Assembly: GCA_030640805.1 (NCBI GenBank)
Contig: DAOWIS010000043.1
Coordinates: 1 to 38,412, forward strand
Source: a bacterium
Lineage (GTDB): Bacteria; Patescibacteriota; Minisyncoccia; Minisyncoccales; DAOWIS01
Length of the DNA: 38,412 nucleotides
Reading direction: 5' to 3'
Under the pieces are notes generated by a model. The model made no database searches. It was not told the origin of the DNA and saw only the letters and a list, made by a program, of their open reading frames with translations. Shown here piece by piece: positions 1 through 38,412 of this stretch. How positions within the stretch are numbered: position 1 is the stretch's first letter; every line of letters begins with the position of its first letter. The translations under genes and the position numbers were made by a program.

Positions 1-858
1 GTTTTTAATCCCCAAAATTCCAATATTTTATATTTAGCCGCTGCTAAAGACGGATTATTTAGAAGTGAAAATGGGGCTGAAAGTTGGCAAAAGATTGGAG
101 AAGGACTAAAGAAAGGAACTCTAATTTCTAAAATAGCCATTGATCCTCAAAATCCTCAGAATATTTACTTGGCAGTCTTTCAAGATAAACGAGGGAAAGT
201 TTTAAAATCTCATAATAAAGGAGAAACTTTTGAAGAAATTTATCTGGCTTCTGAAAAGGAAGAAATTACGGCAATTTCTGTAGATTCTTACGAGCCATTT
301 ACTGTTTATCTTGGAACAAGTAATGGCTTTTTGCTTCAGAGCCGGGATTTTGGAAAATCTTGGAAATCCCTTTTCCAATCCAAAAATTCAATAAAATCTA
401 TTTTGATTAACCCAAAAGACACTCGGGAGATTTATATTGTGGTTTCGAGAGAGGGATTGTTTAAAACTTTAGATAAGGGAAATACCTGGCAGGATTTTAA
501 TAAAACACTGAAGTTATTTTCTGGCTCTAAATCAATAGAAACTATTGCCATAGACACCCAAAGTCCTAATAGATTATATCTAAGTTATAAAGGAGGAATA
601 TTAAAAACCGAAAACAAGGGAGAAAGTTTTGAATCTTTACCTATAGTGATATCAAAAGAATCATTGCCAGTTTCCGCTATAGCAGTAGATTCGCTGAATT
701 CTCATATTTTATACTTAGGAACCGGCTCTGATTTTTATAAATCCCAAGATCAGGGTCAACACTGGATTGTTAAAACTATACCTACCTCTAAAAAAATTAA
801 AATTATAAAAGTTGATCCCCGAAATTCCCAGAATATTTATGTGGGAACAGGGGGCTAA
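1..858 (+). CDS. BNR/sialidase-like beta-propeller repeat protein, 5' truncated by window edge
   Basis: Frame is open from base 1 (VFNPQNSNILYLAAAKDGLFRSENGAESW...), so the ORF-track ATG at 169 is internal. Repeated DPxNxxxIYxGTxxGxxxSxDxGxxW motifs. Confidence 0.8.
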   Translation, partial: VFNPQNSNILYLAAAKDGLFRSENGAESWQKIGEGLKKGTLISKIAIDPQNPQNIYLAVFQDKRGKVLKSHNKGETFEEIYLASEKEEITAISVDSYEPFTVYLGTSNGFLLQSRDFGKSWKSLFQSKNSIKSILINPKDTREIYIVVSREGLFKTLDKGNTWQDFNKTLKLFSGSKSIETIAIDTQSPNRLYLSYKGGILKTENKGESFESLPIVISKESLPVSAIAVDSLNSHILYLGTGSDFYKSQDQGQHWIVKTIPTSKKIKIIKVDPRNSQNIYVGTGG

Positions 859-896
859 AAAATTTTAAATTTTAAATTTTAAATTTTCAAATCAAT

Positions 897-1655
897 ATGA
901 AACCTTTAATAATAGCCAATTGGAAAATGAACCCTACCACCACCAAAGAAGCCAAGAAATTCTTTGGCGATTTTAAAAAAGAATTGAAGAACATAAAAAA
1001 TGCGGAAGTAGTAATTTGTCCACCATTTGTTTATTTAGCGACAAGCGACAAGCGACAGGCAACAAGAATAAAATTGGGAGGGCAAGATTGTTTTTGGGAG
1101 GCCAAAGGCGCTTACACCGGTGAAATTTCTCCCCAAATACTCAAAGATTTAGGTTGTCAATATGTAATTTTAGGTCATTCCGAAAGAAGAAAATATTTGG
1201 GGGAAACCAACGAGATGATTAATAAAAAAATAAAAACAGCACTAAAAAATAGATTAAGGCCAATCCTCTGCGTCGGCGAGACATTAGAGGAAAGGAAAAA
1301 AGGAAAAACCAATCAAGTAATTCAAAGACAACTAACAAAGTCTCTTCAAAATATCCAGTATCCAGTATCCAGTATCGAGGATCTAACCATTGCTTATGAG
1401 CCAATTTGGGCCATCAGGACCGGTAATCCTTGCTTGCCCCAAGATGCCAAAGAAGTAGGTTTATTTATTCGGAAAATTTTATCAAAAATTTTAGGCAAAA
1501 AGATATCAGAAAGTTGCCGAATTATTTATGGCGGAAGCGTAAACAGCAAAAACGCAGCTGATTATATCAAAAAAGCAGAAATGAATGGCTTGTTGGTAGG
1601 TGGAGCAAGTTTAAGTGCCAAAGAATTCGGAAGGATAGTTAGGAGTATATTATGA
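897..1655 (+). CDS. tpiA: triosephosphate isomerase
   Basis: ANWKMNP, GHSERR, AYEPIWAI, YGGSV and GLLVGGASL motifs. Confidence 0.97.
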   Translation: MKPLIIANWKMNPTTTKEAKKFFGDFKKELKNIKNAEVVICPPFVYLATSDKRQATRIKLGGQDCFWEAKGAYTGEISPQILKDLGCQYVILGHSERRKYLGETNEMINKKIKTALKNRLRPILCVGETLEERKKGKTNQVIQRQLTKSLQNIQYPVSSIEDLTIAYEPIWAIRTGNPCLPQDAKEVGLFIRKILSKILGKKISESCRIIYGGSVNSKNAADYIKKAEMNGLLVGGASLSAKEFGRIVRSIL

Positions 1656-2830
1656 AATTTCTTAGAGATATTGATGTTAAAAATAAAAAAGTTTTGGTGA
1701 GGGTAGATTTTAATGTTTCTTTTAATGAGTCCGGGAAAATTTCCGATGATTTCCGGATAAAAACTGTTCTCCCGACCATAAATTATTTAAAGAAGCAGAA
1801 CTCCAAAATAATTCTAATAAGTCACTTAGGACGACCCTCACTCCGTCAAAATTTGAAATATAGTTTAAAGCCGGTTGCCTTAAGGTTAGAGAAGTTATTA
1901 AAACAGAAAGTAAAATTTATAGATGATTGTATTGGTCAAAAAGTCAAAAAAGAAGTAGAAAAGATGAAGCCAAGAGATATTTTGCTTTTAGAAAATCTGA
2001 GATTTTACTCAGGAGAAAAAGAAAATAACTTAAAGTTTGCCAAAGAATTGGCAAACTTGGCTGATGTTTTTATTAATGATGCTTTTTCAGCTTGCCACCG
2101 AAAACATGCTTCAGTAGTAGCCATAACTAAATATATTCCTTCAGTGGCAGGTTTTCTTTTAGAAAAAGAAATAAAAAATCTTTCCCAAGTTCTTCAAAGT
2201 CCCAAAAAACCTTTGGTCTTAGTAATTGGCGGAATAAAAATTTCCAGCAAACTTCCTCTAATTAAAAAATTTCTAAAGATAGCTGATAAAATTTTGATGG
2301 GAGGAGCATTGGCTAACACTGTTTTAAAAGCCGAGGGGATTGAGGTAGGAAAATCAATAATGGAAAAAGAAATGTTAAAGGAAGTTTTAAAACTTCCTTT
2401 AAAGAATAGGAAAATTTATCTTCCTTTAAATGGAATAGTTTCAGGGAATTTTTCTAAAAAGGGAAAGGCGAAAACTATTGGAATGGATAAAATAGGCAAA
2501 AGAGAAATGATTTTAGATATTGGACCTAAAACTATAAAAATATTTTCCGAAATTATTAGCCAAGCAAAAACTATTATCTGGAATGGTCCCATGGGCTATT
2601 TTGAGAAAAGAGAATTTAGAAAAGGCACCGAAGAAATAGCCAAATCTATTTTAAAAAATAAAAAAGCCAAAACAATAATTGGCGGAGGAGAAACAATTAG
2701 TTCACTACGACAGGTTTCAGGTTTCAAGTTTCAGGTTTCAGGGAACATCTTTATATCTACTGGCGGGGGAGCAATGTTGGAATTTCTAAGTGGCAAGAAA
2801 CTACCTGGAATTAAAGCTTTAGAGAAATAA
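1652..2830 (+). CDS. pgk: phosphoglycerate kinase
   Basis: VRVDFNV, LISHLGRP, NDAFSACHRKHAS, WNGPMGYFE and ISTGGGAMLEFL motifs; overlaps tpiA by 4 nt. Confidence 0.97.
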   Translation: MKFLRDIDVKNKKVLVRVDFNVSFNESGKISDDFRIKTVLPTINYLKKQNSKIILISHLGRPSLRQNLKYSLKPVALRLEKLLKQKVKFIDDCIGQKVKKEVEKMKPRDILLLENLRFYSGEKENNLKFAKELANLADVFINDAFSACHRKHASVVAITKYIPSVAGFLLEKEIKNLSQVLQSPKKPLVLVIGGIKISSKLPLIKKFLKIADKILMGGALANTVLKAEGIEVGKSIMEKEMLKEVLKLPLKNRKIYLPLNGIVSGNFSKKGKAKTIGMDKIGKREMILDIGPKTIKIFSEIISQAKTIIWNGPMGYFEKREFRKGTEEIAKSILKNKKAKTIIGGGETISSLRQVSGFKFQVSGNIFISTGGGAMLEFLSGKKLPGIKALEK

Positions 2831-2833
2831 AAA

Positions 2834-2912
2834 AGCCAGAGAGAAAGCTAAGGATTCAGATTTCGGTTCACCAGCAGGGGGCGGCAAACTGGTGAACTTA
2901 TTCTCTCTGGCT
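2834..2912 (+). terminator. two-tier hairpin downstream of pgk (terminator or structured 3' element)
   Basis: Outer 12-bp stem AGCCAGAGAGAA/TTCTCTCTGGCT; inner 9-bp stem GTTCACCAG/CTGGTGAAC; followed by a T-rich stretch. Confidence 0.55.
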
Positions 2913-2972
2913 ATATTTTCTAAAAATTAAAGGTTCTATTTTGTAGGTTACATTCTTTATTAAAATTTGTCA

Positions 2973-4154
2973 ATGGCTGAAATTAAAAATCTAAAAAAAG
3001 TGGCTGAACGAATTTTGAAAGCAGTCAGAAATAAAGAAAAAATTATCCTTTATGGAGACACTGATCCTGATGGGGCAACTTCAGTTATTATATTAAAAGA
3101 AACTATAGAAATTTTAGGAGGCAAAGTGAGTCAGGTTTGTTTTCCTGACCGAGAGAAAGAAGGTTATGGATTGAATAAAAGTGCTTTAAAATTTTTAAGG
3201 AAGAATTCACCGGCTCTGCTTATTACTCTTGATTGCGGAATTAGCAATGTAGAGGAAGTAGATTTAGCCAAGAAAATGGGATTTGAGGTAATAATTATTG
3301 ATCATCATGAAATGCTTCCCAAAATTCCCAAGGCCTCTATTATTGTTGATCCGAAACAAAAAGGTGATCAATATCCTTTCAAGTATTTAGCTAATGTTGG
3401 AATTACCTATAATCTTTCTAAGTTTCTTTTAATTAAAGAAAAAAAATGGGATTTTCCAGAAAGATTTTTAGACTTGGTCGCTTTAGCTACCATAGCTGAT
3501 ATGGTGCTTCTGGAAGGAGAGAATAAAGAATTAGTGGAAGAGGGGCTTTTAGCTTTGATTAGTACTGGAAGGACAAGTTTAAAGGTTCTGATAGAATTAA
3601 CTGATTTTGAATTAGAAGATGGAATAGCTGGAATTCGACAGAAAATTCTTCCTCCTTTAAGTAATCCTTTCTCTCAAAAAAATCATTTAGGTGAGATTTA
3701 TTTATTTTTAATTGAAGAAGACATAGAAAAAGCAGAGAAATTAGCTAAAAAATTAATCAAAGAAAGCCAAGAAAGAAGAGAGGAGAAAAAAAGGATTTCA
3801 AAAGAATTGATGGAGAGAATTGAATCCCAGACAAAAAAGGAACCAATTATTTTTGAGGGGGATTCTTCTTGGTCCCTAATTTTGTTAGGTCCAGTGGCTT
3901 CTATGGTCTGCCAGAAATACAAAAAGCCAACATTTCTTTTTAAAGAAAGAAAAGAAGAAAGCCCGGGAACAGTAAGAATGCCTCAAGGATTTGATGGAGT
4001 AAAAGCAATGATAAACTGCCAAAAATTTTTAGAAACTTATGGTGGTCATCCCTTGGCTGCTGGTTTTCGAGTCAAAACCCAAAATTTAGAAAATTTTAAA
4101 AAATGCTTAATTAAATATTTTAAAAAAAATGAAAAGGTTGATAATTTATGGTGA
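2973..4154 (+). CDS. DHH-family (RecJ-like) phosphoesterase
   Basis: LYGDTDPDGATS, LLITLDCGISN and IIDHHE motifs; C-terminal GGHPLAAGF (DHHA1). ATG at 2973 preferred to the TTG at 2967. Confidence 0.88.
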   Translation: MAEIKNLKKVAERILKAVRNKEKIILYGDTDPDGATSVIILKETIEILGGKVSQVCFPDREKEGYGLNKSALKFLRKNSPALLITLDCGISNVEEVDLAKKMGFEVIIIDHHEMLPKIPKASIIVDPKQKGDQYPFKYLANVGITYNLSKFLLIKEKKWDFPERFLDLVALATIADMVLLEGENKELVEEGLLALISTGRTSLKVLIELTDFELEDGIAGIRQKILPPLSNPFSQKNHLGEIYLFLIEEDIEKAEKLAKKLIKESQERREEKKRISKELMERIESQTKKEPIIFEGDSSWSLILLGPVASMVCQKYKKPTFLFKERKEESPGTVRMPQGFDGVKAMINCQKFLETYGGHPLAAGFRVKTQNLENFKKCLIKYFKKNEKVDNLW

Positions 4155-4569
4155 CGGTGGTTCTCGGGGTAATCCCGGGCCAGCAGCCATTGGAGTAGTG
4201 GTTTGTAATAAAAAAGGAGAAGTAATTAAAAAATATTCCCAATATTTGGGAGAGTTTACTAATAATGAAGCCGAATATCAAGCAGTTATTTTTGGATTAA
4301 AAAAAGTCAAAGCCCTTTATGGTAAAAAAGAAGCTAAAAATTCGGAAATTGAAGTAAGGTCGGATTCAGAACTTTTAGTAAAACAACTTCAAGGGAAATA
4401 TAAAATCCTTGACTCAAAAATTCAACCCTTATTTTTAAAAGTTTGGAATTTAAAAATTGATTTCAAAAAAGTTAAATTTATCTTCATTTCTCGTCAAGAG
4501 AACCAAGAAGCCGACCGATTAGTCAACGAGGCCTTAGACGCCCAATCTAAATCCCAAAAATTATTTTAA
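4129..4569 (+). CDS. ribonuclease HI family protein
   Basis: IYGDGGSRGNPGPAAIG, NNEAEYQAV, SDSELLVKQL, ENQEADRLVNEAL; overlaps the upstream gene. Confidence 0.9.
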   Translation: MKRLIIYGDGGSRGNPGPAAIGVVVCNKKGEVIKKYSQYLGEFTNNEAEYQAVIFGLKKVKALYGKKEAKNSEIEVRSDSELLVKQLQGKYKILDSKIQPLFLKVWNLKIDFKKVKFIFISRQENQEADRLVNEALDAQSKSQKLF

Positions 4570-4600
4570 AACTAACCTTACGAAGTTGAACTTCGTAAGA

Positions 4601-4630
4601 TTGACAAGCATTTTTAATTTTGCTAAGATA
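4601..4630 (+). promoter_or_regulatory. promoter of RNase P RNA
   Basis: TTGACA (4601-4606), 18-bp spacer, TAAGAT (4625-4630); RNA start expected at about 4636. Confidence 0.7.
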
Positions 4631-4635
4631 GAAAT

Positions 4636-5040
4636 GGCCTAAATAGGATAGGTAGTTACCCCGACTCAAGTCGGGGAGGAAAGTCCGAACACTCATTGTC
4701 CGGCTTAACGGACTCTAAAAAAGTAGTGGTTAACAGCCACCGTCCGTGAGGATAGAGGTGCGAGCAGAGACGTCGAGGTTCGAAAGAACCGAGACCTCCG
4801 ATTCTAATCGGAGGAGTCCAAAGAGTAATCTTTGGGGTGAAACGGCTAAATCCTTACTGGGTGCAAGAGCAAACCAAAAGTTTTATGGTTTATCATGGAG
4901 CTTTTGTGAGAAGTAGTTCGCTTGACCCCGAGAGTAATCGAGGGGCTAGACAAATGACTATCACTTGACCCGCCACAAGTTTTGCTTTCGGCAAAATTTG
5001 GGCGGGCGAGACAGAATTCGGCTTATTTCCTAGTTAGGCC
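4636..5040 (+). ncRNA. rnpB: RNase P RNA (bacterial class A-like)
   Basis: Core GGGGAGGAAAGTCCGAACAC, GTGAGGATAGAGGTGC, 3' ACAGAATTCGGCTTA; P1 GGCCTAA.../...TTAGGCC closes the ends. Confidence 0.93.
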
Positions 5041-5049
5041 TTTTAATTT

Positions 5050-5073
5050 ACGGAGAACGGTTCTCCGTTTTTT
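5050..5073 (+). terminator. intrinsic terminator
   Basis: CGGAGAAC/GTTCTCCG hairpin followed by TTTTTT. Confidence 0.75.
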
Positions 5074-5109
5074 GATTTTTATTTAAAAATTTAATATAAT
5101 AAAGGCGAC

Positions 5110-6495
5110 ATGAAACGGCCTGAGCTTATTTTTAATATAATTTTAGTCCCAATAGATTTTTTAATGTTTTTTGCGGCCGGACTTTTGGCTTATTTTTTGA
5201 GACTAAGTCCCTGGTTGAGGGAATGGAGAGAGGTTCAGTTTTTGGCTAATTTACCTCTTTCTCGCTATGTTGGGATAGTAGGAATAATGGCAACCCTTTG
5301 GTTAGTAATCTTTGCTATTTCCGGTCTTTATTATTCCAAAATCCGCAAGGGCTCTTTAGAAGAGTTTTTAAAGATTATAATAGCTGTCTCCAGTGGGATG
5401 ATATTGGCTATTATTGTTTACCCATTTTTTAAGGGAGAGTGGTTTTATTCTCGATTTATAATTCTGGCAGCTTGGGTTTTGACCATTATTTTTGTTTTTT
5501 TTGGTCGCTGGCTAATAAGAATAGTTTGGAAATATTTTTTTGGGAGACATCAAATAGTAAAACAAAGGTTATTATTAATAGGAAATGGCAAATTATCTCA
5601 AAATATTTTAGCCGAAACCGGAGATGACCTGGATTATCAAATCGTCAGACATATTCCTCATTTAGATTTTAAAGAAATTGAAAATTCTGTTTCCAATCCA
5701 ACCATAGACGAAATTATTCTTTGCGACCTTAATCATCCCCGGGAAAAAATTTGCCAACTGATAGATTTTTGTGATGAAAATAGAATTCGCTTTAAATTTA
5801 CTCCCGATCTTTTCCAAACAATGGTTACTAATATAGAAGTAGATACCTTAAGAGGAACTCCCCTCATCGGAATTAAAAGAACTTCGTTGGAAGATTGGGG
5901 GAAAGTAATAAAAAGATTGATTGATATTTTGAGTTCTTTAACAGGAATCATTATTTTTTTAATTCCGGGAATAATCTTGTCTATTTTGATAAAACTTGAT
6001 AGTTCGGGTCCAATAGTAGTTAAATTAAAAAGAGTAGGCCAGGGAAGAGAATTTTATCTTTACAAATTTCGCTCGATGATAAAAAACGCTGAAAAACTTA
6101 AACCGAAACTTTTAGATTTCAATGAAAGAAAAGACGGACCCTTATTTAAGATGAAAAACGATCCAAGAATTACTCGCATTGGAAGAATAATTAGGAAATA
6201 TCGGATAGACGAAATTCCTCAACTGATAAATATTTTAAAAGGAGAGATGAGTTTGGTTGGCCCCAGACCTCACGAGCCTCAAGAGATTTCTCAATATGAG
6301 AAATCTCATAGAAGATCTCTTTATATTAAACCAGGAGCCACCGGCTTAGCTCAAATGGCAGGTTCTTCAGATTTAAAATTTGAGGAAGAGATAAAACTTG
6401 ACACTTATTACGTTGAGAATTGGTCAATCTCAATGGATATTAAAATAATTTTAAAAACTCTAATTAAAATATTTCACGACAGATCTGCGTGTTAA
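5110..6495 (+). CDS. polyprenyl-phosphate sugar phosphotransferase (exopolysaccharide initiating transferase)
   Basis: N-terminal TM helices; C-terminal bacterial sugar transferase motifs (KFRSM, RIGRIIRKYRIDEIPQLINILKGEMSLVGPRP, KPGATGLAQ). Confidence 0.92.
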   Translation: MKRPELIFNIILVPIDFLMFFAAGLLAYFLRLSPWLREWREVQFLANLPLSRYVGIVGIMATLWLVIFAISGLYYSKIRKGSLEEFLKIIIAVSSGMILAIIVYPFFKGEWFYSRFIILAAWVLTIIFVFFGRWLIRIVWKYFFGRHQIVKQRLLLIGNGKLSQNILAETGDDLDYQIVRHIPHLDFKEIENSVSNPTIDEIILCDLNHPREKICQLIDFCDENRIRFKFTPDLFQTMVTNIEVDTLRGTPLIGIKRTSLEDWGKVIKRLIDILSSLTGIIIFLIPGIILSILIKLDSSGPIVVKLKRVGQGREFYLYKFRSMIKNAEKLKPKLLDFNERKDGPLFKMKNDPRITRIGRIIRKYRIDEIPQLINILKGEMSLVGPRPHEPQEISQYEKSHRRSLYIKPGATGLAQMAGSSDLKFEEEIKLDTYYVENWSISMDIKIILKTLIKIFHDRSAC

Positions 6496-6498
6496 TTT

Positions 6499-7653
6499 AT
6501 GAAAATTGCTTTGGTTCACGATTATCTTATTCAGTATGGAGGAGCAGAAAGAGTTCTTGAGGCTTTCTCTGAAATTTTTCCCCGAGCCCCAATTTATACC
6601 TTGATTTATGATAAAGAATTAACAGGAGGGATATTTGAAGGTAAAAGAATTTATACTTCTTCTTTACAAAAAATTCCTTTAATAAAAAATCACCATCGTT
6701 TATTTTTAACTTTAATGCCCCTGGCTATTGAGCAGTTTGACCTTTCTTTTTACGATGTAGTTCTTTCTGATTCCGCCAGTTATGCTAAGGGAATCATTAC
6801 TAAGCCGGATACACTTCATATTTGCTACTGCCATACTCCTCTAAGATATGCCTGGGATGATAGTCATAGATATATTAAAGAATTTTATTTTCCACCTATA
6901 GTAAAAAAATTTATCCCTTTAGCCATAAATCATTTACGGATTTGGGATAGAGAAGCAGCTTTTCGGGTAGATAAATTCATTGCTAATTCTTTCTTTGTTC
7001 AAAGAAGAATTAAAAAATATTACCAAAGGGACTCGGAAGTAATTTATCCTCCAGTAGCTACAAAAAAGTTCGAAGTTCCAAGTACGAAGTACGAAGTACG
7101 AAGCAATGAAAAAAGATTAAAACTTCAGAACTTCCGACTTCCGACTTCCGACTTTTTTCTGATGGTGGGACGGCTTTTGCCCTATAAACGTTTTGATTTA
7201 GCCATAAAAGTTTTTAATAAATTGGGCTGGAAATTAAAAATCATCGGTGAAGGACCAGAAAGAAAAAAATTAAAAAAGATAGCCCTTTCCAATATTGAAT
7301 TTTTAGGCAAGGTCTCAGATGAAGAATTAGTAAAATATTACAGTCAAGCCCTGGCTTTTATTTTCCCCCAAGAGGAAGATTTAGGTATTGTGGCTTTAGA
7401 AGCAATGGCCTCTGGCAAACCAGTGATTGCTTATAAAAGTGGGGGTGCCAAGGAGACAGTTATAGAAGGAAAAACTGGATTATTTTTTGAAGAGCAAACT
7501 CCCTCATCTTTAGAAAAAGCCCTTTTGAAATTCAATACAAGAGATTTCAACCCAAAGACCATTCGTAAATATGCCCTTCAATTTGATAAAAGAATCTTTA
7601 AAAGCAAAATTAAAAATTTTATAGAAAAATCTTTATATGACTATAGGCATTGA
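6499..7653 (+). CDS. glycosyltransferase (GT4-like)
   Basis: HDYLIQYGGAERV, FLMVGRLLPYKRFDLAI, FIFPQEEDLGIVALEAMASGKPVIAYKSGG. Confidence 0.9.
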   Translation: MKIALVHDYLIQYGGAERVLEAFSEIFPRAPIYTLIYDKELTGGIFEGKRIYTSSLQKIPLIKNHHRLFLTLMPLAIEQFDLSFYDVVLSDSASYAKGIITKPDTLHICYCHTPLRYAWDDSHRYIKEFYFPPIVKKFIPLAINHLRIWDREAAFRVDKFIANSFFVQRRIKKYYQRDSEVIYPPVATKKFEVPSTKYEVRSNEKRLKLQNFRLPTSDFFLMVGRLLPYKRFDLAIKVFNKLGWKLKIIGEGPERKKLKKIALSNIEFLGKVSDEELVKYYSQALAFIFPQEEDLGIVALEAMASGKPVIAYKSGGAKETVIEGKTGLFFEEQTPSSLEKALLKFNTRDFNPKTIRKYALQFDKRIFKSKIKNFIEKSLYDYRH

Positions 7654-8797
7654 CCTTAGAGTTTTAACTCGAGATATTCATACCGGAGTAGAGGAATACA
7701 CAGAGGGACTTTTGTCCCATCTTTTATATTTAGCTCCCAATATCAAGTTTAGACTTTTTTATAACGGATTTTTTAAAATTAAACTAAATTATCCTTGGCG
7801 AAAATTAGCCAATGTAGAAATTAAAAATTTTTCTATTCCTAACCGCTTAATAAATACTTCTTCTTATTTTTTAAATTGTCCTAAAATCGATAAGTTATTA
7901 GGAGGAATTGACCTATTTTTCAGTCCTCATTTTATTTTCAGCCCCCTTTCCAAGGGCTGCCCAAAGGTAGTTACTTTTCATGATCTTTCTTTTGAACATT
8001 ATCCTCATTTTTTTTCTTTGAAGAGAAAAATATGGCATAGACTGGTTAATCCCAAAAAACAAGCAAAAACTGCTGAAAAAATTATTGCCGTTTCTCAATC
8101 TACCAAACAAGACCTTATTAATTTTTACGGAATTAGGCCTTCCAAAATAAAAGTAATTTATTCTGGAATAGGAGAAGAGTTTAAAACTCAAAACTCAAAA
8201 CTCAAAACTCAAAACCACATCTTAAAAGTCAAAACTATTAAAAAGAAATATAATTTGCCAGAGAAATTTATTCTTTACTTTGGCACCATTGAACCCCGAA
8301 AAAATATCATTGGCTTAATTAAGGCCTTCGAGCAACTAAAACTAGCGAATTTATACAAATCTGATTTAAAATTAGTTATTGCTGGCTCTCCCGGTTGGCT
8401 TTATCAAGATGTGTTTAAAACCGCTCAAGAATCTAAATACAAGAATGATATTATCTTTACTGGTTTTATAGAAGACAAAGATAAACCCTATTTATATAAT
8501 TTAGCAGAAGTTTTTGTTTATCCCAGTTTTTTTGAGGGTTTTGGTTTTCCTCCCTTAGAGGCAATGGCTTGCGGCTTACCGGTTATTACTTCTAACACTT
8601 CTTCTTTCCCGGAAATAGTAGGTGATTCAGCTATAATGGTTGATCCTTATAAAATTGATGAAATAAGTTTTGCCCTAAAGGAAGTATTAACCGATAAAAA
8701 TTTAAGAGAGGAACTAATAAAAAGGGGACTAAAACAAGTAAAAAAATTCTCCTGGCAATCCTGCGCCCAACAAACCCTCAAAACCTTGACAGAATAG
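7637..8797 (+). CDS. glycosyltransferase (GT4-like)
   Basis: [47 protein letters not shown]. Confidence 0.9.
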
Positions 8798-8836
8798 AAT
8801 ATTCTATACTACAATAAAAGTGTAGTTCTTAAACAA
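8786..8836 (+). promoter_or_regulatory. promoter with palindromic spacer and boxA-like leader
   Basis: TTGACA 8786-8791, TACAAT 8810-8815; perfect palindrome ATAGAATATTCTAT (8794-8807) in the spacer; TAGTTCTTAAACAA at 8823-8836. Confidence 0.55.
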
Positions 8837-8875
8837 TTAATAATGTTCGGAAATTTAGGATAAAGAAAGGAGACG

Positions 8876-9751
8876 ATGACGATGGGAGCATCGATCACGT
8901 TAGAGAAAATAACCGATGGCCAAATGGCCAAGGTTAAAGAAATAGTTGAGGCAGCTTTGCGAAAAAGCGGCCTTAAAGGAGATGCTGTCCAAGAAATTAT
9001 TGAAAGAGGAGGTGAATTAAAGAATAAACTTATTCCTGTTTTTCAGGAATTAGGTGAACGGTCCTACGCTGATGAGGAAGTTGAATCAACCTATGGCTAT
9101 CCAGAAGGTTGGAAACTCAAGAGCGTTTCTGAACAGCTTGTTATTTTGGAGAAAATTGAGGAATTTAAGGTTCTTGATGGCAACCATGTTATTGAAATCG
9201 CCAAAGGTTTTTTGGAGCTTCCTGAAGGAGCAGAGGGGTTGGTAGTTATCCCTAAACCTTCTAAAGTAGGCAAGTCCTACAATGAATCCGTAGAGTTGGT
9301 GACCAAACTGATGGCAAAACATCGTAAGGATTGGTACAATTTTTCAGAAGGCCGTCTTGGACCAGAACATCTACGTCTGAATGAGAAACCCCAACAAGCC
9401 CTTAGCCAATTAGAGAGGGAAACTCCAGGAGACTATTTGGTACTTGCAGTCCAAACTGGGTTGCGTCATCGCGGTCGTTCTGACCGTCGAGCCAGAGTGA
9501 TGTTTAGCGACAACGAGTTTGGGCTCGGTCCCTATAAACTCGGCATCATTCTGTTGCTTCATCCCGAGCGGTTACAGAAGTCTGAACATCTTGCAATAGA
9601 CTGTGCCGGCTGCGAATGTTTTTCTGCTACTGGCCGGAAATTTCCTGGCTCGTTTTACTTCGATTGGAGCGCCGGTTCGCTCAACTTCGGTCTCCGTTTG
9701 GTCGATAGCGTCCATCCACGCTTCGGGTCCGCTTCTGGATTCCTTGAGTAG
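8876..9751 (+). CDS. candidate DGR-type variable protein (CPR family ending ...FGSASGFL)
   Basis: C-terminal LRHRGRSDRRARVMFSDNEFGLGPYKLGIILLLHPERL...IDCAGCECFSATGRKFPGSFYFDWSAGSLNFGLRLVDSVHPRFGSASGFLE; the 3' part is GC-rich with C-ending codons, unlike its surroundings. Confidence 0.6.
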   Translation: MTMGASITLEKITDGQMAKVKEIVEAALRKSGLKGDAVQEIIERGGELKNKLIPVFQELGERSYADEEVESTYGYPEGWKLKSVSEQLVILEKIEEFKVLDGNHVIEIAKGFLELPEGAEGLVVIPKPSKVGKSYNESVELVTKLMAKHRKDWYNFSEGRLGPEHLRLNEKPQQALSQLERETPGDYLVLAVQTGLRHRGRSDRRARVMFSDNEFGLGPYKLGIILLLHPERLQKSEHLAIDCAGCECFSATGRKFPGSFYFDWSAGSLNFGLRLVDSVHPRFGSASGFLE

Positions 9752-9941
9752 TATTGGTCTTTGGATTTTGGAAATTTGGAATTTTTTTAAAATTTAGTCC
9801 TTGGTTTCCGAACAATTTGGAGGGTGGTTTCTACAAAAGGAATCACCCTTTTCTTTTTTTACTCAAATCTAATATTTAAAGTCTATCGAGGAAAATCTAT
9901 CAAGGTTCAACTTCCATAATTACTTTGAAATGGAAGAATGC

Positions 9942-9988
9942 AAAAAGGTTCAATTTCCTGCGATCGCAGCGATTTGAACCTTTTTTAT
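9942..9988 (+). terminator. intrinsic terminator
   Basis: AAAAAGGTTCAA/TTGAACCTTTTT 12-bp stem followed by T tract; loop holds the palindrome CTGCGATCGCAG (9958-9969). Confidence 0.7.
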
Positions 9989-10241
9989 TTCGAATAGATT
10001 TCTCTAAAAAGAAGAATTGCATTTATTTTGCCATTTAGATAAGATAACTATTAGAAGTGTTAGTAAATAATGGATTGGGAAAGCGAGGAAATTGACTTCT
10101 CGGGACCATCCGCAGCCGAGCGGGCATGGTGTCCTCCGACTGAAGTCGGAGGACGAGCGAAGCGAGGACATGAGCGAGCGAGCACGCTGGGTGAGCGAGG
10201 CGTGTCTCCGAAAGTCAGATTTCCGAGCTTATTTACTGATT

Positions 10242-11426
10242 ATGAGAATTGGTATTGATGCCCGGTTTTTCGGGGTAAAACAAAAAGGACTTGGCCGCTA
10301 TTCCCAGGAATTAATTGAAAATTTAGAGAAAATCGTCAGTCCTGACGACTTTGAATTTTTGATTTTTTTAAGAAAAGAGAATTTTCATCAGTACCAGCCC
10401 AAAAACCCCTCTTTTAAAAAAGTTTTAGCCGATTACCGATGGTACACTTTAGCTGAGCAGATTTTTATGCCTTCAAAAATCCGGCAAGAGAAAATAGACC
10501 TGATGCATTTCCTTCATTTCAATGTTCCTTTTTTTTACCAAGGCGAGTTCGTAGTTACTATTCACGATTTGGTCTTAAAAGAATTTCCTACCCAAAGAGC
10601 TACTACTCTGCATCCCTTAATTTATAAATTAAAAGAACAGGGCTATAAAATAGTCATTAAAAATGCCCTCAAAAATTCAGAAAAAATAATTGTTCCATCC
10701 CAAGCCACCAAAAATGAGATACTTAAATATTTTAAGACAGAGCCGGAAAAAATTAGGGTGGTTTATGAAGGAACATCTCAGATGGAAATTCCAAATCACA
10801 AATCACAAATCACAAATAAATTCCAAATTCCAAATTCTAAATATCAAAATAAAATATTAAAGAAATATAGAATTAACAGGCCGTATTTGCTTTATGTGGG
10901 GAGCGCTTATCCTCATAAGAATTTGGAGAATTTAATTTTGGCTTTTGATTTACTACGAAAAGAAAACTTTGGTTACCAGTTAGTATTAGTAGGAGAATTA
11001 GATTACTTCTATAAAAGATTAATGTCAAGTATCAAGTATCAAGTATTAAGTATTAAGTATCATTCAGACATTATTTTCACTGATTTTATTCCTGATTCAG
11101 ATCTATCTCAACTTTACCAAAATGCTTCCATGTCTGTTTTTCCTTCTTTTTCTGAAGGATTTGGCTTGCCTCCAACCGAGGCGATGTCTTTTGGAGTTCC
11201 AGTAGTTGTTTCTGATATCCCAGTTTTTCGAGAGATTTTAGGAGAGGCGGTTTTATTTTTTAATCCCAAAAACCAAAAAGATATTGCTTCCAAAATAAAA
11301 AAGGTTTTAGAAGATGAAAAAATTAAAAATAATTTAATTGAGAAAGGTTTCTCTCAAATCCAGAAATACAGCTGGCAAAAAATGTCCCAAGAAATCCTCA
11401 AAATATATAAAGAAATTCTTTCTTAA
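10242..11426 (+). CDS. glycosyltransferase (GT4-like)
   Basis: MRIGIDARFFGVKQKGLGRYSQELIENL; LLYVGSAYPHKNLENLILAF; VFPSFSEGFGLPPTEAMSFGVPVVVSD. The ORF-track start at 10092 reads through GC-rich palindromic DNA and is unlikely. Confidence 0.9.
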   Translation: MRIGIDARFFGVKQKGLGRYSQELIENLEKIVSPDDFEFLIFLRKENFHQYQPKNPSFKKVLADYRWYTLAEQIFMPSKIRQEKIDLMHFLHFNVPFFYQGEFVVTIHDLVLKEFPTQRATTLHPLIYKLKEQGYKIVIKNALKNSEKIIVPSQATKNEILKYFKTEPEKIRVVYEGTSQMEIPNHKSQITNKFQIPNSKYQNKILKKYRINRPYLLYVGSAYPHKNLENLILAFDLLRKENFGYQLVLVGELDYFYKRLMSSIKYQVLSIKYHSDIIFTDFIPDSDLSQLYQNASMSVFPSFSEGFGLPPTEAMSFGVPVVVSDIPVFREILGEAVLFFNPKNQKDIASKIKKVLEDEKIKNNLIEKGFSQIQKYSWQKMSQEILKIYKEILS

Positions 11427-11583
11427 ATGCTTAAAAAAGACAATTTAAAGTAAGATCAAAAAATAATTATAATTTAGACCGAACATTTTTAAGAGACGAT
11501 CGTCCATTGAGAATGTTCAGTTAAATTTTTTTAGATTATTAAGTTTTCTCAGATTTTATATTAGTAAAAGTAAAAAGCCTCGC

Positions 11584-12618
11584 TTAGGAGACTTTTTGTA
11601 TTTTTTCCGAGTAATGTTTTAAAAGATTATTTACAGCATCCTTTAGTAGTTTAATATATTCATCGCTTCTGGATCGTAAATGATTTTCTTTTCTCTTGAG
11701 AATGTCAATACGACACCCAACCAATCGTTCTAAAAGAATAACCGTAAATAATCCTTCGTAGTTCTTGTAGGGAATACTCTTTTTATAATCAAGTGGGGCT
11801 CTTTTGTAGAATTCCTTCTGATATTTTTTGATATAACTATAAACTTTTTTATAGTTTATTTCTAACAAGAACTCTTTTTCAAAATGTAAAAGCTGCCACC
11901 ACAAGGGCCAGACTGCGTCATAAAGAGATGGACGCCACTTCAAGTGTCCCCCAAAATCAAAGAGATATATCTTGTCGTTTTTGATAATCATATGGTGTTG
12001 TCCGTAGACTCCATAGGTTGGCCAAATCTTTTTTAAATTGGGGTGCTGTTTTTCCCATTGCTGGACATTGAAAATTAATTCCTTTTGTGTTTCTAAAGAG
12101 AGAATTTCTGTTTTGTATTCTTTTCTGGCTTTATCACACCATCCTTTTATTTTAATATTGAACCAATCCTTGAGAGTTGGAAATTTATTTTTTCTTTTAA
12201 CCATTCCGGGCTCTAAAATGATTAAATTCTTTAAATCTTTTTGAGCATCTCTTAATAGCCGATTAAGCTTCCAGAAAGCATCAACGATGAGAGAAAAATA
12301 CGGCAGAAAAAGAGTATTCATATGCTTTTTTTCAATATCCTCGTTTGGTTTTATGCCTCCAAGATACTCCATTATAATATAATTCTCCGAGTAGTCATAA
12401 AATTTCGGGATAGAAAGAAATCTATAATTTCCAGTTTGCAGATATTTAGATAAAATCTTATAAATTTCCACCTCACTTCCTATATTATCGGTTTTAAGAA
12501 CTAAGAATTTACTCTTTTGGTCCTTACATAAAATCACGTGATCACCATACAAAATCTTAATTGGTTTAAGATTTTTATCTCGACATATATCTAATACTTT
12601 TTCTGAAATGTTTATCAT
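11584..12618 (-). CDS. aminoglycoside phosphotransferase/kinase-fold-like protein
   Basis: FLVLKTDNIGSEVEIYKILSKYL, IIMEYLGG, IYLFDFGGHLKWRPSLYDAVWPLWW resemble the APH-type fold. Confidence 0.5.
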   Translation of the reverse strand: MINISEKVLDICRDKNLKPIKILYGDHVILCKDQKSKFLVLKTDNIGSEVEIYKILSKYLQTGNYRFLSIPKFYDYSENYIIMEYLGGIKPNEDIEKKHMNTLFLPYFSLIVDAFWKLNRLLRDAQKDLKNLIILEPGMVKRKNKFPTLKDWFNIKIKGWCDKARKEYKTEILSLETQKELIFNVQQWEKQHPNLKKIWPTYGVYGQHHMIIKNDKIYLFDFGGHLKWRPSLYDAVWPLWWQLLHFEKEFLLEINYKKVYSYIKKYQKEFYKRAPLDYKKSIPYKNYEGLFTVILLERLVGCRIDILKRKENHLRSRSDEYIKLLKDAVNNLLKHYSEKIQKVS

Positions 12619-12664
12619 AAATCCTCCTTTTTAGTATAGCAGGGAATTCTTTCTTTTCCAACAA

Positions 12665-12692
12665 AAGAGAGGGAATTTATTTTCCCTCTCTT
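12665..12692 (-). terminator. hairpin at the end of the YdcF-like gene
   Basis: AAGAGAGGGA/TCCCTCTCTT inverted repeat overlapping the stop. Confidence 0.5.
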
Positions 12693-13168
12693 ATTTTAAT
12701 CTTTAGCCGTTCAATTAGCGGAAAGTAATAACTGATGATTTCTATTGGCGTTCCAATGAGAATCTGCTTTATTTTGCCTTTTAGATTGGTAGTCAGAGGA
12801 TAACTAATAATTTGGAAGGAAAAGCCATCAAGGACTCTTTTAGCCAAAAACCGGATTTTAAATTTTCTGATTTTATCACAGAAAATAGTGACCAATTCCG
12901 GAGTCAATTGTTTTTCCTCTATTATCCCTTTGGAATAAACCAGATTCTCTTTAGTTGTTCTTGCCTTTGTTTCTGAAAGAATTGGAACTTTGACTCCGAT
13001 TTGTTTAAGGTAGCCAGACATCATTTCTGCTTCGCCCTGCCAGCCAGTAGTTATTACCACTAAATCATTAGAAGATTTATTGATATATTCCGCTACTTTC
13101 TGGAGATACCTTTTCATTCTTTCATGAATCACGCTGCCGTAACCTAAGACCACTATTAATTCTTTCAA
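12677..13168 (-). CDS. YdcF-like (DUF218/ElyC-SanA) protein
   Basis: VVLGYGSVIHERMKRYLQ, VITTGWQGEAEMMSGYL, ARTTKENLVYSKGII. Confidence 0.75.
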   Translation of the reverse strand: MKELIVVLGYGSVIHERMKRYLQKVAEYINKSSNDLVVITTGWQGEAEMMSGYLKQIGVKVPILSETKARTTKENLVYSKGIIEEKQLTPELVTIFCDKIRKFKIRFLAKRVLDGFSFQIISYPLTTNLKGKIKQILIGTPIEIISYYFPLIERLKIKIREGK

Positions 13169-13339
13169 TTCTGACCTCCCTTTCTTTTATTTTCTAAAAA
13201 TTCATTTCTTTCTTAATTTATTTAGTTTTAAAAGTTCAGTTTTTGGAGAATAAATTATTTTATAATATTAAAATTAAAAAGTCAATTTTTGATTTAGTAT
13301 TTAATAGACAATTAATGATTGAAGAAATATAATAATATA

Positions 13340-15214
13340 ATGGCAAAGGTTTCAAGGCGAAATATTTTTGGGCAACTTTTTGATATCAAGCCGGTTAATA
13401 GAAACGGTCAACTGGACTGGGAGAGAATTTTAAAAGTCAAGCCGGTTTTGGATTTAAGAATAGAAAGAGAGAGATTTTTAGAAAGGCAGGAAGAACCAAA
13501 AATAATTCTGACTGAAGAAAAACCGCCTTATCTAATAGATTCTTGGCAGATATTGGCTGAGATGACTGAATGGGAAAAAGAAGATTTAGAATTAGAATCT
13601 AAACTCCGAATTCCCGAAATAAGTCCAATTAAAATTGAGCTAGAGATAAAAGAAAGAAAAAGAAGGTATCCTGTTTTAAGATTTTTGATTACCTCAATCT
13701 TTTTAGGGATTTTAATTAGTGGCTTAGTTATTGGCTTTGGACTTAGCAGCAACTACCTAAAACAAAATTATAAATTTTTAGCCGGGGGGATGTCTTTTTT
13801 AGTTAAAAATCCCTCTTTTTTTATTTCTAACTTTAATGAAATTTTAAAAAATTACCCTCTTTTATTAGAAATAATAGGCAAAGATAATCCCCAAAAATAT
13901 CTTCTTCTTTTTCAAAATCCCAGTGAACTAAGACCGACTGGTGGATTTATTGGGAGTTATGGAATTTTAGATATAGATAAAGGAAAAATCAAAAATATTT
14001 TTATAGATGATGTTTTTAATCCTGATTGGCAGCTTTCGGTTAATGTAATTCCTCCTAAACCCCTTCAAAGAATTTCTGGGGGTTGGTCAATGCATGATGC
14101 TAATTGGTTTTTTGATTTTCCCACTTCAGCTAAGAAAATTGTCTGGTTTTATGAGAAAAGCGGAGGAGCAACTCCTGATGGCATAATTGCTATAACTCCC
14201 AGGGTAATAGAAAAATTATTAGTACTTACTGGTTCCATTGAGATGCCAGAATACGATTTAGTTATAACTGCCGATAATTTTATAGAGAAAGTTCAGCATG
14301 AAGTGGAAACAGGTTATAATAAAACTCTCAATCAACCAAAAAAGATTTTAGTTGATATCGGTTCTGAATTATTAGACAGGGTTTTTAATAATCCTGATTT
14401 AGACTGGGGAGATATTTTATCAATGATATCAGTTAGCTTGAATCAAAAAGATATTTTAATTTATTCATTTGATGAGAAAATTCAAAAAGCAATTTTAGAA
14501 AAAAATTGGGGAGGAGGCATCTATTATCCAATATCTAACATTCAATATCCAATAATTAATGATTATTTGGCAGTGGTTCATAGTAATATCAATGGTTATA
14601 AAACCGATAGGGTAATTGAGGAAAAAATATCCCATAAAGTAGAAATTCAGACAGATGGTTCTATTATTGATACAGTAAAAATTTGGCGTCATCATCAAGG
14701 AGGAAACTTATCCTATCCTTGGTACAATCAAGTCAATAGTGATTATTTAAGGGTTTACCTGCCATTAGGTTCAGAATTAATTAATGCCTCCGGCTACACT
14801 AAAACTGATTGGGATTATCAAGGGTTAAAATTAAGTGAGGATTTTTACCAAGAAAATGATTTCCAAAAAGATTCTTTAGTGAAGAAAGTAGAAAATTCAA
14901 TAATGATTGATAGAAAAACCGGAACCCAAATTTTTGAGGAATCAGGAAAAACTGTCTTTGGCAATTGGGTTTATCTTAGCCCTCAAGAAGAGGTAGAAAT
15001 TATTTATAGATATAGATTGCCATTCAAGATTGATTTGAAGAATATGCCCCAAAATTATAATTTATATATTCAGAAACAACCGGGAACTTATTCTCAATTT
15101 AAATCAGCAATAAAAATCCCTTGGAATTGGCAGATTATTGAAAATTATCCTGAAACTATTAATGGCATTTTGGATACTGATAAAGTTTTGGGAGTAATAA
15201 TGGAACAAAAATAG
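13340..15214 (+). CDS. DUF4012 domain membrane protein
   Basis: TM helix, then KYLLLFQNPSELRPTGGFIGSYGIL; ATG at 13340 preferred. Confidence 0.85.
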   Translation: MAKVSRRNIFGQLFDIKPVNRNGQLDWERILKVKPVLDLRIERERFLERQEEPKIILTEEKPPYLIDSWQILAEMTEWEKEDLELESKLRIPEISPIKIELEIKERKRRYPVLRFLITSIFLGILISGLVIGFGLSSNYLKQNYKFLAGGMSFLVKNPSFFISNFNEILKNYPLLLEIIGKDNPQKYLLLFQNPSELRPTGGFIGSYGILDIDKGKIKNIFIDDVFNPDWQLSVNVIPPKPLQRISGGWSMHDANWFFDFPTSAKKIVWFYEKSGGATPDGIIAITPRVIEKLLVLTGSIEMPEYDLVITADNFIEKVQHEVETGYNKTLNQPKKILVDIGSELLDRVFNNPDLDWGDILSMISVSLNQKDILIYSFDEKIQKAILEKNWGGGIYYPISNIQYPIINDYLAVVHSNINGYKTDRVIEEKISHKVEIQTDGSIIDTVKIWRHHQGGNLSYPWYNQVNSDYLRVYLPLGSELINASGYTKTDWDYQGLKLSEDFYQENDFQKDSLVKKVENSIMIDRKTGTQIFEESGKTVFGNWVYLSPQEEVEIIYRYRLPFKIDLKNMPQNYNLYIQKQPGTYSQFKSAIKIPWNWQIIENYPETINGILDTDKVLGVIMEQK

Positions 15215-15216
15215 TA

Positions 15217-16851
15217 ATGAATTTTCGATATTTTCTTAATCACAAAAGTAAAACTATAACTTCAGCCGCTCTTATTTTGGCATCGGCGGCTATTATAAGT
15301 CGTTTATTAGGGCTATTCAGGGATCGACTTTTAGCTGGTCGGTTTGGAGCAGGAGATGAATTAGATATCTACTTTGCCGCTTTTAGAATTCCTGATTTTA
15401 TTTATAGTATTTTAATTGTGGGAGCAATTTCAGCTGCTTTTATTCCAGTTTTTACTGAATTTTGGCATAAAGATAAAAAAGAGGCCTGGAAATTAACTAA
15501 CGGAGTTTTAAATATTTTTATTTCAATTCTTATTTTGGTTTCTTTAATTTTAATTGTTTTTTGCCCTCAATTAATTAATTTAGTGGCTCCTGGTTTTCAG
15601 GGAGAGAAAAAAGATTTGACGATCCTTCTTACCCGGATTATGTTTTTAAGTCCGATTTTATTAGGGATAAGCAATATTTTTTCTGGAGTTCTTCAATCTT
15701 TTAGAAGATTTTTTATTTATTCTCTGACTCCGATTATGTATAATTTAGGGATTATCTCGGGGATTATAATTTTTGTTCCCATTTGGGGAGTGAAAGGATT
15801 GGCTTTTGCTGTAATTTTAGGAGCCTTTCTCCATTTGGCAATTCAAATCCCTTTTACTTTTTTTTGCGGATTTAGATACCGGCCAATGTTTAATATTTTC
15901 CATCCTGGCATTAAAAAAATTATCAAGCTAATAATTCCCCGAACCATAGGTCTTGGTGCCAATCAGATTAATTTAATAGTAATTACTGCCATTGCTTCTA
16001 CTTTAACTGCTGGCTCCATCGCTGTCTTTAATCTATCTAATAATCTTCAATATATTTTAATAGGAGTGGTTGGGATTTCCTTTGCTACCGCTGCTTTTCC
16101 AACTTTGGCTAAATCATTTTCTTTAAATCAAAAAGAGAAATTTTTAGAAAAATTCTCTTCTACTTTTTTAGAAATTTTGTTTTTAGCCATTCCTCTTTCT
16201 TTTCTTTTCTTTATTTTAAGAGCCCAGATTGTTAGAATAATTTTGGGCACTGGTCAATTTGGTTGGCAAGATACTCGACTTACAGCTGCCGCTTTGGGGC
16301 TTTTTTCTTTGGGAATTTTTGCTCAATGCTTGATTCCCTTGATTTCTCGGACCTTTTATGCTTTTCAAAACACAAAAACACCGGTCAAGATAAGTTTAGT
16401 CAGTATTGCTATTAATATTATTCTTTCTTTTATTTTAGTTTGGGCCTTAAGTTTTCCTAATAATTTTTATTTTTTTATTACCAATAATCTAAAGCTTTTA
16501 GGAATAGAGGATATTAGAATGGTGGGACTGCCTTTGGCTTTTTCTCTTGCCGGAATTTTCAATTTACTTTTTCTTTTTACTGCTCTTTACAAAAAAATAG
16601 GCGATTTTGGACTAAAAAAGATTTTAAAATCTTTTTTCAGAATTTTAACTGCCACTCTATTGATGGCAATAGTTGTTTATTTTATTCTTAGAATTATTGC
16701 TCCTTTCGTAAATATGCAGACCTTTTTAGGGGTCTTTACTCAAGCCCTTGGAGCGGGATTAGTCGGAATCTTTTTCTATTGTCTCTTGGCTAAAATATTT
16801 AGATTCCCTGAACTTGACATAATTATAAATTCTGTTAGAAGAAAGTTATGA
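15217..16851 (+). CDS. murJ: lipid II flippase MurJ/MviN
   Basis: ASAAIISRLLGLFRDRLLAGRFGAGDELDIYFAAFRIPD; many TM segments. Confidence 0.93.
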   Translation: MNFRYFLNHKSKTITSAALILASAAIISRLLGLFRDRLLAGRFGAGDELDIYFAAFRIPDFIYSILIVGAISAAFIPVFTEFWHKDKKEAWKLTNGVLNIFISILILVSLILIVFCPQLINLVAPGFQGEKKDLTILLTRIMFLSPILLGISNIFSGVLQSFRRFFIYSLTPIMYNLGIISGIIIFVPIWGVKGLAFAVILGAFLHLAIQIPFTFFCGFRYRPMFNIFHPGIKKIIKLIIPRTIGLGANQINLIVITAIASTLTAGSIAVFNLSNNLQYILIGVVGISFATAAFPTLAKSFSLNQKEKFLEKFSSTFLEILFLAIPLSFLFFILRAQIVRIILGTGQFGWQDTRLTAAALGLFSLGIFAQCLIPLISRTFYAFQNTKTPVKISLVSIAINIILSFILVWALSFPNNFYFFITNNLKLLGIEDIRMVGLPLAFSLAGIFNLLFLFTALYKKIGDFGLKKILKSFFRILTATLLMAIVVYFILRIIAPFVNMQTFLGVFTQALGAGLVGIFFYCLLAKIFRFPELDIIINSVRRKL

Positions 16852-18701
16852 CCCAGAATCAGATTAGAAACTTCGCTATCATCTCTCATATAGACCATGG
16901 AAAATCGACCTTAGCGGATCGATTTTTAGAATTAACTCAGACTATAGAAAAAAGAAAAATGCGAGAGCAATATCTGGATATGATGGACCTGGAAAGAGAG
17001 AAGGGAATAACGATAAAACTCCAACCGGTAAAAATGGAGTTTTATCGAAATCAAAAATCAAAAATCAAAAATCAAAAAGAAAATGAAAAAAATAAAAAAT
17101 TTTATATTTTGAACTTAATTGATACACCAGGCCATGTTGATTTTTCTTATGAAGTTTCGCGTTCTTTGGCGGCGGTCGAGGGAGTGATTTTATTGGTAGA
17201 TGCCACCAAGGGAATTCAGGCTCAGACTTTAGCTAATTTAAATTCAGCCAAAGAGCAGAATCTTTCCATCATTCCGGTTATAAATAAGATAGATTTAACC
17301 AATGCTCAAATAGAGGAAACAAAGAAAGAAATGGCTAATCTTCTTGACTTTAAGCCGGAAGAAATTTTACTAATTTCTGCTAAAAAGAATCTAAACATAG
17401 AACAGGTTTTAGAAAAAGTTATAGAAAAAATTCCTCCTCCAAAAGGAGAAATAAAGAAACCTTTCCGAGCTTTAATTTTTGATTCTCAATATGACCCTTT
17501 TAAGGGAGTAATTACTTATGTAAGAGTAGTAGATGGCAGTATTAAAAAAGGAGAAGAAATTTATTTGATGATTTCTCAAGAAAAAGGGGAAGTTTTAGAG
17601 ATTGGTTATTTTAAGCCAGATTTTACTCCTGTTTCCGAATTACAAGCCGGCGAAATTGGCTATATTGCTACTGGAGTTAAAAATATTGAAAAATGCCGAG
17701 TGGGAGATACGATTATAAACGCAAAACGCAAAATGCAAAAGGCAAAAGTTATGGATGTCGAACCTTTACCGGGTTATCAGGAACCAAAACCAGTGGTTTT
17801 TGCTAGTTTCTATCTTAATAAAGATAGCGACTTCGATTTTTTAAAAGAGGCCTTAATAAAAATCAAACTTAACGATGCTTCGTTAAGTTTTGAACCAGAG
17901 AGATTAGAAGGGCTGGGAAGAGGTTTTCGCTGCGGATTTTTAGGAACCCTTCATTTAGAGATTATTGAGGAGAGATTAAAAAGAGAATACGGACTAAGTT
18001 TAGTTATTACTTCTCCCTCTATTCCTTATAAAATAGTCCGAAAAGGAGAAGAAAAGGAGGAGGAGGTTTTTTCTCCTGCTAAGCTACCTCCTTCTTTTCA
18101 GCTCAAAGAAATTAAAGAACCCTGGATAGGATTGGAAATAATTACTCCTTTTCAATATTTAAGCCAAATTATGAATTTCTTAAAAAGTATTCGAGGCAAA
18201 TATAAGAATACTCAGTATTTAGGGGTAAAAAATATAATAAATTTTGAAATACCTCTTTCGGAAATTATTGGTGGCTTTTATAATCGCCTAAAAAGTATTA
18301 CTTCAGGATATGCTTCTTTTAGTTATAAAGTTTTAGATTGGAGACCAGCTGACTTAGTAAAAATTAATATTTTGGTAGCCGGAAAAAAAGTTGAGGCATT
18401 TTCCCGAATTGTTCCCAAGGACAGCACTTATTCTGTTGCCAAATCAATGCTGAAACGGCTAAAAGAAATTTTACCTCCTCAACTTTTTTCGGTCTCCTTA
18501 CAAGCCGAGATAGAAGGAAGAATTATTGCCAGAGAAAATATCAAAGCCCTAAGAAAAGATGTGACTGCTTCTCTCTATGGAGGAGATTATACCAGGAAAA
18601 GAAAACTTTTAGAGAAACAAAAAAAAGGGAAAAAGAAGTTAAAAACTCATGGCGGAGTAAATATTCCCCCTGAGGTCTTTATTTCCTTTATTAAAAATTA
18701 G
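16848..18701 (+). CDS. lepA: elongation factor 4
   Basis: ISHIDHGKSTLADRFLE, DTPGHVDFSYEVSRSLAA, GLGRGFRCGFLGTLHLEI, KKLKTHGGVNIPPEVFI. Confidence 0.96.
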   Translation: MTQNQIRNFAIISHIDHGKSTLADRFLELTQTIEKRKMREQYLDMMDLEREKGITIKLQPVKMEFYRNQKSKIKNQKENEKNKKFYILNLIDTPGHVDFSYEVSRSLAAVEGVILLVDATKGIQAQTLANLNSAKEQNLSIIPVINKIDLTNAQIEETKKEMANLLDFKPEEILLISAKKNLNIEQVLEKVIEKIPPPKGEIKKPFRALIFDSQYDPFKGVITYVRVVDGSIKKGEEIYLMISQEKGEVLEIGYFKPDFTPVSELQAGEIGYIATGVKNIEKCRVGDTIINAKRKMQKAKVMDVEPLPGYQEPKPVVFASFYLNKDSDFDFLKEALIKIKLNDASLSFEPERLEGLGRGFRCGFLGTLHLEIIEERLKREYGLSLVITSPSIPYKIVRKGEEKEEEVFSPAKLPPSFQLKEIKEPWIGLEIITPFQYLSQIMNFLKSIRGKYKNTQYLGVKNIINFEIPLSEIIGGFYNRLKSITSGYASFSYKVLDWRPADLVKINILVAGKKVEAFSRIVPKDSTYSVAKSMLKRLKEILPPQLFSVSLQAEIEGRIIARENIKALRKDVTASLYGGDYTRKRKLLEKQKKGKKKLKTHGGVNIPPEVFISFIKN

Positions 18702-18727
18702 ATTTATGTTAGGATAGCAGGGCTTTA

Positions 18728-18823
18728 TTACCAAATTAAAGGGGCAAAAAGGAAAGCAATCATTCCTATTATTACCAAGCTTGCCAGTATTATCCAAATT
18801 ATTCTTATCTGTTTTTTCTTCAT
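18728..18823 (-). CDS. 31-aa single-TM small protein (below the ORF-track length cutoff)
   Basis: Reverse complement reads MKKKQIRIIWIILASLVIIGMIAFLFAPLIW*. Confidence 0.5.
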   Translation of the reverse strand: MKKKQIRIIWIILASLVIIGMIAFLFAPLIW

Positions 18824-18837
18824 TATAAAATAATACA

Positions 18838-19257
18838 ATGAAAATTAGAAAAAGACAAAGTTTATTGGCAAAAATGCTCTCTTCAAGGATTTTTATATTA
18901 TTTTTGCTGATAATTTTAATCTTTTTTGGGGTAATAGTAATAAGAAAAAACCGAGAAGCCAGTCATCTTGATGAGAAGATTAGTCAATTAAAAGAAGAAA
19001 TATTATCTTTGGAAGACAAAAGTAAAGAATTAGCTAATCTCATCGAATATTTTAATATTCCTAGTCATTTAGAAAAAGAAGCCAAGAGCCGCCTAAATCT
19101 TAAAAAGGAAGGAGAAAAAGTAGTGATAATAAAAGAGGAGGGTGAAGCCGGTGACCAAGGAAAGGAAAGCCAAGAAGAAGAAACTGAAAAAAGCGAACAA
19201 AAGACATCAAAAATTTCCGATTTATTTAAATGGCTAAAGTCTCTCTTTGGAAAATAA
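18838..19257 (+). CDS. septum formation initiator (FtsB/DivIC-like)
   Basis: Short N-terminus, one TM helix, coiled coil, ANLIEYFNIPSHLEKEAKSRLNLKKEGEKVVII. Confidence 0.8.
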   Translation: MKIRKRQSLLAKMLSSRIFILFLLIILIFFGVIVIRKNREASHLDEKISQLKEEILSLEDKSKELANLIEYFNIPSHLEKEAKSRLNLKKEGEKVVIIKEEGEAGDQGKESQEEETEKSEQKTSKISDLFKWLKSLFGK

Positions 19258-19261
19258 ATAG

Positions 19262-19335
19262 GCGAGAGTAGTTTAGTGGTAAAACGGTTCCTTCCCAAGG
19301 AACGGTCGGGGGTTCGATTCCCCTCTCTCGCTCCA
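19262..19335 (+). tRNA. tRNA-Gly(CCC)
   Basis: Acceptor GCGAGAG/CTCTCGC, anticodon arm GTTCC-TTCCCAA-GGAAC, T arm GGGGTTCGATTCCCC, encoded CCA. Confidence 0.95.
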
Positions 19336-19346
19336 ATTTTTTAACC

Positions 19347-20795
19347 ATGAAAAACTATCTTCAAACAATTGAAAAAATGAAAGAAGCTGTTAAAAAAGGA
19401 AATGGTTTTGATTGGGTTATTGTAGTTTCTTCAAACAAAGAACAGGCAAAATTTTGGCAGAATCGTCTTCAATACTTAAAAGGACAGGTTATTGGGAAGA
19501 ATACCAAGATATTTTGCCAAGAAGAGGATTGGCAAGATGGTGCCGGTCAACTTTTAGGCACTCTTTATGCTTTTAAGAAAGCCAGTCAGAAAATAGATTT
19601 GCTGAAAGAATTGGGAAGAGGTAAAAAAATTGCTATTTACCATACTGCTGGTCAAGGAAAAAGAATTGCTCCTTTATCTTTCTCTGAAAAAGGAAATAAA
19701 CCGGCTATTAAATTACCAAAATTAGTTAAGCTCAATAAAAAGAAAGTACCAGCCACTATTTTAGAAACTGCTATTTATTCTACCCAAATTTTTGCTTCGA
19801 CCAGAGAAGGTCGTCTCTGTGTCTTTTGGGGAGACCAAATTTTTATTCCTTCAAAAGAAATAAATTTTGGAGAAGATTCTCCAGTAGAAATTTTTAGTAT
19901 TTGGCAAAAATCTCCGACTACCAAAAAAGAGTGGCAGAAAAATTGGCAATCTTACGGTGTATTAATTCCCGCCAAAATTAGAGGAGTTCTCCAAAGAGAA
20001 AAAATTCCTTGGCAGGAGTTTTTAAAGTTTAAAACAAACTTGGTAGGAAAGAGCGTGGGTTCTTTTTCCATATCTTCTGTCTTATTTAAAGAGCTTTTAG
20101 AAGAATTTAAAATTGAATTGAATAAAAAAGTTGGTAGATTAGAAACCGATTTTCATCTTTGGATGCCTTTAACTTCTTCAAAAAAAGATTATTTAAAAAG
20201 AGGAGGGGGCAGTGCTCATTTTACAAGGATTGAAAGGTTAAAAAGATTTTTAGAGAGAGAAAACCCGAATTCAATTTTAATTAAAGAAACAGATTTGGGA
20301 GAAAAGACCTTTTGGTGGGATTTTGGCCAATTATCTTTATATCAAAAGAATTTAATAAAAACTTTAAGTCAAAATTTAGAAGGAAAAATTTTAAGAAAAT
20401 TCTTTGAATTAGACAGATTTTTTATAAAAACAAAAAGCCAGAAAAATACCGAAATTAAAAATTCCATTGTCATTGACTCTCAAGTTAAAGGAAAGATTGA
20501 GAATAGTTTAGTTTTTGGAGTAAAGTCAGAGAATCTGAGGATAAAAAACGCTTTGGTTATAAATAGTCGGACCCAAGATTTTTTTGGTCAAGACGCACTT
20601 TTGTATAATTTATTAGAATCCGAAAGAGTTGTTTTAGAAAAAGAAGAGGTTTTAACCGAAATTCCTCTTAACTCTTCATTAAAAGAAAAGAGTGTGAGAA
20701 TAAAAACCAAATTAAACCGAGACGGAAAAAAAGATTGGCAAAAAAGAATTTTCAAAAATCCTTATTCTTATCAGGAATTAGAGAAATTGATATAG
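19347..20795 (+). CDS. nucleotidyltransferase-like hypothetical protein
   Basis: DGAGQLLGTLYAFKKA, IAIYHTAGQGKRIAPLSFSEKGNKPAIKLP resemble sugar-phosphate nucleotidylyltransferases. Confidence 0.55.
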   Translation: MKNYLQTIEKMKEAVKKGNGFDWVIVVSSNKEQAKFWQNRLQYLKGQVIGKNTKIFCQEEDWQDGAGQLLGTLYAFKKASQKIDLLKELGRGKKIAIYHTAGQGKRIAPLSFSEKGNKPAIKLPKLVKLNKKKVPATILETAIYSTQIFASTREGRLCVFWGDQIFIPSKEINFGEDSPVEIFSIWQKSPTTKKEWQKNWQSYGVLIPAKIRGVLQREKIPWQEFLKFKTNLVGKSVGSFSISSVLFKELLEEFKIELNKKVGRLETDFHLWMPLTSSKKDYLKRGGGSAHFTRIERLKRFLERENPNSILIKETDLGEKTFWWDFGQLSLYQKNLIKTLSQNLEGKILRKFFELDRFFIKTKSQKNTEIKNSIVIDSQVKGKIENSLVFGVKSENLRIKNALVINSRTQDFFGQDALLYNLLESERVVLEKEEVLTEIPLNSSLKEKSVRIKTKLNRDGKKDWQKRIFKNPYSYQELEKLI

Positions 20796-20826
20796 GATAT
20801 ATCTATGGAGGTTGAATCTCATCTTT

Positions 20827-20897
20827 GCCGATGTAGCTTAGTGGCAAAGCAGTGGTTTCGTAAACCACCGACGGCAGTTCAATTCTGCCCATCGGCT
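20827..20897 (+). tRNA. tRNA-Thr(CGT)
   Basis: Acceptor GCCGATG/CATCGGC, anticodon arm GTGGT-TTCGTAA-ACCAC; CCA not encoded. Confidence 0.93.
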
Positions 20898-20898
20898 C

Positions 20899-20960
20899 TT
20901 GACAACCATAAACTTATTATGGTATAATATAAGTAGAAAATGATTAGTTCTTTGGAAAAC
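20899..20960 (+). promoter_or_regulatory. promoter plus boxA-like leader
   Basis: TTGACA 20899-20904, 18-bp spacer, TATAAT 20923-20928; TAGTTCTTTGGAAAAC at 20945-20960. Confidence 0.65.
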
Positions 20961-21006
20961 AAAAATGGGAAGTTAAACCGTTAACCTAAAAGAGGAGGGA
21001 AATAAA

Positions 21007-21303
21007 ATGGACATACATTTTATTTTAAGCTGTTATTCGGTGGGTTATATTATTACCTTACTATACCTATATATGGCTCCACAGAGTTGGAAATCATGGG
21101 AGGATGGCAAAAAAAAGGAAAAAGGTCTAGATCTACTTGTGCGCCGTGCCTTTTTTTCTCTTATTTGGCCGATTATATGGTTTATAGGAGTCTGTAGGGT
21201 AATCTATTTACTCTCTGTGTATACGGGCATTAGTGAGGCGTTTTTTGAACCAATTGAGAGGATGATAGTAAATTGGCTGTGGGGATCTAATCGTGATAAA
21301 TAG
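21007..21303 (+). CDS. small membrane protein, unknown
   Basis: Strong RBS (AGAGGAGGG) before ATG, two hydrophobic segments, own promoter and terminator. Confidence 0.7.
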   Translation: MDIHFILSCYSVGYIITLLYLYMAPQSWKSWEDGKKKEKGLDLLVRRAFFSLIWPIIWFIGVCRVIYLLSVYTGISEAFFEPIERMIVNWLWGSNRDK

Positions 21304-21325
21304 TAATCCCACCTCCAAAAATCTA

Positions 21326-21355
21326 AAAACCTGTCTTTTAAAAGACAGGTTTTTT
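21326..21355 (+). terminator. intrinsic terminator
   Basis: AAAAACCTGTCTTTT/AAAAGACAGGTTTTT. Confidence 0.9.
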
Positions 21356-21375
21356 CTATCCCAACAAATCTTCTG

Positions 21376-21433
21376 AATGTTTAGAAGTTCAACTTCCAAA
21401 CATTGACATTAATATTAAGGAAGTTGAACCTCC
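21376..21433. repeat. palindromic repeat element, copy 1
   Basis: AATGTTTAGAAGTTCAACTTCCAAACATT then GGAAGTTGAACCTCC; near-identical copy at 22537. Confidence 0.75.
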
Positions 21434-21438
21434 ATAAT

Positions 21439-21488
21439 TTGACAAAAATAGGAAGGTGTGATAGCATATAATTGTAGTTCTTTGAAAC
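21439..21488 (+). promoter_or_regulatory. promoter plus boxA-like leader
   Basis: TTGACA 21439-21444, 17-bp spacer, TAGCAT 21462-21467 (TATAAT at 21467-21472 also present); TAGTTCTTTGAAAC at 21475-21488. Confidence 0.55.
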
Positions 21489-21633
21489 CAAAATGTGAAG
21501 AAAGTGGAAATCTTTCAAGAAAGGAGGTGAGATTATGTAATAGAAAGAATTAAAATGTTCCCGTAGGTTGTTTTAAATTGTTTCTATTTAAACAGTCAGA
21601 GGAAATTTCCTCTGATATAGAAAGGAGAAAACA

Positions 21634-22359
21634 GTGAAACAGGTCAGGATGTTATTTGTGATTATTTTGGTGGGCGTTCTTGGGTTTAGTTCCTTCGCAT
21701 GGGCGGGTAACCCGGCGGATCTGACATTTTTGTACCGTTTTCGGACAGGAGAATTTTTTAAGGCAGCCTATGATGGCGGTCCAAGATGGTTTTCTGCCAG
21801 TATCCCTGCTCCAGGTAATACAGTTGTCGAGTTAGACTTAGATGATTTTCTGAAAACTGGAAGCCAAAAAACAGGTTTTTTCTTTTGCTTTTGGCAAAAC
21901 GAGAAGAACACGGAGAGTCTTCTCCAAGCAAGAATTATGAGACAGATATCCGCTAATCTGGACATAATTTTTAACATTGAGATAAGTAAAAATAAGATTA
22001 GCGGGGATGTGGGAATTGATTTTCGCTATAAGCGTCTTGGACTCGGAGTTATTACGCCATTGGATGTTGATAATGGCGGAATTGCCAAGTTTGGTCCGCG
22101 ATTAAATCTAAATCCTATCTCTCTGTATTTCACCACTACTTCAAAGGGTAAAGGTGGAAAGTTCATCTCCGGCATAAGATATAGTGGAAAAGTTGTGATA
22201 GATATAGCTTACGCCTCTCAGAAAAGCAACGAAACTTGGTTTTTTAGAGCTTCAAAAGGGATTAAATCTTCTTTTGGAACTCTAATCCCCGAAATCAGAA
22301 CCAAATTTACCCCCGAAGAGAACTTCTATGGGATAGGACTGGGTTTTATCCCAAAGTAG
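21634..22359 (+). CDS. exported protein of unknown function
   Basis: GTG start after an AAAGGAG RBS; signal peptide MKQVRMLFVIILVGVLGFSSFAWA. Confidence 0.75.
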   Translation: MKQVRMLFVIILVGVLGFSSFAWAGNPADLTFLYRFRTGEFFKAAYDGGPRWFSASIPAPGNTVVELDLDDFLKTGSQKTGFFFCFWQNEKNTESLLQARIMRQISANLDIIFNIEISKNKISGDVGIDFRYKRLGLGVITPLDVDNGGIAKFGPRLNLNPISLYFTTTSKGKGGKFISGIRYSGKVVIDIAYASQKSNETWFFRASKGIKSSFGTLIPEIRTKFTPEENFYGIGLGFIPK

Positions 22360-22383
22360 TTTATCCTAAACTAGCCCCATCAC

Positions 22384-22419
22384 AAACCCTCTTAAGCCAA
22401 AAGCTTTGGAGGGTTTTTT
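22384..22419 (+). terminator. intrinsic terminator
   Basis: AAACCCTC/GAGGGTTT stem plus T tract. Confidence 0.8.
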
Positions 22420-22536
22420 ATTTATTAAAATTTATTTAATCTTGCTTTTATTTAAAGAAAACCATTAATATTAATTAGTAGTGATAGACGAAATCAAGCA
22501 AAATTTAAAAGAATTAAATGAAATTACCCGTCATCG

Positions 22537-22587
22537 AATGTTTAGAAGTTCAACTTCTAAACATTGGCATTAAGGAAGTTGAACTTC
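22537..22587. repeat. palindromic repeat element, copy 2
   Basis: AATGTTTAGAAGTTCAACTTCTAAACATT then GGAAGTTGAACTTC. Confidence 0.75.
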
Positions 22588-22648
22588 GCAAGATTTTATT
22601 TTACTTTTGGAAAATTTTATGTTAAATTAAGTTAAACATACCCAGATT

Positions 22649-22969
22649 ATGAAAAGTCAAAAAGAAATTAAGAAAATTGTCAGGCGAATTGCCAGAAATT
22701 ACAAACCAGAGAAAATTTATCTCTTTGGTTCTTTTGCTTGGGGAAAGCCAAATAGAGATTCTGATATTGATTTGTTGATTATAAAGAAAACTAAACAAGA
22801 CTTTTTTCAAAGAAACTTCGCTGTAAGAAAGATTATTGATGGAGTGTTGCCAGTTGATATTTTAGTCCGAACGCCGGAAGAAGTAAAAAAAAGATTAATT
22901 TTAGGAGATTTCTTTTATCGAGATATTGTTAGAAAAGGCAAACCTCTTTATGAAAAATCAAAGAAATAA
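22649..22969 (+). CDS. MNT-type nucleotidyltransferase (HEPN/MNT system)
   Basis: IYLFGSFAWGKPNRDSDIDLLII minimal nucleotidyltransferase motif. Confidence 0.88.
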   Translation: MKSQKEIKKIVRRIARNYKPEKIYLFGSFAWGKPNRDSDIDLLIIKKTKQDFFQRNFAVRKIIDGVLPVDILVRTPEEVKKRLILGDFFYRDIVRKGKPLYEKSKK

Positions 22970-23363
22970 CCAAAAAAGTTTGAGAAAATTAACCAAGGAA
23001 TGGTTTTTGAAAGCCCAAGACGATGAGTTATCGGATAGAGACATTCTAACAGACAGAGAAGGTGCTGCCAGTACTGTTTGTTTTTTGAGCCAGCAAATAG
23101 CGGAAAAATCTCTAAAAGGTTATCTAGTATTTAAAGAAAGGAGGTTTCCCAAAATTCATGACTTAGACAAGTTGGTTAGATTGTGTAAAATTATAGATTC
23201 TGAGTTTGGGAAAATTAAAAACGACGCTAAACACCTTACAGATTTTTATATCGCTACTCGTTATCCCGGCGATTACCCTCAATTTAATTTTAAGGATACT
23301 GAAAAAGCTTTTAAAAAAGCGCTGAAAATTAAAAACTTTGTTTTAGATAAGGTAAAAATTTAA
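22950..23363 (+). CDS. HEPN domain protein
   Basis: WFLKAQDDELSDRDIL, CFLSQQIAEKSLKGYLVFKERRFPKIHDLDKLV, ATRYPGDYP; overlaps the MNT gene. Confidence 0.85.
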   Translation: MKNQRNNQKSLRKLTKEWFLKAQDDELSDRDILTDREGAASTVCFLSQQIAEKSLKGYLVFKERRFPKIHDLDKLVRLCKIIDSEFGKIKNDAKHLTDFYIATRYPGDYPQFNFKDTEKAFKKALKIKNFVLDKVKI

Positions 23364-23364
23364 G

Positions 23365-24493
23365 ATGAACTCCCACATCACAAGAGAAAAAATTAAAAAT
23401 TTAGAAAGTAAGCTCCATCATTTAATGGACTGTCTTTGACTTAGGAAAAAAGAAAGAAAAGATTGAAGAATTGGAAAAAGAAAGCCAAAAGCCAAATTTT
23501 TGGGAAAATAAAGAAAAAGCCACTGAGATTTCTCAACAATTAGCTGAATTAAAAGAAGAAGTAGATAAATTTAAAAAAATCAAGTTGGAGTTGAAAGAAT
23601 TGTTGGAGATGTTAGAATTGAGTGAAGATAGAGAGTTTCAAAAAGAAATTGAGGCAAAACTTCGGGTTTTAGAAAGAAAAATCAAAGACAAAGAATTTAA
23701 AGTTTTTCTTTCAGGAAAATACGACAGAGGTAATGCCATTCTTTCTATTTATTCAGGAGCTGGAGGGACAGATGCTCAAGATTGGGTTACTCTTCTTTTA
23801 AGGATGTATCAGAGATATTGCCAGAGAAAAAGATTTAAGACAAAAATTTTAGACCAATCTTTTGGCGAAGGAGGAGGACCAGAAGGAAGAATTGGAACCA
23901 AATCTGTCACTTTAGAAATTAAAGGACCTTATGTTTTTGGTTTTTTGAAAAATGAAACCGGTGTTCATCGATTAGTTAGAATTTCTCCTTTTTCGGCTCA
24001 ATCTCTCCGTCACACTTCTTTTGCTTTAGTGGAAGTTCTGCCAGATTTAAGCAGAAAAAAAGAGATAGAAAAAGAATTAAAAATTGAGCCAAAAGATTTA
24101 AGAATAGATACTTTCCGGGCTTCAGGTCCGGGAGGTCAATATGTCAACAAAAGAGAATCAGCGGTTCGGGTTACCCATCTTTCCACTAACATTAGTGTTT
24201 CCTGCCAATCGGAGCGGCTTCAAGGAGAGAATAAAGAAAAGGCAATGAAAATTCTTTTGGCTAAACTTTTTGCTAAAAAATTAAAAGAAGAAAAAGATAA
24301 AATAGCCGAAATTCGAGGAGAAATTCCTTCGGCCGAGTGGGGAAATCAAATTAGGTCTTATGTCCTCCATCCTTATAAATTAGTAAAAGATTTACGAACC
24401 AGTGTTGAGACATCCGATGTGGGAAGTGTTTTAGACGGGAATTTAGAAAAATTTATCGAGGCCGAATTAAGACCCTTAAAGCCTGAAACTTAA
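23365..24493 (+). CDS. prfB: peptide chain release factor 2, with +1 programmed frameshift
   Basis: Frame 1 MNSHITREKIKNLESKLHHLMDCL ends at CTT TGA C (TGA 23437-23439); +1 frame continues DLGKKKEKIEELEKES...; GGQYVNKRESAVR motif. Confidence 0.93.
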
Positions 24494-24565
24494 AACTTAA
24501 AACTTGAAACATTTTATTTTTTAAATATTATTATTTTATGTTTTAGGTTTCGTGTTTCATGTTTC

Positions 24566-25246
24566 ATGATTCAGTTTGATAATATTTCAAAAATTTATCC
24601 CCGAAATTCTATAGCCCTAAAGAATGTCTCTTTGCGGATTAAACCCAAAGAGTTCATTTCAGTGGTGGGCCGTTCAGGGGCTGGCAAATCAACCTTACTT
24701 AAGTTACTTCTAGCCGAAGAAAAGCCGACCGAAGGAAGAGTACTTTTTAAAAACCATGATGTTCATAAATTAAAAGGAAAGGAACTTCTTTTAGTTCGGC
24801 GAAAAATTGGGGCGGTTTTTCAAGATTTTAAATTACTTCCAACAAAAACTGTCTATGAAAATATTGCTTTAGCTTTTGAGGTAAAGGGAAGGACTAATCA
24901 GGAAATTAAAGAAGATGTTCCTCAAGTTTTAGAGTTGGTTAACCTAAGAGATAAAGCCGATAATTTTCCAGCTGAACTATCTGGTGGAGAAAAACAAAAA
25001 GTGACTTTAGCCCGAGCAATCGCCCAGCAACCAGAGATAATTGTAGCCGATGAGCCAACTGGCAATTTAGATTTCATTAATACTTGGGATATTGTTAATC
25101 TCTTGGTAAAAATAAATCAAATAGGACATGCTGTACTTTTGGCTACTCATGATCGAGAAATAGTTAATGCTCTCAATAAAAGAGTAATAACTTTAGAAAA
25201 AGGCCAGATAATAAAAGACGAAAAGAATGGAAAATATACATTGTAA
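24566..25246 (+). CDS. ftsE: cell division ATP-binding protein FtsE
   Basis: GRSGAGKSTLLKLL, LSGGEKQKVTLARAI, VADEPTGNLD; followed by ftsX. Confidence 0.92.
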   Translation: MIQFDNISKIYPRNSIALKNVSLRIKPKEFISVVGRSGAGKSTLLKLLLAEEKPTEGRVLFKNHDVHKLKGKELLLVRRKIGAVFQDFKLLPTKTVYENIALAFEVKGRTNQEIKEDVPQVLELVNLRDKADNFPAELSGGEKQKVTLARAIAQQPEIIVADEPTGNLDFINTWDIVNLLVKINQIGHAVLLATHDREIVNALNKRVITLEKGQIIKDEKNGKYTL

Positions 25247-25263
25247 AATTCTAAATCAATATC

Positions 25264-26175
25264 ATGTTTACTACTAATTTTGTCAGAGTTATAAAATGGG
25301 GTTGGGTCGCTTTTTGGCGAAATTCCTGGGTTTCTTTTGCTACTCTAATTATAGTGGTGATTACTCTTTTTACCCTCACCGGGCTTTTAATTTTAAAACA
25401 GGTAGAAAATAAAGTAGTAGCAAATCTTCGAGAAAAAGTAGATATTAGTGTTTATTTTGAGCAAAATACGCCCGAAGAAGAGATTTTAAAAGTTCAGAGT
25501 GATTTGGGGGAATTAGACGGAGTTAAAAATATTGAATATATTTCTAAAGAAACGGCCTTAGAAGACTTTAAAAAAAGGCACCAGGACAATCCCATTCTCT
25601 TGGAATCCTTGGAAGAAATAGAAGAGAATCCGCTTCAGGCAAGTTTAAATATTAAAGCCACCCTGGCTTCTCAATACGAAGCCATTGCTAAGTTTTTAGA
25701 AAGAGAGGAATATAAGCCATTAGTCGCTAAAATAAATTATTGGCAAAATCAAGAGATTATTAATAAACTTTTTTCAATTACCGAAGGCATCAATAGGGCC
25801 GGTATAATTTTTAGCGTAGTTTTATTAGCAATAACACTTTTAGTTACCTTAAATACTGTCCGGCTGGCTATTTATAGCCAAAGAGAAGAAATCGAAATTA
25901 TGCGGCTAGTAGGAGCAAGTAATTGGTATATTTCTGGTCCCTTTTTGATGCAAGGAATACTTATAGGAATATTTTCAGCCCTGATAACGATAGGAATTTC
26001 TTGGGGAATTTTAAGTTATTTTTCTCCGGGGCTTTCCGGCTTTTTCCCGGGGATTAACGTCTTTGCTTATTTTCAATCAAACATTTTTAGTATTTTCCTT
26101 TTAGAATTAGGCGTTGGAATAATCTTAGGAGTACTCAGTAGTTTCATCGCCATTCGAAGATATTTAAAAATTTAA
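25264..26175 (+). CDS. ftsX: cell division protein FtsX
   Basis: Topology and VDISVYFEQNTPEEEILKVQSDL...EIEIMRLVGASNWYI. Confidence 0.92.
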   Translation: MFTTNFVRVIKWGWVAFWRNSWVSFATLIIVVITLFTLTGLLILKQVENKVVANLREKVDISVYFEQNTPEEEILKVQSDLGELDGVKNIEYISKETALEDFKKRHQDNPILLESLEEIEENPLQASLNIKATLASQYEAIAKFLEREEYKPLVAKINYWQNQEIINKLFSITEGINRAGIIFSVVLLAITLLVTLNTVRLAIYSQREEIEIMRLVGASNWYISGPFLMQGILIGIFSALITIGISWGILSYFSPGLSGFFPGINVFAYFQSNIFSIFLLELGVGIILGVLSSFIAIRRYLKI

Positions 26176-26216
26176 TTAATCTTAATCAACGAGACCCGGT
26201 CTCGTTGATGATTTAA

Positions 26217-26290
26217 TGCCGGGTCGTCTAATGGTAGGACGATAGACTCTGGATCTGTTAATCTTGGTTCGAATCCAAGCCCGGCAGCCA
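26217..26290 (+). tRNA. tRNA-Gln(CTG)
   Basis: Acceptor TGCCGGG/CCCGGCA, anticodon arm ATAGA-CTCTGGA-TCTGT, T arm CTTGG-TTCGAAT-CCAAG, encoded CCA. Confidence 0.92.
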
Positions 26291-27883
26291 CCTTGCACGA
26301 ATAGAGGCGATAGCCTCTATTTTTGTTTTATTCATTGGCATTTTGCTTGGTTCTAACCTTAGATATTCGTTTTCTAAGGCAGGATAGCCATTTCCTATAC
26401 GAACAAACCACTCATTTGCTTCAATAAAGAGCCTTTTGTCTTTAATTATCGGCGTTTTACCCAATGTCATTAGTATTTCCTTTTTTAGTTCTAACCCACC
26501 CATTAAGAACGCCTTGCGGGCGTATGTAGCAAAGTTAAAGGTTCGTTCATTTAGATCTAAGCATCGCTCAGCTCTGGCTTCAGTTTCTCTTAATTTTCCC
26601 TTAAGTTGATTGATTTTACTTATAAGTAATTTCTTCTCTTTGAGGAATTGTTCGTCATCAATTAGCAAACGGTATCTCATTTTTGTAAGTTCGTCTAATT
26701 CTTTTTGGGTTTCAACTAATGTCTTATGTTGCATTTCATAAACATTAGTTCTGTCTTCAATCTCGGTATCATTTTTTTTGTTTAAACCCTCTAAAGCCCA
26801 GTGTAAAAATTCTGGCAAAATTGTATATTTCTCTATTTCTTTTTCAATTTGTAATTCTAAGTCATTATTCTTGATAACTTTTCTTTGGGAGCAGTTAACG
26901 CTTTTCTTTCGCCGTGTGCAATGATAATAGGTGTATTCTTTTATCTCTCCCGTGCTTTTAATAAATTTCTTTTTGGTTTCTGCTGTGTAGAGGCAACCAC
27001 ATTCTCCGCAACGAATAACTCCTGTAAAGGCAAATTCGTGCTTTTGTGGTCTTGGTCTTCCTTTTCTGCCAAGAAGCATTTGCACTCGGTCATATTCTTC
27101 AAGAGTAATCATTGGTTCGTGCTTGCCTTCATATTGCGTGCCATAGTATTCAATAATACCCGCATAGAAAATACTCCTAAAAATCTTATAGATACTACTT
27201 CTGGAAAGAGGATTACCACCATAACCTTTTTTCTTAAATGTTCTTGTTCTAAATCCCCATTCGTTATTAGCAATATCTAAGATCTTTGGTGGGGTGTAGT
27301 TGCCTGTCAGTATTAAGTCCCACATTTTGCGTATAAGATTAAATCGCTCAGGATCTTTTATGATTGTTTTCTCGGCTTTGTCGTTTAGATAACCAAGTGG
27401 AGCAAGATTAGGTTTCCATCCTTTTTGGAGTTTGCTTTCTGTTCCTCTTTTTACATTTTTTCTCAAATCCAGAATATACTGATTTGCCATTCCGCTTTCT
27501 ACATTAAATAACAACACATTATCGTCGGGAAGATATTGCCTATCTATAGTTTGAATTGATTTAAGTGTTCCTTGTTGCAACAACCAGCTTATCTTACCGC
27601 TATCAATGGGATTTCGGGATAGTCGGTTTATTTGCCAGCATAAAATTCCATCAGCTTCGCCATTTTCAATTCGTTGGATTATTTCCTCAAAGAGGGGACG
27701 GTTATTCGGTTTTTTAGCTGACTTTGCTTCAGTGTAGATTTTCTTAATATCTAAATTCAAATCACTGGCAAGTTGTTTAATCCGATTGACTTGGTCATCA
27801 ATAGATTGAACTTGTCGGTCTTCGCTTTCCGATGATTTTCTGGCATAAAGGAAGTATCTAATTTTGGTTGCATCCTGTCTCAT
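26258..27883 (-). CDS. large serine recombinase (resolvase N-terminus, recombinase domain, Zn ribbon)
   Basis: YARKSSESEDRQVQSIDDQ, GILCWQINRLSRNPIDSGKI, FTGVIRCGECGCLYTAE; C-terminus lies antisense to tRNA-Gln. Confidence 0.95.
   Translation of the reverse strand: MRQDATKIRYFLYARKSSESEDRQVQSIDDQVNRIKQLASDLNLDIKKIYTEAKSAKKPNNRPLFEEIIQRIENGEADGILCWQINRLSRNPIDSGKISWLLQQGTLKSIQTIDRQYLPDDNVLLFNVESGMANQYILDLRKNVKRGTESKLQKGWKPNLAPLGYLNDKAEKTIIKDPERFNLIRKMWDLILTGNYTPPKILDIANNEWGFRTRTFKKKGYGGNPLSRSSIYKIFRSIFYAGIIEYYGTQYEGKHEPMITLEEYDRVQMLLGRKGRPRPQKHEFAFTGVIRCGECGCLYTAETKKKFIKSTGEIKEYTYYHCTRRKKSVNCSQRKVIKNNDLELQIEKEIEKYTILPEFLHWALEGLNKKNDTEIEDRTNVYEMQHKTLVETQKELDELTKMRYRLLIDDEQFLKEKKLLISKINQLKGKLRETEARAERCLDLNERTFNFATYARKAFLMGGLELKKEILMTLGKTPIIKDKRLFIEANEWFVRIGNGYPALENEYLRLEPSKMPMNKTKIEAIASIRARWLPGLDSNQD
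26300..26324 (+). terminator. tRNA-Gln terminator embedded in the recombinase 3' end
   Basis: AATAGAGGC-GAT-AGCCTCTATTTTT. Confidence 0.65.
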
Positions 27884-28059
27884 AACTCAAAGGGACGGTC
27901 TTGTTGCCCAATTCACTTGCTCCGAAGAGTAGCCTCATTGGCAGACCGCCCCTTTAAGGCAACGAGGCATAAAAAACTCTTCGGATTAAGCTGTGATATG
28001 GGCAACACCTTTATTATAAGGATTACCTGCATAGCAAGCAAGTTGATAACTTATTTAGA

Positions 28060-29259
28060 TTACAAATCATACTTTTCAAATTTTTCTAAAGCTGATTGTA
28101 TATCGCTTATAATATTTAGGGTTGGCATATCCTTAAGTATACTTGCAGATTCTTTAATTTTTTTAGAGAGACGCATCCAGCTTTTATTTGACCAATTTTT
28201 CTCAATTTTATTTCGTATTTTCCGAGCACCATAATGACTTATAAGCATAGAAAGTCCGAAGTTTATCAGTATTTTATTTAGAGAATGAGCTTTTTTCTTT
28301 TGGTCTGGATTTAGGGCTTTTATCATAGCATCAAAAATTTCTTCTGGGGGCCTTTCAAGTTTCAAGGCAAGCTGGCTCACGGGTGTATTTATTATTCCTT
28401 CCCAATTTTTCAGTAATGCTCTTTGGCATAACTCTTTATTAAATATCTTTTCAAAAGTTATACCCGTAATCTTTTCACCTAATACTTTTGAGAGAAAAGC
28501 ATTAAGGCTTTGTTGTTTATTAAATCTTACTTCAAATCGTAGGATTTCTTGTTGTGTTTTACTATCCATCCTTTTTAATAACTCTTTTTCCTGTTTCAAT
28601 TTGTCTTTATCTAAAGCTCTTGCCTTGGTTGTGGCTATATCTTTTAGTTTATCGTAAAAGATGATATTTACAGACGAAGCGTAGAAATAAAGGCTCTGTC
28701 CCTCGTTCCCATAATGTCTTATATTTATATCCTTCCTTTTGCCTAAATCTGCTTTATAAAGCCCAGAAATGGCGTCTTGAGCCGTTAATGGGTAGGGAAG
28801 CGGTATGTTCTTCGCAAAATGGGCTTTTACAACGATAGCATGGCGTAAATTCTCCTCTGAAGTTTCTATACCCATTAATACAAGTTGTTGGTTTAAAAAT
28901 CTTACAGTTTTTCCGAAATCTTCTTCTCCCAACTCTTGTATACTGTTTAGAAATAGCAGTTTTGGTATAGAGAATTCAATATGCAATTTATAAATTGGCT
29001 TATTCTCTTCAAATCTTTGGTAAGCCGTCAAGTGTGGCTTATATATACCCTTTTGTTTATCTTGTAGGGTTGGATTTTGTTGATACTTAATAAATCTATG
29101 ACGTCCATAATGAAAATTAAAAGGTTGTATATCTTCTTTTATAATTAAAGCAGGGGTAAAGAAATTAGGTTCGGTAATCCTGAATGCAGGGTATTTTAGT
29201 TTTATAGCTACTGTATCAAGCATAAAATCTTGACTTTTTGCTTTATTTGGAGTATTCAT
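28060..29259 (-). CDS. phage/plasmid replication initiation-like protein (gpII/RstA-like)
   Basis: MLDTVAIKL..., YKPHLTAYQR...LHIEFSIPKLLF, EILRFEVRFNKQQSL, ITFEKIFNKELCQRALLKNWEGI. Confidence 0.55.
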   Translation of the reverse strand: MNTPNKAKSQDFMLDTVAIKLKYPAFRITEPNFFTPALIIKEDIQPFNFHYGRHRFIKYQQNPTLQDKQKGIYKPHLTAYQRFEENKPIYKLHIEFSIPKLLFLNSIQELGEEDFGKTVRFLNQQLVLMGIETSEENLRHAIVVKAHFAKNIPLPYPLTAQDAISGLYKADLGKRKDINIRHYGNEGQSLYFYASSVNIIFYDKLKDIATTKARALDKDKLKQEKELLKRMDSKTQQEILRFEVRFNKQQSLNAFLSKVLGEKITGITFEKIFNKELCQRALLKNWEGIINTPVSQLALKLERPPEEIFDAMIKALNPDQKKKAHSLNKILINFGLSMLISHYGARKIRNKIEKNWSNKSWMRLSKKIKESASILKDMPTLNIISDIQSALEKFEKYDL

Positions 29260-29320
29260 AGTTGCTTTTATTGGTTAATTTGTTGTCTTGTTATTTCTGG
29301 GAATACTCCAAGTGAAATTT

Positions 29321-29503
29321 TTAAGTTTCTTTTCGGCGTTTTTGCAGTTGTTTGTATTCTTCTTCTGTCATTGGTTTATAAATCAATTCAACAAGACGGA
29401 TGAGTTTTGCTCCCATTTCATACGCTTCCTCTCGGCTAATTTCCTTGCCGAAGCGGTTTTTATAAAGTATTTGAAATTTTCTAATTTGTTCGTCCGATAG
29501 CAT
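29321..29503 (-). CDS. 60-aa mobile-element small protein
   Basis: MLSDEQIRKFQILYKNRFGKEISREEAYEMGAKLIRLVELIYKPMTEEEYKQLQKRRKET; acidic/basic helical, in the same-strand block. Confidence 0.65.
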   Translation of the reverse strand: MLSDEQIRKFQILYKNRFGKEISREEAYEMGAKLIRLVELIYKPMTEEEYKQLQKRRKET

Positions 29504-29511
29504 AATAAAAA

Positions 29512-29754
29512 TTACGCATCTGAATAAATGCGGTTTTTTAACATTTTTTGGTTATTGAATAATGTTTGGGCTGGTAGTTTTATTTCGTCATTCCAGTAAT
29601 CAAGCATTGCTTGGTTAATACCTTTTTCTTCTCTGAACACAAATCTCACTTTCTTACTGTTAGTTTTATCTAATTCCAATAATTTATAGCCAAGTGTTAC
29701 TAAAACCGTAGCCAGTCCTAAATCATAAGTTGAGAAATATTGGTTCATAATCAT
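29512..29754 (-). CDS. DUF5659-like small protein
   Basis: YFSTYDLGLATVLVTLGYKLLELDKTNSKKVRFVF. Confidence 0.65.
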   Translation of the reverse strand: MIMNQYFSTYDLGLATVLVTLGYKLLELDKTNSKKVRFVFREEKGINQAMLDYWNDEIKLPAQTLFNNQKMLKNRIYSDA

Positions 29755-29816
29755 TAAAATTTTAATTTATGTTTCTTATAATCAATGGCGAATTTCACTC
29801 TATTAGTAGAGAAACT

Positions 29817-29845
29817 AAAAAACTCCTCATAAATTGAGGAGTTTT
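29817..29845 (-). terminator. terminator of the 570-aa gene
   Basis: AAAACTCCTCA-N-TGAGGAGTTTT. Confidence 0.8.
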
Positions 29846-29873
29846 CAGTGATAGTAACTTAAACTAAACTTCG

Positions 29874-31586
29874 CTACTGATATTTATCGTAGATTTCTGG
29901 AGTTTGTTTTTTATATTCTTCTTCTATCCCTAAATCATCATTATTATCTTTATTAGTATCAGCCTTTTCTTTTTTATTTGGTGGCGGTATCAGAGTAATT
30001 TTAATTTTGTAAGAGTTCCCGCTTTTTTCTATTGATGAGTGATAAGGGTAGAAAGGGTCATAATCAAGCGAAAAGTAGTTTTGAAGTGCCCTTGCTAACA
30101 GTTCTTTTTGTTTCTTATATTTATCTCTTGCTTGAGAGTCTTTAATTGTTAGCTCACCATTGACCTGTGCTAATACTTTCATAAATATCCACACTTCACT
30201 TGGATTTGGGCTTTTGCCCCGTCCAACCATTCCCATTTTTTTGTAATCGGCATTGTGCTTAAATTGTTTTACTTGAATAAAAACATTTTCATTATCTTCA
30301 AATTTGATAGTAAAATTTTCCCATTTCGTTCCCAGTGGCAATTTATAAGGAAATTTATTTTTATCTTTTTTGTTGGCTTGAGTAATTACTTTTAATCCGT
30401 CTTGCCAGCCCACAATTTCCATTTTAGAAGTCGCAGATTCTTTATTTTGTTTTCTTTTTTGAGACCCAATTAAAGCAAGGTAATTATCTAAATCTCTTAT
30501 CTTTTCTTTCTCTTTCTTTGGTTTTACATCAAAAATGGTAATGAATTTATATATTTCTCCTAAAAAGGCATTCGTTTTTTGAATCGTCTCCTTCAAATTA
30601 ACACCCTTTCGTTTCATTTCTTCTTCCGCCGAAAAAAGATTAGTAAATGGTTGCCAATCTTTTAATTTGAATTGGGGAATTAAATCTTCATTTATCATTT
30701 CTTTTATATTTTCAGTCAACACAGCGTAAAAGTTATTTAATTTCCTATCTCTTATAATCGGTCTTGCAAAGTATATTTCTACAATATCAATAAGTTTAGC
30801 GTATAACTCAGCCAACTTCTCGCAGTATGATTTTTTAGGTTCAAAAACTTTTACAGCATAATCAATTACTTTTTGAGGATTGACTTTGCAGTTCGCTATC
30901 AGAACCCCCATTTTTATATGCTCTCCTTCTGGATTTTTATTCTTTAAATAATTAAAAAAGATGATATTTTCATTACTTTTACCCAATTTATAATCCTGAA
31001 TTATTCCTTGTGATTTTAAAAAAGATATAGCCTTTTTCCTCAATGCTGTTTCTTTGGGGTCAACTATACTTTTATCTAAAGGAGCAATTGTAATCTCTAC
31101 ATTACAGGTGTTTTTCTGGATGTGTCTTGATGCAATTTTGTTTAATTCAAGTAATACTATTTCTAATATCTCTTGTTCTGTCCATTCTTCATTTATTACC
31201 CCCTTATTTTTAGGTAAATCTTGGAATTTGTCTTGTGCATTCTTTTCTTTATATTTATAGTAGAGGTTATTAAATTTAGGTTGACGAATTGTGAGAGAAT
31301 AAGCTCTTGGTGGACTAAAAAAGTTATTAAAATCAAAAACAGTTGGCTCTAAATTATCAATAGCTTTCCATCCTTTTAATTTGTATAAGAGTTTTTGCTG
31401 TGTTTCTTCACTGGGAAAGCCGTAATCAACATCTTCTCGTTTGATACTGCGAGGTTTAGGTAAGCTCCTAATTGAAAATTCAATCTTCTCTCCTTTTGAA
31501 GCAAGGAGCTCCTCTTTCTTTATTTCCTGTAAAATCCACCAAACATCTTGATTAAATTTTTCCTCTGGGGTCATAGTAATTTTCAT
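29874..31586 (-). CDS. 570-aa hypothetical protein of the mobile element
   Basis: Long ORF in the same-strand block, no family recognised. Confidence 0.8.
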   Translation of the reverse strand: MKITMTPEEKFNQDVWWILQEIKKEELLASKGEKIEFSIRSLPKPRSIKREDVDYGFPSEETQQKLLYKLKGWKAIDNLEPTVFDFNNFFSPPRAYSLTIRQPKFNNLYYKYKEKNAQDKFQDLPKNKGVINEEWTEQEILEIVLLELNKIASRHIQKNTCNVEITIAPLDKSIVDPKETALRKKAISFLKSQGIIQDYKLGKSNENIIFFNYLKNKNPEGEHIKMGVLIANCKVNPQKVIDYAVKVFEPKKSYCEKLAELYAKLIDIVEIYFARPIIRDRKLNNFYAVLTENIKEMINEDLIPQFKLKDWQPFTNLFSAEEEMKRKGVNLKETIQKTNAFLGEIYKFITIFDVKPKKEKEKIRDLDNYLALIGSQKRKQNKESATSKMEIVGWQDGLKVITQANKKDKNKFPYKLPLGTKWENFTIKFEDNENVFIQVKQFKHNADYKKMGMVGRGKSPNPSEVWIFMKVLAQVNGELTIKDSQARDKYKKQKELLARALQNYFSLDYDPFYPYHSSIEKSGNSYKIKITLIPPPNKKEKADTNKDNNDDLGIEEEYKKQTPEIYDKYQ

Positions 31587-31727
31587 TATAATTTACCTTA
31601 TTTTGCCATATTTTAGCTATTTTTTCAATTAAGATGCTTCCAAATTTTGTTAATTTATGCTATTCTTTAATTGTAAAAATTGAATATACAAATTGCCTAA
31701 GTCTTAATAGGATATGGCATAGAAAAT

Positions 31728-31869
31728 CCACTGCGACATAGAGACGGGCTTCCGTTTTGCTATCATGTCGCAGTGGTCCTACCGAAAGGTAGTGGGTAGT
31801 TCCGTGAGGACTATCGGCGAGCGGGAGTCCTTTTCTGTTTATTTCTCGTTCAATAAATCCACTGCGACA
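31728..31869 (+). other. three-copy complementary repeat and structured leader upstream of the methyltransferase
   Basis: CCACTGCGACAT (31728-31739), ATGTCGCAGTGG (31765-31776), CCACTGCGACA (31859-31869); internal hairpin CTACCGAAAGGTAG. Confidence 0.7.
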
Positions 31870-31872
31870 ACT

Positions 31873-33099
31873 ATGAAAAATCAAAATAAACTTTGGAAAA
31901 ATAATAAACTTATTTGTGGTGATAATTTAGAAGAAGTAGCCAAACTTCCTAAAAAGAGTATAGATTTGATCTATATTGACCCACCATTCTTTACCCATAA
32001 ACAATATGAAGTAGTCTGGGGCGACGAAGCAGAAGTTAGGAGTTATAAAGATAGATGGGAAGGAGGAGTAGAGCATTACATTAGTTGGCTAAAACCACGA
32101 GTTCAAGAAATGTATGAACTCTTAAAACCCACTGGTTCTTTTTATATACATTGTGATTGGCACGCTAACGCCCATATAAGAATTATGTTAGATGAGATTT
32201 TCGGTGAGGAGAATTTTAGAAATGAGATAATTTGGTGTTATGAAAGGGCTCATCCTGCCTATAAGATGTTTAAGCGGTTACACGACACCATTTTATTCTA
32301 TTCAAAATCTGATAAGTGGGTTTTCAATATGCCTCGTATGCCTTTTAAAGATGGCTCTTGGCAAAGAAAAAGCTTTAAAAGACCAGATGGGGAGGTATGG
32401 GAGCAAAAGCTAAAAGGAAAGGCTTGCCCTGATTGGTGGATAGATATTCCATCTTTTGCAACCCGAATGTCTGCAAAAGAGCGAACCGGCTATCCTACCC
32501 AAAAACCAGAGGCACTTTTAGAGAGAATAATAAAAGCATCTTCAAATAAAGGTGAGATAGTTTTGGACGCTTTTTGTGGTTGTGGAACAACCGTAGCTGT
32601 AGCTCAACAGTTAGGGAGAAGATGGATAGGGATAGATATATCATCAACAGCAATCAAAATAATACAAAAAAGATTAAAGCAATTTTTGGGAGTAATAGAA
32701 GATATCAACTATGTAGTTATTGGTATGCCGACTACCGTAAAAGAAGTGAGGGAGTTAGAACCATTTGAATTTCAAAATTGGGTAGTAATAGATAAGATGA
32801 GGGCTAAAGCAAGCAGAAAGAAAGTTGGAGATATGGGATTGGACGGATACCTTACAAAGAATTTATATCACGACGAAGCAGGGATACAGGTAAAACAAAG
32901 CGAGAAGGTAGGGCGTAATGTTGTAGATAATTTTGAGACAGCCCTTAAAAGAGCAAAATATAAAAAAGGCTATATTGTTGCCTTTAGTTTTACTAAAGGT
33001 GCTTATGAGGAAGTAGCACGGATTAAAAACAAGGAAGGATTAGAAATAAAACTAATTACAGTTAAGGATTTATTAGAAAAGAGAAAGCCAATAATGTAA
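31873..33099 (+). CDS. DNA (N4/N6) methyltransferase fused to a restriction-endonuclease-like domain
   Basis: IYIDPPFFT, then [15 protein letters not shown] and [27 protein letters not shown]-terminal DMGLDGYL...[21 protein letters not shown]. Confidence 0.85.
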
Positions 33100-33160
33100 G
33101 AGTCAATTTGACTTGATATTTCTACTTTTTAGGTATAATCTTAAATTAAGAAAAATAAAG

Positions 33161-34978
33161 ATGAAAATGGAAGAAAAAATTAAAACCCAAAAAGGCTTTA
33201 TCCAAATTCCTTTATTGATAGCAATTATAGTTTCTGTTGTAGTAACTGCAGGAACTGGTTACGGAGCATTTGAATATCATAAGACTTCCAAGACAATAGG
33301 AGAATCTGAACAATTGGCGAAGGAAGAGAAATACGATGGAGCGATTGAAAAATTAGAACTTGCCCAAAATAGATGGATTACTAAGGATTTGGGGTTAAAA
33401 AGAAATAAGATAAATGAAAAAATAGAAGAAAATAAAAGAAACCTTGAAGATAAATCAAAATTTACTCAAGCTTTTGAAGAATTTGACGAAGCAAATTGGC
33501 AGAAAGCCATAGATTTGTTCTCGGAAATTCCTGAGAACTCTTTTTATTATAAAGACACTCAACTGAAAATTGAGGAAGCTAAAAGGAAAATCGTTGAGGA
33601 AGAGCTTGGAGAGACAAAAATAGCTAAAAAGGAAGCCGAAGAGAAGGCTCAGCAAGAAGCAATTAAAAGAAGTCAAGCCGAAGAAAAAACCAAAGAAGAG
33701 GCGGCGAAAAGAGCTGAGGAAGAAGCTAAAAGAGCCAAAGAAGAGTTAGAAAGGAGAATTGCCGAACAGAAATTATCGGAAAAAGAAGCCGAAGAAAAAA
33801 GAATGAATGCCGACAATGATGGCGATGGCTTAACTTATAGAAGAGAATTAGAATTAGGAACTTCTGATTTGAACTCGGACTCTGATGGCGATGGAATAGT
33901 TGATAGTAAGGACACTCATCCAGCAGGGGGAGGGCGGAATATACCTCAAACATTTGCTTGGAGTTACGGCGGTTATAATTGGACTTGGACAATTTCAATT
34001 CAAGAAGATTGGTATGATTACTATAAAGCAAAGCCGAGAAGTTCTCTTGAAAGCATAGAATATATTACCAGTGATGACCCTTTTATTAAAAAGATAAGCA
34101 AGAGAATTTCAGAGGGTGCTAAGAGTGATGTTGGCGAAGTTTGGTTAGCTGTATCTTTTGTGCAAAATTTACCGTATGTAGACGATGTTTTTACTGGTTA
34201 TGATGAATATCCTAAATATCCTATTGAGACTTTTTTTGAAAAGAATGGAGATTGTGAAGACACCAGTTATTTAGCTGCTTCTATTATTGATGCAATGGGA
34301 TATGGTTCTGTTCTTATTTTGTTGCCAGGACATATGGCAGTGGGTGTCTATATGGATTGCGATACCCCTGGGACATATTATAAGCTTGATGGCAGATGCT
34401 ATTACTATATTGAAACTACGAGCAAAGATTGGGCTGGTGGAGAAATTCCTGATAGATATCGCAATACTCGTGCAACCCTAATAAAAATTCCTTCTGGTAA
34501 GGTTGCTGATATCTATCCTCAATATATAAAACCTTGCTATGTTTCACCAGATTTCTCTGGTTATTATTACGATGGTAGTAATTATTATTCAGACAGCCGA
34601 TGCAATAACTTAGTTTATTGTCTGACCTATAAAGGATATTATACTAAACCCAACGAGGCGAATCTCTATTGGGACAGTAGTTGTAATCAAATAGTGGTAA
34701 AAGGGTGCGTTAAAGCTACGAGTTACCCAGGATATTTTACTAATGGGGTTGATTATTATTCTGATTCTCGGTGTATCCAAAAAGAAAGGATATGTAGACC
34801 ATCCCCAATTTATTCTGGCGAATATTGGGACGGCAACTATCGCTACTGGGATAGTGCTTGCACACAGAAAGTAGTGTCTTGGTGCACCAAGTCTACTTAT
34901 CACCCAGGGTATTTCTTTAGTAGCTTGGATTATGAGTATTATTACGACTATCAATGCACCCAAAAAGCAGATTTGTAA
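33161..34978 (+). CDS. exported transglutaminase-like protein with TSP3-like Ca-binding segment and five Cys-rich repeats
   Basis: Prepilin-like KGFIQIPLLIAIIVSVVV; DNDGDGLTYRRELELGTSDLNSDSDGDGIVDSKD; FFEKNGDCEDTSYLAASIIDAMGYGSVLILLPGHMAVGV; C-terminal CxnYWDSxC repeats. Confidence 0.75.
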   Translation: MKMEEKIKTQKGFIQIPLLIAIIVSVVVTAGTGYGAFEYHKTSKTIGESEQLAKEEKYDGAIEKLELAQNRWITKDLGLKRNKINEKIEENKRNLEDKSKFTQAFEEFDEANWQKAIDLFSEIPENSFYYKDTQLKIEEAKRKIVEEELGETKIAKKEAEEKAQQEAIKRSQAEEKTKEEAAKRAEEEAKRAKEELERRIAEQKLSEKEAEEKRMNADNDGDGLTYRRELELGTSDLNSDSDGDGIVDSKDTHPAGGGRNIPQTFAWSYGGYNWTWTISIQEDWYDYYKAKPRSSLESIEYITSDDPFIKKISKRISEGAKSDVGEVWLAVSFVQNLPYVDDVFTGYDEYPKYPIETFFEKNGDCEDTSYLAASIIDAMGYGSVLILLPGHMAVGVYMDCDTPGTYYKLDGRCYYYIETTSKDWAGGEIPDRYRNTRATLIKIPSGKVADIYPQYIKPCYVSPDFSGYYYDGSNYYSDSRCNNLVYCLTYKGYYTKPNEANLYWDSSCNQIVVKGCVKATSYPGYFTNGVDYYSDSRCIQKERICRPSPIYSGEYWDGNYRYWDSACTQKVVSWCTKSTYHPGYFFSSLDYEYYYDYQCTQKADL

Positions 34979-35211
34979 TAACTATCTTTTGCCGAAGCAA
35001 CTAAAGCAGTAAATAACCTCGTAGGCTTTTTTGATTTACTTCTTAAAATTGATATAAGAGAAAATCCTCAAAATTATATCAAGAAAACAAAAATTAAAAG
35101 TAAGCAAAAAAAACTTATTGCCAGGCAGTTTTAATTTTCCACTATACTTGACAATAAGTCTTTGTTATAATAAAACAAGAAAGTTAACTAACTCAAATTC
35201 AAAATGAACAT

Positions 35212-36363
35212 ATGGGAGCATATAGCGAATACCTAAATAAGCAATTAGATTTTCAAGGGATAACGGATGAACGTAAAAAGCAGCTTGGAATAATTTCTAA
35301 ACTTCGGGGGGATAGAGACATTTTAGTATATGCGGCAGACCTCAATAAAAGGACAGACTTAATTTCAATAAATTATTCAGATTTATTACCAATCAGCGAT
35401 CAATTATCAAACCTAACGGGAAAAAAAATCGATCTAATCATTGAGACCCCTGGTGGTTCCGGTGAGGTGGCAGAAGATATAGTGAAATTATTACATGATA
35501 AATACGATGATGTAGGCATTATCATCCCCGGATGGGCAAAGAGCGCCGGGACAATTATTGCGATGTCTGGCAACGAGATTTTAATGGGCTCGATTTCTGC
35601 CTTGGGCCCAATAGATGCTCAATTAACCTGGCAGGGTAAGCATTTTTCTGCCCATGCGCTTTTAGAGGGATTAAAGAAAATTAAAAAAGAAATAGAAGAT
35701 ACTGGAGTATTGAATAAAGCCTATATTCCCATTTTGCAAGGTATTTCCCCCGGCGAAATAGAAAATGCGGAAAATGCCTTGGGTTTTGCAGAAGAATTAG
35801 TTGAAAAATGGCTTATTGAATATAAATTCAAAAATTGGAATGTTCATTCAGGTAACAAAAAAACGGTAACTCTCAAAGAAAAAAAAGAGAGGGCCAAAGA
35901 AATAGCTGCAAAGTTATGTGATCACGGATACTGGAAAACGCATGCGAGATCGATCAAATTAAAAAATCTCGAGGAAATGAAAGTTAAAATAATAGATTAT
36001 ACTCAAGACTCACCCCTAAACGATGCAATAATGAGATATTATACTCTTTTGCAAATGACATTTGGGACTAATATCTATAAAGTATTTGAAACTCAAAATT
36101 CCCAAATTTATCGTTTTATGGCACAGGGTATTCCACAACCTAATCCAGTGAGCGCCAAGAATGTCATCATTGATTTCGTGTGTCATAAATGTAAAAAACA
36201 TTCAAAAATCCAAGCCAATTTAGAAGGGAATCAACCATTGCAGCAGGGTTGTTCTGAATTTCCCAAAGACAATAAATACAAATGTCCACATTGCCAGACA
36301 GAAAACAATTTGTTTAAACTTAGGAGGCAAATCGAGGCTCAAACTAAAAAAACAATAATATAA
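35212..36363 (+). CDS. SDH-type/ClpP-like serine proteinase with C-terminal zinc ribbon
   Basis: IDLIIETPGGSGEVAEDIV, GWAKSAGTIIAMSGNEILMG, ALGPIDAQL; C-terminal CHKCKKH...KCPHCQTE. Confidence 0.82.
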   Translation: MGAYSEYLNKQLDFQGITDERKKQLGIISKLRGDRDILVYAADLNKRTDLISINYSDLLPISDQLSNLTGKKIDLIIETPGGSGEVAEDIVKLLHDKYDDVGIIIPGWAKSAGTIIAMSGNEILMGSISALGPIDAQLTWQGKHFSAHALLEGLKKIKKEIEDTGVLNKAYIPILQGISPGEIENAENALGFAEELVEKWLIEYKFKNWNVHSGNKKTVTLKEKKERAKEIAAKLCDHGYWKTHARSIKLKNLEEMKVKIIDYTQDSPLNDAIMRYYTLLQMTFGTNIYKVFETQNSQIYRFMAQGIPQPNPVSAKNVIIDFVCHKCKKHSKIQANLEGNQPLQQGCSEFPKDNKYKCPHCQTENNLFKLRRQIEAQTKKTII

Positions 36364-36368
36364 AACAT

Positions 36369-36554
36369 ATGACTGATAACTTCGAAATAATTTATAAGGA
36401 GCTCAAAAAAATAGACCAGTCGCAAGACAATCAAGGTTCTTTAGTGGTAGACGAAGATGAAAAGAGTTCTGCCGAAATCAATGAAATTGCAGAGTTGAGA
36501 CGCATGATATTAGAGCTTAATGACCCCGAACCCTACACATACACTTCATCTTAA
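36369..36554 (+). CDS. small acidic protein, unknown
   Basis: 61-aa ORF 5 nt downstream of the proteinase. Confidence 0.5.
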   Translation: MTDNFEIIYKELKKIDQSQDNQGSLVVDEDEKSSAEINEIAELRRMILELNDPEPYTYTSS

Positions 36555-36577
36555 AGGCCATTTATATTGTTTTCGAT

Positions 36578-36612
36578 CCCCTTAACAGTTGTTAGGGGGT
36601 TTGGCATTTTTA
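36578..36612 (+). terminator. intrinsic terminator
   Basis: CCCCTTAACA-GT-TGTTAGGGGG followed by T-rich DNA. Confidence 0.7.
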
Positions 36613-36634
36613 ACCTAAGCTACCCACCAAACAG

Positions 36635-36670
36635 GTTCTAACGTCGTCCAAGGGCCGTAGCCAGCGAATT
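36635..36670 (+). repeat. intergenic repeat copy 1
   Basis: GTTCTAACGTCGTCCAAGGGCCGTAGCCAGCGAATT. Confidence 0.65.
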
Positions 36671-36671
36671 T

Positions 36672-37388
36672 ATGGATTACAAAAAAGAAGATTGTAAAAA
36701 ACTCATTGAAAAATGGGAAAAAATTAACGAAAGACTATTAACCCATAGAATTTCTTATAGTGAAATCAAGAATTACAATCTTATGATGACGGAGGAATTG
36801 ATGAAAGGTGAATGTTTAGACTTTTTATCATCAGATAAAAGAAAAAAATTAGATGAATTAAAAATAGCTTGGCATTTTATTAGATACATTAATAAAGACA
36901 AGGGTAAAGATTTTTGTTTTCCTTATTATCCTCCAAAAGATGATGGAATAGATGCTTTATCTTGTAGAGAATCTGACCCAAAAGTTATATTAAAGATGCA
37001 AATTACGGCTGCCGATCCTGAATTAACTGCTGGTTTAGAGACTCCAAGTTTGACCGAGAAAGGTTTTCCAAGGGGAACTTTTTCAAAAGGCATTTCAAGA
37101 GTTACAAATAAATCCCCATTAGAAAGTTTTATTGAAAAAGCAATAAAATCTCCAATTTTAAAAAAATCAGCTAAAAGAAATTATGCTCCCGAATTTAAAA
37201 AAGATTTAATTATACTTCTGAATGGTTGGTATACTTTTTCAGATTCAGAAGACCATCTGATACACAGATTGAATTTTATAAGAAATCAAGGAAAAAAGTT
37301 TTTTCAGAATACAGGATTTAAAGAAATTTGGCTTGTTTATGACGATATTTCTTATAAACTATATCCGCAACTTAAATCTGGTATATAA
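36672..37388 (+). CDS. hypothetical protein
   Basis: 238-aa ORF between the two intergenic repeats. Confidence 0.75.
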   Translation: MDYKKEDCKKLIEKWEKINERLLTHRISYSEIKNYNLMMTEELMKGECLDFLSSDKRKKLDELKIAWHFIRYINKDKGKDFCFPYYPPKDDGIDALSCRESDPKVILKMQITAADPELTAGLETPSLTEKGFPRGTFSKGISRVTNKSPLESFIEKAIKSPILKKSAKRNYAPEFKKDLIILLNGWYTFSDSEDHLIHRLNFIRNQGKKFFQNTGFKEIWLVYDDISYKLYPQLKSGI

Positions 37389-37415
37389 ATATACTCATTT
37401 GACCTCTGGAATATA

Positions 37416-37448
37416 GTTCTAACGTCGTTCACGATGGCCAGCAAATTA
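37416..37448 (+). repeat. intergenic repeat copy 2
   Basis: GTTCTAACGTCGTTCACGATGGCCAGCAAATTA. Confidence 0.65.
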
Positions 37449-37608
37449 AGTTAAAAAGGTCACAACTGTAATAAAAAATAAAAGATAAAAAAAATGGGTA
37501 TAGGGTGGGCAAATAAAAAACGGCTTGAGAGAAAAGCAAGGAAAAGAAATAGAAACAAGGGCAAATCAAAGAAAAAATAAGATTTCTAAATTAATAAATC
37601 TTTTTGAT

Positions 37609-38193
37609 ATGCCTAAAGTAATTTTAGCTACAACCTCTCCTTATCGTATAGAAACATTTGGATATTTAGGTATCCCTTTTAATGCAGAAGGAAGTAATAC
37701 AGATGAATCTCAGGCAGAAAGAAATAATCCTGAAGAATTAGTAAAAAATCTTTCTAAGTTAAAAGCAGAAGCGATTGCTAAAAATCATTCTGATGCTATT
37801 GTAATTGGAATGGATTCCGTTGGTTTTTTTGATGGCCAAATTTTTGAGAAACCAAAATCAAAAGAAGAAGATTTCCAAAGATTAAAAGAACTTTCTGGAA
37901 ATAACCATCAATTTTATACAGGAGTCTATGTAGTGAATACAGCTACGAATAAGGCGATTTCAAAAGTTGTTAAAACAGAAGTTTTTATGAGGAATCTTTC
38001 AGAAAAAGAGATTAACAAATATCTTGATGAAGATCCTCATTTTAATACCTATGCTTTGGGTTATGATCCCATAAAGCACATCAGCTCGTCATTTATCCAA
38101 GGAATAGAGGGAAGTTATTATAACCTTTTGGGAGGTATTCCCTTAGAAACAATAGTTGAAATGCTAACAGAAGTTGGCTATAAAGAAGAATAA
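37609..38193 (+). CDS. Maf-family nucleotide pyrophosphatase
   Basis: MPKVILATTSPYRIETF, NTDES, AIVIGMDSVGFFDG, FYTGVYVVN; ATG at 37609 preferred. Confidence 0.85.
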   Translation: MPKVILATTSPYRIETFGYLGIPFNAEGSNTDESQAERNNPEELVKNLSKLKAEAIAKNHSDAIVIGMDSVGFFDGQIFEKPKSKEEDFQRLKELSGNNHQFYTGVYVVNTATNKAISKVVKTEVFMRNLSEKEINKYLDEDPHFNTYALGYDPIKHISSSFIQGIEGSYYNLLGGIPLETIVEMLTEVGYKEE

Positions 38194-38209
38194 TCTTAAA
38201 CTTTTTACT

Positions 38210-38412
38210 ATGAAAATTACAATTTGTGGTTCAATGTCAATTTTTGAAAAACTAAGAGAGATTGAGAAAAATCTTCTTGAATTTGGACATCAGGTCTTTA
38301 TGCCAGTCAATTTTGGAGTTGATTATTTAAATATTTCTAATGAGGATTTTGGTGAACTCAAAAAAGAAAAAAATGCGATTAAGGAACATTTTGAAAAAAT
38401 TAAACAATCAGA
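38210..38412 (+). CDS. 3'-truncated protein, nucleoside deoxyribosyltransferase-like N-terminus
   Basis: MKITICGSMSIFEKLREIEKNLLEFGHQVFMPV; runs off the window. Confidence 0.5.
   Translation, partial: MKITICGSMSIFEKLREIEKNLLEFGHQVFMPVNFGVDYLNISNEDFGELKKEKNAIKEHFEKIKQS

Follow-up and report, generated by a model that had tools for sequence, protein, structure and literature searches.

The window, which is the entire 38-kb contig analysed here (G000:C47, from a 721-kb genome in 49 contigs that is 97.4% complete), carries on its forward strand an intact 291-aa open reading frame at positions 8876–9751, present once in the genome and encoding a candidate variable protein (VP). An alternative start at 8882 fits better with the ribosome-binding-like motif AAAGGAG at 8866–8872. 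The gene lies mid-contig, with no assembly break at its position, and is flanked by two genes named from their sequence as putative GT4-type glycosyltransferases (7637–8797 and 10092–11426), as described in the initial annotation. Its 3′ end contains the variable region (VR; 9620–9748, forward strand), which is homologous to the template repeats (TRs) of relatives and is characterised by depletion of adenine, randomised codons at template-adenine sites and a retained scaffold. Within the VR, the conserved 3′ end encoding GSASGFL (9725–9745, forward strand) corresponds to a segment in which TR and VR are identical in relatives, a position that would fit an initiation of mutagenic homing (IMH) element. 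Downstream of the gene, a terminator-like palindrome with 22-nt arms (86% complementary) and a following T run occupies 9942–9985. Beyond it, positions 10080–10231 form a GC-rich dispersed repeat with the palindromic core GTCCTCCGACT/AGTCGGAGGAC, of which two more near-full copies at 93–95% identity, plus fragments, are located elsewhere in the genome; the GC peak and spurious open reading frames of that interval are due to this repeat.

The window VP almost certainly belongs to a family of Patescibacteria targets of diversity-generating retroelements (DGRs). Its identity to relatives is 31–45%, 69 relatives are aligned, homology extends over the full protein, and the scaffold elements EFGLG, HPER, DCAGDE and GSASGF are kept in the relatives with hypervariable columns in between, in line with the conserved scaffold and intervening variable residues first annotated here. 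Family members occur in 11 of 147 same-order genomes, the window's own excluded, and a scan of GTDB representatives yields 100 members, from which the 80 loci underlying the counts of cis and orphan targets below are drawn. Nearly all of these 80 loci are from Patescibacteria, and the few members in metagenome-assembled genomes labelled Loktanella, Acidobacteria and beta-proteobacterium probably reflect misbinning. In the VP tree the window protein forms a long branch of 1.28. Carriage of VP is only weakly associated with the presence of a reverse transcriptase (RT) in the same genome, an RT being present in 5 of the 11 carriers and in 45 of the 147 relatives. Two scans of IMG/VR reveal no viral relatives and a phage collection contains no credible relative of VP, on which grounds a viral origin is rejected.

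The window VP has no Pfam or NCBIfam match and no credible PHROG match, and Pfam and PHROG searches at E 0.01 return nothing for any of the 70 aligned family members; as judged by this lack of a library model, the family is undescribed in CPR. In this respect it resembles the CPR DGR targets without recognisable domains reported previously (PMC8144416). The AlphaFold2 model of VP is confident (pLDDT 93.8, pTM 0.88). Fold searches of the PDB and of viral libraries return no significant match, and a sequence search of the PDB returns none, so that no known domain or fold is significant for VP in family, fold or sequence searches. Among the weak, non-significant top PDB fold matches, C-type lectin domains recur, and the C-type lectin is the usual fold of DGR targets (PMC8144416). 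The modelled structure is perhaps that of a divergent C-type-lectin-like domain, and VP may function as a ligand-binding protein whose variable face would be formed by the last β-strands.

Template repeats and mutator genes in relatives

A scan for near-repeats mismatched at a single kind of template base identifies a TR next to an RT in G128; this TR aligns with the part of the gene encoding the VP C-terminus and differs from it at 21 adenines and 1 other position. The same scan places a TR a few hundred bases from the VR at 23 of the 80 loci. Pooled over these 23 cis TR/VR pairs, 438 of 768 template adenines are changed versus 17 of 2255 other bases, and 438 of the 455 mismatches thus fall on template adenines. 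The TR translates to approximately DADGxFxxAPYFNFNDDKVKFDTNWVDNANDNYGSASGFLPK, with abundant AAY and GAY codons, and compared with the TRs the VRs retain the scaffold while N, D and K residues are replaced. Additionally, a DGR-type RT carrying the G[IL]PIGNLTSQ motif adjoins the TR in 22 of the 23 cis loci, and an Avd protein is encoded antisense between TR and RT in the loci examined; the one Avd checked scores above the curated thresholds set for NF033474 and PF22296.

Because the 23 TR/VR pairs are adenine-specific and have a DGR-type RT and Avd alongside, the VP family consists of bona fide DGR targets. The assignment of the window protein as the variable protein of a DGR, within a Patescibacteria-wide family, is strongly supported, which bears out the original proposal of a DGR variable protein from an expanded CPR family. 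The relatives, with VP, TR, Avd, RT and adenine-specific mismatches, are organised like the cellular DGRs of CPR (DGR clade 2; Roux et al. 2021, PMC8144416). Unlike clade 2 DGRs (PMC8144416), the window genome holds the target alone.

The apparently missing mutator and orphan targets

The window genome yields none of the components of a functional DGR, namely RT, TR and Avd. Specifically, an RVT_1 search detects no reverse transcriptase, an Avd search detects none, a DNA search reveals no second copy of the VR, and a TR/VR profile search recovers only the VP itself, although this profile does pick up the genuine TRs in G128 and G173. At the level of the 38-kb window, no TR, RT or Avd remnant is present above chance. 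The absence of an RT or template repeat from the window, noted at the outset, is thereby confirmed, and the genome-wide search then suggested, for an RT and a near-copy of 9620–9748, finds neither. The absence of a mutator is likely, not proven, because a few percent of the genome (49 contigs) is unassembled and a mutator could lie there or in unbinned DNA. The window VP is very probably an orphan target without a mutator, and this orphan is probably a fossil. Initially, the lack of an RT was attributed either to a trans-acting DGR or to a fossil target; the former is unsupported in this genome, with no RT, TR or Avd found in it, and a fossil or orphan target fits better.

Orphans, defined as VPs with at least 3 kb on both sides lacking a TR or RT, make up 34 of the 80 loci. 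On the VP tree, orphan and cis members are intermingled, which forces at least 10 changes of state and indicates that loss, transfer or both occurred repeatedly; the same scatter rejects the orphans as a single separate lineage; one well-supported branch of 9 is entirely orphan. Locus L097, where TR and RT are present, is wrongly counted as an orphan in the VR-column, tree and codon-site comparisons, which leaves the picture unchanged. Some RT is found in 15 of the 32 orphan-bearing genomes, and an orphan VR matches a TR at the resident RTs in only one of them, G173. Except in this genome, resident RTs are unsupported as mutators of orphans, since the RT loci contain either no TR/VR pair or an unrelated one of their own. 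Across the remaining orphan-bearing genomes that were searched, the whole-genome TR profile yields VPs alone or no match, apart from two weak extra hits in G158, and it is uninformative in G164 and G175, where even the VP is missed. Moreover, G121, G068 and G054 (98–99% complete) contain VPs with no RT, TR or Avd found; G068 (L036, L037, L207; 98% complete) contains three VPs and a truncated fourth. The survey of Roux et al. (2021) required an RT beside the repeat and states that remote targets would be missed (PMC8144416); stand-alone targets are invisible to it because targets were sought next to the RT.

Two further loci show disrupted arrangements. At L140, a downstream VR copy without adenine bias, situated where the TR would be and followed by a DGR RT fragment, lies at 11052–11583 and possibly represents an intermediate, decaying cassette. 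At L097, the DGR RT gene at 11989–12959 is broken, with no repeat tract at the break.

The principal alternative is that the window target is still diversified in trans, with RT, Avd and TR residing in an unassembled or unbinned part of the genome or on a separate element, which appears improbable. Trans action is real in the VP family, since in G173 (Spechtbacteria SB0662_bin_43) a single TR located next to an RT supplies four VPs spread over different contigs, with A versus other mismatches of 20/7, 22/2, 24/3 and 16/1 at L208 (G173:C11), L209, L210 and L211, respectively. Multi-target DGRs with remote variable genes exist, for example in Treponema denticola, and the single TR and four dispersed VPs of G173 are of this kind; the window genome differs from them in having one VP and no TR or RT, with all searches for RT, TR and Avd negative at 97.4% completeness and with the near-complete G121, G068 and G054 likewise lacking a mutator. 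DGR loci are also prone to assembly breaks, the VP genes of G128, G073, G143, G048 and G042 lying at most ~600 bases from a contig end, which would follow from assembly being interrupted by VR variation or TR/VR repetition, whereas the window VP lies mid-contig and away from breaks. Among orphans L074–L077, for which no TR is in hand, most VR differences affect codon positions 1–2, whereas those in the gene body mostly affect position 3; their diversification therefore looks recent, and some other orphans may for that reason have undetected mutators. In contrast, the window VR is substituted at near-invariant scaffold columns (P to F and F to W, with the scaffold otherwise largely preserved) that retrohoming would reset, and such changes are expected without template-driven resetting, in keeping with an orphan target that has no mutator.

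Imprint of hypermutation in the window VR

Because no template of its own exists, the window VR is compared with the TRs of distant relatives. At codon positions 1–2, its identity to the family TRs is 27%, the chance level, at template-A sites and 64% elsewhere; the corresponding values for members with a cis TR are 39% and 78%. Confinement of changes to template adenines, the hallmark by which a DGR variable protein is recognised, is found directly in relatives and indirectly, via the relatives' TRs, in the window. The window VR contains 11.6% A versus 29.8% in the remaining gene, with a mean of 11.4% in the cis-TR members. The six columns with an AAY template read GAT, AGC, CGT, AGC, CAT and CGC, all ending in a pyrimidine and none encoding Asn, and 15 of 17 columns with a NAY template have C or T as the third base (binomial p 0.001 against 0.5), while most GAY columns follow a GNY pattern.

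The initial annotation had also pointed to a last segment of ~300 bp that is richer in GC and in C-ending codons. The C-ending codons are indeed specific to the VR, with a third-position C frequency (C3) of 0.38 versus 0.18 in the gene body, but the VR measures ~130 bp rather than 300, and the GC content is not specific to it. The climb in GC begins near 9175–9400, ahead of the VR, and across the family mean GC is 0.43 in the flanks, 0.57 in the gene body and 0.61 in the VR. Since high GC spans the entire gene in the family, the GC rise is no evidence for a VR and is rejected as its signature.

That the protein is an ordinary homologue of DGR targets never diversified in this lineage, its C-terminal loops varying by point mutation and selection, is very unlikely despite its long branch, its missing mutator and the lack of an own TR for direct comparison, because ordinary drift would not target template-A positions, and mutagenised VRs share the VR-specific loss of A, the chance identity restricted to sites with a template A, the codons ending in Y and the GNY pattern seen here. 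Taken as a whole, the locus is best explained, with good probability, by a past DGR target that is now an orphan without its mutator. In the family, the C-terminal ~43 residues, carried on a conserved scaffold, are rewritten by adenine-specific mutagenic retrohoming from a TR. The window copy would have been diversified in the past, may later have lost its mutator or been transferred away from it, and would now drift like an ordinary gene. With 34 of 80 loci standing alone, three near-complete relatives without a mutator and the scar still legible, the products of hypermutation can outlive the machine that made them.

Repeat tracts in the mutator genes

Six RTs of VP-family cassettes consist of two overlapping frames that are split exactly at a (GA)n tract of 16–35 bases. 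More broadly, 33 of 64 distinct DGR-type RTs carry, on the coding strand, a tract of (GA)5+ or G8+, either in the gene or in the 120 bases upstream. The other sequence at these loci, 2.97 Mb-strand in all, contains 14 such tracts, the expected number being 0.34 (Poisson p 3e-53), which corresponds to a ~100-fold enrichment of tracts in RT genes relative to the surrounding sequence. In a second, phylum-wide set, tracts occur in 13 of 25 RTs and nowhere in the remainder of those loci. Fourteen tracts lie inside the RT, whose reading frame is broken there in 8 cases. The upstream poly-G tracts are located at the N-terminus of the divergent Avd gene and read PPP: at 26 loci (for example L053, L048, L226 and L240), a C8–C11 tract encoding PPP is positioned at the Avd N-terminus, between the divergent RT and Avd. 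In all 26, an upstream ATG opens into the tract; it is in frame with Avd at 7 loci and out of frame at the other 19.

Phase-variable contingency loci contain slipped-strand repeats in coding regions, and the known contingency genes are mostly those of surface proteins, modification enzymes and restriction-modification systems. The DGR RT and Avd genes of the relatives, with (GA)n and poly-G tracts and both in-frame and out-of-frame configurations, are like such loci and look like phase-variable genes in their sequence signature. Unlike known contingency loci, the tract-bearing genes are those of the DGR mutator, and the window itself has no such tracts. In the literature texts searched, no report connects DGRs with phase variation, slipped-strand repeats or homopolymeric tracts; the association is probably, not certainly, new.

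Evenly balanced between holding and failing is a broader model in which the mutator is phase-variable, the (GA)n or poly-G tracts in RT and the poly-C (PPP) tract at the Avd start slipping frames, and in which the targets persist or move without it, the orphans being a frozen, once-diversified repertoire. If true, targeted hypermutation in Patescibacteria would be both switchable and detachable, and the RT and Avd tracts would be a candidate means of keeping a risky activity mostly off through slipped-strand switching. The RTs split at a tract are those of L087, L090, L106, L120, L133, L138 and L067, each at a GA tract, and that of L162, at a G10 tract.

What the first reader, a model, noticed from the sequence alone, without database searches (positions are those of the whole stretch)
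27889..28007. Pseudoknot-like structured region between the recombinase and Rep-like genes
Nested stems TGTTGCCCA/TGGGCAACA (27902-27910/27999-28007), TCCGAAGAGT/ACTCTTCGGA (27921-27930/27976-27985) and GCCTCATTGGC/GGCAACGAGGC (27932-27942/27958-27968, 9 of 11) are crossed by AAAGGGACGGTCT/AGACCGCCCCTTT (27889-27901/27943-27955, 12 of 13). This is far more complementarity than a plain intergenic gap and could be a replication origin, att site, or regulatory RNA of the element.
Basis: partly seen in the sequence, partly recalled or inferred. Interest (0 to 1): 0.72.

Follow-up and report, generated by a model that had tools for sequence, protein, structure and literature searches.

The report
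Two-state RNA leader before integrase gene
The folded stretch is the beginning of a messenger RNA, read from the opposite strand, that can fold into either of two competing shapes just before the gene for a mobile element's integrase; about 90 relatives across the Patescibacteria suggest it is an undescribed family of gene-control RNA.

Summary
In detail: all four pairings exist at the stated coordinates. They belong to an RNA read from the MINUS strand. Origin and att-site readings are not supported. Covariance models found about 90 relatives across Patescibacteria; no Rfam family matches. The helices carry abundant compensatory changes. The 'pseudoknot' is therefore best read as two alternative folds: State I, the long B-C-D hairpin; State II, A'×A closing a 3'-arm hairpin directly before a U-rich stretch and the gene. 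Predicted energies are balanced (mean difference 0.4 kcal/mol, 75 RNAs). Best reading: a two-state, attenuator-like leader that gates integrase expression (elsewhere DNA methylases or other genes), probably by early termination, possibly by hiding the start codon. The trigger is unknown, nothing was tested at the bench, and most serine recombinases sampled in the order lack it.

The parts
28013..28018 (-). -10 box TATAAT, exactly 6 nt before the first base of helix B; a weak -35-like TTGCTT lies 17 nt further upstream (28036-28041)
   Evidence: TATAAT with the same 6-nt spacer in the first four homologs; 64 of 75 homologs have a -10-like hexamer (>=4/6 matches) with a 6-nt spacer. The generic promoter scan did not flag it.
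27889..28006 (-). Whole leader RNA, from the inferred transcription start (28006) to the end of helix A
   Evidence: start inferred from promoter spacing, not measured
27999..28006 (-). Helix B, 5' strand (State I); partner 27903-27910
   Evidence: covariation
27976..27985 (-). Helix C, 5' strand (State I); partner 27921-27930
   Evidence: covariation
27969..27975 (-). U-rich bulge (UUUUUAU) between C and D, recurrent in homologs
27958..27968 (-). Helix D, 5' strand (State I); partner 27932-27942. Absent in minimal members
   Evidence: covariation; minimal members
27943..27955 (-). A' (AAAGGGGCGGUCU): apical loop in State I, 5' strand of helix A in State II
   Evidence: 13/13 pairing with 27889-27901; A'xA found in 50/50 first-set homologs with variants; covariation
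27908..27941 (-). 3' arm that folds on itself in State II: E (CCAAU 27937-27941 x AUUGG 27908-27912), F (27931-27933 x 27915-27917), G (CUC-UUCG-GAG, 27920-27929)
   Evidence: 3'-arm self-fold mean z -1.58 vs +0.17 for the 5' arm; E covaries; window fold
27889..27901 (-). A (AGACCGUCCCUUU): 3' strand of helix A, ending in the first Us of the U-rich stretch
26258..27883 (-). Large serine recombinase (541 aa) expressed from this leader
   Evidence: Pfam Resolvase, Recombinase, Zn_ribbon_recom; PHROG integrase 2.2e-69
26217..26290 (+). tRNA-Gln overlapped by the 3' end of the recombinase gene; probable integration site
   Evidence: recombinases of three homologs likewise run to or over a tRNA; no direct repeat of the tRNA end found in the window

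Best explanation
It is a cis-acting 5' leader RNA of the recombinase mRNA that works as a two-state switch. Transcription starts at about 28006 on the minus strand. In State I the 5' arm pairs with the 3' arm (helices B, C, D), leaving A' in the apical loop and A free, and expression of the recombinase can proceed. In State II the 3' arm folds on itself (E/F/G) inside helix A'xA, forming a stable hairpin that ends at a U-rich stretch just before the gene. This most likely stops transcription early, like an attenuator; where the start codon is only a few nt away it could also hide it. Shown by comparison: conserved promoter spacing, both folds by covariation, balanced predicted energies, position before the gene. 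Inferred: that the two folds exclude each other, which one is ON, termination as the output, and an unknown signal (small molecule, protein, antisense RNA, temperature or transcription speed) that sets the balance.
For: State I covariation: 29/29 pairs with double-sided changes, 331 cells vs 98±9, 0/500 shuffles. State II covariation on a sequence-only alignment: 95.3% of cells paired, 101 double-changed cells vs 27±9, 0/500, slid controls far lower. The 3' arm is self-complementary (z -1.58), the 5' arm is not (+0.17). Native arms pair far better than swapped ones: -40.4 vs -18.8, and A'xA -23.2 vs -12.6 kcal/mol. Energies are balanced: mean -38.1 vs -38.5 kcal/mol, 47/75 within 5; window -46.3 vs -43.7. 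Linker to A is 0-2 nt in 65/75 while State I has a median of 32 pairs. The -10 box has a fixed spacer in 64/75 and a U-rich stretch follows the stem. The leader precedes recombinases in 49/50 first-set loci and also methylases and other genes in another class.
Against: No transcript, probing or termination data. The U-stretch is short and interrupted (0.92, 1.00, 0.88, 0.38, 0.15, 0.24, then a second block), and the generic terminator scan finds nothing. Computed folding energies are approximate and a bent pseudoknot is not excluded in members with large internal loops. The State I count is on an alignment fitted to the model. Sequences are related, so shuffle counts are not probabilities. No trigger is identified.
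Confidence: 0.68

Rival explanations
1. A true pseudoknotted leader. The B-C-D hairpin bends back at its internal loops and its apical loop A' pairs with the tail A, all at once. This single compact fold controls translation of the recombinase, as pseudoknots do in some plasmid rep and phage T4 gene 32 leaders (own knowledge).
For: All four helices covary. Many members have large internal loops or U-rich bulges that could act as hinges. In 26 of 75 members the ATG lies within 9 nt of helix A and few have a Shine-Dalgarno-like motif.
Against: A linker of 0-2 nt against a hairpin of about 22-42 pairs; minimal members with an almost continuous stem (L289); a conserved self-fold of the 3' arm that B/C/D would destroy.
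Confidence: 0.17
2. A small RNA gene with its own promoter and terminator whose product acts in trans (for example with the recombinase, like a guide or bridge RNA) and merely lies before the gene.
For: Own promoter, compact size, terminator-like 3' end; first-set leaders are almost all beside recombinases.
Against: It is always co-directional and usually within about 45 nt of a start codon. In another class 11 of 27 precede methylases, zinc-ribbon/OB-fold, SLH or membrane proteins. Loop sequences are largely shared among members beside different tRNAs.
Confidence: 0.1
3. A DNA element: replication origin or attachment site.
For: It lies in a mobile element beside a recombinase and contains long inverted repeats.
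Against: G-U pairs conserved on one strand only; constant promoter-to-helix spacing; stem sequences vary while pairing is kept. The recombinase 3' end, not its 5' end, meets the tRNA. No Rep family is found in the neighbour. The element also precedes genes that are not recombinases.
Confidence: 0.03

Closest known systems
Transcription attenuators and riboswitch expression platforms (terminator versus antiterminator leaders)
   Same: A 5' leader between promoter and gene; a shared 3' segment pairs in two alternative ways; one fold is a hairpin followed by Us just before the gene.
   Different: No leader peptide: closed short ORFs are fewer than chance (23 of 75 vs 38 expected). No known aptamer or Rfam match. 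The State I fold is one long hairpin carrying the terminator's 5' strand in its apical loop. Found in front of mobile-element genes.
Pseudoknot-controlled leaders (IncB/IncI plasmid repZ/repA, phage T4 gene 32; own knowledge)
   Same: A hairpin loop complementary to the sequence just before the gene.
   Different: A 10-15 bp loop-tail helix, a near-zero linker and a competing 3'-arm fold point to alternatives rather than one pseudoknot; no sequence relation was tested.
LOOT RNA (RF03000)
   Same: A structured RNA on the same mobile element, at the start of the DNA methylase reading frame (31694-31815 +).
   Different: Different sequence and structure; the leader studied here matches neither LOOT nor any other Rfam family.
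IS110-type bridge RNA (own knowledge)
   Same: Noncoding RNA next to a recombinase gene of a mobile element.
   Different: Here the recombinase is a serine integrase, and the RNA also sits before unrelated genes.

Membership tests
Two-state transcription attenuator leader | Two mutually exclusive folds that share a segment, both conserved | tested here: met
   Both folds covary and use the same 3'-arm bases; physical exclusivity itself is inferred
Two-state transcription attenuator leader | One fold is an intrinsic terminator (GC-rich stem plus U-tract) | tested here: inconclusive
   U-rich stretch after the stem but short and interrupted; generic terminator scan negative
Two-state transcription attenuator leader | Termination regulated by a signal | not testable with these tools
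   needs transcription assays
Riboswitch (metabolite-sensing) | Match to a known aptamer family | tested here: not met
   no Rfam match even at E<=10 apart from unrelated chance hits outside the leader
Riboswitch (metabolite-sensing) | Direct ligand binding | not testable with these tools
   no ligand known
Ribosome-mediated attenuator | Conserved short leader ORF | tested here: not met
   23 of 75 leaders have a closed AUG ORF of >=4 codons vs 38.4 expected; positions differ
RNA pseudoknot | Crossing helices formed at the same time | tested here: inconclusive
   linker 0-2 nt in 65/75 and minimal members argue against it; no 3D modelling or probing
Replication origin with Rep initiator | Neighbouring Rep gene | tested here: not met
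   28060-29259 has no Pfam, PADLOC or PHROGs hit
Serine-integrase att site | Lies at the element boundary | tested here: inconclusive
   the boundary more likely lies at the tRNA by the recombinase 3' end; no direct repeat found

The most novel reading that the evidence does not exclude
A phylum-wide, undescribed class of sensor RNA that reads one common signal in Patescibacteria and uses it to switch mobile-element genes (integrase, DNA methylase) and some surface or DNA-handling genes together, i.e. a riboswitch-like control of when elements move.
Probability: 0.25. Interest if true: 0.82.

Novelty: new variant of a known kind. Interest (0 to 1): 0.62.

Why it matters
Little is known about how the small, mostly uncultured Patescibacteria control their mobile elements. 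A leader with two covariation-supported folds in front of integrases and DNA methylases gives a testable handle, with about 90 examples from which to look for its signal. It also shows how crossing complementarities read from one sequence can be two competing folds rather than one pseudoknot.

Tried and rejected
Rfam at a permissive threshold: only chance hits outside the leader. Variable-gap pattern scans of genome contigs and viral contigs were too loose: of 77 loci re-scored, two were real, both Patescibacteria, one of them apparently a contig already found. Phage and plasmid collections: no match. Four viral relatives of the recombinase: no leader. Direct repeat of the tRNA end to map the element: none in the window. 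The first four-sequence alignment mis-registered helix C and gave weak statistics. I considered that A'xA mimics a Shine-Dalgarno helix, and dropped it because the distance to the ATG varies from about 0 to over 80 nt, about 400 in one member. Ribosome-mediated attenuation was rejected: leader ORFs are fewer than expected and not conserved, although the window leader does contain one 11-codon AUG ORF. Literature searches found no description of such a leader, but only open-licence papers are held.

Full report
What was checked. The four pairings are in the sequence at the stated coordinates. The region folds far better than shuffled sequence on both strands (z -4.9 plus, -5.3 minus). The minus strand is very probably the transcribed one. 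The mismatch in the crossing helix and one in the third stem become G-U pairs there, and a TATAAT box lies exactly six bases before the first base of the outer helix in the window and its three nearest homologs. The RNA then runs into the ATG at 27883 of a 541-residue large serine recombinase whose 3' end overlaps tRNA-Gln. The 'Rep-like' label for the other neighbour is not supported by any family library.

Relatives. A DNA search among related genomes found three clear homologs, each directly before a recombinase whose reading frame runs to or over a tRNA. Two of those recombinases are only 23-24% identical to the window's, while their leaders are 78-81% identical: the leader is better conserved than the gene. 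A covariance model built from the four found matches in 11 of 247 genomes of the order, 19 of 384 in a class sample and 23 of 380 in a phylum sample. A second model found 25 of 353 and 15 of 262 genomes in two further classes. In all there are about 90 loci. No Rfam family matches the leader, and the phage and plasmid collections hold no match.

State I. Helices B, C and D (5' arm with 3' arm) covary in 50 sequences. All 29 pairs show a change on both sides in at least one sequence; 331 cells against 98±9 in shuffles, 0/500. That alignment was fitted to the model, so some bias exists. Each homolog's 5' arm pairs with its own 3' arm far better than with those of others (-40.4 vs -18.8 kcal/mol).

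State II. The stretch between A' and A folds on itself in most homologs: in the window type CCAAU/AUUGG, then a short stem, then CUC-UUCG-GAG, with other bases elsewhere. Against dinucleotide shuffles the 3' arm has mean z -1.58 and the 5' arm +0.17. On a sequence-only alignment of 64 RNAs, RNAalifold recovers A'xA enclosing E. Counted there, 95.3% of cells pair and 101 cells show double changes against 27±9, 0/500, with slid controls far lower. A'xA is present in all 50 first-set sequences with many compensatory variants. E/F/G use bases that State I also uses, so the two cannot both form in full.

Why two states rather than one pseudoknot. Helix A starts 0-2 nt after the base of the State I hairpin in 65 of 75 homologs, and that hairpin has a median of 32 pairs. 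Reaching the apical loop from its base would need sharp bends. Minimal members such as L289 lack helix D and have an almost continuous stem. The two states are nearly equal in predicted energy: mean -38.1 vs -38.5 kcal/mol, with 47 of 75 within 5; in the window -46.3 vs -43.7. This fits a switch. Folding energies are approximate, and bent pseudoknots in members with large internal loops are not excluded.

Output. After the GC-rich part of A come Us (0.92, 1.00, 0.88), a short break with a frequent G, then a second U-rich block, dropping to about 0.22. The distance from A to the ATG ranges from about 0 to 86 nt, and about 400 nt in a member with an insert. Only 6 of 75 have a Shine-Dalgarno-like motif. 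A variable distance with a conserved U stretch favours control of transcription; members with the ATG within 9 nt could also use occlusion. The generic terminator scan did not flag the site. Leader ORFs are fewer than expected (23 of 75 vs 38.4), which argues against ribosome-mediated attenuation. This step is inferred, not shown.

What it controls. In the first set 49 of 50 leaders precede a serine recombinase, judged by the N-terminal sequence of the downstream frame, and one precedes a DNA methylase. In the second set (27 loci) 16 precede recombinases, three precede DNA methylases and eight precede other genes, including zinc-ribbon/OB-fold and SLH-domain proteins, one of the latter with a nuclease domain. 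In two genomes one contig carries the leader before a recombinase and, divergently 4-5 kb away, before a methylase. So the signal is unlikely to be the recombinase itself; a common cue is likelier. Conversely, of 30 top PF07508 loci in the order only one gave a significant leader match, plus one weak but recognisable one. In 12 of those 30 my scan did not find the start of the gene or found too little upstream sequence, so the absence is only partly tested.

Verdict. A real, apparently undescribed and widespread leader RNA family, most likely a two-state attenuator of mobile-element genes. Its trigger and output need experiments.

Noticed in passing
window 31694-31815 (+): LOOT RNA (RF03000, 48.4 bits) overlaps the start of the DNA methylase-Mrr reading frame (31765-33099), divergent from the recombinase. 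Two other genomes carry the leader studied here before both a recombinase and a divergent methylase, so LOOT may occupy the equivalent position in this element.
   Followed up: partly
L084, L243, L291, L293, between leader and recombinase: A segment of roughly 300-400 nt with long terminal inverted repeats (AAAGTTCTTTAAAATTTTTGC...) sits between the minimal leader and the recombinase start. No Rfam match in L084 and L243; possibly a second structured RNA or an inserted element.
   Followed up: partly
L252, upstream of its recombinase: A different arrangement: AAAGGAGTTAGAAA and TTTCTAACTCCTTTTTT can pair directly before the start codon, with a long U-tract and a TATAAT inside. Perhaps another kind of recombinase leader.
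   Followed up: no
window 28060-29259, 29874-31586 and 33113-34978: Three long proteins of the element (399, 570 and 621 aa) have no match in Pfam, PADLOC or PHROGs.
   Followed up: partly
window 27935-27970 (-): The window leader contains an 11-codon AUG ORF in the U-bulge/helix D region; such ORFs are not conserved among homologs.
   Followed up: yes
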